A DNA stretch of 64,000 nt. Origin: Hyalangium gracile. Lineage in GTDB: Bacteria; Myxococcota; Myxococcia; Myxococcales; Myxococcaceae. Location: the NCBI RefSeq assembly GCF_020103725.1, contig NZ_JAHXBG010000006.1, forward strand, positions 1 to 64,000, in the 5' to 3' direction. The position numbers and the translations under genes were made by a program. Below the pieces are notes generated by a model that saw only the letters and a program-made list of their open reading frames with translations, did not search any database and was not told the DNA's origin. Below are positions 1 to 64,000 of the stretch, piece by piece (the stretch's first letter is position 1; each line of letters opens with the position of its first letter).

Positions 1-186
1 GTGCTGGTGCGTCACCTCGGGGGACAGTGGATTCCACGCAAGAAGCTGGAAGAGGCACAGGTGCGCGTGGGCCCGCGCGTGTGGCTGCCATTCGCGCGCG
101 CCCACCGGTCCATGCGCTCGGCGCAGGCCCTGGTGGACTACTCCCTCACCCAGCTCTACCGGGTCGCCGAGCGGCTCCGGGGCTGA
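1..186 (+). CDS. 3' end of an unidentified gene (partial)
   Basis: An open frame enters from the left edge and stops at 184-186, leaving about 61 codons. The visible tail is basic and contains Trp, Pro and Arg-rich stretches (for example QWIPRKK and VWLPFARAHR) and ends in an amphipathic helix-like segment, LYRVAERLRG. The base composition fits the surrounding coding genes. A GTG sits at position 1, but the true start probably lies upstream. I do not recognise the family, and no function is assigned. Confidence 0.5.
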   Translation: MLVRHLGGQWIPRKKLEEAQVRVGPRVWLPFARAHRSMRSAQALVDYSLTQLYRVAERLRG

Positions 187-201
187 ACGAGCCCTCCGGC
201 A

Positions 202-486
202 CTACCTCTCCACCCGCACGCCCTTCCAGAAGGCCACGTGATCGCGGATGTGACGGGCCGCCTCCTTGGGCTCCGGGTAGCACCAGGCCGCGTCCTTGTT
301 CACCTGCCCGTCCACCACCACGTCGTAGTAGCTGGCCACGCCCTTCCAGGCGCAGGTGGTGTGCGTGGGACTCGCACGCAGGCGCTCGCGCTGCACGGAC
401 TCTGGGGGAAAGTAGACATTGCCCTCGACCAGCTCATAGCGCTGGCTCTCCGCCAGCACGATGCCGTTCCACGTTGCTTTGGCCAT
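202..486 (-). CDS. DUF427 family protein
   Basis: This 94-residue protein is of the DUF427 type, small soluble beta-rich proteins of unknown biochemical role that are common in Actinobacteria and Proteobacteria. Recognisable family features are the start MAKATWNG, the YFPPESV segment, TTCAWKG in the middle and the AAWCYPEP...HVAFW end. A longer frame to 525 exists, but ATG 486 is preferred: it has AGGAGAGGAG about six bases upstream and gives the usual family N-terminus. It converges on the partial gene ending at 186. About 240 bp separate its start from the divergent histidine kinase at 725, and no clear promoter stands out there. Confidence 0.85.
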   Translation of the reverse strand: MAKATWNGIVLAESQRYELVEGNVYFPPESVQRERLRASPTHTTCAWKGVASYYDVVVDGQVNKDAAWCYPEPKEAARHIRDHVAFWKGVRVER

Positions 487-724
487 GGGACTCCTCTCCT
501 GAGGCTCGTTCTGCTCGGGGGCCACGTACAGCGCCAGCCCTGGCTGCCTGCTCTGTCGACTGGCGTAGGCCTGCTCCCCAGGACGGCAAGCCGGACTCCG
601 ACAGAGGCCTGGTGTCTCGCTCCCCCAGGAGGCACCTGTCCTTCAGAGCAATTGTCTCCTGCCGAAAAGGGCGCTCTCGGCTGAAAGGGACCAGGGCAGC
701 CACGCTGTTACCGTCGAGTCACCG

Positions 725-3327
725 ATGGATACCCACTCGTCCGGCCCGGTCACGAAGATGCTCCCAGATCCTCCGCCAGAGGGCGCGTCAGGTGGCTCCG
801 TGAGTGAAGCCTTCCGCCAGCTCGCCGAGAGCATTCCCCAGCTCGTGTGGACCACGCGCCCGGACGGCTTCCACGACTACTACAACCGGCGTTGGTACGA
901 GTACACCGGCCTCTCCCCGGGCCAGTCCCACGGCGAGGGCTGGCAGGGCCCCTTCCACCCGGAGGACATGCCGGAGACGCTGCGGCGCTGGCACCACTCG
1001 CTGCGCACCGGCGAGCTCTACGAGACGGAGTACCGCTGCCGCCGCCATGATGGCGTCTACCGCTGGTTCCTCGGCCGGGCCCACCCGGTGCGCGACGACA
1101 CCGGCCGCATCGTCAAGTGGTTCGGCACCTGCACGGACATCGATGACCAGAAGCGGGCCGCCGAGTCCATGAGCTTCCTGGCCGCGGCGGGCTCCCTGCT
1201 GGCCTCCTCGTCGCTGGACTATGAGGCCACGCTCTCCGCCCTCACGCGGCTGGTAGTGCCTCGCCTCGCAGACTGGTGCGCCATCGAGATCGTCAACGAC
1301 GATGGCACCACGCGCCAGCTCGGCGTGGCCCATGTCGACCCAGCCAAGGTGCGCTACGCCGAGGAGCTGCGCCAGCGCTACCCACCGCGCCCGGAGGATC
1401 CCCGCGGAGTGCTCGAGGTCATCCGCACCGGCCGGCCGGAGTTCCTCCCGGACATCCCCGACGAGCTCCTGGTCGCGGGCTCGCGGGACGCCGAGCACCT
1501 GCGCATCGCTCGCGAGCTGGGGCTGCGCTCGGCCATGGTGCTGCCGCTCACCGCCCGGGGGCGCACCCTGGGGGCGCTCACGCTCGTCACCGCCGAGTCC
1601 CGGCGGCGCTTCACCTCCGAGGACTTCGCCCTCGCCGAGCAGCTCGCCCACCGCGCCGCCATGGCGGTGGACAATGCCCGGCTCTACCGCGAGTCCGTGC
1701 ACGCCGGGGAGCGCTTCCGCTCGCTCGTCACCGCCACCGCCCAGGCGGTGTGGGTGACGCGGCCGGATGGCTCCATCGTGGAGGAATCGCCCTCCTGGCG
1801 CGCCTTCACCGGACAGACCCACGAGGAGTGGAAGGGCACCGGCTGGCTCAGCGCCATCCACCCCGAGGATCGCGAGTCCGCCCGGCGCGCGTGGACGGAC
1901 GCCGTGGCGCGGGGGCGCTCCTACGAGACCGAGTACCGCCTGCGCCGGGCAGACGGTGGCTACAGCATCACGCTGGCGCGAGCGGTGCCCGTGCGCAACG
2001 CCGACGGCACCGTGCGCGAGTGGGTGGGCATCAACATCGATCTCACCGCGCAGCGCGAGGCCGAGTCCGCCGCCCGGAGCCTCCAGCTCGAGCAGCGCGC
2101 CCGGCGCCACGAGGCCCTGCGCGCGGACGTGAGCGCCGCGCTCGCCAGGCCGGGCCCCCAGGCCCAGATGCTCCAGACGGCGTGCGAGGCCGTGGTGCGA
2201 CACCTGGACATGGCCTTCTCGCGGGTGTGGCTGCTCGACCGGGACAGCGCCGAGCTGCGCCTGTGGGCCAGCGCCGGGCGCGGCACCCAGCCGCCGGGAG
2301 AGCACGCCCGCATCCCCCTGGGCCAGTCGAAGGTCGGGCGCATCGCGCGGGAGCGCCGCCCGTACGCGACCAACGCGCTGCGCAAGGAGCCCGCGGCGAG
2401 CGCTCCCGAGTGGGTGCTCCGGGAGGGGCTGGTGTCGTTCGCCGGCTACCCGCTGGTGCTGGGCGAGCAGCTGGTGGGTGTGTTCGCCGTCTATGGCACG
2501 GAGCCCCTGGTTCACGAGACGCTCGACGTGCTCGCGGCGGTGGCCGAGATCATCACCCAGGGCGTGGAGCGCCGCCGCGCCGAGGAGTCCCTGCGGATGC
2601 ACGCCCAGGAGCTGGCCCGCTCCAACGAGGAGCTCCAGCAGTTCGCCTACGTGGCCTCGCATGATTTGCAGGAGCCGCTGCGCATGGTGGCCAGCTACAC
2701 CCAGCTGCTGGCGCGGCGCTACCGGGGCAAGCTGGACTCGGACGCGGACGAGTTCATCGGCTACGCGGTGGAGGGGGTGAACCGGATGCAGCGGCTCATC
2801 CAGGATCTGCTGGCCTACTCGCGCGTGGGCACCCGAGGCCGCGAGCTCAGCCCCTGCGATGCCGGCCAGGCGCTCCAGCGCGCGGTGGACAACGTGCGCG
2901 CCACGCTCGAGGAGACGCGCGGCGAGCTGACGGTGGCCCCGCTGCCCCGGGTGCTGGCGGATGAGACGCAGCTGGCCCAGCTCTTCCAGAACCTGCTCAG
3001 CAACGCGCTCAAGTTCCACGGCCAGGCCCCACCCAAGGTGGAGGTGTCAGCCCAGCCCCAGGGCCCGGACTGGTGGCGCTTCACGGTGAAGGACGAGGGG
3101 CTCGGCATCGATTCGCAGTACTTCGACCGCATCTTCATCATCTTCCAGCGCCTGCATGGCCGCGAGGAGTACCCTGGCACCGGCATCGGGCTGGCCATCT
3201 GCAAGAAGATCGTCGAGCGCCACGGAGGGCGCATCGGCGTGGAGTCCCGGCCCGGCGCGGGCTCCACGTTCTGGTTTACCCTGCCGGCGGCCCCCATGGC
3301 CGGCGCCAACCCCAAGGACTCCCAGGA

Positions 3328-3331
<4 letters not shown>
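725..3331 (+). CDS. PAS-GAF-PAS-GAF sensor histidine kinase
   Basis: An 868-residue cytoplasmic-type sensor kinase with no clear transmembrane segment. Domains in order: PAS with PAC about 26-145 (HPEDMPETL, then WFGTCTDI), GAF about 150-315, a second PAS/PAC about 325-445 ([22 protein letters not shown]), a second GAF about 475-615, HisKA about 635-705 and HATPase about 745-860. The phospho-accepting residue is His646 in [11 protein letters not shown]; the N box is NLLSNALKF and the G boxes are DEGLGI and GTGIGLAI. This HisKA type resembles phytochrome-like kinases that work with a small Rcp1-type regulator, and just such a gene follows, overlapping by ATGA. The ligand sensed by the PAS/GAF domains cannot be told from sequence. 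Confidence 0.93.
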
Positions 3332-3777
<446 letters not shown>

Positions 3778-3782
3778 GCGCC

Positions 3783-4907
3783 ATGGCTCCGCAAGAACAG
3801 CCCCTGCGTCTGCTGGTGGTGGAGGACAACCCCGCCGACGCCCGGCTCATCCAGGAAGAGTTGAGGGAGGTGCCCTCCGTGCGCATCGAGATGCTGCACG
3901 TGATGCGCCTGGCGGAGGCGGAGCGGGTGGCCCTCGAGTCGAAGCTGGATGCGGTGCTGTTGGACCTCTCCCTGCCGGACGGGCACGGGCTGGCAAACAT
4001 CTCTCGGCTGCTGCAGGCCGCGCCGGCGGTGCCGCTGGTGGTGCTCACGGGCACGGATGACGAGCAGCTCGCGGTGCAGGCGGTGCACCAGGGCGCCCAG
4101 GACTACCTGGTGAAGGGCCAGGTGACGGGCCAGCTGCTGGTGCGCGCGCTGCGCTATGCCATCGAGCGCAAGCGGGTGGAGGAGGGGCTCAAGCGCGAGG
4201 AGGCCCAGCGCCAGACGGCGCTCTTCCGCGAGCAGTTCCTGGCCGTGCTGGGGCATGACCTGCGCAACCCGCTCAATGCCATCTCCGGCAACGCGGGGCT
4301 GCTGCTGCGCTACGGCGGGCTGACCGAGCCCCAGCGCAAGGCCATCAACCGCATCTCCATCTCCTCGGACCGCATGGCCCGGATGATCAACGATCTGCTG
4401 GACTTCACGCGGGCGCGGCTGGGCGGCGGCTACCCGGTGAACCGGGCGCGGATGAACGTGCACGACGTGCTGCGCCAGGTGGTGGAGGAGCTGGAGGTGG
4501 CGCACCCGCAGCGGCGCCTGGAGCTGGACGTGTCGGGCAACGGGTGGGGCGACTGGGACGCGGACCGCATCGCCCAGGCCGCCTCCAATCTGGTGGGCAA
4601 CGCGGTGCAGTACTCGCCCGAGGACAGCCCGGTGGGCGTGTCCGCCCGGGACGAGGGCGAGGGCATCTGCGTGCAGGTGCACAACCAGGGACTGCCCATC
4701 CCCGCGGAGCGGCTGCCCCAGATCTTCGATCCGTTCGTGCGCGGCGTGGACAGCAAGCGCGGCGCGGCCCGCACGGGCCTGGGACTGGGGCTCTACATCA
4801 CCCACGAGATCGTCCGCGCCCACGGGGGCACGCTGCGCGTGACGTCCACCGAGGCGGACGGCACGCGCTTCTCGATGAGCCTGCCGCGCTACGCGACGAC
4901 CGCCTGA
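3783..4907 (+). CDS. Receiver-histidine kinase (REC-HisKA-HATPase)
   Basis: About 374 residues: an N-terminal receiver (LLVVEDNPADARL, phospho-Asp about residue 61 in VLLDLSLPDG), a short coiled linker, then HisKA with His158 in LGHDLRNPLNAI, and an ATPase with NLVGNAVQYSP and GLGLGLYITHEI. The receiver-first order suggests that phosphorylation of the receiver controls the attached kinase. It is the third gene of the 725-4907 operon. A TTG at 3774 overlaps the preceding stop and could also start translation, but ATG 3783 is better. Together the three genes make a kinase, carrier, kinase series in which a signal could pass from the PAS/GAF kinase to this protein; that flow is inference. Confidence 0.9.
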   Translation: MAPQEQPLRLLVVEDNPADARLIQEELREVPSVRIEMLHVMRLAEAERVALESKLDAVLLDLSLPDGHGLANISRLLQAAPAVPLVVLTGTDDEQLAVQAVHQGAQDYLVKGQVTGQLLVRALRYAIERKRVEEGLKREEAQRQTALFREQFLAVLGHDLRNPLNAISGNAGLLLRYGGLTEPQRKAINRISISSDRMARMINDLLDFTRARLGGGYPVNRARMNVHDVLRQVVEELEVAHPQRRLELDVSGNGWGDWDADRIAQAASNLVGNAVQYSPEDSPVGVSARDEGEGICVQVHNQGLPIPAERLPQIFDPFVRGVDSKRGAARTGLGLGLYITHEIVRAHGGTLRVTSTEADGTRFSMSLPRYATTA

Positions 4908-5113
4908 GGCAGCGCCTCGGCCAGGTGCTCCTTGCTCCACTTCACGCCCAGCTGCGCCCGGTAGTCCACGAGGCGGCGCGCGGCAGGAGCCCGTATACCC
5001 GGCAGGCGGGCAGGCGGGACGCGGGCAGGAGACCGGACACGCCCGCGGATCATCCCCATCCTTCGCGTGTCGGGGCCATGACGGCCCATGGTTTCTCGAA
5101 GCGAGGTCCAATC

Positions 5114-5314
5114 ATGCTCGTCGTCTGGTCCATGGTGCTGGGTATCCTTCTCTTCCTCGGCCTGGTGGTGGTCACCCTCCTGCTGGGGGCGGGTGGGCGC
5201 GAGCGGGAGAAGGAGTTGCTCATGCGTGCCGAGCTGGAGCGGCGCGCGGGACTGGGGGGAGACGTCACCACCGACACGCCTCATCCCATCCACGACCGCT
5301 ACCTCGAGGCCTGA
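5114..5314 (+). CDS. Small single-pass membrane protein
   Basis: A 66-residue protein with one strong hydrophobic helix near the N-terminus (about residues 2-26, including VLGILLFLGLVVVTLLL), followed by a charged, basic cytoplasmic or periplasmic tail (GREREKELLMRAELERR). ATG 5114 follows GAGG and gives a clean membrane start; an upstream ATG at 5078 is possible. It follows the kinase operon after 206 bp and ends 15 bp before the convergent FRG-domain gene. No family is recognised. It could be a small regulatory or structural membrane peptide. Confidence 0.65.
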   Translation: MLVVWSMVLGILLFLGLVVVTLLLGAGGREREKELLMRAELERRAGLGGDVTTDTPHPIHDRYLEA

Positions 5315-5328
5315 GGGCTCGGGGCCGC

Positions 5329-6117
5329 TCAGCGCTTCGGCGGGCTGTAGTAGCGCCTGAGCCAGCGGCTCAGGCCATCCAGGCCCGGGAAGAGCACGCG
5401 CTCCGTCACGTTCGCCTGGTCCAGCTTGTCCCGGACCTCCCACTTGAGCGAGGCCGGGACGATGAGCCGGCGCACGCCCTTCTTCTGGCTCTCCAGGAAG
5501 GTGTCCAGCCGGTGCAGCGGGCCGTTCATCACCGAGAAGAGCGCGAACTGGTTCACGATGCGCTCGTCCAGGGACGGCGGCTCGAAGAAGAGCACGAAGG
5601 GGTGCTTCGTCAGCCGGTCGAAGGCCGGCAGATCCGTGGCCACCGCCGCGAGCATCTCCGCGGTGAAGACGTCCGCGCCCTCCTCGCGCAGCTGGGCCTG
5701 GAGGGGCTTCGGCAGCAGCCGGTTCGTCTCGTGGTAGTCCACGCACCACACCGCCCCATCCACGTCGTACTGCTCCGGGTGCTCCGTCAGGAAGTGGAGC
5801 GCGACGTAGGGGCTGAACGTCCAGTCCAGCAGCCGCGTGGGCAGCCCGTGGTGTTGCGCCAGCGCCAGCCAGTCCCAGACCGTCTCGCAGGGCCGGCTGC
5901 CTCCGCGCGCGTACTTGCGGAAGGCGCGCAGCAGATCCCTCTCGTGAGCGGCGAAGGCCCCCTCGTGGCGGTTGAGCGAGGTGGAGAGGTCATGCGCGGA
6001 CGCGGGCACGCCGCGGAAGGCGATGCTCGGGCGGAAGCGGCTGATCTGCTCGTTCCACGAGCCCGAGAAGAGCGCCTCCTGCAGCTCGATCCAGCTCTCG
6101 ACGCGTTGTTCGTTCAC
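5329..6117 (-). CDS. FRG domain-containing protein
   Basis: About 262 residues with a clear FRG domain (named for a conserved Phe-Arg-Gly): SIAFRGVP near the N-terminus, then WDWLALAQHHGLPTRLLDWT and SPYVALHFL, the diagnostic helix-turn region. FRG domains occur in many bacterial and phage proteins, often in accessory or defence-like loci, and their biochemistry is poorly known. GTG 6117 with GGAA upstream is preferred; the frame stays open to a weaker GTG at 6174. No nuclease or membrane domain is fused to it. It converges with the small membrane gene, and a receiver gene lies upstream on the same strand. Confidence 0.83.
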   Translation of the reverse strand: MNEQRVESWIELQEALFSGSWNEQISRFRPSIAFRGVPASAHDLSTSLNRHEGAFAAHERDLLRAFRKYARGGSRPCETVWDWLALAQHHGLPTRLLDWTFSPYVALHFLTEHPEQYDVDGAVWCVDYHETNRLLPKPLQAQLREEGADVFTAEMLAAVATDLPAFDRLTKHPFVLFFEPPSLDERIVNQFALFSVMNGPLHRLDTFLESQKKGVRRLIVPASLKWEVRDKLDQANVTERVLFPGLDGLSRWLRRYYSPPKR

Positions 6118-6297
6118 ACCGGTTCCAGCACGGCCCACCGCGGGTCCGTGGCTGTGCCACCAGTATTCACCCACACGCGGCTACCACAGCGTTGGATGCG
6201 CGGGATGCGTGGGCCAGCCCACAGTGGCGGCACCCGGGCGTACACCACTCCACAGGCGGCGAGCGCCGAGCGTGTGGCAGCGCACAGGCCCCAGGGC

Positions 6298-6702
6298 TCA
6301 GGCCACCTGGCAGGTGCTCGCCTTGGAGGGCGAGGTTCCCCGCGGGTGGGTGAGGGCACGGAGGATGCGCAGCAGCTCCGACGGAGAGAACGGCTTGCGC
6401 AGCAGGCACACCGCTCCCTCGAAGCTGGGCAGCTCCAGGTCCACGCCCGTGGTGAGCACCACGGGCAGGTCCGCCAGCTCGCGCTGATTGTGGAGCAGCC
6501 GGATCAAATCCCTGCCCTGGATGTCGGGCAGCACCCAGTCCAGCAGCAGCACATCCACCCGGGGCTCGGTGAAGAAGGCGCGCAGTGCCTCGAAGGCGGT
6601 GGGGCAGGGCACCACGCGGTAGCCCGCCTGCTCCAGGAGCTCCGTCACCGTCTCGCGCACGTCGCCATCATCTTCAGCCAGGACGACCACGGGGCGCGAC
6701 AT
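6298..6702 (-). CDS. Stand-alone response regulator receiver
   Basis: A 134-residue receiver domain: VVVLAEDDGDVRE (acidic pocket), VDVLLLDWVLPDIQG (phospho-Asp in LLLDWVLP), VVLTTG and LLRKPFSPSELL (switch Lys). There is no DNA-binding or enzymatic output domain. ATG 6702 is chosen because GAGGTGAG lies upstream; an in-frame GTG at 6729 is an alternative. No kinase is adjacent on the same strand, so it is an orphan regulator, common in myxobacteria. It lies about 180 bp upstream of the FRG gene, and operon membership with it is uncertain. Confidence 0.9.
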   Translation of the reverse strand: MSRPVVVLAEDDGDVRETVTELLEQAGYRVVPCPTAFEALRAFFTEPRVDVLLLDWVLPDIQGRDLIRLLHNQRELADLPVVLTTGVDLELPSFEGAVCLLRKPFSPSELLRILRALTHPRGTSPSKASTCQVA

Positions 6703-6860
6703 GCGGGGGCTCACCTCATTCACGGACACGGAGGGCTCACGCAGGGCCGAGGTCCGATGCTCGTGCCTGCCGACGCACTACAACCTCCGTGTCTCCTGGC
6801 CGCGTTCCCTCACTTCGGGGGCGGCTGTTGCTCGCCTGCCCGCTGGGGGCAGGCAGGCGT

Positions 6861-7097
6861 TCAGGGTCGGCCGGGATCGGCCGGCTGGTTGAAGGCGTAG
6901 GAGTCCGCTCCAGGGGCCTTGTCCTGCTGGAACAGGGGGCACTTGGCGCAGGTGAAGCTCTCCCAGTCCTCGTGCACGGCGACATCCACGCAGGCGCTGT
7001 AGTGCCGGCAGTGGACGTTGCGGTGCTCCTCGATGCGGAACTGCTCCGCCCGCCGAGGAAGGCGGAAGGAAGTGGGACGCGGCTGAGCGCAGGGCAT
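6861..7097 (-). CDS. Small Cys/His-rich protein of unknown function
   Basis: A 78-residue protein whose middle carries four Cys and nearby His: HCRHYSACVDVAV, then SFTCAKCPLF. The CxxxxxC plus CxxC spacing could bind one zinc or iron-sulfur centre, but I recognise no named family. The N-terminus is basic and Pro-rich, the C-terminus acidic and Pro-rich. The start at ATG 7097 lacks a strong ribosome site, so a later start is possible. It lies 130 bp downstream of the predicted selenoprotein on the same strand. A joint redox role would be speculation. Confidence 0.6.
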   Translation of the reverse strand: MPCAQPRPTSFRLPRRAEQFRIEEHRNVHCRHYSACVDVAVHEDWESFTCAKCPLFQQDKAPGADSYAFNQPADPGRP

Positions 7098-7228
7098 GTT
7101 CGGTAACTCGCGTTTCGGTTGGATCCCCTCGGTTGCACACGGACCAACGACTGGTGCGTCGCGTCATTCCCGAGGAGGTACGTCTCTCTCAACCGGCCAG
7201 TTCCGCCCAACCTTCCGGAGGGGAGGCC

Positions 7229-7840
7229 CTAGGAACGGGGCTTCGCGCCCGCTCGCCGCGCGGCGTCCGCGTACACCTCGTACGGCTGGGCGCCGACCAC
7301 CCGGAGGTTGCCCACGAAGACGGTGGGGATGCCGCTGACACCCAGCGAGTTGCCCTCGGCCCGCAGCGCATCCACCCGCGCCTGGTACTCCGGAGCGTCC
7401 ATGGCGGCGAGCGCCTGCCTGGCCGGCAGCCCTGCCTGCTCCGCGACCCGGCCGATCACCTCTTCATCCTCGAGGTTCTCGCCCCGGTGCCAGTAGGCCT
7501 CCATGGCCGCCTCGCGGAAGGCGTGCAGCTTGCCCTGGTCGCGCGCCCACTCGGCCAGCGCGATGGCGCGCCGCGTGTTGTTCATCAGCTCGCGCCGCCG
7601 CATGGTGGTGATGCCGAACATGCGGGCCACCTGCTCCACGCGGGCCACCATGGCGTCGTAGCGGCCCGGGAAGAGCTTCTCCGCGAGGATGCCGCCCTTG
7701 GGCGTCTCCGGGCGAAGCTCGAAGCCCCGCCAGTCCAGCTCCACGTCATACTCTGCTTGCAGCCTGACCAGGCTGCTCTGCTCCGCGATGAAGCAGAAGG
7801 GTCAGACGAAGTCCGAGTACAGCCGGATGGGTACGGGCAT
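7229..7840 (-). CDS. DsbA/FrnE-family oxidoreductase, predicted selenoprotein (in-frame TGA)
   Basis: A 203-residue thioredoxin-fold protein of the FrnE-like DsbA group. ATG 7840 has a near-ideal ribosome site (AAGGAGGG, five bases away) and encodes MPVPIRLYSDFV; the next codon, 7804-7802, is TGA, and the frame then continues without a break as PFCFIAEQSS to the stop at 7229. The TGA lies exactly at the first active-site position of the family motif CPxC, giving U13-P-F-C16. Downstream the frame keeps the helical insert and the cis-Pro motif GIPTVF. A hairpin of bacterial SECIS type follows the TGA. An annotation that stops at TGA would start this gene at 7744 and lose the active site. The main alternative is a recent nonsense change of Cys to stop. 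Likely role: thiol-disulfide or peroxide chemistry; no signal peptide is seen, so it is probably cytosolic. Confidence 0.82.
7759..7776 (-). promoter_or_regulatory. Putative bacterial SECIS hairpin
   Basis: On the coding strand the sequence GCAGCCT-GGTC-AGGCTGC forms a perfect seven-base-pair stem with the loop GGUC. The loop starts 32 bases after the TGA, within the roughly 16-37 base window known for bacterial SECIS elements, and has G in its first two positions, as in the GGUCU loop of the E. coli fdhF element that SelB binds. It lies inside the coding sequence, as expected for bacteria. A second, weaker hairpin (7776-7798, loop AUCGC) sits between it and the TGA. Confidence 0.65.
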
Positions 7841-7964
7841 GGGGGCCCTCCTTGGCGGCTCCCTCTTATCCTCGTTACGCGGGCGTTGCCAACCCTGCTC
7901 GTCGAGCAGCCGGGCAATGCGCACATTCCTTCACCCGGAGCGCGCTTTTGCGGAAGATGCGCCC

Positions 7965-9770
7965 GTGTTCACGCCTGCCCGATCGCGTCCGACTCCCGCT
8001 CGCAGCCCCCTGGCGCTGCTGGCCCTGTGCGTCCTGTTCGCCCTGAGCGGTTGTACCGCCTTCAGCCGCGCCGTGAAGGAGGGTGACCAGCTCACCTCCG
8101 AGCGCAAGTGGGCCGAGGCCGAGGCCGCCTACCTGCGCGCGCTCGCCGTGGACCCCGAGGCCTCCGAAGTCACCGTGAAGCTGCGCGCCATGCGCAAGGA
8201 CTGGAGCCAGGAGGTGTACGCGGAGGCCGAGCGCATCCACGGCACCGGAGACCTGCCCGCCGCCCAGAAGCTGCTCGTCCGGGCCCTGGAGCTGGACGGG
8301 GAGAACGAGCCCGCGCGAGCGCTGCTGACACGGACATTGGATGCGCGCGTGGAGGCGGCGCAGAAGGCCTTGAAGGAGGAGCGCCTGCAGGATGCGCGGG
8401 CCGAGTTCGACGCGGTGCTCGCCGTGTCGCCGGACCACCCGGCGGCGCGCAAGGGCGTGGACCAGGTGCAGGTGGCGTGGGCCAGGCGCTGGTTCAAGAC
8501 GGGGCAGCAGCTCGAGGAGGGCGGCAAGCTGGGCAACGCGCTGCTGGCGTACCTGCGCGCCGATCAGGAGCGGGTGGGCGCCACGGCGGCCCGGGAGCGG
8601 GCCGAGGCGGTGCGCCAGAAGCTGCGCGACGACGTGGCCTTCCTGGTGGTGACGACGCCGGTGGAGGACAAGGCGCAGTCGCCGGACGTGGTGCAGCGGC
8701 TGGGCGCCGGGCGTCTGGCGTCCATGCTGCCCAAGGAGCTGCCCATCCGCGTGGTGACGGATGCCCCCGAGTCCAAGGTGGGCGTGAAGCTGGACCTGAC
8801 GCTGGAGCGCGTGCTGCCCCTCAAGGCGGTGGAGCAGTCCCAGCGCAGCCACCGGTACCTGGCCGGCAACCGCTCCGTGCCCAACCCGCGCCGCCGTCAG
8901 TACGAGGATCGGCTGCTGCAGGCCGAGCGCACGATGGAGGAGGTGGAGCGCAAGCAGGCCGGGGCGCTGCGCGAGTATCTGCGCCGGCAGGCGGAGCTGA
9001 ACACGGTGCGCCAGACGGCCGAGCGCTGCCGGGAGCGCGAGCGCAAGGTGTGCCTGGAGCTCATCCAGCGGTGCGGCGAGGCGGCCAGCGACCTGGAGAA
9101 GCCCGGCCAGGTGCCCGAGGAGTGCAACCCGGCGGGCTGCGCGACGCGGCAGTGCGGCCAGGAGGAGCAGCTGCTGGCCTCGAACGCCGCGGTGGTGCTG
9201 CAGCTGGAGAAGCAGCTGGATGGGATGCTCGAGCAGGCGGAGTCGCAGCGGCGCGAGGTCACCCGCTCCAGGGACCTCGTGTTCCGCGAGCCGATGACGG
9301 TGGACGAGCCGATGTACTCGGACTTCGTCTACGACGTGGAGCTGCACCGGCTGACCGTGAAGGCCACCGTCACCTCGGTGCTGAGGGACCTGCTGGCGGC
9401 GCAGGCGGCGCCGGCCCCGGTGACGCAGGACTATGACGTGGCGCACGAGGACTTCAGCCACAAGGGCTATGACCGGTACGGCGTGCTGGCGGACCCGGTG
9501 CAGCTGCGCACCGAGCTGGAGCTGCGCGTGGACGTGGGCGACAAGGCGATGGGAGACCTGGCCCGGCGCGTGATGGAGCGCTTCGACGTGTACCGCCAGA
9601 AGCGGCTGGAGGACGCGCGGCGCGGCATGGTGCGGCCCGGCGCCGAGGACGTGGTGGAGACGGCGGTGCGCGTGCTGCTGCTGACCGCGGACAAGCCCCC
9701 CGCGGACATCCTCCAGCCGGTGGCGCAGGCGCGTGGCCTGCAACGCCCGGAGGCCATCTTCGGCAAGTAA
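7965..9770 (+). CDS. TPR-like repeat lipoprotein
   Basis: About 601 residues. The N-terminus is a lipoprotein signal ending in LFALSGC (Cys about residue 30 from GTG 7965), so the mature protein is probably membrane-anchored. Residues about 35-200 hold degenerate TPR-like helical repeats (KWAEAEAAYLRALAVDP, LPAAQKLLVRALELD, LQDARAEFDAVLAVSP). A coiled-coil section follows, with a Cys-rich stretch (CREREREK-like, then CNPAGCATRQCGQ) and a beta-rich C-terminal part. ATG 7917 is in frame upstream, but GTG 7965 gives a better signal peptide. It diverges from the selenoprotein gene with about 120 bp between the starts. It may be an envelope scaffold; no enzyme motif is seen. Confidence 0.8.
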   Translation: MFTPARSRPTPARSPLALLALCVLFALSGCTAFSRAVKEGDQLTSERKWAEAEAAYLRALAVDPEASEVTVKLRAMRKDWSQEVYAEAERIHGTGDLPAAQKLLVRALELDGENEPARALLTRTLDARVEAAQKALKEERLQDARAEFDAVLAVSPDHPAARKGVDQVQVAWARRWFKTGQQLEEGGKLGNALLAYLRADQERVGATAARERAEAVRQKLRDDVAFLVVTTPVEDKAQSPDVVQRLGAGRLASMLPKELPIRVVTDAPESKVGVKLDLTLERVLPLKAVEQSQRSHRYLAGNRSVPNPRRRQYEDRLLQAERTMEEVERKQAGALREYLRRQAELNTVRQTAERCRERERKVCLELIQRCGEAASDLEKPGQVPEECNPAGCATRQCGQEEQLLASNAAVVLQLEKQLDGMLEQAESQRREVTRSRDLVFREPMTVDEPMYSDFVYDVELHRLTVKATVTSVLRDLLAAQAAPAPVTQDYDVAHEDFSHKGYDRYGVLADPVQLRTELELRVDVGDKAMGDLARRVMERFDVYRQKRLEDARRGMVRPGAEDVVETAVRVLLLTADKPPADILQPVAQARGLQRPEAIFGK

Positions 9771-9850
9771 ATCCGGGCTGTCGGCTCCAGGGGGCGGGTG
9801 ACGGAGCACGTTGGATGCGTCAGGCCCTACTTGTAGAGTCACAGACCTGC

Positions 9851-9881
9851 TAGGTTGGGCGTCCCACGCAGGAGGGACGCC
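9851..9881 (+). promoter_or_regulatory. Leader element: TAGGTT box and SD-containing hairpin
   Basis: Just before the kinase start, TAGGTT (9851-9856, possible -10 box) is followed by an eight-base inverted repeat, GGCGTCCC at 9858-9865 and GGGACGCC at 9874-9881. The loop and 3' arm contain the ribosome site GCAGGAGGG. If transcribed, the hairpin would hide the Shine-Dalgarno sequence of the gene at 9885. A similar arrangement precedes the gene at 12687. Confidence 0.4.
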
Positions 9882-9884
9882 TGA

Positions 9885-11939
9885 ATGGTCGTACACGCGG
9901 AGAACTTCCAGGTCGCCCCCGAGGCGCTGCTGCCCGGGACCGAGGTGAACGGCTGGCGCGTCCGGGAGCGGCTGGGAGCGGGAGGCTTCGGCGCCGCCTA
10001 CCAGGTGGAGTCCGTGCTCCGACCCGGTGAGTTCTATGCTCTCAAGATGGCTCGGAGCCTGGTGGACGAGCGGACCGGGCGGGAGGTTGCCCTGCTGCTG
10101 ACGCGGGCGGTCCACCCCCACGTGGTGCGGCTGCACGCCTTCGGGCGCTGGCCCCACCCGGTGACGGGCTACCTCTACTTCATCATGGACTGGGTGCAGG
10201 GGCTGGCGCTGGACACCTGGGCCGAGACGCACAACCCGACGGTCCGGTCCGTCGTCGAGAAGCTGGCCGCGGTGGCCCTCACGCTGGAGAACCTGCACGC
10301 CGATGGGGTGCTGCACCGGGACCTCAAGCCCGAGCACCTGCTCGTCCGAGACACCGACGGCAAGCCGGTGCTCATCGACTTCGGGGTGGGCTGGTACGAG
10401 GGCGCCGACAACCTCACCACCCAGGGGCTGGCCCCCGGCACCCCGCACCTGCGCTCGCCGGAGGCCGTGGCCTTTTGGCGCAAGCACGGCGGGAGGGCCG
10501 GGCAGCGCTACGCGTACTCGCCCGCGGATGACCAGTATGCGCTGGGCGTCACGTCCTACCGGGTGCTCACGGGGCACTGGCCCTTTCCCCCGCACCTGGA
10601 GCGCAAGGTCTTGTTCGGAGCCATCGAGTCGCTGATGCCTCCGGCTCCTTCGGCGGTGAACCCGCGTGTGCCCCGCTCGGTGGACGAGGTCATCCTGCGG
10701 ATGATGGCCAAGAGGCCCCAGGACCGCTTCCCGTCCTGTGGGGCGGCCCATGTGGCGCTGATCGGCTCGCTCACCTTCGCCGGCTCTCCGGCCGTGGAGA
10801 CGGAGCTCTTCAAGTGGAAGCAGGGCGACGCGGCCGAGCCACGCCGGGTCTGCCTGCCCGAGTGGCCGACGGACCCGAAGACCGCGACGGCTCCTAAGCT
10901 GAAGCAGCCGGATGCTCCCGCTCAGGAGGCGGAGAAGGGACAGGAGGCGCCTGCGCCCGCGAAGGCGCTCGTGCCCGCGCCGAGCGCTCCTCGGAAGGAG
11001 AAGCGCTCCTGGCGACGTCACCTCCTGGCCGCGCTTGCTGGAGCCCTGGCGGTCTGGGGGGTGGTCGCGCTGACGGGGCTCTCTCCTCGCGAGTGGCTGG
11101 GGAAAAGCAGCGTCGAGCCACCGCCTGTACAAACGCAAACCCACACAACCTCAGGGGTGGGACAAAAATCATCCAACCTTGCAGGTCAGAAAGTGGATCC
11201 GGGGGCCGAGTGGGCTGAACCTTTCTGGGCCGCGGTCCCGCTTCGGGAGCCAACCCCCGCGGTCGTCGTTTCCACGACGAAGCTAGAGGAAACGTTCCCC
11301 GTGAAGACCCAGAAGAAAGTGGAGCCGACAGCGGCTCCGCAGGTGCCCGAGTCAGCCGTCGAGAGGCCCGCCAGGAAAGGACTGGAGGGCGCGCGCAAAG
11401 CCCTGGCCGGCGCCGCTGCTACCTGCACGCTCCTGAGTGGCTGCGCGAGCCTTCCACCCCTGCCTCCTTCGGGGGGCCGGTGCTCGGATCAGGCCTGGAA
11501 GGACATGATCAAGCTCCGGACGGGTCCCTTCCTCGCCAGGCCCCTCGAGTACGCCAAGGAGGACGTGGACACGATCATCACCGTGCGTGAGTCCGAGCAG
11601 ATTGTGTGGACCGCGCCACCGCATGCCACTCGCGTGCCGCGAGGAAGCAGCTTCATCGGGCGGCTCTGGGTCCGCGAGACGGGCGTGTATGGGCGCATCC
11701 ATCAAATCGTGACACCGTCTGGGGACAAGTACGCCGTGTGCCTGGAGATGGCTCGCCAGCCGCCCCTCACCTACGACCCTGAAACAAACCTCACGACTGT
11801 GGGCCCTTTTTCCCCGGGCGCCAACCTCGCGGAGCCTCTCACGCAGCAGGGAGTCGGGAAGGTCCGTATCGGAGACCTCCGATTCATCCCCACGCGTGTG
11901 TGGGGTGAGCTCAATGGGGAATGGCCGATGGCGGACTGA
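9885..11939 (+). CDS. Serine/threonine protein kinase, membrane-bound
   Basis: A 684-residue Hanks-type kinase. The kinase domain covers about residues 22-300: Gly loop LGAGGFGAAYQV, catalytic Lys in FYALKMA, catalytic loop LHRDLKPEHLL and DFG in LIDFGVG, so it should be active. After an Ala/Pro/Lys-rich linker a single hydrophobic segment (about 380-400, LAALAGALAVWGVVAL) spans the membrane. The C-terminal half has a second hydrophobic stretch ending LLSGCASLPP and a soluble domain of unknown function, probably outside the cytoplasm. The next gene is a DUF2381-type secreted protein, the usual myxobacterial partner. The substrate is unknown. Confidence 0.92.
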   Translation: MVVHAENFQVAPEALLPGTEVNGWRVRERLGAGGFGAAYQVESVLRPGEFYALKMARSLVDERTGREVALLLTRAVHPHVVRLHAFGRWPHPVTGYLYFIMDWVQGLALDTWAETHNPTVRSVVEKLAAVALTLENLHADGVLHRDLKPEHLLVRDTDGKPVLIDFGVGWYEGADNLTTQGLAPGTPHLRSPEAVAFWRKHGGRAGQRYAYSPADDQYALGVTSYRVLTGHWPFPPHLERKVLFGAIESLMPPAPSAVNPRVPRSVDEVILRMMAKRPQDRFPSCGAAHVALIGSLTFAGSPAVETELFKWKQGDAAEPRRVCLPEWPTDPKTATAPKLKQPDAPAQEAEKGQEAPAPAKALVPAPSAPRKEKRSWRRHLLAALAGALAVWGVVALTGLSPREWLGKSSVEPPPVQTQTHTTSGVGQKSSNLAGQKVDPGAEWAEPFWAAVPLREPTPAVVVSTTKLEETFPVKTQKKVEPTAAPQVPESAVERPARKGLEGARKALAGAAATCTLLSGCASLPPLPPSGGRCSDQAWKDMIKLRTGPFLARPLEYAKEDVDTIITVRESEQIVWTAPPHATRVPRGSSFIGRLWVRETGVYGRIHQIVTPSGDKYAVCLEMARQPPLTYDPETNLTTVGPFSPGANLAEPLTQQGVGKVRIGDLRFIPTRVWGELNGEWPMAD

Positions 11940-11991
11940 TGGCGGACTCGTGAGGAGTGCAGAGGTCCTTCGCTGAAGCGGTGAAACCATC

Positions 11992-12573
11992 GTGAGACCT
12001 GGGAACTGGAGTGGCGAAGGGCTTGTGCGGGAGTGGGTCCTGAGGGCGTGCCTCGGGGCCCTGGCCCTCGTGACGCTCCCGCTGCTTTCACTGCCTGCTC
12101 ACGCGCAGGAGCGCCCATCTCCACCCGAGGGCTCCTCTTCGCAAGGGGCCGTTGCGCCGCGTTCCTCCACGCCTGGTGGAGACGAAGGGCTCACGGGGCT
12201 GCTCGTCTCTGGGGTCATGGATGGGGGCGGGATCCGCGGAGCGGTGATTCCGTCTCCGCGGTGTTCTGACGCTTCCATGAAGGTGACACGGGCCGTCAGC
12301 TTCCGCTCTGCCCAGCGGCTCGCCGTGTGGATGGAAGTTCAGATCCCAGAGGCTTCGTCCTGGAACCTGGGACGTGTCCTGCTGGTGAACGAGGCCGAGA
12401 AGGTGTTGCGCTCCTTGAGAGTCTGGCCGCAGGGGCCTCTTTCTTCGGGCAGGAACACGATCATCCTCGAGCTGGAGGCGGGGCAGAGGGAGCTGCGAGA
12501 GCAGTACTCGCTCGAGCTGCATGAGTCGGGCAGCGGCCGCATCTTCACGGTGTGGGGCATCCGGTTTCCGTGA
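11992..12573 (+). CDS. DUF2381-like secreted protein (C-terminal half only)
   Basis: About 193 residues with a signal peptide (LGALALVTLPLLSLPAHAQ). The C-terminal part matches the end of myxobacterial DUF2381 proteins: TRAVSFRSAQRLAVWMEVQ, SLRVWPQGPLSSG and YSLELHESGSGRIFT...IRFP. Full DUF2381 proteins are about 290-310 residues; this one lacks the usual N-terminal half, as seen by comparison with the homologue at 50313. GTG 11992 and GTG 12025 are both possible starts; the second is closer to an AAGGG site. It lies 52 bp behind the Ser/Thr kinase and is probably cotranscribed with it. The function of the family is unknown. Confidence 0.75.
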   Translation: MRPGNWSGEGLVREWVLRACLGALALVTLPLLSLPAHAQERPSPPEGSSSQGAVAPRSSTPGGDEGLTGLLVSGVMDGGGIRGAVIPSPRCSDASMKVTRAVSFRSAQRLAVWMEVQIPEASSWNLGRVLLVNEAEKVLRSLRVWPQGPLSSGRNTIILELEAGQRELREQYSLELHESGSGRIFTVWGIRFP

Positions 12574-12665
12574 GGTTGCCGCACCCTACCTCGCAGGTTG
12601 CTCGGCAGCCGGGCGACGGACGGAGCATGTCGAATCTTCTCCCCCTCGGGAACCCGACGTGCTAG

Positions 12666-12686
12666 GTAGGGCGCAGGAGGCCCTAC
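12666..12686 (+). promoter_or_regulatory. SD-sequestering hairpin
   Basis: A perfect seven-base inverted repeat, GTAGGGC at 12666-12672 and GCCCTAC at 12680-12686, encloses the loop GCAGGAG, which is the ribosome site of the gene whose GTG start follows directly at 12687. A CTAGGTAGGGCG string overlaps its left arm and resembles the CTAGGTTGGGCG before the kinase at 9885. It would lower translation unless opened. Confidence 0.45.
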
Positions 12687-13592
12687 GTGACACGAAATAC
12701 TTCCCACGCACCGACGATGTTCGAGCGCTGTGTCGTCACTCATGAGGAACACCTGGAGATCGGACGCCGCTACCTCCAAGCCTTCGGGATCAACCGAGGA
12801 GTGGGCGCCCTGGTGGAGGACATGAACGAGGGGCGCCTGCCCTGGGAGAAGGCGCAGGGGGTGCTCACGCACATGCACTACCTGGTCATCGAGCACATCA
12901 CCCGGCGCGTCGGCTACACGCGCTTCCGCGCCGTCTGCAGGGATCCGGAGTACATCACCCTGCAGACGGACAGCCTGTGTGGCGTGCTCCAGCGCCATGG
13001 TCCCTTCGCGCAGGAGCGCTACGCACGCGCCGTCGAGGGCTTTGCCTGGAGCTCGCTGCGCCTGTGGCACCTGGTGGCGCATGACCTGGGCGGACGCCAC
13101 GTCTACGAGCCCACGCCCGAGGTGGCCGCGCTGCTGCGGCAGGCGCCTCCCGAGAACCCCTGGAAGATGCCTCGGCTGCCGGTGCCCTCGCTGCTGATGC
13201 TCGTGCCTCCCGAGGCGGATCTCTCGCTCACGCTGAAGGGCTCCCCGAGCCGGCGGGTCACCGAGATCTACGTCGTCGAGGCCTCGCCGCCCAAGCACCA
13301 GTGGTCCGTCTGGGTGCACGCGCCCATCGACGAGCGCATCGCCGAGTCCGTGTACCTCGAGCTGCCGTTCACGCTGGACGGCGACTTCGAGGAGGGCCTG
13401 GCGCAGGCCCATGATCTGTTCCAGGACGGCTCGCCCGACATCGATGGCTGGAGGCAGAGCGTGCGCTGGTTCGCAGCGGCCATCCGCGCTGTCGTCGAAG
13501 GGGAGGCCCAGCTGGAGGAGTACATCCACCACACCCAGGAGGGGAAGTCCGAGCGGCGCACCCTCATCGGCACGTCGGACGGCCTGCACTGA
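12687..13592 (+). CDS. Hypothetical protein
   Basis: A 301-residue soluble protein, with no signal peptide or membrane helix. The N-terminal half is helix-rich with many aromatic and His residues (THMHYLVIEHITRRVGY, FAWSSLRLWHLVAHDLGGRH); the C-terminal half is more beta-like (TEIYVVEASPPKHQWSVWV, SVYLELPFTLDGDFEEG). Start GTG 12687 has AGGAGG at the right distance. I recognise no family and no catalytic signature. It is flanked by the kinase/DUF2381 pair and a 35-aa membrane peptide on the same strand. Codon use is like that of its neighbours, so it is a real gene. Confidence 0.75.
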   Translation: MTRNTSHAPTMFERCVVTHEEHLEIGRRYLQAFGINRGVGALVEDMNEGRLPWEKAQGVLTHMHYLVIEHITRRVGYTRFRAVCRDPEYITLQTDSLCGVLQRHGPFAQERYARAVEGFAWSSLRLWHLVAHDLGGRHVYEPTPEVAALLRQAPPENPWKMPRLPVPSLLMLVPPEADLSLTLKGSPSRRVTEIYVVEASPPKHQWSVWVHAPIDERIAESVYLELPFTLDGDFEEGLAQAHDLFQDGSPDIDGWRQSVRWFAAAIRAVVEGEAQLEEYIHHTQEGKSERRTLIGTSDGLH

Positions 13593-13723
13593 GCGAGGGC
13601 TCGGGCGGCGCCCGGAGGCTCGGGGGCAGGCAGCCAGCCAGGGGTTCATGACCCGAGAGGTCAGGTGCAATCGCAAAAGCGGCGTTCCGTAGAGCCAGAT
13701 GGAGGGGCTCGAAGGAGGCCACC

Positions 13724-13831
13724 ATGAACTTCAACTACCTGATCCACGACAGTGACTTGAACTACCCCGCGATGTTCTTCGTCATCGCCGCCTACCTGGC
13801 GCTGATGGCTGCATTCATCATCCCCTCCTGA
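13724..13831 (+). CDS. 35-residue membrane microprotein
   Basis: A short frame with a strong ribosome site (GAAGGAGG five bases before ATG 13724) encodes a 35-residue peptide. It has a polar N-terminal third (MNFNYLIHDSDLNYP) and one hydrophobic helix (AMFFVIAAYLALMAAFIIP), then a stop. This looks like a genuine single-pass small membrane protein. It ends 17 bp before the end of the convergent VIT/VWA gene. Its function is unknown; peptides of this shape often bind a larger membrane complex. Confidence 0.55.
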   Translation: MNFNYLIHDSDLNYPAMFFVIAAYLALMAAFIIPS

Positions 13832-13847
13832 GGCGCGGCTGCGGGGC

Positions 13848-16800
13848 TCACGGAGCCCTGGCGACGGGGATCATCTCCTCGCGCCGCAGCAGCAGCAGGG
13901 CGTCGTTCTTCGGCAGGATGCGGACCTGGAAGCGCCGACGGTACTCGTCCTCGGGCGTGAAGACGCCGCGATCACTCACCAGCAGCAGGGCCGTGGGGAC
14001 GACGTACCGCTGTGAGCGGTTGCCGTAGTAGTGCACCACCACGTGGTAGGGCCCGGGCGCCGCCTTTCGAGCGTGGTACAGCTCGGGCCCCAGCCCGTCG
14101 GTGATGTCCCAGAAGAGCTTGCCGCCCAGCTGCGTCTGCCTGTGCGAGTAGAAGCAGCGCTCGCCATTGGGCTCGATGACCCACAGGTCGATGTCCGTGT
14201 TGTCCGAGTTCCAGTGGGTGGTGAGCTGGTAGTCGATCGGCTGGAAGTCCATGGCCGTTCCCTCGTAGGCCAGCTTCGCCAGCTCGCTCTTTCGGGCGCG
14301 CAGCAGGGGGGCCGCGGCCTCGGCTCGGGGGTGGCGTGCCAGCGCGTTGAGCATGCGCGAGTAGTGGTAGGCCGCCGCCGTCTTCAGCTCCGCCGGGTGT
14401 CGCGGCCAGGAGCGCGCCAGGACGAGCTCGTAGTTGCGCGCCGCCTCCGAGTAGCGGCCGGCCGCGTCGAGCGCCAGCGCCTCCTCGAGGAAGGCCTGGG
14501 CCTCGAAGGGGCGGCTGAGCCGCACGTGCTCGAAGAGCTCGGCGGCCGCCGGGTACTGGCCGAGCGCCAGCATGCCGTAGCCCACCAGCCGCAGCGCCTC
14601 CGCGTCCTTGGGCCGCAGCTCCACCGGCGAGGAGAGCGCTCGAACCGCGCCCCACGTGTCCCCGGCCAGGGCCCGCTTGCGTGAGATGGCCTCGTAAACG
14701 AGGACGTCGTCGCGGTTGTCGCGCCGGGCCTTGCGGTACTGCAGCTCGGCCTGGAGGCGCTCGTCTCCGCCCGCGTAGGGCTCATCCTTCAGGGGCTGGC
14801 GGCGCAGCAGGGCGCCGAGCTGGCTGCCCAGCTCACCCAGCTTGCGCACCACCTGGCGGCCCGAGTCCGGCACCTCGTCCAGGGCGATGCCCAGCAGCCT
14901 GTCCCGGCGCTGGTCCTCCTCCTTGCGCCGCAGCCCCTCGAGGTCCTGCAGGTCCACCTGCTCGTTCTTCACGGAGTAGCGCGTGTAGTCGCCCTCGGAC
15001 TCGAGCACGAGCATGGAGGCCCGCGCGTTCGCCAGGCGGTAGTGCTGGCTGAGGGCCACCACCATCCGGTCCAGCCGCTCGTCGTCCAGCGACACCAGCC
15101 GGGACACGAAGAGCTCGGCCCAGGCTCGCGGCGCGAAGGGGCTGTCCATGTCTCGCGGCAGGGGCACGCGCAGCACGCGCTCCTCCTGGCCCGCGCGCGT
15201 CACCACCTCGAGCTCCGCCGCGCCGTCGCCCGGCAGCCGGCCGGCCACCTGCAGCTCCTGGCCCGGGAAGACGAGGCGGGGCCGCCCGGCCACCACCACA
15301 TCCTTCGCCGCGGAGCCCTTCACCTCCACGCGGGAGAGCTGCACGGAGGCCGCCCGGTGCGCCCGGGCCGCGGCGTCCACCTCCGAGCCCGAGAGCACGT
15401 TCACCACGCGGCCGTCGCTGGCGCGCGCCAGGGCGTCGAACAGGTCCTGGTTCACCGCCGCCTCGCCGAAGCGGTAGCTGATCCATCGCAGCGCCTCGAC
15501 GCTCGGGTGGTTGGCCACCAGCGCCTCCACCCGGCCCTGGCCCCAGGTGGCATTGCCGTCCGAGAGCAGGAACGCCGTCACCCGCTCGCCCGCCTGGGCC
15601 GGCTTGAGCCAGTCACGCCCGGCGGTGTCCAGCTCCTCCAGGACGCCGTCCACGTGCGAGGCACCCTCGAGGAAGATGTTCTCCAGCTCGGCGAACGTCT
15701 GCTGGCGGTGCGTGGCGTCATTGGGCCGCCAGCCCGGAGCGTGCAGCCAGCGCGGGCGCACGTCGAAGAGCATCACCGCGTACTCCCTGAGCGTCTCGTC
15801 CTTCTCCAGCAGGGCGCGCAGGGTGGCGGCCTGGAGCGCCCAGGCGTTGCCGTCCTCCACCGAGAGCGAGGTGTCCACCACCAGCACCGCGCGGCCGGTG
15901 GGAGGACCGTCCGCGCCCGACGTCAACCGCGCCGGCAGCCGCACGCGCGCGTAGAAGGCCTGGCCCGGCAAGCCCGCCGCGTCCTTGCCCACCAGCACGT
16001 CCGCGTCCGGGCTTCTGGGGGCCAGCGCCACCTCCAGGGCGCCGTCTCCCTGGAGCTGGGAGAAGTCATACGCCTGCCATGGGCCCAGCGTGCGCGGCTT
16101 GTCCGCCGAGGACGGCTGCACCGTCACGTCTCCCGCGTGGCGCGGGTCCACGTGCACGCGGGCGGAGACCTGCAGCCCCTTGCCCGCGCCTGGAGGCAGC
16201 GGCCACGTGTAGCGCAGGTGCTTGCCGTCGAAGAGCAGCGTCTGCTCGTAGGCGATGACCACGCGCTTGAGGGACTTCGGCGGCAGGGGGAACACCCTCG
16301 CGCTGAAGTTCGAGGCGCCCGCCCACTCCAGCAGCGCCGGATCCACGTTGCGCCGGACGACGTCCTCGTAGACTTCGCGGGCGCGCTTCTGCTCGACGAC
16401 ACGGGCCTCCTGGCGCTCGCCCCAGGAGCGCTTCGCGCCGGGCGGGCTCGGTGGCGCGGCGGCTCCCAGCTCCTCCACCTTCTCCGAGGCGCTTCCCAGC
16501 GGAGGCAGCAGCTCCGAGGACTGGAAGAGCGAGGGAGAGTCCACCGCCACCGAGCCCGAGTAGAGCGCGAAGCCGGCCACTGTCGCTCCACCGGGCAGCG
16601 GGTAGAAGAAGGTCCCTTCCAGGGTGCGCTGGGTGTCGTTCTCGAACAGGTGGTCCACCACCGTGCGCACCCGAGCGCCCTGGATGTACGTCACCACGCG
16701 CACCGCCCTCATCTTGAGGGGCTGGTAGCGGCCGGACTCGTCCGTTACCAGCACCTTGGCGGCTCGGGGCGCGGCCTCCACCTTGGGCAGCACGGGCGTG

Positions 16801-17402
16801 GGCGCCTTGTCATCGCCGCCGCCGCCCTTGGCCTTCGGCTTCATGTCAGCCCTGGGGAGCGAGTCGTAGGCGTCGCTCGGCGCCTCCTTCGCGGGCTCGG
16901 GGCTGCCCGGTTCCGGGGCCCGCGCTTCCATCATTGGGGCAGAGGTGGGGGCGGGGGCGGCGCTGGCACGGCGGGCGGGCCTGGGCGGCGGTGGTGGAGC
17001 CCCTGTGCTCTGGCCACCCAGGCTGCCGCCGAGGACGCCCCCGGAGACTCCTCCGACGACGCCACCCTCCTCTCTCTCTTGCTGGGCGCCATCCGCCGAG
17101 GGCTCATCGCCTCGGCTCCTGTGCTCGAGTTCGGCGACCTGCGCCTCGGTGATCACCTGTGGATCCGCCACCGAGTCGCGCAGCTCCGCGAGGTCCACGG
17201 GGCCGGTGTCCACCTGGCTCAGCGCCGCCATGGGCGCTCTCAGTCCGGCCTTCTGGAAGCGCTCCACCTCCGCCTGGGTAGCGGAGGCTGGGGGGGCGAC
17301 TGGAGGCGTGGGCGGCGTGGTGTCGGGGGAGGTGCCACGGGTGCAGCCCGCGAGGAGCAGCCACATGGACAGCAGGGCGGTGGAGGCGCGCTTCAGGCTC
17401 AT
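13848..17402 (-). CDS. VIT/VWA-domain lipoprotein with TPR and DUF2135-like end
   Basis: A large (1184-residue) lipoprotein: signal peptide ending LLLAGC, then a long Pro/Gly/Ala-rich linker (about 25-210). A VIT domain follows (about 215-400; [31 protein letters not shown]), then a von Willebrand A domain with the MIDAS motif DTSLS in [13 protein letters not shown]. After a beta region and TPR-like helices comes a C-terminal domain beginning [13 protein letters not shown] and ending near [10 protein letters not shown], typical of DUF2135-type ends. VIT/VWA proteins resemble inter-alpha-trypsin inhibitor heavy chains; in bacteria they are surface or periplasmic adhesion or protein-binding factors. 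The neighbouring genes suggest no operon. Confidence 0.88.
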
Positions 17403-17472
17403 GGGCTGAAGACGTTAGCCGAAGGTGCCTCTCCCGCGCGCCATGCCCCCGCGTCCGGGGGATGGCTCCCCG

Positions 17473-18750
17473 TCAATCCACGCTTGCGCTGACGACGGCC
17501 TGCTGGGCCCGGAGCTGCTCCAGGTGGCGTCGCCGGCCGTCGGCCACCGCCAGGTGCCAGGCGCCCGCGAGCAGGCCCACCGCCAGACACCCGAGCCAGA
17601 GGGCAGGCCCGCCGAAGCGGCCGAGCATCCACCCTCCCACCACGGGCGCCAGGCAGGAGGCCATGCCCCAGGACATGACGTAGGCGCCCTGGTAGCTGCC
17701 GCGCAGGTGGGGCGGAGCCAGGTCCGCCACCAGCGACGGAGAGACCGCGGCGCCGAGAATCTCTCCGATGGTCCACACCGCCACGGCGAGCATGGCCAGC
17801 AGCACGGTGGTGGGCAGCGCGTGCAGCCCGAAGCCCACGCCCGTGAAGAGGGCGCAGGCGGCGAGCACGGCGGAGCGTCGCCACCGCGGGACGAGGCGCA
17901 CGACGATGGGCTGCACCAGGACGATGAGCACCCCGTTGACGGCCACCACCTGGCCGAACTCCACCGTGCCCAGCCCATGGGAGGCCAGGTCCAGCGCGAG
18001 CGCCGCCTGACCCTGGAAGAAGATGAACGCCACCAGGAAGCTGGGCACCCAGAACGCCATGAAGGTCCTGTCCCGGAAGGGAGCCGGCGAGGGCAGCAGC
18101 GAGCGTGAGGGTGTGCGCTGCGGGAGCGTCTCCGGGACCTTGAGCCAGATGACGCAGCCGTAGACGAAGGTGGTGAGCGCATCCACCACGAAGAGGGTGA
18201 GGAAGCCGCCCTGGGCAACGAAGCCTCCCAGTGGCAGGGCGATGGCGAAGCCCACGTTCACCACCCAGTAGAGCAGGCCGAAGGCCCGGACCCGGTCCTG
18301 GGGCGGCACCACGTCCGAGACGGCGGCGGAGACGGCGGGCCGGTACAGGTCTCCCAGAAGGCCGAGCATGAAGGCGCCGATGCGGATCCACAGGGGGTCT
18401 CGGCAGAAGCCCAGGAAGAGCATGGCCGCCGCGGCCAGCCACAGCCCCAGGCCCAGCGCGAGGCGGCGTCCCAGGCGGTCCGCCAGCGTGCCGCCCAGCG
18501 GCCCGGAGAACATCGTTCCCGCTCCGTACAGCGAGACGACGAGGCCTGCCTGGACCTCGGAGAAGCCACGCTCGCGGGTCAGGTAGAGCGCCAGGAAGGG
18601 CACCACGAAGTGGCCCAGCCGGTTCACCAGGGTGCCTGTCCACAGAATCCAGTAGGTGGAGGGCAGCCCCCCAACAGCGGCGCGCACCTGCTCCACGAAC
18701 CGGCTGCGGAGCGTCGCGAGGGGGTGGGAGACCATTCTGGCATGGAGCAT
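17473..18750 (-). CDS. MFS transporter (DHA-type efflux)
   Basis: A 425-residue major facilitator with about 12 hydrophobic segments. The MFS loop 2-3 signature is visible as GGTLADRLGRRLAL, and a second-half counterpart is present around PIVVRLVPRWRRS. The length and N-terminal pattern fit drug/metabolite H+ antiporters of the YdeE/MdtG-like group. Start ATG 18750 or ATG 18735; neither has a strong ribosome site. It diverges from a LysR remnant, whose intact ancestor might have regulated it. The substrate is unknown. Confidence 0.88.
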   Translation of the reverse strand: MLHARMVSHPLATLRSRFVEQVRAAVGGLPSTYWILWTGTLVNRLGHFVVPFLALYLTRERGFSEVQAGLVVSLYGAGTMFSGPLGGTLADRLGRRLALGLGLWLAAAAMLFLGFCRDPLWIRIGAFMLGLLGDLYRPAVSAAVSDVVPPQDRVRAFGLLYWVVNVGFAIALPLGGFVAQGGFLTLFVVDALTTFVYGCVIWLKVPETLPQRTPSRSLLPSPAPFRDRTFMAFWVPSFLVAFIFFQGQAALALDLASHGLGTVEFGQVVAVNGVLIVLVQPIVVRLVPRWRRSAVLAACALFTGVGFGLHALPTTVLLAMLAVAVWTIGEILGAAVSPSLVADLAPPHLRGSYQGAYVMSWGMASCLAPVVGGWMLGRFGGPALWLGCLAVGLLAGAWHLAVADGRRRHLEQLRAQQAVVSASVD

Positions 18751-18799
18751 GCGTCAGCGGACGACAGCCTCCAAGAGGCCTGACCTGCCCCTACAGCGC

Positions 18800-19190
18800 G
18801 GCACCACCCGTGGGCCGGAGCACGCGGATGCGGCGTCGAAGTGGTCCGAGGCTCGGTGGATGGGAGAGGTGGCCACCTCGGCTCGAGTGGTGGTGCGCTG
18901 CAACTCGCTGCTGTCGGTGGTCGCGGCGGCCGCGGCGGGGGGGGTATTGGGCTGATGCCCTGTTTCATGGGCGACAGGGAGCCGGCCCTGCGTCGGCTGA
19001 TGCCGCCGGTTTCCTCACTGCGCCGCGACATCTGGCTGGTGGTTCACCGTGACTTGCAGCACAACGCGCGTGTGCGTGCCGTGCTCCACTTCCTGGCCGA
19101 GCTCATCCAACTCCAACGCGAGCGCCCGCTCATCTCCGGGGAAGGGCTGTCCGCGCCCCCTCCCGAGCCCGCTGCCCCGGCTCGGACTCC
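18800..19190 (+). pseudogene. LysR-type regulator remnant (C-terminal part, frameshifted)
   Basis: Between the MFS and AEC genes the plus strand encodes the last third of a LysR substrate-binding domain in two frames. Frame one reads EARWMGEVATSARVVVRCNSLLSVVAAAAAG and ends after a run of eight Gs near 18938-18945; frame two continues IGLMPCFMGDREPALRRLMPP and RRDIWLVVHRDLQHNARVRAV, the standard LysR ending. Adding one G restores a single frame (AGGGIGLMP). The N-terminal HTH and first half are missing, so even without the frameshift it is a fragment. Boundaries are approximate. This explains the otherwise empty 473 bp. Confidence 0.65.
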
Positions 19191-19223
19191 GGGAACGTCT
19201 TGCAGGTCGAGGGCCCGGTCCGG

Positions 19224-20138
19224 ATGAGCTCCGTCATCGGCCTGCTGGGAGTGTGTCTGGTGCTGGGAGGGCTCGCCCGGCGCAGTGGCCGCTTTCCGCC
19301 TCAGACGGCCCAGGTGCTCAACACCTTCGTCATCAATGTGGCCCTGCCAGCGCTCGTGCTGCGCGTGGTGCACCGGCTGGAGTTCCGCCCCGAGCTGGTG
19401 GTGGCCGCCGCGTCGCCGTGGGTCATCTTCCTGGGAGCGGTGGGGCTCTTCCGATGGCTGGGGCCCCGCCTGGGGCTGGGACGGGCCTCCGTGGCCGCGC
19501 TCGTGCTCACCGGTGGGCTGAGCAACACGGCGTTCGTCGGCCTGCCCATGGCGGAGGCGCTGCTGGGGCGCGAAGGGCTCTCCGTGGCGGTGGTGGTGGA
19601 TCAGCTCGGGACGTTCCTGGTGTTCGCGACGCTGGCCACCATCTTCGCCGCGCGGGCCGCCGCGGGGGACGAGGCGCTCAGCCGGGCGACGCTCCTTCGA
19701 AAGGTGGTGTTGTTCCCGCCCTTCATGGCGCTCGTCACCGCGCTGGCGCTGCACCCGTGGAGCTTCCCAGGATGGTTGGAGACGCTGCTGGAGCGGCTGG
19801 GCTCGACGCTGACGCCCCTCACGCTCTTCTCGGTGGGCTTCCAGCTCCAGCTCGCCGGGCTCCGCTCACGGGCCGGGGCGCTGACGCTCGGGCTCGGCTA
19901 CAAGCTGGTGCTCGCGCCTGCCCTGGTGCTGCTCGGGCTGTGGGCGGTGCCGGTGGCTCCCATCGTCCGTGAGGCCATGCTGCTCCAGAACGCCATGGCG
20001 CCCATGGTGAGCGGCGCCATCCTCGCCGCGGAGCATGAGCTGGATCCGGACCTGGCCGCGCTCATGGTGGGCTTTGGCATTCCCCTGAGCTTCCTCACCG
20101 TGCCGCTGTGGCTGTGGCTGGCACCCCACATGGCGTGA
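19224..20138 (+). CDS. AEC family permease (auxin efflux carrier-like)
   Basis: A 304-residue integral membrane protein with about 9-10 hydrophobic helices. Typical AEC features are the N-terminal half with NTFVINVALPALVLRVV and LSNTAFVGLPMAEALLG, and the C-terminal repeat with EAMLLQNAMAPMVSG. Bacterial AEC proteins export or import small carboxylates such as malate, but the substrate cannot be given. ATG 19224 is chosen because it gives the expected short N-terminal tail; a start at 19200 is also open. It follows the LysR remnant, a common regulator-permease arrangement. Confidence 0.88.
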   Translation: MSSVIGLLGVCLVLGGLARRSGRFPPQTAQVLNTFVINVALPALVLRVVHRLEFRPELVVAAASPWVIFLGAVGLFRWLGPRLGLGRASVAALVLTGGLSNTAFVGLPMAEALLGREGLSVAVVVDQLGTFLVFATLATIFAARAAAGDEALSRATLLRKVVLFPPFMALVTALALHPWSFPGWLETLLERLGSTLTPLTLFSVGFQLQLAGLRSRAGALTLGLGYKLVLAPALVLLGLWAVPVAPIVREAMLLQNAMAPMVSGAILAAEHELDPDLAALMVGFGIPLSFLTVPLWLWLAPHMA

Positions 20139-20254
20139 CTCGGCAACGGGCGCATCACGGAGTGTCACATCTCGCGGCATGAGTCCGCCATCTCCCCTCC
20201 ATGTCAGACCCACCTGATAGGTTGGGCAAGCTTGGAAGGAGGAGGTTGGCGGAG

Positions 20255-21532
20255 ATGGAACACAAGGGACTCGTCTCGAGAGTGTCCGAGCAGTTGGAGC
20301 GAATCATTGCGCGGGGCCAGCTCCCGAAGGGAGGCCAGCTCCCCTCGGAGCAGACGCTGGCGAAGCGCTACGGCGTCTCGCGAGCCACCATTCGCGGAGC
20401 GCTCCAGGACCTGGCAGCCCGAGGCCTGGTGGTGCGGCACCCTGGCCGTAGAAGTCGCGCGGCGACGCTGGACGAGGCACTGACGTTGGAGAGTCTGAGG
20501 CTGGTGCTGCCGGCGGAGGGCCCCGAGGCCGAGGGCAGAAGGCGGCTGCTGGAAGGGTTCTTCGCCCTCAAGCGCGAAGTCACGGTGGAGCTGCTGGCCG
20601 CCTGCTGCGAGCACGGACGTGCACGAGAGCTGACAGCGCTGGAGGATGGCTGCTTCGCGCTGGCGGACGAGACACGCTGGAACGAGGAGCGCCGAGCCTG
20701 GGTGCAGCGGGAGTTCGAGCTGCTGAGGCGGGCCGCCCGCGCCGCCGACCGTCCTGGGCACATGCTGCTCATCCAGTCGCTGGAGCGCTCGTTCTGGGGC
20801 ATCGCGGAGTGGGTCCTGCCCCATCTGCAGCCCGGGGCCATCGACGCGTGGGCCAGGTGCGCCATGTACGCGTTGGGTGAGAGGGATGCCCAGTCGCTGC
20901 GACACCAGCTGCCGGCACTGCTCCGAGCTGCGGATGAAGGGCTGCTCGACAGCCTTGTGCCGATTCGCGAGGAGCCCACCCCACCCGAGCCTTCAACCCC
21001 TGCCTCGTCCGTTGAGGAGCCCGGGTCGGGCGCGGACTGTCCGAACCTGTCTACTTGTCAGACAGGTTCGGTCCAGGCGCTCGCCCCAGGGGAGCTCCAC
21101 GCCGATGGGGCGCCAGCTCACGCGGACATGGGTTCAGGGCCGCTCTGTCCTGTGGACGCGACCGACCCGCTCTCTCCGTGCAAGGGTCACGGTTCATCCA
21201 GCAACCCTGGATGCGATTCCACCTCGGTCTCTTCTGGCGATGTGAGCGCGCCTCCTCCCGGCCAGCCGGACTCCCCGGCAGCCCTTCACGCCGCGCTGCC
21301 TCCTTCTTTACCGTTGGAACCAGGGCCTGATGGCAGCGGAGAGGCCGATGCTTCCATGTCCGGGAGCGAAGCAGGGCCGGGGACTCCCGAGAGTGGGAGC
21401 AGTATGCTTCCGGCCTGTGAGAGCCAGCTCCTGTCTTCTGATCGTGCCCCTGGTTGTGGCGTGCGCCGCGCCGGGTGTGAAGGGCGCGCCCGCGGAGAAG
21501 CCGCAGGTGTGTGTGCTCGATGCCGAACCTGA
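20255..21532 (+). CDS. GntR-family regulator with long disordered C-terminal extension
   Basis: About 425 residues from ATG 20255, which has GGAGGAGG upstream (ATG 20201 is an alternative). Residues about 5-70 are a GntR winged helix (LERIIARGQLPKGGQLPSE, LAKRYGVSRATIRGALQDL). A helical effector-binding region of the FadR/FCD kind follows to about residue 240 (SLERSFWGIAEWVLP). The family usually ends there at 230-250 residues; here a further 170 residues are Pro/Ser/Gly-rich low complexity. The last 116 bases overlap the start of the lipoprotein gene in another frame. The extension also contains two DNA hairpins. It may have arisen by loss of the original stop. Confidence 0.78.
   Translation: MEHKGLVSRVSEQLERIIARGQLPKGGQLPSEQTLAKRYGVSRATIRGALQDLAARGLVVRHPGRRSRAATLDEALTLESLRLVLPAEGPEAEGRRRLLEGFFALKREVTVELLAACCEHGRARELTALEDGCFALADETRWNEERRAWVQREFELLRRAARAADRPGHMLLIQSLERSFWGIAEWVLPHLQPGAIDAWARCAMYALGERDAQSLRHQLPALLRAADEGLLDSLVPIREEPTPPEPSTPASSVEEPGSGADCPNLSTCQTGSVQALAPGELHADGAPAHADMGSGPLCPVDATDPLSPCKGHGSSSNPGCDSTSVSSGDVSAPPPGQPDSPAALHAALPPSLPLEPGPDGSGEADASMSGSEAGPGTPESGSSMLPACESQLLSSDRAPGCGVRRAGCEGRARGEAAGVCARCRT
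21041..21071. repeat. 12-bp perfect inverted repeat inside the GntR extension
   Basis: CCGAACCTGTCT (21041-21052) and AGACAGGTTCGG (21060-21071) form a perfect stem around the seven-base loop ACTTGTC. A smaller hairpin, ATCCAG-CAACC-CTGGAT, lies at 21196-21212. Both are within the low-complexity part of the GntR gene. They could be a small inserted repeat element, or a terminator from an older gene end that is now read through. Confidence 0.6.
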
Positions 21533-22247
21533 GCTCATCCCGGTGCCGGAGCCCATCGAGGGCGAGCTGAACGAGGCCTTCGAGCTGCCGGACTCGCCCG
21601 AGTGGTGGGCCCCCGCCCCCATGGACGAGGAGCGCACCCGGTACCGCGCCGCCCTCGTGGCTCGGCTCGGCAGCGAGCAGGCCGTGCTGCCTCGCGCCAT
21701 CATCGAGCGGCAGCACGCCATCCATGTGAGGCTCTCGGGCGATGGGGGCCGCGAGGCCGAGAACACCGGTGCCGTCCTCGAAGGCCGGGCCGGTACCATC
21801 GCTCCCGCCTCATGCCTGGAGTGGCGCCTCTTCCAGCGTCAGGCCCGGCGCTTCCCCATGCTCGAGCGGCCCACAGAGATGGGCGCCTATGTCCTGCGAG
21901 GCCATGGGCGCATCCGCGTGTACCTCTCGGGAGCCGACCGCGTCGGTGGCAAGCTGCGCCGCGAGGTGAGCAGCCGCGTCGCCGAGGAGGTCGCCAAGGG
22001 CTTCGCCCCCGTGGCCCACCTCCACAACCATCCGTTCATGTTCGATCGCAAGCCCGGAGATCGCACCTGGGCCACCGAGGAGACGCGCGAGGATGTGGCC
22101 GGAGCGCTCGCTCCCAGCCTCACCGATGTGCAGGCCTACCGCAGCATGCGCGAGGCCTTCGGGCTGCAGGGGGCCTGGGTCACCAACGGGCTCGACACCG
22201 CCCGCTACTCCGCCGAGGACTTCGACCGGCTCTCGGCGTGGCCCTGA
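21417..22247 (+). CDS. Lipoprotein with JAB/MPN (JAMM)-like metallopeptidase motif
   Basis: About 276 residues. From GTG 21417 the N-terminus is a short lipoprotein signal (RASSCLLIVPLVVAC). The second half carries VAHLHNHPF followed about 27 residues later by APSLTDVQAY, which matches the JAMM order H-x-H-P ... P-S-x-x-D of zinc-dependent JAB/MPN peptidases, here with a longer loop than usual. A beta-strand region with Glu residues (EVSSRVAEEVAKGF) precedes it and may give the catalytic Glu. If correct, this is an exported isopeptidase-like enzyme, an unusual place for this fold. A longer start at 21330 is open. It overlaps the GntR gene by 116 bases and the convergent GNAT gene by 43. Confidence 0.6.
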   Translation: MRASSCLLIVPLVVACAAPGVKGAPAEKPQVCVLDAEPELIPVPEPIEGELNEAFELPDSPEWWAPAPMDEERTRYRAALVARLGSEQAVLPRAIIERQHAIHVRLSGDGGREAENTGAVLEGRAGTIAPASCLEWRLFQRQARRFPMLERPTEMGAYVLRGHGRIRVYLSGADRVGGKLRREVSSRVAEEVAKGFAPVAHLHNHPFMFDRKPGDRTWATEETREDVAGALAPSLTDVQAYRSMREAFGLQGAWVTNGLDTARYSAEDFDRLSAWP

Positions 22248-22765
22248 GTCAGCTCGCGCAGGAACTCCAGCAGCACCGTGTCGCGTACGCCCATACGCCT
22301 GGGCGGGAAGCGACGATCGACGCGGTAGCCCTGGCGCTCCCAGAAGCGCCGCCCCGCCTCGTTCTGCTCCGCGCAGGCCAGCCGCATCCGACGCGCTCCC
22401 TGTGAGCGCGCCCAGTCCTCCAAGGCTCGGAGCACGCGCTCGCCCTGGCCGTGGCCTCGCACCGCCGGCTCCAGGAGCAGCAGCCCCAGGTACCACTCGC
22501 CCGGCTCACGGTAGTCCCGCGCCACATCCAGCACCCCGCACAGCCGAGGGCGCGGCGTGAAGAGGCCGAAGATGAGCTTGTCCGCCAGTGTCTTGCCCGG
22601 GGGCAGCATCCGCAGCAGCTGACTCGCCTCGTCCGGAGCGGCGGGCTGGCCGTAGATGAGCTCGTGGTAGTCGGTGCACGCCTCGCACAGCGCCTGCAAT
22701 GCCGCTGTGTCGTTCTCGTCGATGCGACGCGCCGTCAGGCCGGAGTCCGGGGGAAGCAGGAGCAC
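22205..22765 (-). CDS. GNAT family N-acetyltransferase
   Basis: A 186-residue GNAT-fold protein. The acetyl-CoA loop is seen in LLLLEPAVRGHGQGERVLRAL (the R/Q-x-x-G-x-G/A pattern as RGHGQG), followed by LACAEQNEAGRRFWERQGY, the typical motif B region with the NxxAxxFYexxGF pattern, and a C-terminal strand TVLLEF. The substrate is unknown. It overlaps the 3' end of the convergent JAMM-like gene by 43 bp. The start at 22765 lacks a striking ribosome site. Confidence 0.87.
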   Translation of the reverse strand: MLLLPPDSGLTARRIDENDTAALQALCEACTDYHELIYGQPAAPDEASQLLRMLPPGKTLADKLIFGLFTPRPRLCGVLDVARDYREPGEWYLGLLLLEPAVRGHGQGERVLRALEDWARSQGARRMRLACAEQNEAGRRFWERQGYRVDRRFPPRRMGVRDTVLLEFLRELTQGHAESRSKSSAE

Positions 22766-22877
22766 TCCATGACTCTCGCACAGGCAGCCGGATGGAGCAG
22801 CGGGTTCAGCGGGGAGCAGGGGACTCGATGCCCCTGCCCCTTCTCCGCCCTCTCACGCGGAGAGCGGAGGTGGGGCA

Positions 22878-23084
22878 CTACGCGTTGGCCGTGGCCGAGT
22901 ACGACAGCTCCAGGCCGTTGCCCTTCACCTTCATTCGCGGCTTCGACAGCCAGTGGCACTTCGGGCAGTAGCTGTGTGCCCCCGCGGAGGTCGCACGGAT
23001 GGTCACCTCACCTCCGCACAGCAGACACCCCTCGGGGAGGGTGAACTCAGCGAACCGGTCGCCGTTGATCTCTGGAATCATCAT
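22878..23084 (-). CDS. Small zinc-ribbon-like protein
   Basis: A 68-residue protein with two Cys pairs spaced like a zinc ribbon: CLLCGGEVTI and, 14 residues on, YCPKCHWLSKP. A hydrophilic tail with KVKGNGLELSY follows. Probably a single zinc-binding module that acts in protein or nucleic-acid contacts. The start is unsure: the double ATG at 23084/23081 is used, but the frame is open to a TTG at 23135 and coding character seems to extend upstream. It lies 113 bp upstream of the GNAT gene on the same strand. Confidence 0.6.
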   Translation of the reverse strand: MMIPEINGDRFAEFTLPEGCLLCGGEVTIRATSAGAHSYCPKCHWLSKPRMKVKGNGLELSYSATANA

Positions 23085-23286
23085 GTCTTTGACGTAACGC
23101 AGAATTCGCGCATCACAAGCTGGCGTTTCGTCCAAGGCCGCATGCGAGCAGCCAGCCAGGCGAGCCAGCCTGAATTCCTTACCGTCCTGCTCCTAATGGT
23201 GGCCTCCGTACACTGCAACCCCCCGAAATGTCAGGCGCGGCCTGGCACGCGTCTTTCAAGGACCTTTCTCCACAGGGGGCAGGGTG

Positions 23287-23526
23287 ATGGCGGACATCGA
23301 GCACGTGGTGCTCCTTCACGATCGACGCGGGTGGAGCGTGAAGGTGGTCTTGCGACAGGGAGGCTCACGGCGCTACCGCTATGGCAGCGAGGCCCAGGCG
23401 CGCTTCTTCGCCGCCGTGTTCGAGCTGGGGCCGCGGGTGCTGCCTCCCACGGCGCGCCCGAGCGCTCGCAGGCGGAAGCGCCACCTGGCGGCCGCACTCC
23501 CGGTGGGAGCGGCCGGGCCCGGTTGA
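23287..23526 (+). CDS. Small hypothetical protein
   Basis: A 79-residue protein with a beta-strand-rich first half (IEHVVLLHDRRGWSVKVVL, SRRYRYGSEAQARFFAAVF) and a basic, Arg-rich second half (SARRRKRHL). The first half looks like a folded domain with alternating hydrophobic residues, and the pattern is typical of short conserved myxobacterial hypotheticals. ATG 23287 is preceded by GGGGGCAGG. No family is recognised and no catalytic residue is apparent. It is followed after 79 bp by another small gene on the same strand. Confidence 0.5.
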   Translation: MADIEHVVLLHDRRGWSVKVVLRQGGSRRYRYGSEAQARFFAAVFELGPRVLPPTARPSARRRKRHLAAALPVGAAGPG

Positions 23527-23605
23527 CAGGAGGGCCGCCCGTCGGCGGCTTTCCTCTACCCATGCGGGCGGGTTTCGGAGAGGCTGCGCATGTTCGGAGA
23601 TGACC

Positions 23606-23887
23606 ATGAGCGATCCTTCCAAGCCCTTCCTCCTTCCTCCCCACCGTGAGCAGATCACCTCGGAGCCCGATCCGGCCGGCCGCTGGTCCGACAAATTCCC
23701 GGACATGATCGGCTACAAGAGCCAGGGGGGCGGCAAGGTGCCCGCGGACTTCACCTGGCGCACCAACCCCAAGCAGTGGCAGGAGGAGATGACGCCGGAG
23801 ACGCTGGCCACGCGCTACCAGAGCCTGCGCGTGCTGCCCGCCACCCGCGCCACTCCCGCGCTCCCCGAGGGCGACAAGAAGCCGTAG
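23606..23887 (+). CDS. Small hypothetical soluble protein
   Basis: A 93-residue polar protein rich in Pro, Thr, Trp and Lys: PHREQITSEPDPAGRW, DMIGYKSQGGGKVPADFTW, NPKQWQEEMTPETLATRYQ. It has no signal, membrane segment or Cys. ATG 23606 has GGAG at seven bases; ATG 23600 is also in frame. The tail converges, with a 19-bp gap, on the 394-aa gene at 23907. It is unrecognised, but the codon pattern and ribosome site support a real gene. Confidence 0.55.
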   Translation: MSDPSKPFLLPPHREQITSEPDPAGRWSDKFPDMIGYKSQGGGKVPADFTWRTNPKQWQEEMTPETLATRYQSLRVLPATRATPALPEGDKKP

Positions 23888-23906
23888 GCCCCCGGCGCGG
23901 CGCTCC

Positions 23907-25091
23907 TCAGTGGAACGGCAGCGCCGCGAGCTGCTCCCGGAACTGATCCACCGTCTCGCGCAGCGCCTTCTCCTCCAGCCCTTCGCTGGAGGCCCGGCGG
24001 CTCTTGCGCACGAAGGCATCGAAGGTGGCGGAGCGCCCGTAGAGGGCGCCTGCTCGCTCCAGTGCCTCCTGTAGCACCCGCTCGGCTCCCGTCGAGCCCA
24101 GCTGCAGGTGCATGGAGATCTGCTCGAGCTGCGCCCCGCACGAGCCCCACACCGCGCGATCGTGCGCCGTGAGCACCTGCGTGGTGAGCTCCTCGGTGAT
24201 GCGCTCCAGCTCCGAGAGGAAGGGCTGCACCCGCCGCGGCAGCTCCTCCGGCTCCAGCCGCGCCGAGCCCGACACCTGCTGCAGCTGCTCGCGCAGCTCC
24301 AGGAGCTGGCGCTTGTCCCGCGTGCGCAGCGTCAGCGAGGCCGGCATCGTCACGAAGGACCCCAGGCTCTCCGCCACCTGGCGCGCCAGCGCGGGCAGGC
24401 CCTCGGGGGGCGTGCGGGCCACGCGCTCGAGCTTGCCCTGCAGCGAGCGGCGCAGATCCACCAGCGCGCCCCGCAGCGCCGCCGCCGCCGCCGTCTGCAG
24501 CCCGTAGCCTGGCACCACTGCCTCGCGGCTCACGTCCTCGAAGGCCGCCGCCGTCAGGTACACCAGGTCTCCAATCCTCGAGCGGAAGTCCAGACGCGAG
24601 GACTGCAGCTCCGTCATCAGCTCCCAGCGGTCCGTCACCACCTCCGGGCGCCGCACCCGCTCGCCCAGCTCCGCCACGCGCCGCGCCAGCTGCTCGGCGC
24701 TCTTCTGGAAGACGATCTCCACCTCCTGCGAGAGCCGCTCGTCCGCGCTCGCCGGCGGTGGCCTCCACCCGCTGTCGGCTCCCGCCGAGCGCTCGGGCAC
24801 CGGGAACTGCTCGCGGATCACCGCGATGAGGTGGTTGACGTCCACCAGCGTGTCCCGCAGGGCCGGCGCCATCGTCTCCCACAGCGAGAGGTCCGCTCCG
24901 TCCGCCTGCTCGGCCGTGGTGGGCTCGTACTTGACGATGTTCAGGTGGCTCAGCTGATCGATGGCTACCGCCGCCGCCCGGTAGACACGCTCCAGCCGCT
25001 CGGCCAGGTGGCGGTCCGTCAGCGATTCGAGCAGCGCCTGGAGGCGCTCGGGCAGGGCTTCCTGAGGAGTTCGGGTCTTCACTGCGGGCAT
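23907..25091 (-). CDS. Helical hypothetical protein
   Basis: A 394-residue, almost wholly alpha-helical protein with strong heptad-like patterns, for example LQALLESLTDRHLAERLERVYR near the N-terminus and RDKRQLLELREQLQQVSG in the middle. No signal peptide, membrane helix or enzymatic motif is visible. The length and coiled-coil nature suggest a scaffolding or cytoskeleton-associated role, but no family is recognised. It diverges from the pilin-fusion lipoprotein gene with 125 bp between the starts, a region that could hold promoters for both. Confidence 0.7.
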   Translation of the reverse strand: MPAVKTRTPQEALPERLQALLESLTDRHLAERLERVYRAAAVAIDQLSHLNIVKYEPTTAEQADGADLSLWETMAPALRDTLVDVNHLIAVIREQFPVPERSAGADSGWRPPPASADERLSQEVEIVFQKSAEQLARRVAELGERVRRPEVVTDRWELMTELQSSRLDFRSRIGDLVYLTAAAFEDVSREAVVPGYGLQTAAAAALRGALVDLRRSLQGKLERVARTPPEGLPALARQVAESLGSFVTMPASLTLRTRDKRQLLELREQLQQVSGSARLEPEELPRRVQPFLSELERITEELTTQVLTAHDRAVWGSCGAQLEQISMHLQLGSTGAERVLQEALERAGALYGRSATFDAFVRKSRRASSEGLEEKALRETVDQFREQLAALPFH

Positions 25092-25216
25092 GGGGTCTCT
25101 GGGACCTTGTATGAAATGCGTGTCTGGAGAGACGCTAGCGCAGATCCGTGAAATCCCCTCGATCCATGCGCGACAGCGGGGCTAGACACGGGTCGCCGTC
25201 CTCCTCGGGAGCCTGC

Positions 25217-26764
25217 ATGCGCCTGTGTCTGACCGCCGTCCTCGCCGCCCTCTGGGTGGGTTGCTCCACCACGCCTCCGACGCCTCCGGCGCCGCCTCCA
25301 CCGCCCCCGCTGTCTCCCGAGGCCGCCGCCGTGTTCGCTCGCGCCGAAGCGCCGGGCCCTGGCGCCGCGCTGGTGGTGAACCTGGACGCGCTGGAGGAGC
25401 TGGGCCTGGTGGCCAAGGGCCCCACGCTGCGCCAGCTCGCGAACGTGGCCACCTTCGCCATGGCCCAGCTCTCCACCGGTGAGGACTCGGACGCGCGGCT
25501 GTTCGCCCGGGGCGCCGTCGTGAGCGCCCTGCTGCGCGAGTGGGCGAAGCTGCCCAGCCTGCGCCGCGTGGGCTTCGTCGTGCCCTCGGATCGCTTCCTC
25601 GAGGAGGGGCCGCCGGCGCTCGCCCAGACGGCCGTGGGCGCGCTCGCCGTGGATGAGGGCTCGCCGGACAACGCGCAGCTGCTCGCCGGCCTGGTGGCGC
25701 TCGTGCGCTCCGTGGCCGAGGAGCTCTCGCGCGAGGGCGCCGAGGTGAGCGTCTCCCTTCGCGGGCAGGACCTGTGCGTGGAGGGCGCAGAGCTGGACAT
25801 GCCCCTGTGCATCCGGCCTCGGCGTGGGCTGCTGCTGTTCGGCTCTCCTACCGCGCTCACCGCCTTCGAGGCGCTGCCTCCCGTCGCCGCCCCCGCCGCC
25901 GCTCCCGGCCAGGCGCCGCTGCTGATGGGCTTCCGGCTGGAGCTCGGCGCCAAGGGGCGCGGTCGGCTGGCCCTCACGGGCCGGGACGCGGTGCAGCTGG
26001 CGCTGAACCTGGAAGGCGTGGCGCCCCGGGACGTGGGCACGCTCGAGGCCGTGACGAAGAAGGCCCTCTCGGACTACGACACGCACCAGTCGGAGGTGCT
26101 CCAGCGCATCGCCGCCGGGCTGGCCGAGGTGCAGCGCTCCATCGCCCAGGATGCCAATGCCCCCGCCTCGCTGAAGCAGGCCGCCAGCGCCCTCACCGCG
26201 CAGCGGGTGGTGGACGAGCAGGGCTACTGGGCCCAGACGCGCCAGTCGCTCCAGCTGAGCTCCGCGCAGGACCGCTTCTCCGTGTCCCTCACCGTGCCCT
26301 CCGGCGCGGTGAAGGAGCTCTCGGAGGCCATCGCCGCCGGCGGCGCGCCCGTGGCCGTGATGGGCATCCTGGGCGCGGTGGCCATCCCCAACTTCATGCG
26401 CTTCCAGAGCCGCGCCAGGCAGACCGAGGTGACGACGAACCTCAAGTCCGCCTTCACCTACCAGCGCGCCTACTTCCAGGAGAAGGACAGGTGGGGCCGC
26501 ACCTTCGAGGAGCTCGGCTTCGCGCCGGAGCCGGGTCGGCGCTACACCTACTGCATGGGAAAGCAGTGCCTGCCGTGTGACGCGCCGGGCTGCAAGGTGT
26601 CTCCGCCGCCCTCGCCATGCCAGGGGCTCACCTCCGTGGGCCAGGGGCCTCGAGATGGCTTCTCCATCTGCGCCTACGCCAACCTGGACTCGGATGACAC
26701 GTGGGATGTCTGGGTCATCGATCAGGACGGTGAGCCGCAGCACCTGAGCAACGACATGGAGTAG
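25217..26764 (+). CDS. Lipoprotein fused to a C-terminal type IV pilin-like domain
   Basis: A 515-residue protein from ATG 25217. A lipoprotein signal (LTAVLAALWVGC) is followed by a Pro-rich spacer and a 330-residue periplasmic domain of unknown family. From about residue 378 the sequence becomes pilin-like: VMGILGAVAIPNFMRFQSRARQ, then TTNLKSAFTYQRAYFQEKDRW and a Cys-containing globular end (CMGKQCLPCDAPGC). This matches the mature N-terminus and head of myxobacterial PilA-type proteins, but it is internal and lacks the GFTLIEL cleavage site and Glu5. It therefore cannot be processed as a pilin and probably arose by fusion. The upstream frame to 25148 is open but less likely. Confidence 0.75.
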   Translation: MRLCLTAVLAALWVGCSTTPPTPPAPPPPPPLSPEAAAVFARAEAPGPGAALVVNLDALEELGLVAKGPTLRQLANVATFAMAQLSTGEDSDARLFARGAVVSALLREWAKLPSLRRVGFVVPSDRFLEEGPPALAQTAVGALAVDEGSPDNAQLLAGLVALVRSVAEELSREGAEVSVSLRGQDLCVEGAELDMPLCIRPRRGLLLFGSPTALTAFEALPPVAAPAAAPGQAPLLMGFRLELGAKGRGRLALTGRDAVQLALNLEGVAPRDVGTLEAVTKKALSDYDTHQSEVLQRIAAGLAEVQRSIAQDANAPASLKQAASALTAQRVVDEQGYWAQTRQSLQLSSAQDRFSVSLTVPSGAVKELSEAIAAGGAPVAVMGILGAVAIPNFMRFQSRARQTEVTTNLKSAFTYQRAYFQEKDRWGRTFEELGFAPEPGRRYTYCMGKQCLPCDAPGCKVSPPPSPCQGLTSVGQGPRDGFSICAYANLDSDDTWDVWVIDQDGEPQHLSNDME

Positions 26765-26826
26765 CGAGGCAGGCGGGCAGGCGCGCCGACCCCGACCCGG
26801 CATAGAGTGGGCTCGGGGAGGCAGAC

Positions 26827-29800
26827 ATGACCGTCCGGTCCCGCCGCTGGCTCATTGCTGGCGGCATTGGCTTGGCACTCGTCGGCGCAACGCTGGCCAT
26901 CATCAGCTCGCGGCTGTGCCTGAGCGCGTGGCTCTTCCAGGGGGTGAACGTTCCGCAGTGCCCGGACGGGCGCCTCCGGCAGACCGCGGGCCTGCAGGCG
27001 GATGGGCTGGCGCGTGAGCGCTCCGGCACCGTGCGCGTCTGGGCCATGGCCCATGGCGTGGGCAAGGCTCGCAACGAGCCGCTCATGGCGCGCGTCCACC
27101 GTGTCGAGGTCCAGCTGCTCCTGCTGGACGCCGCGGGCAAGGAGACGCCGCTGAAGCCCGAGAAGGCCTGGGAGCCGTTCGACGATGACGGCCAGCTCTT
27201 CGCCCCGGTGAAGCTGCCCGCGCTGCCGGACGGCGACTACCGGCTGCGCGCTCGCGTGACGACACCGCTGGGCACCGACTCGGTGGAGGCCGCGCTGCCG
27301 CTGTACGCCCCCGCGCGGATCCACGTCCTGACGGACCGGCCCCTCTATGAGCCCGGCCACCGCGTGCGGTTCCGCGCCGTGGCCCTGCGCACCCAGGACC
27401 TGAGTCCCCTGGACGGGCGTCCGGGTACGTGGATGGTGGTGGATCCCCAGGGAGAGGTGGTGCTGGAGGAGCGCGTCCCCGCCGGCCCCTGGGGCGTGGT
27501 GTCCGGCGCCGTTCCCCTGGATCGCGGTGCTCCGACCGGTGCCTGGCGGGTGCGCTGGGTGAGCGGCTCCGACAGCGGCGAGGCCTCCTTCCAGGTGGAG
27601 CCCTTCACCCTGCCGCGCTTCCGCGTGGAGGCCTCCAGTCCGCGCCCCTTCTGGCGCGCCGGAGAGCAGCCGGCGGTGGAGGGGCAGGTGCTCTACAGCT
27701 CCGGGGCTCCCGTCGCGAGCGCGGAGGTGGCGTTCACGTGGGACCACTCCGGTGAGTGGCCGCCTCCCTCGGAGTGGTTCGACGGCGGTGGCCTGCCCTC
27801 CAAGGTGAAGACGGATGCGGCGGGGCGCTTCCGCGTCAGCCTGCCGCGCGTGCCCGAGGACCTGCGGGGCAAGGTGACGCTCTCCGCCGTGGTGACCGCC
27901 ACGGATCCGGCGGGCGATGCGGTGCGCGGCGATGTGTCCCTGCTGCTCTCCGAGGACGCGCTCGACGTCTCCGCCGTGACGGAGGTGGCTGGTGGCCTGG
28001 TGGAGAACTACAGCAACCGCGTGTACCTGCGCGTCACCACCGCGGCGGGCGAGGTGCTCCCCGGCGCAGAGCTCACCGTGAAGCGCGCGTGGGATCCGAA
28101 GGATCCAGGCGTGAAGGCCATCGCCGACGAGGATGGCGTGGCCGCCCTGCAGCTCGACCCCGGTGTGGCCGTCAACGTGGTCGTCCCGGCGATGCCGGTG
28201 CGCCGCAAGCCGCTCCCAGCCCCGGTGCAGCTCACCAGCTCGGTCGACCTGCTCTCCGGCGAACAGGAGACCGCGCTGGAGGATCAGGTGGCCCTGGAGC
28301 GGTGGCTGCCCGCCTTCGTCCCGTGTGCTCGCTTCGTCACGCCCGAGACCAGCGGCTCCGAGGTCCAGCTCGCGGTGCGGGTGGGCTCCAACGGCGCGGT
28401 GGCGGATGTGGTGGCCGATTCGCGGCGGCTCTCGGCCTGTCTGGCCGAGGTGGCACGGAGCCGCGCGCTCTTGCCCGGTCGCGAGCGCATGCTGCGCCTG
28501 AACTTCGAGCTCGTCGATCCTCAGCTCCCCATGCTGGAGGTCTCCGCGGAAGCCGCCTCCGGTGAGCCGGTGGGGCTGCAGGAGGCGCTTCAGGAGGCGG
28601 CGCTCGATGCGCGCTCGTGTCTGCCCGCGAAGCTCTCGGAGTCGTCGGCGCTGCCGGCCACCCTGCGCTGGCGGATCCGCGCGGGACGGAAGGACGTGGA
28701 GGTGGGCTGGGTGCCCGCACGCAAAGAGGAGCAGGGCGAGGCCATGCTCCCCTCGTCGGTGCTTCCCTGCATCCAGGCCCGCTTCGCGCGCCTGTCGCTG
28801 CGGAGCTCGGACGAGGAGATGGAGGAGGGTGGAGAGGCGCTCCGCCCACAGGAGGCGATGGGCGTGGCGCGCTTCAGCGCGGAGCCCGCCGCGGGTGAGG
28901 ACGGAGCGGCGCTGGCGCAGGACACCACCCGGCTCGGCTATGAGCTGCGGGTGAGCGCTCGGGTGGAGGGCAAGGACAGCGGCTCGACGAAGCTCTTCCT
29001 GCCGCCCACGCAGCTTCCCACCCAGCGGCTGCGGGCCACGCCGGTGCTGGCTCGCGCCGGAGAGGAGGTGCGCGTGGAGCTCTTGCGTGGCCCCGGCTTC
29101 AGCGGCTCGCTGCCAGAGAAGCTCTGGCTGGAGGCCGGCACGGCGCGGGTGGAGTCCAAGGTGGATGTGAAGGCCCGCGTGGCCAGCTTCCGCCTGCCCG
29201 CCGACTTCGAGGGATGGGCGCAGGTACGGTGGGACTCGGCCATCGCCCGCGTCTACGTGGCGCCCCGCGCGCAGCTCGCCCTGGAGGTGAGCCCGGAGAA
29301 GCCCGCCTACGCGCCGGGAGAGGTGGCCCGGCTGCTGCTGCGCACGCGCGTGGATGGGAAGGAAGGGCCCGCCGCCGTGGGCCTCTTCGGCGTGGATGAA
29401 GGCCTGGCGCAGCTCGCACCCCTGCCAGGGCCCGCGGCGCTCGCGAGCCTGCGGCCCGCGCCGACCCTGGACAGCCCTGCCTTCGGGGTGCTGGATGGAC
29501 AGGCGCTCGCCATGGGGCGCATCCGTGGCGCCAACGCCGCGGCGGCCGCCCTGCTGCGCGTCAGCTCGGTGCCCACCGTGGAGGACGCCGAGCCGTCCCT
29601 GGCGCTCAGCGCCCAGGGCACCTTCGAGCCGGACGTGGAGCTGACGGAGCCTTTCTACCGGGTGCTCGCCGAGCTCACCGCGCAGGTGCGCGCCTGGGAG
29701 GAGAAGGCCCCCGAGGGCGAGACGCTCAGCCCCGAGGGCATGGCTCGGATGTGGGAGCAGGCGCTGGCGGCCTGCGAGAAGCGCGGCGAGCCCGTGACGG

Positions 29801-29946
29801 ATGCGTACGGGCGCCGCCTGAAGCTGTCACGGCTGCCGTCGGAGCTGCTCGCCCTCACGGATCCACGCATGGTGGTGGTGGGCGGGACGCGGCTGTCCGA
29901 GGACGTCGAGAACTGGGGCGCGTGGGTCGCCCGGGAGGCGCCATGA
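26827..29946 (+). CDS. Alpha-2-macroglobulin-like protein, N-terminal half (MG domains)
   Basis: A 1039-residue protein with an N-terminal membrane anchor (LIAGGIGLALVGATLAII). It contains macroglobulin MG domains, including the MG2 hallmark ILTDRPLYEPGHRVRFRAVAL-like region (here HVLTDRPLYEPGHRVRFRA), several Ig-like strands and a later segment ARLLLRTRVDGKEGPAAVGLFGVDEG typical of the A2M_N_2 part. Bacterial A2M proteins trap proteases in the periplasm and protect the envelope. In most species one polypeptide holds all domains; here the remaining part is in the next gene, which overlaps by ATGA. GGAGG precedes ATG 26827. Confidence 0.85.
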   Translation: MTVRSRRWLIAGGIGLALVGATLAIISSRLCLSAWLFQGVNVPQCPDGRLRQTAGLQADGLARERSGTVRVWAMAHGVGKARNEPLMARVHRVEVQLLLLDAAGKETPLKPEKAWEPFDDDGQLFAPVKLPALPDGDYRLRARVTTPLGTDSVEAALPLYAPARIHVLTDRPLYEPGHRVRFRAVALRTQDLSPLDGRPGTWMVVDPQGEVVLEERVPAGPWGVVSGAVPLDRGAPTGAWRVRWVSGSDSGEASFQVEPFTLPRFRVEASSPRPFWRAGEQPAVEGQVLYSSGAPVASAEVAFTWDHSGEWPPPSEWFDGGGLPSKVKTDAAGRFRVSLPRVPEDLRGKVTLSAVVTATDPAGDAVRGDVSLLLSEDALDVSAVTEVAGGLVENYSNRVYLRVTTAAGEVLPGAELTVKRAWDPKDPGVKAIADEDGVAALQLDPGVAVNVVVPAMPVRRKPLPAPVQLTSSVDLLSGEQETALEDQVALERWLPAFVPCARFVTPETSGSEVQLAVRVGSNGAVADVVADSRRLSACLAEVARSRALLPGRERMLRLNFELVDPQLPMLEVSAEAASGEPVGLQEALQEAALDARSCLPAKLSESSALPATLRWRIRAGRKDVEVGWVPARKEEQGEAMLPSSVLPCIQARFARLSLRSSDEEMEEGGEALRPQEAMGVARFSAEPAAGEDGAALAQDTTRLGYELRVSARVEGKDSGSTKLFLPPTQLPTQRLRATPVLARAGEEVRVELLRGPGFSGSLPEKLWLEAGTARVESKVDVKARVASFRLPADFEGWAQVRWDSAIARVYVAPRAQLALEVSPEKPAYAPGEVARLLLRTRVDGKEGPAAVGLFGVDEGLAQLAPLPGPAALASLRPAPTLDSPAFGVLDGQALAMGRIRGANAAAAALLRVSSVPTVEDAEPSLALSAQGTFEPDVELTEPFYRVLAELTAQVRAWEEKAPEGETLSPEGMARMWEQALAACEKRGEPVTDAYGRRLKLSRLPSELLALTDPRMVVVGGTRLSEDVENWGAWVAREAP

Positions 29947-32300
29947 AGCGCGCACTGCTCATTGTGGGAGTCCTGCTCGTCGGCATGCTGCTGGGCGTGC
30001 TCGTGACGAGCCTCGCCGGGAGCGCGGCTCCAATGATGATGAAGCAGGAGATGGCGGTGGCCTCCGCGCCACCCATGGCTCCCGCGCCCGAGCCCCTGGT
30101 CGCTCCGATCGAGGCGGCTCCCGGCGGGGGTGGCTATGGCGCCCGCACGCGGGGGGGCGTGGCCAAGAAGCCGAAGCCATTGATGGCCTACAGGGACGCC
30201 GCCCCGAGCGCGGTCGCCGAGATGGCGGAAGAGGAGGCGGTGCTCGATGCCGATGATGCGAAGAAAGGCGGAGACACCTCGGGTACGGAGGCGGCTCCGA
30301 GCCGCGCCTGGTTCCCCGAGACGTTCCTCTTCGAGCCCCTGGTGGTGACGGACGGAGCCGGACAGGCCACGGTGCCGGTGAAGGTGCCGGACCGGCTGAC
30401 GCGGTGGCGGGTGCTGGCGCTGGCGCACTCGCGCTCGGGCGCGCAGGCCGGGGCCGTGACGAGCTTCGCGGGCACGCTGCCCACCTACGTGGATCCGGTG
30501 GTGCCCGCCTTCCTGCGCTCCGGAGACACCGTGCGCCTGCCCGTGCAGGTGGTGAACACCACGGGCGCCGCGGTGGAGCAGGCGCTGAAGCTGGAGGCCG
30601 CGGGCGCGGTGGTGGAGGGCGGCGGCTCGCGCACCGTGAAGGTGCCGGCCCAGGGCAGCGTGGTGGAGTACGTGACGGTGAAGGCCACCCAACCGGGCCC
30701 CGTCTCCGTGCGGGCCTCGCTCGGCTCGACGGACGCGGTGGTGCGCGGCTTCGACGTGATGCCCACCGGACGGCCGGTGAGCCAGACGCGCGGGGGCTCG
30801 CTGGCGGCGCCGCGCACGCTCTCCCTCGAGGGGCCCGCGGAGGTGGAGGCGGGCAGCGAGCGGGTGCGGCTGCTCGTATTTCCCGGCGCCCTGGGCGTGC
30901 TGCGCGCGGAGCTGTCCGCGGCCTCCGCGCGTGGCGGGCTGGCGGAGGATGCGTACACGCTGCTGCTGGCGGGGCGTGCGCCCTCGCTGCTGAAGACGCT
31001 GGGCGAGACGGCGGATGGCGAGGCCCTCAAGGCCATGTCCGCCGTGGCCGGCCAGCGGGTGATGCGGGCGGCTCGCGCGCCGGATGTACCCACCGCGGTG
31101 CTGCTGGCGCAGGCGGCGCTCACGCACCCGGACAACCCGGTGCTGGCGCGGCTGGGAGAGCGCCTGTCCGCGCAGGTGGCCAATGCCCAGCGCCCGGATG
31201 GCACCTGCCAGGGCGGCGACGGGTGGACGCTGCAGCGGCTGCTCGTAGCCACGGCGGACTGCGCCCAGGCGGTGCGGGCCGGTGCCGCCGTGTCGACGGC
31301 CAGCAAGCAGCGCGCCTCGGTGTTCGCCGTGCGAGCCATGGGCGCCTTCGAGCGCAACCTCTCGCGAGTGCAGGACGGGTACACCGCGGCGGCCATCCTG
31401 GCCAGCGGCGGGGTGACGGGCTCGCTGCAGGAGGCGCTGCGCGCCCAGGTGCGTGAGGCGCTGAAGACGCGCGAGGATGGCTCGGTGTACCTGCCCGTGG
31501 AGCTGGGAGTGGTGCGCGCGGACGGGACGCGGCCGGGCGAGGAGGAGTCCACGGCGCTGGCGGTGCTCGCGCTCGCCGGGGACGCGAAGGCGCCGATGGC
31601 GGACCTGGGCACGTCGCTGCTCGCGGGCTACCGCCCCGGGTGGGGCTGGGGGGATGGCCGCGCCAACCTCCTGTGCCTCCAGGCGGCGATGGCGCTCTTC
31701 TCGCAGCCGCTGCCCTCGCAGGTGCGGGTGGTGCTGGAGCGCGATGGAAGGACGGTGACGGAGGGCACCTTCGACGCCAAGGCCCTGCGGGACGTGCTGG
31801 CCATGGAGGCGGCGGCGTCCGGTTCGGCGGGGGCCCACACGTGGACGGTGCGTGCCGAGCCGGCGGTGCCGGGGCTGGGCTACTCGCTGACGCTGGGCGC
31901 GTACGTGCCGTGGAAGGCCGAGAAGGGCGCGGGGCTGGAGCTCGCGGTGAAGGCTCCCACCGAGGCGAAGGTGGGGATGCCGGTGGACGTGACGGTGCAG
32001 GCGGCGTCTCCGGCGGGCATGCCGCTCAAGCTGCGCTATGCGCTGCCGGCGGGCGTCCAGGTGGACACCCCGAGCCTCACCCGGCTCGTGGTGGAGCAGA
32101 AGGTGTCCTCCTATGAGGTGGAGGACGGGGCGCTGACGCTCTCGCTGCCGCCGCGAGGCGCGGGTGAGCCGTTCCAGGCCAGCTTCCGCGTGGTGCCCAC
32201 GCTGGCGGGGACGCTGCAAGGTGGCGCCTCCAGTCTGTTCCCCGAGGCCCAGCCGGAGCTCGTCTCCTACGTGCCTCCCTCGCAGTGGACGGTGCGCTGA
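29943..32300 (+). CDS. Alpha-2-macroglobulin-like protein, C-terminal half, no thioester
   Basis: A 785-residue protein beginning with a membrane anchor (LLIVGVLLVGMLLGVLVTSLA) and a Pro/Ala-rich spacer. The A2M family domain is clear: RAWFPETFLFEPLVVTDGAG and VKVPDRLTRWRVLALAHS, followed by the helical thioester-domain region and a receptor-binding-like C-terminus. The usual thioester motif (GC-E-Q) is absent; the corresponding stretch reads SARGGLAEDAYTLL, with no Cys-Glx pair. The protein therefore could not bind proteases covalently through a thioester. It overlaps the N-terminal half gene by four bases and should be made in equal amounts with it. Confidence 0.85.
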   Translation: MKRALLIVGVLLVGMLLGVLVTSLAGSAAPMMMKQEMAVASAPPMAPAPEPLVAPIEAAPGGGGYGARTRGGVAKKPKPLMAYRDAAPSAVAEMAEEEAVLDADDAKKGGDTSGTEAAPSRAWFPETFLFEPLVVTDGAGQATVPVKVPDRLTRWRVLALAHSRSGAQAGAVTSFAGTLPTYVDPVVPAFLRSGDTVRLPVQVVNTTGAAVEQALKLEAAGAVVEGGGSRTVKVPAQGSVVEYVTVKATQPGPVSVRASLGSTDAVVRGFDVMPTGRPVSQTRGGSLAAPRTLSLEGPAEVEAGSERVRLLVFPGALGVLRAELSAASARGGLAEDAYTLLLAGRAPSLLKTLGETADGEALKAMSAVAGQRVMRAARAPDVPTAVLLAQAALTHPDNPVLARLGERLSAQVANAQRPDGTCQGGDGWTLQRLLVATADCAQAVRAGAAVSTASKQRASVFAVRAMGAFERNLSRVQDGYTAAAILASGGVTGSLQEALRAQVREALKTREDGSVYLPVELGVVRADGTRPGEEESTALAVLALAGDAKAPMADLGTSLLAGYRPGWGWGDGRANLLCLQAAMALFSQPLPSQVRVVLERDGRTVTEGTFDAKALRDVLAMEAAASGSAGAHTWTVRAEPAVPGLGYSLTLGAYVPWKAEKGAGLELAVKAPTEAKVGMPVDVTVQAASPAGMPLKLRYALPAGVQVDTPSLTRLVVEQKVSSYEVEDGALTLSLPPRGAGEPFQASFRVVPTLAGTLQGGASSLFPEAQPELVSYVPPSQWTVR

Positions 32301-32400
32301 GCCGCCGAGCTGAGGACATGCCACTTGAGGTACGTCCTCCAGCTCTCGACGGGCGTCTCCTTCAGCTGTCGCTCGAGTTCGGCCAAAGGAGGCGGCTCCC
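32301..32400 (-). pseudogene. Fragment of an M13 (neprilysin-type) metallopeptidase
   Basis: On the minus strand about 30 codons read PLAELERQLKETPVESWRTY, then LKWHVLSSAA. This resembles the region of M13 peptidases with the pattern L...P...W+tYLrWH+l..aA. The similarity stops at the A2M stop codon (32300) on one side and dissolves into unrelated sequence by about 32400 on the other. There is no HExxH catalytic part nearby, so this is only a remnant. Identification is by eye and needs a profile search. Confidence 0.4.
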
Positions 32401-32539
32401 CGAGGAGAAGCGGCGGGTGCCCCGAGGAGGTAGCAGGCAGCCGGAGACGCTCTGGGACAGTCGTACAACTTGTCGCCATCCCCTGGCCGCACGCTGAGTG
32501 GAGCGCATATTCCCAAGGTAGGCACACAAGGGGGTCACC

Positions 32540-33892
32540 ATGACGAAACCGAGGGCATCATCCTGGGTGAGGCTTCTGGTGGGAGGACTCTGCGCGCTCG
32601 GGGGAAGCGCACACGCATTCGATGAGGCAGCAGCGGATCGCGCGCTCCAGTTCGCTCGGGAGCAGGTGCGCAAGACATCCGAGATGCCGGATATACCGAC
32701 CCACCGCACCCCCAAGATCAGCACCGATGCTGGCGGCTGGACCCTGGTCCGCAACGACGATGCGGTGGCCTGGACCCAGGGGTTCTTCCCCGGCTTGCTC
32801 TGGCTCATGTACGAGTTCGAGGGGGATGAGGCCTGGAAGGAAAAGGCGGATGCGTGGACTCGCAGCCTGGAGGTCCAGAAGACGTTCTCCGACTCCCACG
32901 ACGTGGGCTTCAAGATCTTCCCCAGCTATGGGAGGGCGTACCAGCTGACGGGAGACCCGTACTACCGCGATGTGCTGCTCACGGCCGCCGGCTCGCTGGC
33001 CAGGCGCTTCGATCCCACCGTGGGAATCATCAACTGCTGTGACTGGAACGCTCCCGACTGGGAGGTGCCCCTCGTCGTCGACACGATGATGAACCTGGAG
33101 CTGCTCTTCTGGGGCGCGGAGAACGGCGGAGATCCAGCCTGGCGCGACATGGCGCTCAGCCACGCGATGAAGACCCTGACGGACATGGTCCGCCCGGATG
33201 GAGGCACCTTCCACGTGGTGGACTACGACGCCGCGGGCAACGTCCGCTCGAAGGAGACGTTCCAGGGCTATGTCGACAGCTCCACCTGGTCACGCGGGCA
33301 GGCCTGGGCCATCTACGGCTTCACGATGGCGTACCGGTACACGCGCGATCCGCGCATGCTCGAGGCCGCCCAGAAGGTCACCAACTACTACCTGGACCGG
33401 CTGCCCCCGGACTTCGTTCCCTACTGGGACTTCGATGCGCCGCCGGAGCAGCGGGAGAAGGACTCGTCGGCCGCCGCGGCCGTCGCCTCGGCGCTCCAGG
33501 AACTGAGCACCTTCGTCACGGATCCCGCCCTCGCGGAGCGCTATCAGGCCGCGGCCATGGCCACGCTCGACAGCCTCACGTCGCCGGCCTACCTGGCGGA
33601 GGGCTCCAACAGCCCCGGCATCCTGCTGCACGGCGTGGGCTTCAACCGGAACCACATCAAGCCCAAGGGGGATGCCATCGACAAGAGCCTCATCTACGGG
33701 GACTACTACTTCGTCGAGGCGCTGATGCGCTTCAAGCAGTCGCAGCGGCAGCCGGAGTCCGAGACGGGAACGTCCTCCCGAGAGGGTGGCTGTGCCGCGG
33801 GGCCTGGGGCTCCCCTGGCGATGGCGGGGCTGATGCTGTGGCTGTCGGGGCGCTGGCGCACCAAACGTGCTCAGCGCTCCAGCAGCCACTGA
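32540..33892 (+). CDS. GH88-family glycoside hydrolase with MYXO-CTERM-like anchor
   Basis: A 450-residue exported enzyme: signal peptide ending GGSAHA, then an (alpha/alpha)6 barrel of the GH88 (unsaturated glucuronyl hydrolase) type. Family marks include WTQGFFPGLLWLMYE, HDVGFKIFPSYG, NLELLFWGAENGGD, STWSRGQAWAIYGF and a catalytic-type Asp in SHDVGF. These enzymes remove the 4,5-unsaturated uronic acid left by polysaccharide lyases. The C-terminus GGCAAGPGAPLAMAGLML plus Arg/Lys residues looks like a MYXO-CTERM signal (GC, hydrophobic helix, basic tail), implying outer-surface display. It overlaps the convergent hydrolase gene by 22 bp. Confidence 0.85.
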   Translation: MTKPRASSWVRLLVGGLCALGGSAHAFDEAAADRALQFAREQVRKTSEMPDIPTHRTPKISTDAGGWTLVRNDDAVAWTQGFFPGLLWLMYEFEGDEAWKEKADAWTRSLEVQKTFSDSHDVGFKIFPSYGRAYQLTGDPYYRDVLLTAAGSLARRFDPTVGIINCCDWNAPDWEVPLVVDTMMNLELLFWGAENGGDPAWRDMALSHAMKTLTDMVRPDGGTFHVVDYDAAGNVRSKETFQGYVDSSTWSRGQAWAIYGFTMAYRYTRDPRMLEAAQKVTNYYLDRLPPDFVPYWDFDAPPEQREKDSSAAAAVASALQELSTFVTDPALAERYQAAAMATLDSLTSPAYLAEGSNSPGILLHGVGFNRNHIKPKGDAIDKSLIYGDYYFVEALMRFKQSQRQPESETGTSSREGGCAAGPGAPLAMAGLMLWLSGRWRTKRAQRSSSH

Positions 33893-34650
33893 AGCAGCGC
33901 CTGGGCCGCATCCACGTGGACGAAGTGCCCCGCGCCGGGGAGCGTCTCCACGGGACAGCCAGCGGCCTCCAGGCGCTTCACATCCGCGTCCGTCACATAG
34001 CGCGAGCGCCCTCCGCGAACGCAGCGCACGTTCGCGCCGGGGCGCTCCACCGCCGCCCAGAGGTCCGTCCCGTTCACCTGGAGGTGCAGCTCCGAGAGCG
34101 CCCGCCGGTCGAAGCGCCAGCGCACGCCGCCGTCGGGCGTGGAGACGAGGTTCATCACCAGCCAGTCCGCCAGCCCCTCCGAGAGGCCCTGGCCCACCAG
34201 CCCCGCCCGCATCTCCCGGCGGCTCGAGGCGGTGTCCGGCGCCTGGAGCAGCACGTTCAGCACCATGCCGCTCTCCGAGAGGTCCACCGGCACCGGACCG
34301 GGCGCGATGTCCAGCAGCCTCACGCTGGCCACATCCGAGGGCGAGAGCAGGCTCGCCGCCAGGGACACCCGGCCTCCCAGGGAGTGCCCCACCAGCTCCA
34401 GCGGCCCGGTGAAGCCCCGGGCCCGCGCCGTCTCCAGCACATCCCTCGCGAGCGTGTCCAGGTTCGCTCCCGGCGGCGGAGGCGCCGAGGCCCCATGGCC
34501 CGTCAGGTCCGGCAGCAGGAAGCGGCGCCGGGGCTCCGCCTCGTTCCACGCCACGGCCAGCGAGCGCAGGTTGCGCCCCGAGCCGAGGAAGCCGTGCAGC
34601 AGCACCGTGGGCACCTCGCCCTCGCCCACCTGGAAGCTCTCGAGAACCAC
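33871..34650 (-). CDS. Alpha/beta hydrolase
   Basis: A 259-residue alpha/beta-hydrolase of the YbfF/esterase-like group. Oxyanion region VLLHGFLGSGRNLR, strand-turn LPDLTGHGAS, nucleophile elbow VGHSLGGRV (Ser in GHSLGG), acid region around GGRSRYVTD, and His in PGAGHFVHVD. No signal peptide is present, so it is cytoplasmic. It could act on a small ester or thioester; the substrate is unknown. The gene diverges from the SnoaL-like gene at 34737 and overlaps the end of the GH88 gene. Confidence 0.88.
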   Translation of the reverse strand: MVLESFQVGEGEVPTVLLHGFLGSGRNLRSLAVAWNEAEPRRRFLLPDLTGHGASAPPPPGANLDTLARDVLETARARGFTGPLELVGHSLGGRVSLAASLLSPSDVASVRLLDIAPGPVPVDLSESGMVLNVLLQAPDTASSRREMRAGLVGQGLSEGLADWLVMNLVSTPDGGVRWRFDRRALSELHLQVNGTDLWAAVERPGANVRCVRGGRSRYVTDADVKRLEAAGCPVETLPGAGHFVHVDAAQALLQWLLER

Positions 34651-34736
34651 GCGCGTTCCTTTCCGGGCCTCGCGCTTGACCGGAGCACGGGCCGTCGCGC
34701 TTCATACCGCGAACGCCTTGCCCTCGGAGCCCTTCC

Positions 34737-35267
34737 TTGTCCACCGCCGCCCTGCTCTGTCTCGTGCTCGCCGCTTCCCCCGCCGCGGGGAACGCGGCCG
34801 ATCCCCGCCCCGCCATCGCCGCCGTCCTGGATGACTGGCACAAGGCCGCCGCCGAGGCGGATGAGGCCCGCTACTTCGGCCACTTCACCGCCGACGGCGT
34901 CTTCCTGGGCACCGATGCCACCGAGCGGTGGACGCGCGACGCGTTCCGCGCCTGGGCCAGGCCCTTCTTCGCTCGCGGCAAGGCGTGGAGCTTCCGCTCC
35001 GTGTCTCGCAACATCGCCCTGTCCAGGGACGGCACCGTGGCCTGGTTCGACGAGGCGCTCGACACCCCGAACATGGGGCCCTGCCGGGGCTCGGGCGTCC
35101 TGGTGAAGGAGGCCGGTGGCTGGAAGATCGCCCAGTACAACCTCTCCGTCCCCATCCCCAACGCGCTCATGCCCGAGTTCAAGGGCCGCATCGAGGCCTG
35201 GCTCAAGCAGCCCACCCCTCCGCCCACCCAGGCCCCGCCCGCCCCCGGCTACAAGCCGAAGGGGTAG
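34737..35267 (+). CDS. SnoaL/NTF2-like secreted protein
   Basis: About 176 residues from TTG 34737, with GGAG nearby. The signal peptide ends AASPAAGNA. The mature part has the NTF2-like cone pattern: IAAVLDDWHKAAAEADEARY, FTADGVFLGTDATERW, then WFDEALDTPNMGPCRGSGVL and GGWKIAQYNLSVPIPN. This resembles the SnoaL_3/DUF4440 group, which usually binds small hydrophobic ligands or forms a catalytic pocket of unknown use. The C-terminal Pro-rich tail overlaps the convergent esterase-like gene by 19 bases. Confidence 0.78.
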   Translation: MSTAALLCLVLAASPAAGNAADPRPAIAAVLDDWHKAAAEADEARYFGHFTADGVFLGTDATERWTRDAFRAWARPFFARGKAWSFRSVSRNIALSRDGTVAWFDEALDTPNMGPCRGSGVLVKEAGGWKIAQYNLSVPIPNALMPEFKGRIEAWLKQPTPPPTQAPPAPGYKPKG

Positions 35268-36601
35268 GTGTCCGGCGCGTCCTCCTCCTCGTGCCCGGCG
35301 TCCGCATCCAGCGGGCGCAGCGCCCACGTCTCGTCGATGTGCACCACCGCGTCGAACTGCGCCGGCAGGTCCGCCAGGAAGTAGTGGCTCCAGCGCTCCA
35401 TGCGCGGCGCGTACACCACGCCGATGGCCCGCTCCAGCCGCCGCTCGCGCAGGCCCGAGGCCGCCTCGCCCAGGTCCTCCGTCCGCAGCAGGAAGCGCGG
35501 CACCCCCACCTCGTGGAACAGGTGCTCGTAGCTGCCCGCGAGCGCCGGGCGGATGTGCCGGCGCAGCCCCGCGCCATCCCACTCCTTCGCGGCGATCACC
35601 GTCCCCGTGTACGTGGTGAAGCCCACGCTGTAGACGGCCTTGCCGTGCCGCTCGCGCAACAGCTGCCCCAGGTTCAGCTCGCCCTGGTCTCCCAGCTGCG
35701 TGGCGCGCGCGTCGCCCAGGTGCGAGTTGTGCGCCCACACCACCATCCGCGCCGGTCGCCCCGTCTTGCGCCCCAGGTGCTCCGCCAGCGCGTCCGCCGC
35801 GTCCGCCATGTGCGTGTCCCGCAGGTTCCAGCTCTCGTTCCGGCCCGCGTACATCGTCCGGTAGTACGCCTCCGCGTCCCGGGCCAGCCGCGCGTTCTGT
35901 TTCGCGAAGAAGAGCGCGTCCTCGTCCTTCGCGTCCCGGGAGCGGCGCCGCTGCAGCTCCAGGAGCTGGTCGATCACCGCGCCCTCGCACGTGTCCGAGT
36001 ACCCGTACGCCGCGGCGTGCCCGTAGCTCTGCGGATCCTCACCAAAGTGCTCGAAGCACGCATACCGCTCGCGCGCCCGCCGCGCCGCCTCCGGGTCCAC
36101 CTGCTCCAGGTAGGCCACCACCGCGCGCATGGAGGCGTGCAGGCTGTAGAGGTCCAACCCATAGAAGCCCGCCCGCTCCTCCGCGGGCTGCGCCGCGTTG
36201 TGCGCCCGCACCCACCGCACCAGCTCCGCCGCGTCCTGGTTGCGCCACATCCACCGCGGGAAGCGCTCGAAGTTGCCCAGCGCTCCGTCCGCGTCCGCGT
36301 CGCCGCCCTCGCCCTGGACGAAGGCGTTCACCCGGAGCGCGTCCGGCCAGTCCGCCTCCACCGCCACCGCCGTGAAGCCGTGCTCGGAGATGAGCCGCCG
36401 GGTGATCGCGGCCCTCACCGCGTAGAACTCGTGGGTGCCGTGCGTCGCCTCGCCCAGCAGGACGAAGCGCGCGTCACCGATGCTCTCCAGCAGCGCGTCC
36501 AGATCCGTGGGCGAGCCCGTCAGCGGCACGGCCGCCGAGCGCACCCCGTCCAGCAGCGCGGAGGAGATGTCCGGACTCTCGTCGTCGAAGAAAGGCGGCA
36601 T
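35249..36601 (-). CDS. Erythromycin esterase family hydrolase
   Basis: A 450-residue member of the erythromycin-esterase superfamily. Catalytic-type motifs: FVLLGEATHGTHEFY (Glu and His of the ExxHG pattern), VAVEADWPDALRVN, and VVWAHNSHLGDARA (HNxH). The same fold occurs in macrolide esterases and in broadly distributed housekeeping relatives such as succinoglycan-biosynthesis-like proteins, so the presence of the motif does not by itself show antibiotic resistance. No signal peptide is present. The start at ATG 36601 has no strong ribosome site. Confidence 0.87.
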   Translation of the reverse strand: MPPFFDDESPDISSALLDGVRSAAVPLTGSPTDLDALLESIGDARFVLLGEATHGTHEFYAVRAAITRRLISEHGFTAVAVEADWPDALRVNAFVQGEGGDADADGALGNFERFPRWMWRNQDAAELVRWVRAHNAAQPAEERAGFYGLDLYSLHASMRAVVAYLEQVDPEAARRARERYACFEHFGEDPQSYGHAAAYGYSDTCEGAVIDQLLELQRRRSRDAKDEDALFFAKQNARLARDAEAYYRTMYAGRNESWNLRDTHMADAADALAEHLGRKTGRPARMVVWAHNSHLGDARATQLGDQGELNLGQLLRERHGKAVYSVGFTTYTGTVIAAKEWDGAGLRRHIRPALAGSYEHLFHEVGVPRFLLRTEDLGEAASGLRERRLERAIGVVYAPRMERWSHYFLADLPAQFDAVVHIDETWALRPLDADAGHEEEDAPDTYPFGL

Positions 36602-36937
36602 GTAGGAAAGGTGGACAGATCCGCTGGCACTGCCCAGCCATGCACGCCCAGCAGGCAGCCGGGCAGGGGCCGCGCCGGGCCTGTGCTGTCGGGCGGTCCG
36701 ATGTCAGGGGTCGGCGGTACGCTCCTGTTCATGCGGAAGCGTTTCGTCAGCCCGAACGTGTCCGATTCCTGTCACCTGGCGGGTGGGGGCGCTGGTTCTC
36801 CCGTAGGCGTATGCCCATCGTCGCAGGCACTCGGTACCACGGTGGCGACGAAGCTTGGAACCAGCGCCCTCTCTCTGGCTCTCTCCAGGAGCGAGAGCAG
36901 GGGGGCCCCATCCGTGGACGGAGGGAGGGGCAGGCGG
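36602..36937. other. Intergenic region with no recognised gene
   Basis: 336 bp between the divergent esterase-like gene and the chalcone-isomerase-like gene. Open frames are present on both strands, but their translations lack recognisable domains and good starts. It should carry the promoters of both flanking genes; I see no convincing -35/-10 pair. A GGGAGGGG ribosome site lies at its right end. Confidence 0.5.
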
Positions 36938-37486
36938 ATGGGATACGGCGACTGGATGGCGGGGCTGCGGTGGCTGGTGCTGGCGGGCATGCTGGCCGCG
37001 GGGCTGGCGGAGGCCCGTGAGGTCGGCGGCGTGAAGATGCCGGACAGGCTGGACCTGCAGGGTCGGCAGCTGGCGCTGGCGCACATGGCCCTCAAGGAGA
37101 AGCTCTTCTTCGACATCTATGTCTGGGGGCTCTACATGGAGCAGATCCCCCGCCTGGAGGCCGACGCCATCGCCGCCAACTCCGTCAAGCGGCTGCACTT
37201 CCGCTTCCTGCGGAAGATCCGCCGCGATCAGCTCGTGGGCGCCTTCCGCCAGGGGCTCTCCAGCAACGCCGCGCTGCGCTCGTCGCCCATGCAGCAGGAG
37301 ATGGAGAAGTTGCTGCAGACCTTCAAGGACGTGGGCAAGGGGGACAACCTCGTCCTCACCTACCTGCCGGACGCCGGCCTGCACGTGTCCGGCGAGGCCT
37401 CCGGCGGCATCCTCATCCCCGGCAAGGGCTTCGCCGACGCGCTCTTCACCGCGTGGCTGCAGAAGAACCCCGTCTTCGAGCGCTGA
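36938..37486 (+). CDS. Chalcone isomerase-like domain protein
   Basis: A 182-residue exported protein: signal peptide LVLAGMLAAGLAEA, then a chalcone-isomerase-like domain beginning VKMPDRLDLQGRQLALAHM, with FFDIYVWGLYMEQ and the C-terminal GKGFADALFTAWL. Bacterial members of this group (Chalcone_3 type) do not make flavonoids; they are usually periplasmic, and the fold can bind fatty acids. A ligand-binding rather than catalytic role is likely but not shown. ATG 36938 follows GGGAGGGG. It precedes the OmpA-family lipoprotein by 143 bp on the same strand. Confidence 0.82.
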   Translation: MGYGDWMAGLRWLVLAGMLAAGLAEAREVGGVKMPDRLDLQGRQLALAHMALKEKLFFDIYVWGLYMEQIPRLEADAIAANSVKRLHFRFLRKIRRDQLVGAFRQGLSSNAALRSSPMQQEMEKLLQTFKDVGKGDNLVLTYLPDAGLHVSGEASGGILIPGKGFADALFTAWLQKNPVFER

Positions 37487-37558
37487 GGACTCGCCAGGCC
37501 TCGCGGCTGGGCACCCGTCAAGGCGTGCCCCGGGGGCGCTGGCGGGCTGAAATCCTTC

Positions 37559-37587
37559 CTGACGGGAGCCTTCCTGGGAGGTAGTCT
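37559..37587 (+). promoter_or_regulatory. Possible sigma-70-like promoter for the OmpA-family gene
   Basis: CTGACG (37559-37564) and TAGTCT (37582-37587) are separated by 17 bp and lie about 40 bp before the start of the OmpA-family gene. They match four of six and three of six consensus bases, respectively. The inferred start point leaves a short leader with AGGAGGA. Confidence 0.35.
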
Positions 37588-37629
37588 CCCCGGCCCCACA
37601 CCTACCGGCTTACAGGAGGACTCCCAACC

Positions 37630-38445
37630 ATGCGTTCCATGCTGGCCCTGGCCACCCTCGCGACGCTCGCCACGGGCTGCGTCTCGCAGAGCAAGTACAA
37701 CGAGCTGGCCTCGGAGAACGAGAACCTGGACTCGCGCCTCAAGGAGGAGAAGGACGCCCGCCAGGCGCTCGAGGCCAAGGTGAAGGAGCTCGAGGAGAAG
37801 CTGGCCGCGCTCGAGCGGGACAAGGAGGCCCTCACCTCCCGCCTCACCACCGCCGAGTCCCGCCTCACCGCCTCCGCCGCCGAGCGCTACGCCCTCGAGC
37901 AGAAGAACATCGAGCTCACCGCCCTCAACGACGAGCTGGCCAAGTCCACTCGCAAGCTCGCCGAGGCCAAGGAGGCCCTGGAGAAGAAGAGCGCCGAGTA
38001 CGAGAACCTCGCCCAGAGCCTCAAGCAGGAGATCTCCGAGGGGAAGATCCAGCTGTCCGAGCTCCAGGGCCGCATGACGGTGCAGCTCAAGGACAAGATT
38101 CTCTTCGCCTCCGGCTCCACCCGCGTCAACAAGGAGGGCCAGGACGCGCTGGTGAAGATCGCCGACGCGCTGAAGACGGTGCAGGGCCGCATCATCCGCG
38201 TGGAGGGCCACACCGACGACGTGCCGACCCCGAAGGACGGCCCGTTCCCCTCCAACTGGGAGCTCAGCCTGGCGCGCGCCATGGCCGTGGTGCGAGCGCT
38301 CCAGGATGCAGGTGTGGACCCTACTGTCCTTTCGGCCGCCGGCTACGGGCAGTATCAGCCCATCGCCCCCAACGATAGCGACAAGAATCGCAGCTTGAAC
38401 AGGCGCATCGAAATCGTGCTCGCGCCCAAGTCGGGAGGACGTTAG
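37630..38445 (+). CDS. OmpA-family lipoprotein with coiled coil
   Basis: A 271-residue protein. The lipoprotein signal ends LATGC (Cys about residue 17). Residues about 25-145 form an uninterrupted coiled coil (LKEEKDARQALEAKVKELEE and following). The C-terminal 120 residues are an OmpA-like peptidoglycan-binding domain: ILFASGSTRVNKEGQDAL, IRVEGHTDDVPTP, LSLARAMAVVRAL and NRSLNRRIEIVL, with the Asp and Arg that hold diaminopimelate. It likely links the outer membrane to the cell wall. The TonB-receptor fusion gene follows after 26 bp, suggesting cotranscription. A strong AGGAGGA precedes the ATG. Confidence 0.93.
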   Translation: MRSMLALATLATLATGCVSQSKYNELASENENLDSRLKEEKDARQALEAKVKELEEKLAALERDKEALTSRLTTAESRLTASAAERYALEQKNIELTALNDELAKSTRKLAEAKEALEKKSAEYENLAQSLKQEISEGKIQLSELQGRMTVQLKDKILFASGSTRVNKEGQDALVKIADALKTVQGRIIRVEGHTDDVPTPKDGPFPSNWELSLARAMAVVRALQDAGVDPTVLSAAGYGQYQPIAPNDSDKNRSLNRRIEIVLAPKSGGR

Positions 38446-38449
38446 AGGG

Positions 38450-38468
38450 AGGGCGCCAATCGCGCCCT
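38450..38468 (+). promoter_or_regulatory. Intercistronic hairpin before the TonB-receptor gene
   Basis: AGGGCGC (38450-38456) and GCGCCCT (38462-38468) form a perfect seven-base stem with a CAATC loop, between the OmpA stop and ATG 38472. The left arm contains part of the GAGGGAGG ribosome site. It could limit translation or mark an RNA end between the two genes. Confidence 0.4.
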
Positions 38469-38471
38469 CTC

Positions 38472-41093
38472 ATGAAAACGCCTGCCTTTCTGCTGTGTCT
38501 CCTGGTTGCGACCGGGGCTGTGGCCCAGGCCCAGGCCCCGGACGCCGGCACGCCTCCCGCCGACGCGGGGGCTCCCACCGGGGTGCTCACCAAGGCCCCC
38601 GTCCTCAAGCGCCAGGTGGAGGCGCAGTACCCACCCGAGGCCCTCGCCCAGCAGCTCGAGGGCACGGTGGTGATGAACATCGACATCTCCGAGACGGGGA
38701 CTGTCTCGGATGTCCAGGTGACGCAGCCTGCGGGCCACGGCTTCGACGAGGCGGCGGTGGCCGCGGTGCGCCAGTTCGAGTTCGAGCCCGCCGAGGTGGA
38801 CAACGTCCCCGCCCCGGTGCGCATCGAGTACGCCTACCAGTTCGTCTGGCGCGCGCCGCCGCCCCCCGAGGGAACCGACCCGAGCCAGGCCCCCGAGCCC
38901 CCGGTGAACTTCAGCGGGCGCGCGGTGGAGCGAGGCACCCGCCGTCCCCTGGCCGGCGCCGAGGTGGCCCTGCCCGAGCTGCAGCTGACCACCAGCACGG
39001 ACGAGGACGGGCGCTTCTCGTTCCGGGGCGTGCCGGTGGGCTCGCACGAGGTGCTGGTGGTGCTCAGCGGGTATGACCGCTTCCGCACCCGGGAGACCAT
39101 CACCGAGGGCGAGGAGACGCAGGCCACGTACTACGTGCAGAAGCGCATCTTCAGCCAGTACGAGACGGTGGTGCGCAGCGAGCGCGAGCGCAAGGAAGTC
39201 ACCCGCACCACGCTCCAGGTGGCGGAGATCCAGAAGGTGCCCGGCACCCAGGGCGACACGCTGAAGGTGGTGCAGAACCTGCCGGGCGTGGCGCGGCCCT
39301 CCTTCAACGGCGGCCAGCTCGTCATCCGCGGCACCAGCCCGAACGACTCGGGCGTCTTCCTGGACGGGCAGCGCATTCCGCTGCTGTACCACTTCGGCGG
39401 GCTCACCTCCGTGTACAACTCGGAGCTGCTGGAGGCGCTGGACTACCTGCCCGGCAACTTCTCCGCCTACTACGGCAACATCACCGGCGGCGTCATCAAC
39501 GTGCGCAGCCGCGCGCCGAAGATGGACCGCTTCCACGGCACCGTGGGGGTGAGCCTCATCGAGTCCAACGCCGTGCTGGAGGGCCCCATCACCGAGAACC
39601 TGGGCATCGCCGTGGGCGGCCGGCGCTCGTACATCGACCTGGTGCTCAAGGCGGTGCCCGAGAACGAGGACGGGCCCTCCATCCAGGTGGCGCCGCGCTA
39701 CTACGACGCCCAGCTCAAGCTGCACTGGACGCCGAGCAAGCGGCACACCTTCACCCTGCAGGGGCTCACCTCCAATGACGTGCTGGGGCTGGTGTTCGAC
39801 CGGCCCGCGGACGACGACCCGAGCGTCAACGGCGACTTCAACATCACCACGGGCTTCAACCAGCTGCGGCTGGGCCACCAGTACAAGGGCGCGGCGCTCA
39901 CGGTGGAGAGCCAGGGCCTGGTGGGCAACACCCTCATCGAGTTCACCCTGGGGGACCGGTTTCTGCGCATCTCCTCGTTGGACCTGGACCTGCGCTCCAC
40001 CGCCGAGTACACGCTGGCCGAGTCGCTCACCCTGGCGGGCGGCATGGACATCCAGTACGCGCGCGCCGACGTGAGGGCCCGCGTCCAGGCACCGCCTCGC
40101 GAGGGCGAGCCGTTCGGGCCCCAGGTGACCGAGGAGATCCTCACCGCGGATGACTCCTACTACCAGTACTTCCCCGCCCTGTGGGCCGAGGCGCGCTGGA
40201 AGCCGCTGCCGGGCCTGCTGGTGGTGCCGGGCGTGCGCAGCAGCAGCTACCTCTTCAAGCAGCAGCGCGTGAACAAGCGCACGCTGGATCCGCGGCTGGC
40301 GGTGCGCTACGCGCTCACGGAGCAGGTGACGCTCAAGGGCGGCGCGGGCCTCTACCACGGTCCGCCCATCAACGAGGAGCCCAGCCTCTCCTTCGGCAAC
40401 CCGGACCTGCGGGCCAAGCGCTCCTACCAGTACAGCGTGGGCACCGAGTGGCAGCCCCGGCCCGAGTACTTCATCAGCGGCGAGCTCTTCTACAATGACC
40501 TGCACCGGCTCATCGTCAGCTCGGACACGCTGGTGGAGCGGGACGGGCAGCTGGTGCCCCAGCGGCTGAGCAACGAGGGCTCCGGCCGCATCTACGGCTT
40601 CGAGCTGTTGGCGCGGCGCGCCCTCACCGAGCGCTTCTTCGGGTGGGTGGCGTACACCTTCAGCCGCAGCCAGCGGCGGGACAGGCCGGACGGGGCGCTG
40701 CGCCTGTTCGACAACGACCAGACGCACGTGCTGACGGTGATTGGCAGCTACAAGCTGCCGGCGGGCTGGGAGGTGGGCGCGCGCTTCCGCTTCTCCTCCG
40801 GCAACCCGCTCACGCCCATCGTCGGCGCGCGGAGGGATGACCTCACGGATGTGTTCATCCCCGTGTTCGGCTCGGTGAACTCGGACCGGCTGCCCAACTT
40901 CCACCAGCTGGACATCCGCGTGGACAAGAACTTCATCTTCGATACGTGGAGCCTGAACGTGTACGTGGACCTGACCAACGCCTACAACAACCCGGCGAAG
41001 GAAGGCATCCTCTACAACTACAACTACTCCGAGTCGGCGTTCCTGGAGGGCCTGCCTCTCCTGCCGATCTTCGGCGCCAAGGGGACCTTCTGA
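38472..41093 (+). CDS. TonB-dependent receptor with N-terminal TonB C-terminal domain
   Basis: An 873-residue outer-membrane protein. Signal peptide to about residue 20; residues about 40-125 are a TonB C-terminal-like (energy transducer) domain (AQYPPEALAQQLEGTVVMNI, AVAAVRQFEFEPAEVDN). Residues about 145-225 are a carboxypeptidase regulatory-like domain (GRFSFRGVPVGSHEVLVVLS). Then come a TonB plug (VVQNLPGVARPSFNGGQLVI, RGTSPNDSGVFLDG) and a 22-strand barrel ending FGAKGTF. Having TonB's own partner-binding domain inside the receptor is unusual outside myxobacteria and suggests self-contained plug control. The ligand is unknown. A companion lipoprotein starts one base after the stop. Confidence 0.88.
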   Translation: MKTPAFLLCLLVATGAVAQAQAPDAGTPPADAGAPTGVLTKAPVLKRQVEAQYPPEALAQQLEGTVVMNIDISETGTVSDVQVTQPAGHGFDEAAVAAVRQFEFEPAEVDNVPAPVRIEYAYQFVWRAPPPPEGTDPSQAPEPPVNFSGRAVERGTRRPLAGAEVALPELQLTTSTDEDGRFSFRGVPVGSHEVLVVLSGYDRFRTRETITEGEETQATYYVQKRIFSQYETVVRSERERKEVTRTTLQVAEIQKVPGTQGDTLKVVQNLPGVARPSFNGGQLVIRGTSPNDSGVFLDGQRIPLLYHFGGLTSVYNSELLEALDYLPGNFSAYYGNITGGVINVRSRAPKMDRFHGTVGVSLIESNAVLEGPITENLGIAVGGRRSYIDLVLKAVPENEDGPSIQVAPRYYDAQLKLHWTPSKRHTFTLQGLTSNDVLGLVFDRPADDDPSVNGDFNITTGFNQLRLGHQYKGAALTVESQGLVGNTLIEFTLGDRFLRISSLDLDLRSTAEYTLAESLTLAGGMDIQYARADVRARVQAPPREGEPFGPQVTEEILTADDSYYQYFPALWAEARWKPLPGLLVVPGVRSSSYLFKQQRVNKRTLDPRLAVRYALTEQVTLKGGAGLYHGPPINEEPSLSFGNPDLRAKRSYQYSVGTEWQPRPEYFISGELFYNDLHRLIVSSDTLVERDGQLVPQRLSNEGSGRIYGFELLARRALTERFFGWVAYTFSRSQRRDRPDGALRLFDNDQTHVLTVIGSYKLPAGWEVGARFRFSSGNPLTPIVGARRDDLTDVFIPVFGSVNSDRLPNFHQLDIRVDKNFIFDTWSLNVYVDLTNAYNNPAKEGILYNYNYSESAFLEGLPLLPIFGAKGTF

Positions 41094-41094
41094 C

Positions 41095-41961
41095 ATGCGC
41101 GCGCCCGTCCTTCTCTGTCTGGCGTTGGCGGTGGCCGCGTGCGGCCCGGAGTTCGAGCTGCAGAGTGAGATTCGCCGCGTCCGGGTGCTGGCCCTCAAGG
41201 CCGAGCCCGCGGAGCTGACGTTCAACCCGGACGCTCCGGCGATGCCGCCGCCCATCCTGTTCACCGCGCTGGCCGTGGCGCCGGAGGAGCGCCCGGTGAG
41301 CGTGGAGCTGGCGCTGTGCCGGCCGGGCAACGCCTTCGGCGACGAGCTGGACTGCCCGGGCCAGGACGGCGCGAGCCTGCCGCAGGGGCAGCTGTCGCTG
41401 ACGGATCCGAACGTGCAGCAGATCCTCCAGGAGACGGCGCAGACGGGCAGCGGCGGCGAGCCCCTGGACTTCAATGATCCGCAGACGCGCGCCGTCCTCG
41501 AGCAGGGGGTGCCGCTCTTCGTGGGCTACGAGGCCCGCGACGGCAGCGACACGCCCGAGGGCCTGGAGGAGGGCGTGCGGCGGCTGACGCTGCGGCTGAC
41601 GCAGACGCCCAACCAGAACCCGCGCATGGAGGACATCCTCCTGGATGACGCGCCGCTGGCGGGCCCGCTGCCCCTGGACACGGAGCTGGTGCTGCGGCCC
41701 CGGCTCGCCGAGGGCAGCCTGGAGACGTACGACACGCCCGACGGGCCGCGCACCGAGCAGGTCTTCTACAGCTGGTTCGCCACGGGGGATGGCGAGGTGA
41801 AGGCGCTGCGCTCCCTGGAGCCGGTGGACGGCAGGCCGGGTGAGCCCACCACCAAGTACCAGACGCCCAGCACTCCCCAGCGCATCACCTTCTACGTGGT
41901 GGCCCGGGACGGGCGCGGCGGCGTGGACTGGCTGTCGCGCACGGTGGACGTGGGGCCGTAG
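41095..41961 (+). CDS. Lipoprotein companion of the TonB-receptor
   Basis: A 288-residue protein with signal LLCLALAVAAC and Cys about residue 16, so it is membrane-anchored. The mature part looks beta-rich with Ig-like strands (VRVLALKAEPAELTFNPDAP, RITFYVVARDGRGGVDWLSR). The start overlaps the region of the receptor stop (one-base gap), so it is surely in the same operon and perhaps helps the receptor capture its ligand. No named family is recognised; similar lipoproteins follow TonB receptors in other myxobacteria, by my recollection. It ends 1 bp before the convergent Hsp70-like gene. Confidence 0.75.
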   Translation: MRAPVLLCLALAVAACGPEFELQSEIRRVRVLALKAEPAELTFNPDAPAMPPPILFTALAVAPEERPVSVELALCRPGNAFGDELDCPGQDGASLPQGQLSLTDPNVQQILQETAQTGSGGEPLDFNDPQTRAVLEQGVPLFVGYEARDGSDTPEGLEEGVRRLTLRLTQTPNQNPRMEDILLDDAPLAGPLPLDTELVLRPRLAEGSLETYDTPDGPRTEQVFYSWFATGDGEVKALRSLEPVDGRPGEPTTKYQTPSTPQRITFYVVARDGRGGVDWLSRTVDVGP

Positions 41962-41962
41962 C

Positions 41963-43237
41963 TCAGGCCGGCTGTGGGCCGGACGCCTCGAGCGCGGCGG
42001 AGGCCCGCCCGAGGCCCTCGGCCACCGAGGTGAAGGCGTCCGCCGTGCGCACCCGCTCCTCGCCGAAGCGCTTCACGTAGAGCTGGCGCACCGCCGGAAT
42101 CTGCGAGGAGCCGCCGGTGAGGAACACCGCGTCTATCTCCCCCGCCCCCGAGCACCGCTCCAGCAGGCCCTGCGTCACCTGGTCCAGCTCGGTGAGCAGC
42201 GGCTGGCAGAAGGCGTCGAACTCGGCGCGGGTGATGCGCTCGTGCACCACGATGCGCGCCTCCTCGAAGTCCACCGTCGCCTCGTCCGCGTCCGACAGCC
42301 GCACCTTGGCCTGCTCGATGGCCCGGAAGAGCCGGTAGCCCAGGTTCTCCATCACCAGGTCGTACAGCGCCTGCGCCGTCTCCGGCTTGTCGCTGGACTC
42401 CAGCATCAGCTCCAGCAGCTCCTGCGTGGACTTCTCGCGGATGAACGACATCTCGTGCCAGGAGAGCAGCTTGGCCATCACGTGCTGGGGCACCGGCAGC
42501 CGCTTGTCCGAGAAGCCTCGGACTCTATAGGTGGTGCCCGCGCCGAAGCAGGGCAGCAGCTTGTGGCGCATGATCTCCGCGTCGAACCTGTCTCCGCCGA
42601 TGCGCACGCCCGTGGAGCCCACCACGTCCGGCTTGCGATCCAGCTTTCCCCGGCGCGAGGGCCCCAGCCGCATGAGCGTCAGGTCCGTGGTGCCGGCGCC
42701 GAAGTCCGCCACCAGCACCAGCTCGTCCCGCGAGAGCTGCGCCTCGTAGGCGAGCGCCGCGGCGATGGGCTCGATGAGGAACTGGATGTGCGTGAAGCCG
42801 GCCAGCTCCGCCGCCTTGCGCAGCCGCTGCTCGGCCAGCGCGTCCGCCTCGGGCTCGGGGGTGAAGAGGGCGGGGCGGCCCAGCATGACGGCCTCGGGAG
42901 GGCTGCCCAGCTGCGCCCCCGCCGCCTCGCGCACGCGGCGCAGCAGCACCGCCACCAGCTCCTCGATGGTCCACGTGCGGCCGTGCACCTGCGTGGCGCG
43001 GAAGGAGCGGCTGTGCAGGAAGGACTTCACCGACTGGATGAAGCGCCCGGCGTTGTCCTCCAGGTAGCGGGTGATGGCCTCCTCGCCGGCGTAGGTGGTG
43101 CGCTCGTCCTCCGGGAAGAAGAGCACCGAGCGGAAGAGGCGGGGCTCCCGCGTCCCCGTGGCGATGGGCAATACCCGGCCGTCCGGCAGGGCCGCCGCCG
43201 TGTTGCTGGTTCCGAAGTCGAGGCCGCAGACGCGCAT
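41963..43237 (-). CDS. Hsp70-family protein, YegD-like (no substrate-binding lid)
   Basis: A 424-residue actin-fold ATPase of the Hsp70 superfamily. Phosphate-1 loop RVCGLDFGTSNTAAAL; connect/phosphate-2 region LVLVADFGAGTTDLTLM; adenosine motif VFLTGGSSQIPAVRQL. The C-terminal peptide-binding domain of DnaK is missing, and the length matches YegD-type proteins. The role is unknown; it may be a stress or protein-quality ATPase. ATG 43237 gives the canonical N-terminus; ATG 43252 is the alternative. The gene diverges from a Gln-rich lipoprotein gene, with about 150 bp between the starts. Confidence 0.88.
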   Translation of the reverse strand: MRVCGLDFGTSNTAAALPDGRVLPIATGTREPRLFRSVLFFPEDERTTYAGEEAITRYLEDNAGRFIQSVKSFLHSRSFRATQVHGRTWTIEELVAVLLRRVREAAGAQLGSPPEAVMLGRPALFTPEPEADALAEQRLRKAAELAGFTHIQFLIEPIAAALAYEAQLSRDELVLVADFGAGTTDLTLMRLGPSRRGKLDRKPDVVGSTGVRIGGDRFDAEIMRHKLLPCFGAGTTYRVRGFSDKRLPVPQHVMAKLLSWHEMSFIREKSTQELLELMLESSDKPETAQALYDLVMENLGYRLFRAIEQAKVRLSDADEATVDFEEARIVVHERITRAEFDAFCQPLLTELDQVTQGLLERCSGAGEIDAVFLTGGSSQIPAVRQLYVKRFGEERVRTADAFTSVAEGLGRASAALEASGPQPA

Positions 43238-43391
43238 GACTCCAGCGCCCATACCGCTGAACCGGCTGCGGCGGTAGCGCCTTCTCGCCGAACGGGCGGG
43301 AGAGCGGGCCCTGGGCGCCTGTCTGGCTCGGGGTAGGCGTCTGGAGCACCCGCGCCATCTTTGACCTGTCCACCTGATGACAGGAGAGATC

Positions 43392-44234
43392 ATGAGATTC
43401 GGCGCGGGATGGTTATCGGCCGGAGTGGCCGCGTTGCTCCTCACCACGGGGTGCAAGGAAGGGCGCTCCGTGAGCACGGAGCAGCAGGGCGAGCAGGCCT
43501 CGGCGGCCCGGACGGCCGAGCAGGCCCAGGAGCAGTCGGAGAAGGCGTTCGACCAGGCGGAGCAGGCCCAGGAGAAGGCTACCAACGAGCAGCAGGACGC
43601 GGCCCAGGCGCAGCGAGAGCTGCAGGACACCCAGCAGGAGCTGGCGGAGGCGCAGGCCCGGGCTCGGACGGAGGCGCAGCAGGCGGAGCAGGCCCAGCAG
43701 CAGGCCCAGCAGCAGACGCAGCAGGCGCAGCAGACGGTGGCCCAGGCCCAGGCCAGCGCCCTGGAGGCCCAGCGCCAGCAGCAGAGCGAGCTGGCCCAGC
43801 AGAGCCAGCAGCAGGCGGAGCAGGCCCAGCAGCAGGCGGACCTCACGCAGCAGCAGGCGCAGCAGGCTCCTCCGCCGACGCAGCAGCCGGTGGCACAGGC
43901 TCCGGCCGTCGGCGCGCAGGCTCAGGGTGAGCAGCTCATCATCGGAGAGGTGCTGACGGTGAACGATCGCGAGGTGCTGGTGAGCATCCGGGGCGAGCCA
44001 CAGGTCCGGCTCCAGGTGCAGCCGGGCACGCAGATCACCGTGGACGGGCGCCAGGCGCGGGCCGTGGACATCGAGGAGGGCAGCCAGGTGCGCGCCTCGT
44101 ACCGTGATCAGGGCGGCGAGCCGACCGCGACGCGCATCGAGGTGACGAGCTCCGTGCAGAACCCCGCCCCCGCGGCACCCGAGAGCGGCGAGTCCGCTCC
44201 CGGCGCGCAGGAGCCCGCGTTCCAGCCGGACTGA
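43392..44234 (+). CDS. Gln-rich coiled-coil lipoprotein
   Basis: A 280-residue protein: lipoprotein signal ending LLLTTGC, then about 150 residues of low-complexity, Gln/Ala/Glu-rich coiled coil (repeats such as QAEQAQQQA). A conserved-looking C-terminal beta domain follows (IIGEVLTVNDREVLVSIRG, QVRLQVQPGTQITVDGR) with a Pro-rich tail. The C-terminal module resembles small OB/beta-barrel repeats in other myxobacterial periplasmic proteins, but no name is assigned. The DNA has repeated CAGCAGGCG-type units, so repeat-number change is possible. GGAG precedes ATG 43392. Confidence 0.75.
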   Translation: MRFGAGWLSAGVAALLLTTGCKEGRSVSTEQQGEQASAARTAEQAQEQSEKAFDQAEQAQEKATNEQQDAAQAQRELQDTQQELAEAQARARTEAQQAEQAQQQAQQQTQQAQQTVAQAQASALEAQRQQQSELAQQSQQQAEQAQQQADLTQQQAQQAPPPTQQPVAQAPAVGAQAQGEQLIIGEVLTVNDREVLVSIRGEPQVRLQVQPGTQITVDGRQARAVDIEEGSQVRASYRDQGGEPTATRIEVTSSVQNPAPAAPESGESAPGAQEPAFQPD

Positions 44235-44296
44235 GCGCGTGAGGACTCCGTGCGGCAGTCGGCGCGGCCCGGGCGAGGTGGCGCTGACTGCCCGCG

Positions 44297-44824
44297 CTAG
44301 CCCAGCGTGTGCTCCTGGATGAGCTTCTCCGCGGCGGCGGGGCCCTTCCAGCCCAGGACGCGGGCGTCCTTGTTCGCGAAGGCCACCACGGTGAGGAAGA
44401 AGTGCTCCAGCTCCTCCCGCTCGCGGCGGGAGAGGTCCTCATGGTTGCGCAGGTGCTCGGAGCGCGCCGCGTTCACGGGTACCACGAGGATGCGGTCATT
44501 GCGCTCGCGGCCCCCGCCCTTCTTCTTCTTCTGGTCCACCTCGAGCACGCCGAGCGCGCGGCAGGGCAGCACCACCCCGGGCCACGTCACGACGTCCCAG
44601 TACACCATGGCATCCAGCGGATCGCCGTCGGGCCCCTGGGTGCTGGGGATGAAGCCCCAGTCGAAGGGGTAGCGGAAGCCCCGTGTCAGGGGCCGGCCGA
44701 CGACGAAGGCGCCCAGCTCCGGCTCGTATTTCAGCTTCACCGTGGAGCCGCGAGGGGACTCGACGACGACGTGGAAGGCGCCCTTGGCGTTGCGCAGGGG
44801 CAGCCGAGTGAGGTCCGAGGCCAT
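44297..44824 (-). CDS. ppa: Inorganic pyrophosphatase (family I)
   Basis: A 175-residue family I pyrophosphatase that hydrolyses PPi to two phosphates. The signature DGDPLDAMV is intact, with the three metal-binding Asp residues; upstream are KLKYEPELGAF and RGFRYPFDWGFIPST, and downstream NDRILVVPV and the Lys-rich loop KKKKGGG. The family is normally about 170-180 residues, fitting ATG 44824; a frame reaching 44917 is open but lacks support. The gene is alone; the region upstream is shared with the small membrane protein gene at 44942. Confidence 0.88.
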   Translation of the reverse strand: MASDLTRLPLRNAKGAFHVVVESPRGSTVKLKYEPELGAFVVGRPLTRGFRYPFDWGFIPSTQGPDGDPLDAMVYWDVVTWPGVVLPCRALGVLEVDQKKKKGGGRERNDRILVVPVNAARSEHLRNHEDLSRREREELEHFFLTVVAFANKDARVLGWKGPAAAEKLIQEHTLG

Positions 44825-44941
44825 ATCCCGACAAGGTTGGCGCGGCTCTCGGGGCCCGCAAGCACACGGGGTACCGAGTTTCACCTCGACGACGCCTGGG
44901 GAGGGCGGAGGTGTCACCTGCCATTCAGCTCGGGGGGCGCG

Positions 44942-45439
44942 CTATGCCGCGGTGAGCGAGCGGGTGGCGCGTGCCGCGCTCAGGCCTCCCAGCAGGTACC
45001 ACGCCACGGTGAGCAGCGCGGTGGAGGTACGCGCCTGGCTGGGACGACGGCCAAGGCCCAGGACGGGCGGCAGCAGCACCGCGCCAAGGCCCGCGAGGCC
45101 TCCGAGGAGCGCTCCACGCAGGTACGGGCGGCGCGGGCGGCCCAGCGCCACGAGCGCGTAGTAGAGCGAGTTGCTGACGATGTCTCCCACCAGGGCCTGC
45201 CGGTGGAGCCGCTTTCCATGGCTCGGGCGGAGGCCCAGCCACCGGGCCCCCTTCTTCAGCGAGCGCTTGCCGAGCACATCCATCCGGGGAGGATGGTCCA
45301 GCACCCGCCGTGCGCCCTCGTGGATGAGGGTGACGGAGAGCGCGCCGACGAGGCCGGGGCCAAGGGCGCGCAGCGAGAAGCGGGACTCGGGGACAAGGGT
45401 GATTTCGCTCACGAGAGCCTCCGAGGCAGAGGTGGACAC
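44942..45439 (-). CDS. Small membrane protein, unknown
   Basis: A 165-residue protein with three or four hydrophobic stretches (GPGLVGALSVTLIHEGARR, LVGDIVSNSLYYALVAL, GALLGGLAGLGAVLLPPVLG, LLTVAWYLLGGLSAA), so it is probably an integral membrane protein with basic loops between. No family is recognised; there are no catalytic His/Asp clusters. It is upstream of ppa on the same strand with 118 bp between. It diverges from the first trypsin-like lipoprotein gene. Confidence 0.65.
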   Translation of the reverse strand: MSTSASEALVSEITLVPESRFSLRALGPGLVGALSVTLIHEGARRVLDHPPRMDVLGKRSLKKGARWLGLRPSHGKRLHRQALVGDIVSNSLYYALVALGRPRRPYLRGALLGGLAGLGAVLLPPVLGLGRRPSQARTSTALLTVAWYLLGGLSAARATRSLTAA

Positions 45440-45512
45440 TCTCGTGACGTGAGGCCATGCACTTCCCGGGGAGGAGCAGGCGCGTTCCGCCTGCCCGCTC
45501 GGTGGGCGCTCA

Positions 45513-45542
45513 AGGACACCTGCACGAGGGACTGGCTATACT
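45513..45542 (+). promoter_or_regulatory. Candidate promoter for the trypsin-like gene pair
   Basis: AGGACA (45513-45518) and TATACT (45537-45542), 18 bp apart, resemble sigma-70 -35 (four of six) and -10 (five of six) boxes. TATACT stands out in this GC-rich sequence. It lies about 85 bp upstream of ATG 45628. Confidence 0.4.
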
Positions 45543-45627
45543 GCGTCCGCCGCCCGTCACGCCTGCCGCGTCCGCGAGGCAAGGGAGCCTGGGGTGCCAT
45601 GGCGAGGCACAGGGAGGAGCCATTCGG

Positions 45628-46581
45628 ATGAACCGCCAGCGGGCATGGCTCTTTCTCGTAGCGTGGGGAGCGATGGCGGTCCTGAGCTGCGGCAGGTGCG
45701 AGGCTCGCGGCGGGGAGCGCTCAGCGGCCGAGCCGGGCAAGCCAGGGCTGGAAGCGATGGCGATAGACCCCTCCGCGGAGCCGGAGTTCCTGCGGCTGGA
45801 TCCACGGCTGATCGAGCTTGCGGGGGAGGTCGACACAGGAAACCGCTACCTGTCTGCAGTCATGATCTCAGCGATCGCGGGCGAGCAGGAGAAGACGTGG
45901 TGCAGCGGTGTCGCCCTCAGCCGCCATCTGGTGCTGACCTCCGGCCATTGCGTGTGCCCGCGGAGGCTGGCAGGCGAAGCGGAGAGCGGAGGACGAAGCC
46001 TCATCGATACGCTGGCGTGTTTCGAGACCGCGAAGGTTGGGGCGCTCGCATATCTTCAGACGGTCGAGCAAGGGATCCAGAGCGCGGGCTCGCGGACGAC
46101 GCTCCGCCATGGAACGGTGCGACCGCATCCCGCCTTGAAGATCGTGCTCGACGAGCAGGGGCGAGTCCTATCGACCCGTGCGGACTTCGCCCTCATCCGC
46201 TTGAGCAAGCCGCTGGAGTTCTCGGGCATGCCTCTGGCCGACCATGAAGTGCGGGTGGGTGACGTCGTCACCATCGTGGGATACGGCTATGACGAGGTCG
46301 AAAGGGTGTCTGGCTCTGAGCGCCGCTTCACGAGGAACAAGGTCCAGAGGCTCGCTACGGCAGAGGACGAGAGAGTCCTGATCGAGCAGCCGGGAGGGCA
46401 CCGCTACAGGCAGGACAGCGGGGGGCCCTGTCTTCGCCAGACAACCACGGGGCCCGAGCTGGTGGGGATCTCGAGCCGCTGGCTGGGTGACGGCGCGGCC
46501 TTCACGAGCATCCAAGGCTATCAAGGCTGGCTGAGGGAGGAACTCCGGCATGCTGAAGCAGCGGACCCCAGTCCAAAGTAA
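45628..46581 (+). CDS. Trypsin-like serine protease lipoprotein 1
   Basis: A 317-residue S1-family protease with a lipoprotein signal (AWGAMAVLSC). The catalytic triad is complete: His107 in LVLTSGHCVC, Asp186 in TRADFALIRL and Ser264 in RQDSGGPC. Unusual for the family are paired Cys residues next to the His (GHCVCP), shared by the two homologues nearby. ATG 45628 begins the signal peptide. It is likely anchored to the cell envelope and may process secreted or prey proteins. The second protease gene overlaps its end by 32 bases in another frame, pointing to coupled translation and tandem duplication followed by divergence. Confidence 0.88.
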   Translation: MNRQRAWLFLVAWGAMAVLSCGRCEARGGERSAAEPGKPGLEAMAIDPSAEPEFLRLDPRLIELAGEVDTGNRYLSAVMISAIAGEQEKTWCSGVALSRHLVLTSGHCVCPRRLAGEAESGGRSLIDTLACFETAKVGALAYLQTVEQGIQSAGSRTTLRHGTVRPHPALKIVLDEQGRVLSTRADFALIRLSKPLEFSGMPLADHEVRVGDVVTIVGYGYDEVERVSGSERRFTRNKVQRLATAEDERVLIEQPGGHRYRQDSGGPCLRQTTTGPELVGISSRWLGDGAAFTSIQGYQGWLREELRHAEAADPSPK

Positions 46582-47578
46582 GGGGGAAGGCGCATCAACA
46601 CCCTGGAGGGCCGCGGTGCCTGCCACCTTCCAGCGGCCAGCGCTGCATGTGTGGCGATGCCTGGAGTGGGTGGTCGTCCTTCTTGCCACGGCATGTGGAG
46701 CAAATGCTCCGGTGTCGGTGGCCCGGCAGCGCCCTCCCGAGTATGTGCCGGCCGAAATACAGCCTGACCTGGGCGAGTCGATCATCTCGAGGAGCCAGCT
46801 CGATGTGAGCAATCGCTACCTGGCGACGGTCCTGGTGGATGGCGGCAGGGGAACTTGCAGCGGTGTCCTGATTGCCCCACGTGTCGTCCTGACGGCCGGC
46901 CATTGTGTCTGCGCGCAACACAAGGCGAATCCCGACACTCTCTCCACCCAGACCCTCATCGACAAGAGCACCTGTGCGCGGACCGCCTCTGTCAGGGTGC
47001 TGACCTATCAGGCTGAAGGGGAGCCTCGAAACGATGACTACACGGGCGTCGTCGCTCCTCATGAGCAGTTGAGGATTGTCTACAACAGCGCGAACAAGGA
47101 GCTGTCGAGCAGCGCGGATCTCGCGCTGGTCGTCCTGGGCTCTTCACCCCGAGGCGTCAAACCCGTGCGTCTGGCGACGGAGCAGGTCCGGTACGCGCAG
47201 CCCGTCACGCTGGTGGGCTTCGGCAGGAGCCAACTCGAGGAGCGACTGGCACAGGGACGCCGTTTTGGTTCCAACGAGGTGGCGACCATTGCAGAGGATG
47301 GCGCCACCTTCATGGTGGGTAAGCCCATCCAGATCCGGAGGCCCTACAAGCCCAAGGAGGTGCTCATGGTGAGGGAGGATGCCTCGTATAGCCTCGCGGG
47401 TGACAGTGGGGGCCCCTGCCTGCGTGAACGCAATGGCACCTTGGAGTTGGTGGGGATTGCCAAGACGCACTATGGGGGGCAGGAGTTGGTCCGGTTCTCG
47501 GAGTACACGAGCACGTATTTCTACCTGGGGTGGCTTCGCCGACAGATCGCGAACGTGGAACGGGAAGGTTCGGACTGA
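46550..47578 (+). CDS. Trypsin-like serine protease lipoprotein 2
   Basis: A 342-residue paralogue of the preceding protease with signal WVVVLLATAC and a longer N-terminal region. Triad: His118 in VVLTAGHCVC, Asp190 in SSADLALVVL and Ser286 in LAGDSGGPC, all intact. It shares with protease 1 the DVSNRYL/DTGNRYL segment before the catalytic His and the Cys pattern. The start ATG 46550 lies inside the end of the upstream gene. Together the pair forms an operon of two active enzymes. Their third relative at 54102 is catalytically dead. Confidence 0.88.
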   Translation: MLKQRTPVQSKGEGASTPWRAAVPATFQRPALHVWRCLEWVVVLLATACGANAPVSVARQRPPEYVPAEIQPDLGESIISRSQLDVSNRYLATVLVDGGRGTCSGVLIAPRVVLTAGHCVCAQHKANPDTLSTQTLIDKSTCARTASVRVLTYQAEGEPRNDDYTGVVAPHEQLRIVYNSANKELSSSADLALVVLGSSPRGVKPVRLATEQVRYAQPVTLVGFGRSQLEERLAQGRRFGSNEVATIAEDGATFMVGKPIQIRRPYKPKEVLMVREDASYSLAGDSGGPCLRERNGTLELVGIAKTHYGGQELVRFSEYTSTYFYLGWLRRQIANVEREGSD

Positions 47579-47648
47579 GGGTGGCCGTGGTGCTGGGCGA
47601 GAGCTGAGTCCCGCCCAGACAGGCCACTTCGCCGGAGCCAGTGCTGCC

Positions 47649-48272
47649 CTAGCGCTGCAGCTCCGGCACCTTCATGCCGCGCTGCACGGCGGGCCGCTGG
47701 CCCACCCGCTCCAGCCACTGGAGGATGCCCGAGGCGGAGCTGAAGAGCTCCGGGACCAGCTGCCGAACCCCGGCGGCCCAGGGATACAGGGCGATATCCG
47801 CGATGGAGTACTCGCGCGCCACGTAGTCGCGGCTGCTCAGGTGCCGGTCCAGCACGCCCGTCAGGCGCGCGCACTCGTTCCGGAAGCGGTCGATGGCCAG
47901 CGGCACCTTCTCGGAGGCCGTGCGCGAGAAGTAGTTGAGCTGGCCGAACATCGGGCCGAACCCGCTCATCTGGAACATCAGCCACTGCATCACCTCGGCC
48001 CGTCCGGCCGCGTCCGTGGGCATCAGCTTGCCCGTCTTCTCCGCCAGGTAGACCAGGATGGCGCCGGACTCGAACACCTTCAGTCCTCCCGGCACGTCGT
48101 GGTCCACGATGGCCGGAATCTTGTTGTTGGGGCTGATGGCCAGGAACTCGGGCTTGAACTGCTCGCCCTTGGTGATGTCCACCACGTGCGGGGTGTACGG
48201 CAGGCCCAGCTCCTCCAGGGCAATGGAGATCTTCCGGCCGTTGGGCGTCGTGAACGTGTACAGGTCGATCAT
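47649..48272 (-). CDS. Glutathione S-transferase family protein
   Basis: A 207-residue GST: thioredoxin-like N-terminal domain (MIDLYTFTTPNGRKISIALE, with the Ser/Asn active-site region TPNGRKIS; NNKIPAIVDHD; GLKVFESGAILVYLAEKTGK) and a helical C-terminal domain (YSIADIALYPWAA). The VFESGAIL pattern is typical of the YfcG/Ure2-like group, often with disulfide reductase activity. ATG 48272 has GGAG upstream and overlaps the amine-oxidase stop as ATGA, so it is the second gene of a two-gene operon. Confidence 0.9.
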   Translation of the reverse strand: MIDLYTFTTPNGRKISIALEELGLPYTPHVVDITKGEQFKPEFLAISPNNKIPAIVDHDVPGGLKVFESGAILVYLAEKTGKLMPTDAAGRAEVMQWLMFQMSGFGPMFGQLNYFSRTASEKVPLAIDRFRNECARLTGVLDRHLSSRDYVAREYSIADIALYPWAAGVRQLVPELFSSASGILQWLERVGQRPAVQRGMKVPELQR

Positions 48273-49648
48273 GATCTGACTCCAGGCGCTGCGGGGTGGC
48301 CCTGTATAGCGGAAATCTCCGCCGCGGCGCGCTCTCCGGACTCCACCGCCCCGTCGATGTATCCACAGCCCACTACCGCCGTCTCCGTGCCCGCCCAGTG
48401 CACCCGTCCGCACGGGGCGCGCAGCGCGTCGCCAATCGCCGTCAGGGTGCCGGGGCGTGGCAGGCCCACGTAGCAGCCGGTGCTCCACGGCTCGGAGAGC
48501 CAGTCCAGGTCCGCGTAGGCGGTGGGCTCGAGGGCCTGAGGGCCGAAGAAGCGCGCCAGGCACTCGAGCGCCGCGCGTCGGCGCTCCTCGGCGGGCCGCC
48601 CCGTCCAGGCTCGCGCCGTGTCTCCCAGGAAGAAGCCCACCAGGGCCGGGTGGTGTCCGTTGGGCCCCGAGTCATCGAAGCACAGCCGCACGGGCCCCTT
48701 GTCGCTCACGGCCTCGCCCGAGAAGCCGGCCTCGCGCCAGAAGGGCCGCGCGTAGGTGGCCACCACCTTGATGACGCTGCCCATGGGCAGCTCCGCATGG
48801 GCGCGGCGGCGCGCGCCTGGCAGCTCCGTTCCAAAGTCCATCCGCTCGGCGAGCACCGGGGGCACCGCCACCACCGCGTGCCGGCCACGCCAGCTGCGCC
48901 CCTCGCCGTGCACCACCACGCCCTGGGCATCCTGGAGCACCGCGCGCACGGGCGCTGAGAGCACCACGCGCTCTCCGAGCGGCTCGGCCAGCCGCAGCGC
49001 GATGCTCTGGGCACCGCCTTCAATCCGCTCGGCCTGCGCGCCGTTCTCAATCTCGGCCAGCGGCATGAGCCCGCCATTGGAGTGGACGTAGAAGAGGAAG
49101 TGGAGGAAGGACAGCTCGCTCGGCTCGGCGCCGGAGATGGCGCGGGTGGCGATGTCCAGCGCGGCCCGTGCGCCCCAGCTGGGCACGTGCCGCTGCTTCC
49201 AGGACTCCAGGGTGAGCGCGTCCCACTCGGCGGCTCTGGGCGCGGCATGGGGGTGCTCGAGCGGCACACGGCGGGCGAGCCCGTCCAGGCGCCAGATGTT
49301 GCGCTGCAAGTCCAGCAGGCTCAGCAGCGGCAGCGCCGGCACCTTGCCGCGGTACGTGCGGCGCTCGCCGCGGACGTGCAGCACCTTGGTGCCATGGTGG
49401 AACTGGGCGAAGCGCTTCAGGCCCAGCTCCTCCACCAGGCGCAGGGCGTGGCGCTGGTGGGGCCCCACCCACTGGCCGCCGAGGTCCACCGTGTCGCCGC
49501 CCACGGGCTGGCTCAAGGTGCGTCCCCCCACGCGCTCCCGGGCTTCGAGCACCCGGACGGAGGCTCCGGCCCGGGTGAGTGCGCGCGCGGCGGTGAGCCC
49601 CGCCACGCCCGCGCCGATGATGATGACGTCCGCGTCCTGCCGCGCCAT
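48269..49648 (-). CDS. FAD-dependent amine oxidase
   Basis: A 459-residue flavoprotein of the monoamine-oxidase type. FAD Rossmann motif VIIIGAGVAGLTAARAL, GG motif RVGGRTLSQP, then GGQWVGPHQ, and the C-terminal flavin clamp VHWAGTETAVVGCGYIDGAVESG. It oxidises amines to imines with release of H2O2 in known members; the substrate here is unknown. ATG 49648 follows GGAGGGC; the frame open to 49903 would add unconserved residues. The GST gene follows with a four-base overlap, and could help to detoxify products (inference). It diverges from the hotdog gene. Confidence 0.9.
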   Translation of the reverse strand: MARQDADVIIIGAGVAGLTAARALTRAGASVRVLEARERVGGRTLSQPVGGDTVDLGGQWVGPHQRHALRLVEELGLKRFAQFHHGTKVLHVRGERRTYRGKVPALPLLSLLDLQRNIWRLDGLARRVPLEHPHAAPRAAEWDALTLESWKQRHVPSWGARAALDIATRAISGAEPSELSFLHFLFYVHSNGGLMPLAEIENGAQAERIEGGAQSIALRLAEPLGERVVLSAPVRAVLQDAQGVVVHGEGRSWRGRHAVVAVPPVLAERMDFGTELPGARRRAHAELPMGSVIKVVATYARPFWREAGFSGEAVSDKGPVRLCFDDSGPNGHHPALVGFFLGDTARAWTGRPAEERRRAALECLARFFGPQALEPTAYADLDWLSEPWSTGCYVGLPRPGTLTAIGDALRAPCGRVHWAGTETAVVGCGYIDGAVESGERAAAEISAIQGHPAAPGVRS

Positions 49649-49733
49649 GTGCCCTCCGTGGGCGCGCACTGTAGACGGGTTGTCGGGTTGACGGGGCGGG
49701 GTCGGGCCTCCTAGGACGAGGGCTGTGCGACCC

Positions 49734-50216
49734 ATGGACCTCATCGAGCGGTTGCGCCAGGTGTCTCCGGGCGCGGCGAACCTCCTGCTGAGCGCGGCGC
49801 TGCCGCGGATCATCCCCTCGGCCAGCGGGCTGGGCATTCGGGTGGACGAGGTGACGGAGACACGTGCGCGGCTGTCCGTGCCGCTCAAGCGGCGCACGAG
49901 CAATCACGTGGGAGGGCTCTACTTCGGCGTGCAGATGACGCTGGCGGAGCTGACCGCGGGGTTGTTGCTCTTGAGGCGCTTTCCGCCCGATGCGTACCGC
50001 TCGCTGGTGAAGCGGGTGGAGGCGGACTTCCGCGCCCAGGGGAAGGGGACGGTGTACGCGGTGTGCGAGCCGCCCCCGGAGGTGTTCGCCTCGATGGAGG
50101 AGGCGCTGCAGCAGAAGGGGGACAAGGCCGAGGCGTGGGTGCCCGTGAAGCTGCTGGCCGAGGACGGCACCGTCGTGACGGAAGTGCGCTTCCTGGACTC
50201 GGTGAAGAAGCGCTGA
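49734..50216 (+). CDS. Hotdog-fold thioesterase-like protein (DUF4442)
   Basis: A 160-residue protein with the DUF4442 hotdog pattern: TRARLSVPLKRRTSNHVGGL, then FGVQMTLAELTAGLLL and a helix-strand end (VPVKLLAEDGTVVTEVRFLD). Relatives act on acyl-CoA or are of unknown use. ATG 49734 or GTG 49725 could be the start. The first hydrophobic helix (NLLLSAALPRIIPSAS) belongs to the fold and is no signal peptide. It is divergent from the amine-oxidase operon and lies 97 bp before a DUF2381 gene. Confidence 0.8.
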   Translation: MDLIERLRQVSPGAANLLLSAALPRIIPSASGLGIRVDEVTETRARLSVPLKRRTSNHVGGLYFGVQMTLAELTAGLLLLRRFPPDAYRSLVKRVEADFRAQGKGTVYAVCEPPPEVFASMEEALQQKGDKAEAWVPVKLLAEDGTVVTEVRFLDSVKKR

Positions 50217-50312
50217 GCCTGCTTCGGGCACGGCCTTGGGGCTGGACCGGACGGGAGGGACTTCGCAGGTAGGGTGGTGGGCAGGCGACGTTTTGAGTAG
50301 CCTCCCGTCACG

Positions 50313-51242
50313 ATGGACGAACATCGAGAGGTCTATGGGAGACTGGGGCCCGTGGTGACACGGCGGGTGTTCCTGCTGCCGCTGTTCGCGGGGCTGGCAG
50401 CGGGGGGCGCACCTCCTGCTCCACGGCGCTTGCGCCAGCGCAGCCTCTACCTGTCGGGGGAGCCGGGGGAAGAGGTACCGGACATCCTCGTCTGGGCGCG
50501 CACGGTCACCACGCTGCGCTTCGAGGCGCCGGTGGATGCTCGGCGGACGAAGCTGGAAGGCGCTGAGGCGCGCTTCGAGCCGCTGCTCATCGGCGACCGC
50601 TCCATCTCCCTGTATCCCCTGCACGAGCTGGCACCCGAGGACCGTTTCCGGCTGACCGTGGGGCTCGCGGGGGGAGAACTGCTCCCGTTCACGTTGCGCT
50701 CCGATCGGGAGCGGGTGGATGGGCAGGTGGATGTCTTCCCGGATCCCGCCTCCTGCGAGGCGCTCCGCCAGCACTGGCGGGAAATCCAGGAGGAGAGACA
50801 GCGGCAGCACGCGGACCTCCAGCGTCGCGTGAAGGAGGAGCTATCCGTCGAGCATGCCTTGGCCACTTTGCTGGTGATGGGGGCCGAGAGGCTGACACGG
50901 CTTCAGGAGGGCTCCCGCAAGTGGTCCATCCGTGAAACGGGCCTCACGGGAACCGTGGTGGCCATGCAGGGAATGGGGAAAGTCGCGGTCCTGCTCACGG
51001 TGACGAATCACGATCCACGGTTCTCATGGAGCGTGAGTGAGATCCGGCTCACGCATAGCGTCACCCAGAAGCCCAAGGGGTTCTCTCTCCGGGTGCAGCG
51101 CGCGTCCTTGCCGCCGGGAGATACCGGGCGCATCGCGCTGGTGACCGACGCCTCACCCAAGGATGCCGCTCAGCCGTACCTCTTGGAGATCTTCAGGGAG
51201 GATGGCGTGAGGCATATTGCCGTGGACAAGCTCATGTTGTGA
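50313..51242 (+). CDS. DUF2381 family secreted protein
   Basis: A full-length (309-residue) DUF2381 protein: N-terminal export signal (RVFLLPLFAGLAAGGAPP), a beta-rich first half (LYLSGEPGEEVPDILVWART, LYPLHELAPEDRFRLTVGLA), a helical hinge (WREIQEERQRQHADLQRRVK) and the C-terminal domain (GLTGTVVAMQGMGKVAVLLT, SLPPGDTGRIALVTD). DUF2381 is confined largely to myxobacteria and often found beside Ser/Thr kinases; no kinase is beside this copy. The next small lipoprotein gene follows after 41 bp, probably cotranscribed. Function unknown. Confidence 0.85.
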   Translation: MDEHREVYGRLGPVVTRRVFLLPLFAGLAAGGAPPAPRRLRQRSLYLSGEPGEEVPDILVWARTVTTLRFEAPVDARRTKLEGAEARFEPLLIGDRSISLYPLHELAPEDRFRLTVGLAGGELLPFTLRSDRERVDGQVDVFPDPASCEALRQHWREIQEERQRQHADLQRRVKEELSVEHALATLLVMGAERLTRLQEGSRKWSIRETGLTGTVVAMQGMGKVAVLLTVTNHDPRFSWSVSEIRLTHSVTQKPKGFSLRVQRASLPPGDTGRIALVTDASPKDAAQPYLLEIFREDGVRHIAVDKLML

Positions 51243-51283
51243 GACCAGGTGGTCGCCCGCTGGGCGGAAAGGGAAGAGTGGTG

Positions 51284-51763
51284 ATGTTCTGGAAGCCCAT
51301 GCAGGTAGGTGTCCTGTCTGTGGTGTGCTGGAGCCTGGGGTGCTCGGGTATCTCGGTCCGCGCGGACGGGAGTCCTGGGCCAGAGGCTTGCCCCGATAAA
51401 GCCCTGGAGGTGATGAAGCTGTTGAATCTGCACCCGGGAGACACGGCGTTCGTCGTCTTGGATGCCAACAAGGAAAGGCTCGAGTCCATCACCCTCACCG
51501 ATGGGCCCGTGGAAGGGCGCCTCAGCTCGCAGTTGGGCCCTTTTCCGGAACGGACCTTGTTGTATGGGCATGTTTGGACGGGGGGACCCGATGTCGTCAT
51601 TCGCTACTACGAGGCGCGCTACCAGGGTGGGGAGCGTGTTCCCATCTGCGCGGTGGCTCGTGAGTCGCAGGGTGGATTGACGAAGCAAGAGGGCTCGCGC
51701 CCGGGCGTCGCGGTGATCGAGGACGTCTACGCGGTGATCGCCATCGTGGATGCTTTCCGATGA
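51284..51763 (+). CDS. Small lipoprotein downstream of DUF2381
   Basis: A 159-residue lipoprotein: signal LSVVCWSLGC, mature part with alternating strands (GDTAFVVLDANKERLESITL, DVVIRYYEARYQGGERVPIC, VIEDVYAVIAIVDAFR). I do not recognise the domain. Its place 41 bp after a DUF2381 gene suggests an exported pair. ATG 51284 follows GGGAAGAG and starts the signal peptide directly; an in-frame start at 51239 would overlap the previous stop but place a charged stretch before the signal. The next gene is convergent with a 13-bp gap. Confidence 0.7.
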   Translation: MFWKPMQVGVLSVVCWSLGCSGISVRADGSPGPEACPDKALEVMKLLNLHPGDTAFVVLDANKERLESITLTDGPVEGRLSSQLGPFPERTLLYGHVWTGGPDVVIRYYEARYQGGERVPICAVARESQGGLTKQEGSRPGVAVIEDVYAVIAIVDAFR

Positions 51764-51776
51764 GGTTGGGCGAGCC

Positions 51777-52742
51777 TCAAGCGGCCTGCTGAAGGAAGCG
51801 GTGATAGCGCTCCTCCAGGAACTGGGCGCTCGGCTGATGCTCCTGGCGGTTGGGGATGTAGATGCGCTTCCCGGCAAAGGCTTGGAATGCGCACTCGTTC
51901 ATGGGCGTGCCCCGCGCTTCTCTCAGAGTGGGAGATAGTTCGATGTGCCCATCAGGCTGGATGCCCATCAGGTCCGCGTCGAAGGCCCCGTGGTGGAGCA
52001 AGCAGAGCGCCAGCCCATTCTGCACGGTGGCCTCCCCAAGCTCGTCACTGTCCGGGCGGATATGAGCTGCGTGGAGAAGGGGCTCGTGAGGCAGGAGGCA
52101 TACCGCGCAGCGTCTCTCGTAGGCGTGAAGGACGCGTGCCCGAAACAGCGCCTGGTGGAGCCGCTTCTTGGTTTGGACCGTCACGTACTGACGGCGAATG
52201 AAGTCAGCTCCTGCCTCGGCGTCATGGAGCGCCGGCCCAGAGGCTGCCATCCATGAGAGGTCGTCCGTCCCCAGCTTGACGACCTTGCACTTGAGGTCCT
52301 GGGGATTGAAGTCGGCGATGTACATGGGCCAGAGGGGCTTGTACCGCCCCGGGCGGGTGCCGAGGAAGTAGATGAGGGGCGTCTGCTGGCGATACGCCTG
52401 TTCCAGGAGCTGGTTGGCGTGGTTCCGCGGATCCTGGCCCTCGAGACGGTATGTGAAGATCCCCTTGTAGGAGTCCTCGGCGGCATCGTCGTACGGCACC
52501 TCTCGGTTGCCCCGGGGCACAATCGTCTTGATGGACAAGGCGCTGCCGCGCATCTGGCGTGGGCGGAAGATGCCTTTGGCGCGAGTGGCGAAGAGATAGG
52601 TCTCCCCGCGAAAGACGAATCCGGGCCGCAGGAGTTCCCAATCCAGCTCGGGTCCGTGAAGCCGTGTCAGCGCCTCAAGCCGCTGGAAGGCGGCGAGCCG
52701 CACGGGCATCTCGTTATCGGCGCTGAGGAACGAACTGGACAT
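51777..52742 (-). CDS. HNH endonuclease (predicted restriction endonuclease)
   Basis: A 321-residue protein. The C-terminal third is an HNH nuclease: CAVCLLPHEPLLHAAHIRP, then QNGLALCLLHHGAFDADLM, with a CxxC...H...N...H pattern (the first His pair in HAAHI). The N-terminal two thirds resemble the DNA-recognition part of COG3440-type predicted restriction enzymes (SYKGIFTYRLEGQDPRNHAN, TPLIYFLGTRPGRYKPLWP), possibly a modified-base reader. No methyltransferase gene is beside it, which favours a type IV (modification-dependent) system. It could defend against phages or act on self DNA damage. ATG 52742 is used. Confidence 0.83.
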   Translation of the reverse strand: MSSSFLSADNEMPVRLAAFQRLEALTRLHGPELDWELLRPGFVFRGETYLFATRAKGIFRPRQMRGSALSIKTIVPRGNREVPYDDAAEDSYKGIFTYRLEGQDPRNHANQLLEQAYRQQTPLIYFLGTRPGRYKPLWPMYIADFNPQDLKCKVVKLGTDDLSWMAASGPALHDAEAGADFIRRQYVTVQTKKRLHQALFRARVLHAYERRCAVCLLPHEPLLHAAHIRPDSDELGEATVQNGLALCLLHHGAFDADLMGIQPDGHIELSPTLREARGTPMNECAFQAFAGKRIYIPNRQEHQPSAQFLEERYHRFLQQAA

Positions 52743-52882
52743 GGCCTCGAAGTGATGGCCAGTCTAGCACCGCAAGGCTCGCGAAAAACGGGAATCGAGG
52801 AAATGGCCCTCTCTTCGGAAGCCGTGTGAGCTGCTCCGAAGAGAAGGCCTGGGGTTCGTGAGCCGTCACGCTCTTCGACGAC

Positions 52883-53602
52883 TCACTGCGCGGCATGTGC
52901 CTCCGAGATGGTCGCCGCAGGCGGGCGTGCCTGGGTGGTGATGGCGGCGACCAGGCCGTCCATCAGAGCCTCGGCCAGCTTCTCCAGCTCCAGCACCGGC
53001 ACGTCCTGCAGGGTGACATAGGCGGTGCCCATGTAGACTCGCGAGTTGACGCGCGTGCGGGACGAAGCCTCGGAGAAGTACTTGGCCACGCTCTCACGCA
53101 GGGTCTGGATGCGGATCTGCTCCAGCTCCGACGGAGGCACGGGCAGCGGGGTGCGCTTGCTCTTCGTGGCCAGCTTCAGCTCCTCCACGGTGCACTCGGA
53201 GAAGGGCTTCTCCACCACCGAGCCATCCTTCTGCGGCACGGCGATGGGGGTGGGGCCCGGCTCGTCCGCCGAGGGCTTGAAGTTGCAGGCCTTGGCGTAA
53301 GCCAGCAGCGAGGACAGGTTGTTCACGCCGTAGCGCTCGCAGGTCGTCTCGGTGAAGGCGCGCGCCACGGCGCCGCAGGTGCTGAGAACCGCCTGCGACA
53401 GCGTCTTGACGTTCTCACTGAACCACTGCTGAGAACTCTTCTTGGCCTCCTTCTCGGCCAGCTTGTTGTCCACGATGTGGTTGTAGATCTGGCCGATCCG
53501 GAAGTGGTTGAGGTTCTGCTGAGCCGCGAGATTGCGAAGCACCTCGAGGTTCTGCTGAAGGCTCATCGACAACGTAAATGCAGCGTGCAACATATTGTTC
53601 AT
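52883..53602 (-). CDS. Hypothetical protein
   Basis: A 239-residue soluble protein. The N-terminal half is helical (SLQQNLEVLRNLAAQQNLNH, FRIGQIYNHIVDNKLAEKEA), then a Cys-containing segment (STCGAVARAFTETTCERYG) and a polar C-terminal half. AAGGAG before ATG 53602 is a good ribosome site. The family is unknown to me; the IGQIYNHIVDN region could be a helix-turn-helix, but that is a guess. Upstream on the same side lies the dense palindrome/direct-repeat region at 53784-53878, which may control it. Confidence 0.7.
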   Translation of the reverse strand: MNNMLHAAFTLSMSLQQNLEVLRNLAAQQNLNHFRIGQIYNHIVDNKLAEKEAKKSSQQWFSENVKTLSQAVLSTCGAVARAFTETTCERYGVNNLSSLLAYAKACNFKPSADEPGPTPIAVPQKDGSVVEKPFSECTVEELKLATKSKRTPLPVPPSELEQIRIQTLRESVAKYFSEASSRTRVNSRVYMGTAYVTLQDVPVLELEKLAEALMDGLVAAITTQARPPAATISEAHAAQ

Positions 53603-53784
53603 GCTTGCTTCTCCTTGGATTGCTCTCAGTCATGTCGACCAACAGCTGACATTGGCTTGTGCAGCCCATGTGCCAGCGGGCCGTCCCGAGTGAGCAAGGG
53701 CAAACAGTTGCGGAATGAGTCCACGCTCCTGGACTGACCGTCCGCGCTGCGAGACTCCGCTTGGAGAATCTGTGGGTGTGACGG

Positions 53785-53843
53785 AAAGATGAAGCTGTCT
53801 TTCACTTATGAACGTTCATAAGTAAAAGATGAGGCTGTCTTTC
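53785..53843. repeat. Two 19-bp direct repeats flanking a palindrome
   Basis: AAAGATGARGCTGTCTTTC occurs at 53785-53803 and 53825-53843 with one difference. The start-to-start distance is 40 bp, close to four helical turns. Each copy also has an AAAGA...TCTTT inverted character. Between them lies only the 20-bp palindrome. Confidence 0.85.
53804..53823. promoter_or_regulatory. Perfect 20-bp palindrome, TetR-type operator candidate
   Basis: ACTTATGAACGTTCATAAGT reads the same on both strands. The core TGAACGTTCA is a form often bound by TetR-family repressors. No TetR gene is in the window. It lies 202 bp upstream of the start of the minus-strand gene at 53602 and 279 bp upstream of the plus-strand gene at 54102, so either could be its target. 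Confidence 0.6.
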
Positions 53844-53878
53844 GGACTCCGAGAATCCGTTCAAGTTCTTGGAGTCCG
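53843..53878. repeat. 8-bp inverted repeat with 20-base spacer
   Basis: CGGACTCC (53843-53850) and GGAGTCCG (53871-53878) are perfect complements. They directly follow the second direct repeat. They could form a hairpin or a second protein-binding site. Confidence 0.6.
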
Positions 53879-53893
53879 GGAGAACCAGAGGAG

Positions 53894-53949
53894 GGTAGCA
53901 GGGTGAGCACCTCGCAGCCCTCGCGTGTCACCAGGAGGGTGTGTCCGAA
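53894..53949 (-). pseudogene. Fragment of a methionine aminopeptidase 3' end
   Basis: On the minus strand this reads FGHTLLVTREGCEVLTLLP, the C-terminal end of a type I methionine aminopeptidase. It matches the end of the intact gene at 55208-55263 (FEHTVLVTREGCEVLTRLP) with about 51 of 56 bases identical. No more of the enzyme is present: upstream coding similarity stops at the F-x-H. The two copies stand as direct repeats on either side of the protease-like gene at 54102. Confidence 0.7.
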
Positions 53950-54101
53950 CCGGACCTGTCGTCACCAATGCCGAATCAATCCCAGGGCCATCCGGGGACC
54001 CAGTCAGAGCAGAGAGTTACAGTACCGGGTGGGCAATGCTGCGGTGAGCCACGGGAACGAAGTATCCTGGCTCCAAGTGGTTCCATCCCTGAGAGGCTGA
54101 G

Positions 54102-55139
54102 GTGCGCCTTCCGTTGCCACCCATTGGAGTGTTCCTCGCATGCGTCGTCGGAGTGTCCTTCGCGGAGGGATGCAAGCAGCGCAGCACGGATGCTCCACCC
54201 GCCAGAGGGGGATCAGGAGGCGATGGGGCGGTGCCTCTCTCTCAGTCGGCACCGCCCTCGAGTTCTTTGGATGATGCGGGTTCAATCCTCCTCCCAGACG
54301 GCTGGGAACCCGCCATTGCCTCAAGATTCAGAGGTGGCCCAGCAGCAGGGAAGGTGGACGTCAGCAACCGGTATGCGTCCACCATCATGCTCGCGGCGGA
54401 TGACGAGATTGTCTGGGCGAACTGCAGCGGGATTCTCCTGAGCCCTCGAGTGGCCCTGACCGCAGCCAGTTGTGTGTGCCCTCCGCGGTACGTCACCTCG
54501 CAGGGGCGGCCTGAGAAGGGCCTCATTGGCCCGTCCGCCTGTGCCGAGAGCGCGTTCATGAGGAGGGTTCGCTACGGCACCAGGGAGGGTTGGAAATCCA
54601 CCGAGCAGCCAGCGTCAGCCACGATACGACACCTCAAGGGCACGGTCCGCGTTCATCCCGCATTCCGGACTGAACTCAATGAGCAAGGCGCCGTCCTGTC
54701 GACTCGGGCCGACCTCGCCATCATCGTCCTCGACTCACCGGAGGAGGAACCTGTCGAGCGCATCCCGTTTCCCGAGACGGAAGTCCGGGAGAATGAAATG
54801 CTCGTGATGGCAGGCTATGGCGATGACCCGCGCTTTCGCGACCAGCCAGAGCTCCGCTATTACAGGAGCAACAAGGTTACCAAGGTCCCTGGGAGCGTGG
54901 ACGGAAGGATCCGTTACGAGCAGCAGGGGGCCTTCGTCTACAACGGATACGCTGGCGGGCCCTGCTTCCGGGAAGACGCGGGCCAGAGGTGGCTGGTGGG
55001 AATCGCAGGTGTCGGCACAGAAAAGGAACTCTCCTTCACGAGCACCTACTTCTTCAGGGACTGGCTGCGTGCCGAGCTCCAGCGTGTGGCGACTGCGGGC
55101 TCCTCTCAGACTCCTCCTGCGGCCGTGCATCCCCAGTGA
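54102..55139 (+). CDS. Trypsin-like pseudoprotease lipoprotein
   Basis: A 345-residue relative of the two proteases at 45.6-47.6 kb, with signal/lipobox around VSFAEGC. The shared KVDVSNRYAS segment, the Cys pattern and the overall length place it in the same family. The triad is broken: the His position is Ser123 (LTAASCVC instead of TAGHC), Asp204 is kept (TRADLAIIVL), and the Ser position is Ala284 (YAGGPC instead of DSGGPC). It is thus very unlikely to be a protease and may bind substrates or partners, or inhibit its active relatives. GTG 54102 follows GAGAGG. It is flanked by two copies of the aminopeptidase 3' end. Confidence 0.82.
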   Translation: MRLPLPPIGVFLACVVGVSFAEGCKQRSTDAPPARGGSGGDGAVPLSQSAPPSSSLDDAGSILLPDGWEPAIASRFRGGPAAGKVDVSNRYASTIMLAADDEIVWANCSGILLSPRVALTAASCVCPPRYVTSQGRPEKGLIGPSACAESAFMRRVRYGTREGWKSTEQPASATIRHLKGTVRVHPAFRTELNEQGAVLSTRADLAIIVLDSPEEEPVERIPFPETEVRENEMLVMAGYGDDPRFRDQPELRYYRSNKVTKVPGSVDGRIRYEQQGAFVYNGYAGGPCFREDAGQRWLVGIAGVGTEKELSFTSTYFFRDWLRAELQRVATAGSSQTPPAAVHPQ

Positions 55140-55155
55140 GGACCCATGAGGTCAA

Positions 55156-55959
55156 CTAGGCTCCGAGCGTCTGCTCAGGCGCCAGGTGCATGGAAGCAAC
55201 AGCCGATGGTAGCCGGGTGAGCACCTCGCAGCCCTCGCGTGTCACCAGGACGGTGTGCTCGAACTGGGCCGAGAGGCTGCCGTCCTCCGTCACCACCGTC
55301 CACCCATCCGGCAGCATCCGGATGCCCGGGCGCCCCAGGTTCACCATGGGCTCGATGGTGAGCACCATCCCCGAGCGCAGCGTGATGCCCGTGCCGCGCT
55401 TGCCCACGTGCGGCACGTGGGGCGGGGCATGCATCTGGCGGCCAATGCCGTGCCCTCCGAACTCCTGCACCACGCTGCAGCCCTCCGCCCGCGCCAGCTC
55501 ATCGATGGCCGCCCCGATGTCCCCCAGCTTCGCGCCGTGGCGCACGACGGACACCCCCACATCCCGGCATCGCCGCGCCACGTCCACCACGTGTCGCGCG
55601 TCCGCGGACACCTCGCCGATGAAGAACGTGGCCGAGGTGTCTCCGTGGTACCCGTTCAGGCACGTCGTCACGTCCACGTTGATGATGTCCCCCGGCGCGA
55701 GCCGCTCGTCCGCACGGGGTATTCCATGGCAGACCACGTGGTTGCGGCTGGTACACACCGACGCGGGGAAGCCTTTGTAGCCCAGCTGGCTGGGCGTGCC
55801 GCCGCGCCGGGCCGTGTCCTCTCGCACCCACGCGTCTATCTCCCCCGTCGTGACTCCGGGCGCCAGCCGCGCGGCCACCCAGGCCAGCGTCCCGGCCGCT
55901 GCCTGCCCGGCCAGGCGCAGGCGCTCCACCTCGGTCCCCTTGAACAATGGAATTCCCAT
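55156..55959 (-). CDS. map: Methionine aminopeptidase, type I
   Basis: A 267-residue enzyme that removes N-terminal Met from new proteins. All five metal ligands are visible: Asp in IINVDVTTCLNGYHGDTSA (two), His in EFGGHGIGRQMHAPP, Glu in MVLTIEPMV and Glu in SAQFEHTVLV. The substrate-binding His is in NHVVCHGIP. The N-terminus MGIPLFKGTEVERL from ATG 55959 is right for the short type I form; the open frame reaching 56067 is less likely. It diverges from the LysR fragment. Myxobacteria often have several map copies. Confidence 0.93.
   Translation of the reverse strand: MGIPLFKGTEVERLRLAGQAAAGTLAWVAARLAPGVTTGEIDAWVREDTARRGGTPSQLGYKGFPASVCTSRNHVVCHGIPRADERLAPGDIINVDVTTCLNGYHGDTSATFFIGEVSADARHVVDVARRCRDVGVSVVRHGAKLGDIGAAIDELARAEGCSVVQEFGGHGIGRQMHAPPHVPHVGKRGTGITLRSGMVLTIEPMVNLGRPGIRMLPDGWTVVTEDGSLSAQFEHTVLVTREGCEVLTRLPSAVASMHLAPEQTLGA
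55208..55263. repeat. Direct repeat copy within map 3' end
   Basis: This is the intact-gene copy of the roughly 56-bp repeat also found at 53894-53949. The centre-to-centre distance is about 1.31 kb, and the whole pseudoprotease gene lies between. Identity is about 90 percent and is highest in the middle 34 bases, which are identical. Confidence 0.7.
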
Positions 55960-56087
55960 GCGCGGCAAGGTGGCACCCGCCTCGTCGCACCGTCCAATGC
56001 TGTATCGGTATGGAGTCGGTGCTCGGGGGGGAACACCCCGGGGCAGCCCGTGGCAACGGCCCCGCACCCGCGCTACCCTTGGCAGCC

Positions 56088-56366
56088 GTGAGCCTCACGC
56101 ACATCCAGTCCTTTGTCGCGGTAGCAGAAGAGGGCCATGTGGGTCGCGCCGCGCGCCGGCTCCACATCACCCAGCCTCCGCTCAGCCGTCACATCTTGGC
56201 GCTCGAGGACGAGCTCGGCACCCCGCTCTTCGAGCGCACGCCGCGCGGCATGCGTCTGCTGCCCGCCGGCGAGGTGTTCCTGCTCCATGCGCGCCGCATC
56301 CTCGCGGAGGTGGACGCCGCGGTGCACACCGTGCGCGGCGTCACCGTGGGCCGCTCCGGCGCTTGA
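56088..56366 (+). CDS. LysR N-terminal HTH fragment (92 residues)
   Basis: A complete LysR winged-helix domain: LTHIQSFVAVAEEGHVGRAA, RRLHITQPPLSRHILALED, ELGTPLFERTPRGMRLLPAG, then the linker helix LHARRILAEVDAAVHTVRG. The frame stops about 92 codons in, where full LysR proteins (about 300 residues) carry a substrate-binding domain. The gene ends four bases before the convergent hydrolase gene, so the rest is gone rather than frameshifted nearby. It starts at GTG 56088, divergent from map. It may be a truncated gene or a functional DNA-binding mini-protein. Confidence 0.65.
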   Translation: MSLTHIQSFVAVAEEGHVGRAARRLHITQPPLSRHILALEDELGTPLFERTPRGMRLLPAGEVFLLHARRILAEVDAAVHTVRGVTVGRSGA

Positions 56367-56370
56367 GCCG

Positions 56371-57537
56371 CTACAGGACGGGCCTGTCCTTGGGGTGGGT
56401 GCTCACGGGCTCTTCCAGCAGGAAGTCCGCCACGTCCTTCCACAGCTTCTCGAACTGGGGACGACGGAAGCCAGAGCCCGAGATGAGCCAGTCCACATGT
56501 GCCGGCTGGTGGGACGGCTGATCGAAGTGCCCGATGGCATCCAGGTGGTCCGCTCGCACCGCGCCAATCACCTTCCCGTAGACCTGGGAGCGCGTCGGGA
56601 CGATGCCATCACACGCCTGCGGCCCCGGCAGCGCGCCGTAGGCCTGCACCAGCGCCGCCGTCTGCTCGGCGGTGTGGAGCGGAATCTGGTTCAGCGGCAT
56701 CCGCAGCGTCTGGCCGTAGAGGAACGCGTAGACGGTGTGGGTAATCTGAGCGTACGGATCCAACCCCGCGGACAGGCGGGTGCGCAACGAGGGCGGCCGC
56801 GACTGCGTCACCACCGAGCCGTACCGCACCCCGGGCCGGTCCTCGCACCCGGCGTTGAACAGGTCGATTCCCTCGGGGGTGAGCTGGGGAATCAAGGAGG
56901 TGTCCTTGCCCACATCTCCCAGGAAGCGCGAGACGGCCTCGCGCCGGTCCGCCGAGAAGTCCCCCAGGAGCTGATCGAAGAGCTGATCCAGCAGCGTCTG
57001 CTTCCAGCCGAGCTGGTTGTCCGCCCGTGACAGCAGGTGCCCCAGCCGAAAGGCCACCTTCAGCGGCAGCCGACCGAAGCGCAGCACGTACACGGTGAAC
57101 AGCGAGAGCAGCTTGAGGATCTGCTGCCCGAACAGCCCCATGAAGAAGGACGCCAGCGGCGTGCCCGCGTGGGGGGTGGACACGGTCACCACCGAGCGCA
57201 CCCGGCTGGCAAAGGGCTCCAGCTCCATCCCCTCGCGCAGCGCGGCGCTCGGGCTGATGAACAGCCGCGAGTCCAGCCCTCCGGTGGAGTGGCCAATCAG
57301 GTGGAGCGGCCCGTCATCCGCGCTGGCCGTCTCCTGCACACCTTTGAGTAGATCCACCGACCGTTGCCGGATGGAGGCGGTGGGGTGGGAGCGGATGGCC
57401 ACCACCTCGGCCTCGATGCCCCGCCGGGCGAACTCCGCCTGGAGGAAGTCTCGGACGTGGCCGAAGTAGACCAGCTCCCCCAGGTTGGTGAAGCCAAAGA
57501 AGCCGGGAACCAGGTAGATGTGGTGCTTCACGGGCAT
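56371..57537 (-). CDS. Lipase-like alpha/beta hydrolase
   Basis: A 388-residue hydrolase with a triacylglycerol-lipase-like layout: YLVPGFFGFTNLGELVYFGH (oxyanion strand, HG-like turn replaced by PGF), nucleophile elbow LHLIGHSTGGLDSRLF (Ser in GHSTGG), VSTPHAGTPLASFF, and late Asp and His in ACDGIVPTRSQVYG and LDAIGHFDQ. There is no signal peptide at the N-terminus, so it may be intracellular or exported by another route. The substrate is probably a lipid or polyester. The 352-bp region upstream separates it from the cyclase-like gene. Confidence 0.83.
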   Translation of the reverse strand: MPVKHHIYLVPGFFGFTNLGELVYFGHVRDFLQAEFARRGIEAEVVAIRSHPTASIRQRSVDLLKGVQETASADDGPLHLIGHSTGGLDSRLFISPSAALREGMELEPFASRVRSVVTVSTPHAGTPLASFFMGLFGQQILKLLSLFTVYVLRFGRLPLKVAFRLGHLLSRADNQLGWKQTLLDQLFDQLLGDFSADRREAVSRFLGDVGKDTSLIPQLTPEGIDLFNAGCEDRPGVRYGSVVTQSRPPSLRTRLSAGLDPYAQITHTVYAFLYGQTLRMPLNQIPLHTAEQTAALVQAYGALPGPQACDGIVPTRSQVYGKVIGAVRADHLDAIGHFDQPSHQPAHVDWLISGSGFRRPQFEKLWKDVADFLLEEPVSTHPKDRPVL

Positions 57538-57889
57538 TCCAGCGAACCTTCCGGCCTCTTGGCTCCTGACTCAAGCGCCATGCTGCGCCGGCCTCGGATT
57601 TCAGGCCCCGGAGCCCGTTACGGCCTCGGCGGAGCCTAGGTCCTGGATCCGACGCAGGCGGGTGGGACGCGAGGGCAGGGTGTGCGCCTCGAGACACGAG
57701 GCTTGCGCGTCGCGTCAGCGATGATCATGTCTCATGGAGTCCAACAGCAGCGATTCCCTCTCCAGGTAGGCAGTGCTCCTCCCACGAGGCTGCCGGCGGT
57801 CGTTCTCGCCGGAAAGCGCCTCGACTGGGATCAGGATCTGTTCATGCGCTAACATTCCCACCGGTCCCGGGGGGGAGAGAGGTTTGTAC
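57538..57889. other. Intergenic region with a small hairpin
   Basis: 352 bp between the divergent lipase-like and cyclase-like genes. The only structure I see is a perfect six-base hairpin GCCTCG-AGACA-CGAGGC at 57686-57702. Open frames on both strands lack recognisable domains. It should hold the promoters of both genes. Confidence 0.5.
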
Positions 57890-58492
57890 ATGGTGGAGGC
57901 ACCGGAACCCCAAGGCCCCGAGGTCAGGGCCATCATGTTCACGGCGATGGCCGTGTCCGGCTCCCAGGCGCTGCGAGGTGAGGCCCTGGAGCTGGCGTTG
58001 CGCGAAGAGCATGGCCGGCTCGTCCGGCAGCTGCTGCCCCGTCAGGGGGGGCACGAAGTGAAGGTGCTGGAGGATGGCTTCCTGCTCGAGTTCGAGCGCG
58101 GGCTGTCCGCGGTGCGCTTCGGGCTCGCGCTCCAGGAGGCGGTGGCTGAGCGCAATCGGCTGGCCCCTCCGGAGCAGCGCCTGTCGCTGCGCATCGGCGC
58201 CCACCTGGGCCCGGTGGTGCACCGGGACGGAGAAGTCTTCGGCGAGGGTGTGAACCTGGCGGCGCGCATCGAGTCGCTGGCCCGGCCCGGCACCCTCTAC
58301 GTCAGCGAGCCGCTGGCCCGCGAGGTGGAAGGCCACCCGCTGCCTCACGCCGTGCGGTTGGGGCGCGCCGAGCTCAAGAACATCCGACTGCCCGTCGGGG
58401 TGTTCCGCGTCGAGCCGCGGCGGCAGGGCTCTCGTCCGGCCTTCCTGGCCCGGGTCCGCTCCATCATCACCCAGCTCCGCCCAGGCAGTTGA
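57890..58492 (+). CDS. Class III nucleotide cyclase-like protein, probably inactive
   Basis: A 200-residue protein with a single class III adenylate/guanylate cyclase homology domain. The first metal-binding Asp is lost: the usual FTDMVGYS reads FTAMAVSG (Ala19). The second Asp is kept in KVLEDGFLLEF, though the preceding Gly is Glu. The transition-state Asn and Arg are kept in GEGVNLAARIESLARPG. No sensor domain or membrane segment is present. It may be a catalytically dead cyclase acting as a binding module. ATG 57890 follows GGAGAGAGG. Confidence 0.8.
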   Translation: MVEAPEPQGPEVRAIMFTAMAVSGSQALRGEALELALREEHGRLVRQLLPRQGGHEVKVLEDGFLLEFERGLSAVRFGLALQEAVAERNRLAPPEQRLSLRIGAHLGPVVHRDGEVFGEGVNLAARIESLARPGTLYVSEPLAREVEGHPLPHAVRLGRAELKNIRLPVGVFRVEPRRQGSRPAFLARVRSIITQLRPGS

Positions 58493-58523
58493 ACGCACGC
58501 ACCCGGGCGGTAAGGTGCGGCGC

Positions 58524-59171
58524 ATGTCCGAACTCACGCTCATCGTCGGCTCGAAGAACCACTCCTCCTGGTCGCTCCGGCCGTACCTCGCGCTGGCCCA
58601 CACGGGGCAGCCCTTCCGCGAAGTCGTGGTGCAGCTGGACGAGCCGGATACCTCGGCGAAGATCGCCCAGCACTCGCCGAGCGGCCGCGTGCCCGCGCTG
58701 CGCCATGGGGCGCTCACCCTCTGGGACTCGCTGGCCATCTGCGAGTACCTGGCGGAGACGTTCCCCCTGGCGCAGCTGTGGCCCTGGGACAAGGAGGCGC
58801 GCGCGGTGGCGCGCTCGGTGACGGCGGAGATGCACTCGAGCTTCTCCGCGCTGCGGCAGAACATGCCGATGAACATCCTCGCTCGGAAGCCGGGCCAGGG
58901 GCGCGCGCCGGGCGTGGCCGAGGACATCGCCCGCATCCAGGCCCTGTGGAACGACTGCCGGTCCCGCTTCGGGCAGGGCGGGCCCTTCCTCTTCGGTGCC
59001 TTCTCCATCGCGGACGCCTTCTACGCCCCCGTCGTCACCCGGTTCGTTACCTATGACGTGGAGCTGGATGCGGTGGGCCAGGCCTACCGCGACGCGGTGC
59101 TGGCGCTGCCGGCGCTGAAGGCCTGTACGGAGGCGGCTCGGAGCGAGCCCCCCGTGAAGCGCTACCTGTAG
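58524..59171 (+). CDS. Glutathione S-transferase family protein
   Basis: A 215-residue GST: N-terminal thioredoxin-like domain beginning ELTLIVGSKNHSSWSLRPYL, with the likely active-site Ser in NHSSWSLR, HSPSGRVPAL and TLWDSLAICEYLAE; helical C-terminal domain with FLFGAFSIADAFYAPVVTRF. The N-terminal pattern matches a group annotated as GST family in many Proteobacteria. It starts 31 bp after the cyclase-like gene and is probably in the same transcript. An in-frame GTG at 58515 is an alternative start. Confidence 0.88.
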   Translation: MSELTLIVGSKNHSSWSLRPYLALAHTGQPFREVVVQLDEPDTSAKIAQHSPSGRVPALRHGALTLWDSLAICEYLAETFPLAQLWPWDKEARAVARSVTAEMHSSFSALRQNMPMNILARKPGQGRAPGVAEDIARIQALWNDCRSRFGQGGPFLFGAFSIADAFYAPVVTRFVTYDVELDAVGQAYRDAVLALPALKACTEAARSEPPVKRYL

Positions 59172-59194
59172 TCCGCCGAAGCCCCACGCCTCTT

Positions 59195-59794
59195 CTAGAG
59201 GCCGAGCGCCTTCAGCTGCGCGTCGAAGGCTGGCGCGTCGGTGAAGACGTGGCCGCGGATGCCGAGCGCGTTGGCCGCCTCGACGAACTCGGGCAGATCA
59301 TCGAAGAAGGCGGCCTCGTGGGGCGCGCAGCCCGCGCGCTCCAGGGCGAGCTGGTAGAAGGCGGGCTCGGGCTTCACGTGGCCCACCTCGCAGCTCATCA
59401 GCACGGCGTCGAAGCGCTGGAGCAGCGGCAGCCGAGGCCGCACGTAGGCCACGTGCAGGGCGTTGGTGTTGGACAGCAGCACCAGCTTCACCCGCCCCAC
59501 CAGCCCCTCCACGCGCGGCAGCACCGCCTCGTGCACGGTGAAGTGGCTGCTCCAAATCGGGGCGAACTCCTCCATGGGCAGCTCGAGGCCCAGCGCCCCG
59601 CACACGTCCTTGCGGATGCCCTCCGCGTCCAGCAGGCCCCGGTTGGCCGCCGTCCAGCCCGCGCCCGTCAGCCGCTGCGCCACCTCTTGAGGCGGCAGCC
59701 CCGCGCGCTGCCCCAGCCGGTGGAAGAGCAGGGCGTTGTCGTGGAAGACGAGGACATTACCCAGGTCGAGGATGACGGCACGCGGCGACGGCAT
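59195..59794 (-). CDS. HAD family hydrolase (YihX-like)
   Basis: A 199-residue HAD-superfamily hydrolase. Motif I is VILDLGNVLV (nucleophile Asp10 in DLGNV, the YihX/epoxide-hydrolase-N type), motif II LLSNTNALH, motif III Lys in GHVKPEPAFY and motif IV FFDDLPEFV. Known relatives dephosphorylate sugar phosphates such as glucose-1-phosphate. TATAAG lies eight bases before the ATG, so the transcript may begin at or very near the start codon. It converges on the GST gene with a 23-bp gap. Confidence 0.9.
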   Translation of the reverse strand: MPSPRAVILDLGNVLVFHDNALLFHRLGQRAGLPPQEVAQRLTGAGWTAANRGLLDAEGIRKDVCGALGLELPMEEFAPIWSSHFTVHEAVLPRVEGLVGRVKLVLLSNTNALHVAYVRPRLPLLQRFDAVLMSCEVGHVKPEPAFYQLALERAGCAPHEAAFFDDLPEFVEAANALGIRGHVFTDAPAFDAQLKALGL

Positions 59795-59877
59795 GGCCCG
59801 CTCTTATACCGGGTTGCCGCTCGCCGCGTGTCTCCCGCGCCCCGAGCGCGTTGGCGCCCCGGGCCTCCTGTCGTCGA

Positions 59878-60312
59878 CTAGATGACCGGCACGCGGTTGG
59901 GCAAGTCCCGGGCCGGCACGTTGGAGTAGTCCGCGTCCAGGTCCATCATCAGCCGGTGGAGCACCCTCTTGCTGAGCGCCTTGCGCAGCCTGCCGAGGAA
60001 CTCGGGCGGGGCGGCGATGATGAGCCGCTCGAAGCGGTGATCGTCCACGCCGCGGTCCAGGTGCCCGGACAGCTCGCGGGCGAAACGATCGTGCTCCAGC
60101 TCCTTGCGCGCGTCCGGCTCCGTCTCGACAGGGGGGCCATGCAGCGTGCCCGCGTTGGGGTTGTCCCGCTGCTCCGCCAGGTCCCCATTGTGCGCCCGGC
60201 TCTCGTCGTGGCGGAACTCCTCCACGAGCCTCCAATCCTCACCCTTCTCGTCCGCGGAGAACAGCCGCACCCGGCTCGCATTGCCCACCAGAATCCAGAG
60301 CTTGTCCGCCAT
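59878..60312 (-). CDS. Host attachment-family protein (baeRF-like)
   Basis: A 144-residue protein of the host-attachment family, which belongs to the bacterial/archaeal eRF1 (baeRF) superfamily: KLWILVGNASRVRLFSADEK, EEFRHDESRAHNGDLAEQRD, FARELSGHLDRG and LIIAAPPEFLGRLRKALS. The family name comes from a plant-attachment observation in Agrobacterium; the general role may concern ribosomes or stress. ATG 60312 has GGAGG six bases upstream. The gene stands alone and diverges from the M20 peptidase gene. Confidence 0.85.
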   Translation of the reverse strand: MADKLWILVGNASRVRLFSADEKGEDWRLVEEFRHDESRAHNGDLAEQRDNPNAGTLHGPPVETEPDARKELEHDRFARELSGHLDRGVDDHRFERLIIAAPPEFLGRLRKALSKRVLHRLMMDLDADYSNVPARDLPNRVPVI

Positions 60313-60486
60313 CTTCATCCTCCCTTTCCAGGAGGGATGCGGACCGCCCTCGCCCCCGGCAAGCTTCCGGGCGGCGGCGACGCTTGTGTCGTGTGCCGGG
60401 GGAGCGACCACACGGGGCCTTTTCCCCCGCTGGCTGCCTGGCGTATGCCCAGGGGGGCGAGGGCAAGGCTTCGCGGTGGAGACCTC

Positions 60487-61662
60487 ATGAGCGAGCTCGG
60501 AGAGGCGGCGGCCGGTTGGCTGGTCGGCAGGCTGGGGGAGATGGAGGAGGCGCTGGCCGCTTTGGTGGAGGTGAATTCCTTCACGGAGAACCCGGACGGC
60601 GGCCGGCGGGTGGGAGCGCTCCTGCGCGAGCAGTTCATGGTGCCAGGGCTCTTCGCCGAGGTGGTGGTCAGCACGCGGTTCGCGGATCACCTGGTGTTCC
60701 GCTCCCGAGGCCGTGCCGGGGTGCCGCCCCTGGCGCTGGTGGGGCACCTGGACACCGTCTTCCCCCCGGGCAGGTTCGAGGGCTACCGCAAGGACGGGGC
60801 GCTGCGCCGAGGGCCCGGCGTGCTGGACATGAAGGGAGGGCTCGTCGTCATCGCGTGGGCGCTCAGGGCGCTGGCGGCCTCGGGAGGGTTGGATCTGCTC
60901 CCGCCCCTGCGGCTGGTGGTGGTGGCCGACGAGGAGGTGGGCTCGCCCGAGGGCCAGGGCGTCATCCGCGGCGCCATCGCCGGCTCGCAGGCCTGCCTCG
61001 TCTTCGAGTCCGGCCGCATGGGGGACGCCATCATCACCCGTCGCAAGGGCACCGGGGCGGTGAAGGCCGTGGCCCATGGCAAGGCCGCCCACGCCGGCAA
61101 CGCGCACCAGGAGGGCGCCAATGCCCTGTGGGCGCTCGCGCGCTTCGTGGATGCGGTGCAGCAGCTCACGGACTATCCGCGCGGGCTGACGGTGAATGTG
61201 GGACGGGTGGTGGGAGGGCAGGGCAAGAACACGGTGCCGGACCTTGCCGAGGCGGATGTGGACCTGCGCTTCTGTACGCGCCGGGAGGGCGAGGAGCTGT
61301 TCCAGCGCTGTCACGACGCGGCCTCGCAGGCGGCCTCGGGCATCCCCGGCACGCGCATCGAGCTGCGGGGCGGGGTGTCCCGTGAGCCGCTCGAGCGCTC
61401 CGAGGCCTCGGTGGCGCTGATGGGGGCCTATGGCGCCTGTGCCCACGCCTCCGGGCTGGGGCACTCCGAGGCGCCGCTGATCGGCGGTGGCTCGGACGCC
61501 AGTACCTCGTCCGGTATGGGCATTCCCTCCATTGATGGGCTGGGGCCCCGCGGCAAGGGGTTCCACACCGTGGAGGAGTACATCGAGGTGGACACGTTGA
61601 TCCCCAAGGCCCAGGCCCTGGTGCGATTCCTGGCCTCGCGCGCCGAAGAACCTGCCCGCTGA
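60487..61662 (+). CDS. M20 family metallopeptidase (carboxypeptidase G2-like)
   Basis: A 391-residue zinc peptidase of clan MH, M20 family. Metal-binding residues: His and Asp in LALVGHLDTVFPPG, Asp in GPGVLDMKGGLV, Glu pair in VVADEEVGSPEG, Glu in VFESGR and a late His in GKGFHTVEEYI. A dimerisation domain is inserted at about 180-290 (KGTGAVKAVAHGKAAHAGN). There is no signal peptide. It probably cleaves a terminal amino acid or acyl group from small peptides. GGAG precedes ATG 60487; the upstream open frame has no good start. Confidence 0.88.
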   Translation: MSELGEAAAGWLVGRLGEMEEALAALVEVNSFTENPDGGRRVGALLREQFMVPGLFAEVVVSTRFADHLVFRSRGRAGVPPLALVGHLDTVFPPGRFEGYRKDGALRRGPGVLDMKGGLVVIAWALRALAASGGLDLLPPLRLVVVADEEVGSPEGQGVIRGAIAGSQACLVFESGRMGDAIITRRKGTGAVKAVAHGKAAHAGNAHQEGANALWALARFVDAVQQLTDYPRGLTVNVGRVVGGQGKNTVPDLAEADVDLRFCTRREGEELFQRCHDAASQAASGIPGTRIELRGGVSREPLERSEASVALMGAYGACAHASGLGHSEAPLIGGGSDASTSSGMGIPSIDGLGPRGKGFHTVEEYIEVDTLIPKAQALVRFLASRAEEPAR

Positions 61663-61666
61663 GTTG

Positions 61667-61695
61667 TTCCTTGGAGGGGAAGGGCGGGTTAAAAC
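61667..61695 (+). promoter_or_regulatory. Possible promoter directing a leaderless transcript (copy 1)
   Basis: TTCCTTG (61667-61673), 16 bases, then TAAAAC (61690-61695), six bases before ATG 61702. The same arrangement stands before the tandem paralogue at 63350. No ribosome site is visible. If TAAAAC is the -10 box, transcription would start at about the A of ATG. Confidence 0.35.
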
Positions 61696-61701
61696 CAGGG
61701 C

Positions 61702-62937
61702 ATGCGCCGCTCTGGTCTCCCTCTCACCAGTTTGCTGACGCTCTGGCTCGTGCTGGGTGCCCCCGCTGTCGGGGCCCAGCAGGATCAGGGTGGAATGGGC
61801 TTGGATCTCTCCTCCGATGAAAATCAGGAGGCTCCCGCCGGGGGAGATGAGCAGCCCGGCTCCATTGGTCTGGACCTGAGTGGAGACGTCTCCAATCCCG
61901 GGCTGAGGCCCCGCGTGGCGCTGCTCGGGCTGGACACGCCGGAGCGAGCCGGTGCGGCGGTGGCCTCCCGCTGGCTGAAGGGGCTCTACGCCGCGGCTCG
62001 GAGCAACGACAAGTGGGTGCTGGGGTCCGCGCTCAAGGAGGTGCGCTCGAAGCTGGGGAGCGGCTACGCCGCGACGCTGCGCTGCACGGAGGCCTCGTGC
62101 ATGGCCGAGTCCGCGGAGACGCTCGATGCGGACCTCGTCGTCACCTCGCGCCTGGCGCTGGAGGACGACGGGTGGACCTTTCGCCTGTGGACCTACAACC
62201 GTGACCGCAACCGGGTGGAGACGGACTCCGTGTCGGGCCGCAATCCACGCGACGTGAAGTTCCAGAAGGCCGCCGCGGACCTGCTGGCCCAGCGGCTCCA
62301 GGGGCTGGCGAAGCCCCGGGCCATCCTCGCGGTGAAGGTGAATGTGCCGCAGGCGGTGGTTCGCCTGGGGGACAAGACGCTGGGGGTAGGCAACCTGGAG
62401 CGGAACGTGCCGCCGGTCGAGGCTGCCCTCATCGTCGAGGCGGACGGCTTCACCTCGTACAACAAGCCCGTGGCCCTCAAGCCGGGGGAGAAGAGCTCCG
62501 TGGAGGTGCTGCTGCAGCTGGCGGGCCCGTCGCAGGATGCTCCCTCGGAGGTGGCGGCGGAGGCGACGCAGAAGAAGCAGGGGGCTCCGGCTCCCGCCAT
62601 CCTCAAGCGGCCGGCGCTGTACACGGCGGTGGTGGGGGCGCTCGCCATGGGCGCGGGCGTGGTGATGGGCATGCAGGCCAGGAAGGTCGCGGACCGGGCC
62701 CAGGACACGGATGGTGACGGCGTTGCCAACATCACCCGTCAGGAGCGCATCGACTTGAAGGGCCAGGCCAACCTCTCCACGGCGCTGCTGGCGGGAGGCG
62801 CCGCGGTGGCTGGCGGCAGCGTGCTGTGGCTGGTGCTCATGCCCACCCGGACCGAGGCCCCGAAGGCGGCGCCGGGCGCGGCCAGCGGCACCACCTCCTC
62901 CACCGCGTTCCACCTCCTCCTGGGCGGGAGCTTCTGA
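61702..62937 (+). CDS. Secreted PEGA-like protein with C-terminal membrane segments (copy 1)
   Basis: A 411-residue protein: signal peptide ending GAPAVGAQ, a Gly/Asp/Glu-rich segment (GSIGLDLSGD twice-like), a globular region (RVALLGLDTPERAGAAVASR, CTEASCMAESAETLDADLVV) and a PEGA-like beta module (ILAVKVNVPQAVVRLGDKTL, EAALIVEADGFTSYNKPVAL). Near the C-terminus are two hydrophobic segments ([35 protein letters not shown]). The pattern suggests a periplasmic protein anchored by its end, perhaps assembling with its paralogue. A small Cys-rich lipoprotein and the paralogue follow. No enzyme motif is seen. Confidence 0.75.
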   Translation: MRRSGLPLTSLLTLWLVLGAPAVGAQQDQGGMGLDLSSDENQEAPAGGDEQPGSIGLDLSGDVSNPGLRPRVALLGLDTPERAGAAVASRWLKGLYAAARSNDKWVLGSALKEVRSKLGSGYAATLRCTEASCMAESAETLDADLVVTSRLALEDDGWTFRLWTYNRDRNRVETDSVSGRNPRDVKFQKAAADLLAQRLQGLAKPRAILAVKVNVPQAVVRLGDKTLGVGNLERNVPPVEAALIVEADGFTSYNKPVALKPGEKSSVEVLLQLAGPSQDAPSEVAAEATQKKQGAPAPAILKRPALYTAVVGALAMGAGVVMGMQARKVADRAQDTDGDGVANITRQERIDLKGQANLSTALLAGGAAVAGGSVLWLVLMPTRTEAPKAAPGAASGTTSSTAFHLLLGGSF

Positions 62938-62939
62938 CC

Positions 62940-63191
62940 ATGAAGGCGCTCTACCTTTCCCTGTGGTGCGCTCTGGCGGGTGCCGCCCTGGGCTGTGTCG
63001 GGGACCTGCCGGACGAGCTGCCCTATGGCTGCGAGACGGCGGACGACTGCGGCGGGGACGGCTACGTCTGCACGGTGCTGCCGGATGCGCGCCGCTACTG
63101 CTGCCTGCCCGCGGACGAGACGTGCAACGGCGTCGATGACGACTGCGACGGCGTGGTGGACGATGTGTCGAGCGGGCCCTGCAACCGCTGA
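62940..63191 (+). CDS. Small Cys-rich lipoprotein with MopE-like metal-binding motif
   Basis: An 83-residue lipoprotein: signal LWCALAGAALGC, then a Cys-rich mature part (CETADDCGGDGYVC, RRYCCLPADETC). It ends in CNGVDDDCDGVVDD, the repeat typical of the MopE-type metal/copper-binding proteins that myxobacteria also use in surface proteins. The acidic DDDCDG loop probably binds calcium or another metal. It starts two bases after the preceding stop, so it is cotranscribed with copy 1 of the PEGA-like pair. Confidence 0.78.
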   Translation: MKALYLSLWCALAGAALGCVGDLPDELPYGCETADDCGGDGYVCTVLPDARRYCCLPADETCNGVDDDCDGVVDDVSSGPCNR

Positions 63192-63314
63192 GGGCCCGGG
63201 TCCAGCGGTTTCGGATGTAGGCAAGGACAGCCGGGCGGGCCTGTGACAGGGCCGAGGCCGGGGGCCGGAGGCGGCTGCTTGCCTCGCCAGGCGCATGATC
63301 TGTTCTCTGGGTAA

Positions 63315-63343
63315 TTCCTTGTCGCAGGGCGGCGGGGTAGAAC
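63315..63343 (+). promoter_or_regulatory. Possible promoter directing a leaderless transcript (copy 2)
   Basis: TTCCTTG (63315-63321), 16 bases, then TAGAAC (63338-63343), six bases before ATG 63350; same spacing as copy 1. The 16-base spacer differs between copies while both boxes are kept. It lacks a ribosome site. Confidence 0.35.
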
Positions 63344-63349
63344 GGGGCC

Positions 63350-64000
63350 ATGCGTACCTTTGGCCTTCCGCTTACCGGCCTGCTCACGCTCTCGCTCATG
63401 CTGCTCGCCCCGTCCGCCGGAGCCCAGCAGGAGGAGGGTGGCATGGGGTTGGATCTCTCCGGTTCCGATGAGAATCAGGAGGCCCCCGCTGGGGGAGACG
63501 AGCAGCCCGGCTCCATCGGCCTGGACCTGAGTGGCGAGGTGGCCAACTCGGACCTGCTGCCGCGTGTGGTCATCCTCGGGCTGGACACGCCGGAGCGAGC
63601 CGGTGCGGCGGTGGCCTCCCGCTGGCTGAAGGGGCTCTACGTCTCCGCTCGGAGCAACGAGAAGTGGGTGCTGAGCTCGCCGCTCAAGGAGGTGCGCGAG
63701 AAGCTGGGCGATGGCTACACGGCGGCGCTGCAGTGCGCGGAGTCCGCGTGCATGGCGGAGCCCGCGGAGACGCTCGATGCGGACCTGCTCGTCACCTCGC
63801 GCCTGGCGCTCGAGGACGAGGGGTGGACCTTCCGCCTGTGGATCTTCGATCGCGACCGCAACCGGGTGGAGATGGACTTCGTGACGGGCCGCAACCCGAA
63901 GGACGCGAAGTTCCAGAAGGCCGCCGCGGAGCTGCTGGAGCAGCGGCTGCCGAGGCTGGCCCGGCAGCGAGCCACCCTGGCGGTGAAGGTGAACGTGCCG
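63350..64000 (+). CDS. Secreted PEGA-like protein, tandem copy 2 (partial)
   Basis: A paralogue of the gene at 61702, open to the end of the window (217 codons seen). Start MRTFGLPLTGLLTLSLML, signal cleavage near PSAGAQ, then the same order of blocks: GGMGLDLSGSDENQEAPAGG, LGLDTPERAGAAVASRWLKG, SACMAEPAETLDADLLVTSR and the start of the PEGA-like part (TLAVKVNVP). The N-terminal 200 residues are mostly identical to copy 1, with more changes in the globular part. The C-terminus is beyond the window. A recent duplication that also copied the upstream box region is likely. Confidence 0.8.
   Translation, partial: MRTFGLPLTGLLTLSLMLLAPSAGAQQEEGGMGLDLSGSDENQEAPAGGDEQPGSIGLDLSGEVANSDLLPRVVILGLDTPERAGAAVASRWLKGLYVSARSNEKWVLSSPLKEVREKLGDGYTAALQCAESACMAEPAETLDADLLVTSRLALEDEGWTFRLWIFDRDRNRVEMDFVTGRNPKDAKFQKAAAELLEQRLPRLARQRATLAVKVNVP

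Follow-up and report, generated by a model that had tools for sequence, protein, structure and literature searches.

An in-frame TGA very probably read as selenocysteine at the active site of a DsbA/FrnE-like gene of Hyalangium gracile

In the stretch of the Hyalangium gracile genome analysed here (64,000 nucleotides, hereafter the window), a minus-strand gene of the DsbA/FrnE family very probably reads an internal TGA as selenocysteine (Sec) in a thiol-redox active site. We are highly confident that the gene codes for a FrnE-type DsbA oxidoreductase with Sec13 as its predicted nucleophile, its UGA being decoded via SelB and a hairpin with a GGUC loop. The source genome amounts to 11.7 Mb in 81 contigs; its listed completeness is 100% and its listed contamination 3.25%. 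The features of the gene are collected in Table 1.

Table 1. Features of the selenoprotein gene and its surroundings in the window
Feature	Position	Strand	Remarks
DsbA/FrnE-like selenoprotein CDS (predicted)	7229..7840	-	203 aa, Sec = residue 13; translation, Pfam DSBA, 110 homologous loci
In-frame TGA, read as selenocysteine (very probably), first residue of the U-P-F-C active site	7802..7804	-	TGA or Cys codon in 110/110 fetched loci
TGC, Cys16 of the UPFC motif, putative resolving Cys	7793..7795	-	invariant in alignments A3 (26 rows) and A4 (33 rows)
First hairpin past the TGA, not specific to recoding	7777..7797	-	formed in Cys orthologues too
SECIS-like hairpin, 7-bp stem GCAGCCU/AGGCUGC, apical loop GGUC from 33 nt past the UGA	7759..7776	-	UGA-linked
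Pro172 of the GIPT loop	7325..7327	-	invariant in alignments A3 and A4
Shine-Dalgarno-like AAGGAGG	7847..7853	-	sequence; upstream stretch of L025 closely similar

The presence of an in-frame TGA in a DsbA/FrnE-family reading frame is confirmed. As an earlier note on this DNA had described, ATG 7840 stands behind a near-perfect ribosome binding site (AAGGAGG, at a spacing of 6 nt) and is followed by twelve codons (MPVPIRLYSDFV), by the TGA and then by PFCFIAEQ..., in a frame that remains open until the stop ending at 7229. When this frame is translated, the TGA is its one internal stop. The translation matches Pfam DSBA (PF01323) over residues 5-193, thus spanning the TGA, with an E-value of 2.8e-38 and 132.1 bits versus a gathering cut-off of 25.6; this match and the aligned codons place the TGA at the first active-site Cys of the family, turning CPFC into UPFC, just as had been proposed. 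The same note expected that automatic annotation would begin the gene at 7744 and lose the active site, and the mechanical standard-code open reading frame does start at GTG 7744 and leaves the active site out.

Homologous loci were gathered from 96 genomes of the family by protein query, of which 93 matched and 30 loci were kept, and by a pattern search of genome contigs, which contributed 80 more; the resulting 110 loci include the gene of the window itself (L024). The codon aligned to the TGA is TGA in 19 of them, TGC in 51 and TGT in 40, numbers that are not to be read as frequencies because one search pattern spelled the active site with Cys. Hence the alignment suggested in the earlier note returned either TGA or Cys at every locus, and the random stops elsewhere in the gene that it had considered telling against recoding are absent from the matched stretch of all 110. 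Beyond the fetched loci, many further family matches list one TGA (its presence, not its position), and one such match, in G052, lists one TGA and one TAG. In G083, a genome 87% complete, a distant match with one TGA is found together with no selA match, which counts against the Sec reading. At 47% identity or above there are 22 loci, 13 with UGA and 9 with Cys, including one Cys form (L103) that spans residues 1-47 only. Since the protein of L059 is identical to that of L033, the two probably coming from the same genome, the 13 UGA loci code for 12 distinct proteins. Every one of the rows selected for the two alignments (26 and 33) has C16, P172 and either C or U at position 13.

These data bear on the possibility that the TGA is a genuine stop, belonging either to a pseudogene or to a gene whose true start is GTG 7744, where the mechanical open reading frame indeed begins. 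We regard it as highly improbable: such a start would cost the protein the family's strand 1 and active site, in 19 of the 110 loci a TGA falls precisely on the active-site codon while the matched stretch is free of further stops, and the residues ahead of the TGA are conserved. In the sole pair tested (L024 versus L025), dN is far below dS in codons 2-32, which precede the GTG start (0.014 and 0.16, respectively), while the remainder of the gene gives a dN of 0.175 and a dS of 0.52.

The genes needed for Sec decoding, whose absence the earlier note had named as evidence against recoding, were all found in the H. gracile genome. The selA product scores 577 bits to TIGR00474 (cut-off 268), and selB, a 672-aa open frame, 285 bits to TIGR00475, or 308 with its neighbour in frame (cut-off 242). 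A tRNA-Sec scores 71.6 bits to RF01852 (cut-off 47) and is called tRNA-SeC with anticodon TCA by ARAGORN; a second RF01852 match (L010), barely above the cut-off with 47.3 bits, was discarded, being a tRNA-Ser according to ARAGORN. The selD product scores 377 bits to TIGR00476 (cut-off 125), and the gene contains one in-frame TGA (L020:1531-1533) within SHCAGUAAKL, the U of which we take to be the SelD active-site position. The best hairpin after this TGA has the loop GGUCU at +33. UGA decoding thus very probably extends to at least one further gene of this organism, namely selD itself. When formate dehydrogenase alpha was sought as a further selenoprotein, five weaker matches were obtained, none of them above the cut-off and none with a TGA. 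NCBIfam gave a sub-threshold match alone, to Rcas_1661_fam_Se (36.3 bits versus 190).

Compared with shuffled sequences, the 125 nt surrounding the TGA have a better fold (z -2.33, 5 of 200 shuffles as good), with two hairpins after the TGA. Support for recoding had been claimed from a hairpin at this place, and this holds for the second one, which is linked to UGA, but not for the one nearest the TGA, which is common to Cys orthologues. Among 11 distinct UGA rows and 8 distinct Cys rows, the first hairpin has 86.4% of its pair cells formed in UGA forms and 84.4% in Cys forms; it was rejected as the SECIS since Cys orthologues retain it about equally often. For the second hairpin the values are 97.4% and 53.6%. 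The bSECIS model, as given in the accessible part of PMC13188914, describes an apical loop of 3-9 nt with G at loop position 1 or 2, the loop lying 16-37 nt past the UGA. Hairpins were scored by these rules over the 43 nt after the codon, and the loop, the spacing of +33 and the 7-bp stem of the window gene all fall within the model. In all 13 UGA loci the best hairpin places its loop at +32 or +33, carries G within loop positions 1-2 and has a stability of -7.7 to -11.1 kcal/mol, while the nine Cys orthologues reach -5.5 kcal/mol at best, at other positions; the sole Cys orthologue with its best stem at +33 is L061 (4 bp, -1.7). The form GCAGCCU-GGUC-AGGCUGC or one close to it occurs in 13/13 UGA loci, L054 with its loop UGGACC being the odd one, and in none of the nine Cys orthologues, which are without the SECIS hairpin throughout. 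AGG stands at codon 26 in 12 of the 13 UGA loci and in 0/9 Cys loci, although it accounts for 19 of 339 Arg codons in a sample of six window ORFs; the one UGA locus with CGG at this codon is presumably L054.

The stem of the second hairpin is weak evidence by itself, because bSECIS-type stems of equal stability occur at 142 of the 3514 other codons scanned in a sample of window ORFs and an equally good stem arises in 28 of 5000 synonymous recodings (an equally good overall fold in 2 of 2000). The argument for recoding is therefore drawn from the split between UGA and Cys forms in the hairpin and not from the stem alone. Covariation in the hairpins did not exceed that of a shuffled control, the UGA rows being too alike, and the Rfam model SECIS_1 (RF00031) gave no match in the H. 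gracile genome, a result that is uninformative since it detected none of 14 controls either. One hairpin thus parts UGA from Cys orthologues cleanly, which picks between two neighbouring candidates and makes the second hairpin the likely SECIS of the group.

Readthrough of the UGA by other means, with a near-cognate tRNA or by insertion of Trp or Cys, is extremely improbable. Although the inserted residue is predicted here from sequence, selA, selB, tRNA-Sec and selD are all present, selD likewise contains a TGA, homologues have Cys and not Trp at the aligned position, and the hairpins of the DsbA-like gene and of selD have the same loop spacing. Even though Cys codons are the commoner ones among the fetched loci (91 of 110), the chance of a sequencing error for TGC or TGT is vanishingly small, the identical TGA in other genomes, where it comes with a hairpin absent from the Cys forms, making such an error very unlikely.

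With selenocysteine at position 13, the protein has the traits of the DsbA family, which is defined by a CxxC-type active site and the Pro of a cis-Pro loop: U13-P-F-C16 and P172 are both present, the latter, in the GIPT loop, at what we take to be the cis-Pro position of the thioredoxin fold. In the AlphaFold2 model (mean pLDDT 96.5) the first strand sets in at residue 3, too early for a leader to fit before it, and the modelled protein is thus probably cytoplasmic. FrnE of Deinococcus radiodurans (PDB 5cnw, 5co3, 5xwh) is the nearest solved relative, being closest both in sequence (5.2e-19) and in fold (TM 0.83-0.85 by query, 27-28% identity), followed in structure by SCO1869, YjbH, kappa-class GSTs and HCCA isomerases. 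This FrnE shares a CP(W/F)C active site and is described as cytoplasmic; it differs from the window protein in having Cys for Sec, in its greater length and in a C-terminal CxxxxC (PMC8945050). The accessible text of that paper describes FrnE as cytoplasmic and often carrying a C-terminal CxxxxC, some FrnE proteins being without it. The motif is missing from the window protein, since C16 is the sole Cys of its translation, and U13/C16 would have to act without CxxxxC.

We infer a thiol-disulfide oxidoreductase activity for this protein. In the proposed mechanism, the GGUC-loop hairpin, 33 nt past the UGA, would recruit SelB together with its Sec-tRNA(UCA), and the ribosome would insert Sec at the UGA. 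Sec13 would then attack substrate disulfides and Cys16 would resolve the selenenylsulfide, and, because there is no other Cys and so no C-terminal CxxxxC, the enzyme may be recycled by a general cellular reductant external to the protein.

Its divergent neighbour in the window (7926-9767, with a provisional start) codes for a protein that matches TPR weakly, and a response regulator gene lies downstream (6298-6729). Inspection by eye of the ORFs around two homologous loci, L055 and L058, revealed no shared partner. Elsewhere in the window, positions 5332-6174 of the minus strand code for an FRG-domain protein (PF08867, 4.9e-25), a domain that occurs in some defence-type genes.

The statement that DsbA/FrnE-like selenoproteins had already been found in other bacteria agrees with the accessible parts of the literature. 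DsbA-like UxxC selenoproteins are reported from the Sargasso Sea under COG2761 (PMC1088965) and from GOS data (PMC2398784), one is listed for Anaeromyxobacter dehalogenans (PMC1794560), and DsbA-like selenoproteins are tabulated in PMC5029168, PMC9312934 and PMC13188914; the table row in PMC5029168 holds the numbers 41 and 45, taken here as organisms and genes. According to these sources, such proteins have been on record since 2005, and the window protein is therefore filed under, and adds to, a known type. The published proteins (PF01323/COG2761), compared with the UPFC group by family and motif, belong to the same Pfam family and have Sec at the first active-site Cys of UxxC. In the accessible open-licence literature we did not find the UPFC group, its SECIS or the split between Sec and Cys within the genus, and little was found there on myxobacterial selenoproteins beyond the Anaeromyxobacter entry (PMC1794560); the terms DsbA, Myxo and FrnE are absent from the main text of the deep-Sep paper (PMC12013277) in its accessible form.

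A second DsbA-like group of the Myxococcaceae (L038, L040, L043, L045, L046, L049) likewise has TGA at the first active-site Cys. It differs from the window protein in being 36-39% identical to it, in reading UPWC instead of UPFC, in a loop GUG at +22 and in forming a separate clade. A bSECIS-type stem of -10.7 kcal/mol was found in 6/6 of its UGA loci, and its 13 fetched Cys loci reach -3.6 at best.

Out of the 110 loci, 37 were used to build a tree, and 17 of these have Sec. The Sec label requires six changes on this tree, compared with a mean of 12.6 in shuffles (0/500 as low), and the starred branches force at least three changes. Because the tree is midpoint-rooted and three rows have long branches, it is read only as repeated exchange between Sec and Cys, with no direction.

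Among the seven genomes of the genus that were searched, the UGA orthologue is present in two (G000, G041) and the Cys form in four (G036-G039), and G040 is without a close match. A TGA in selD, counted as presence and with its position established for the H. gracile genome, occurs in all seven UGA genomes tested (H. gracile, G004, G006, G007, G041, G043 and G044) and in none of the four Cys genomes. G037-G039 retain selA together with a strong tRNA-Sec, their DsbA-like gene having Cys and their selD lacking a TGA. G036 (2 contigs, listed as 100% complete) shares the Cys-type DsbA-like gene and the TGA-free selD, but its selA match reaches 23 bits only and its best RF01852 match 46.8 bits, both below the cut-offs. 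Distant DsbA-like matches of 27% identity with one in-frame TGA, at G040:C85:29579-30172 and G039:C17:155427-156011, are perhaps other selenoproteins. The pattern of UGA and Cys, selD, selA and tRNA-Sec in the genus fits a stepwise loss of Sec, with these TGA-containing matches as a caveat, and we see about an even chance that the genus is part-way through losing selenocysteine. If so, its genes would be a ready comparison set for SECIS function and for the exchange between Sec and Cys. The gene very probably represents a FrnE-like Sec enzyme, with recent Sec/Cys exchange within one genus, in the large-genome group of the myxobacteria, and a redox enzyme that standard-code gene calling would shorten and deprive of its active site.
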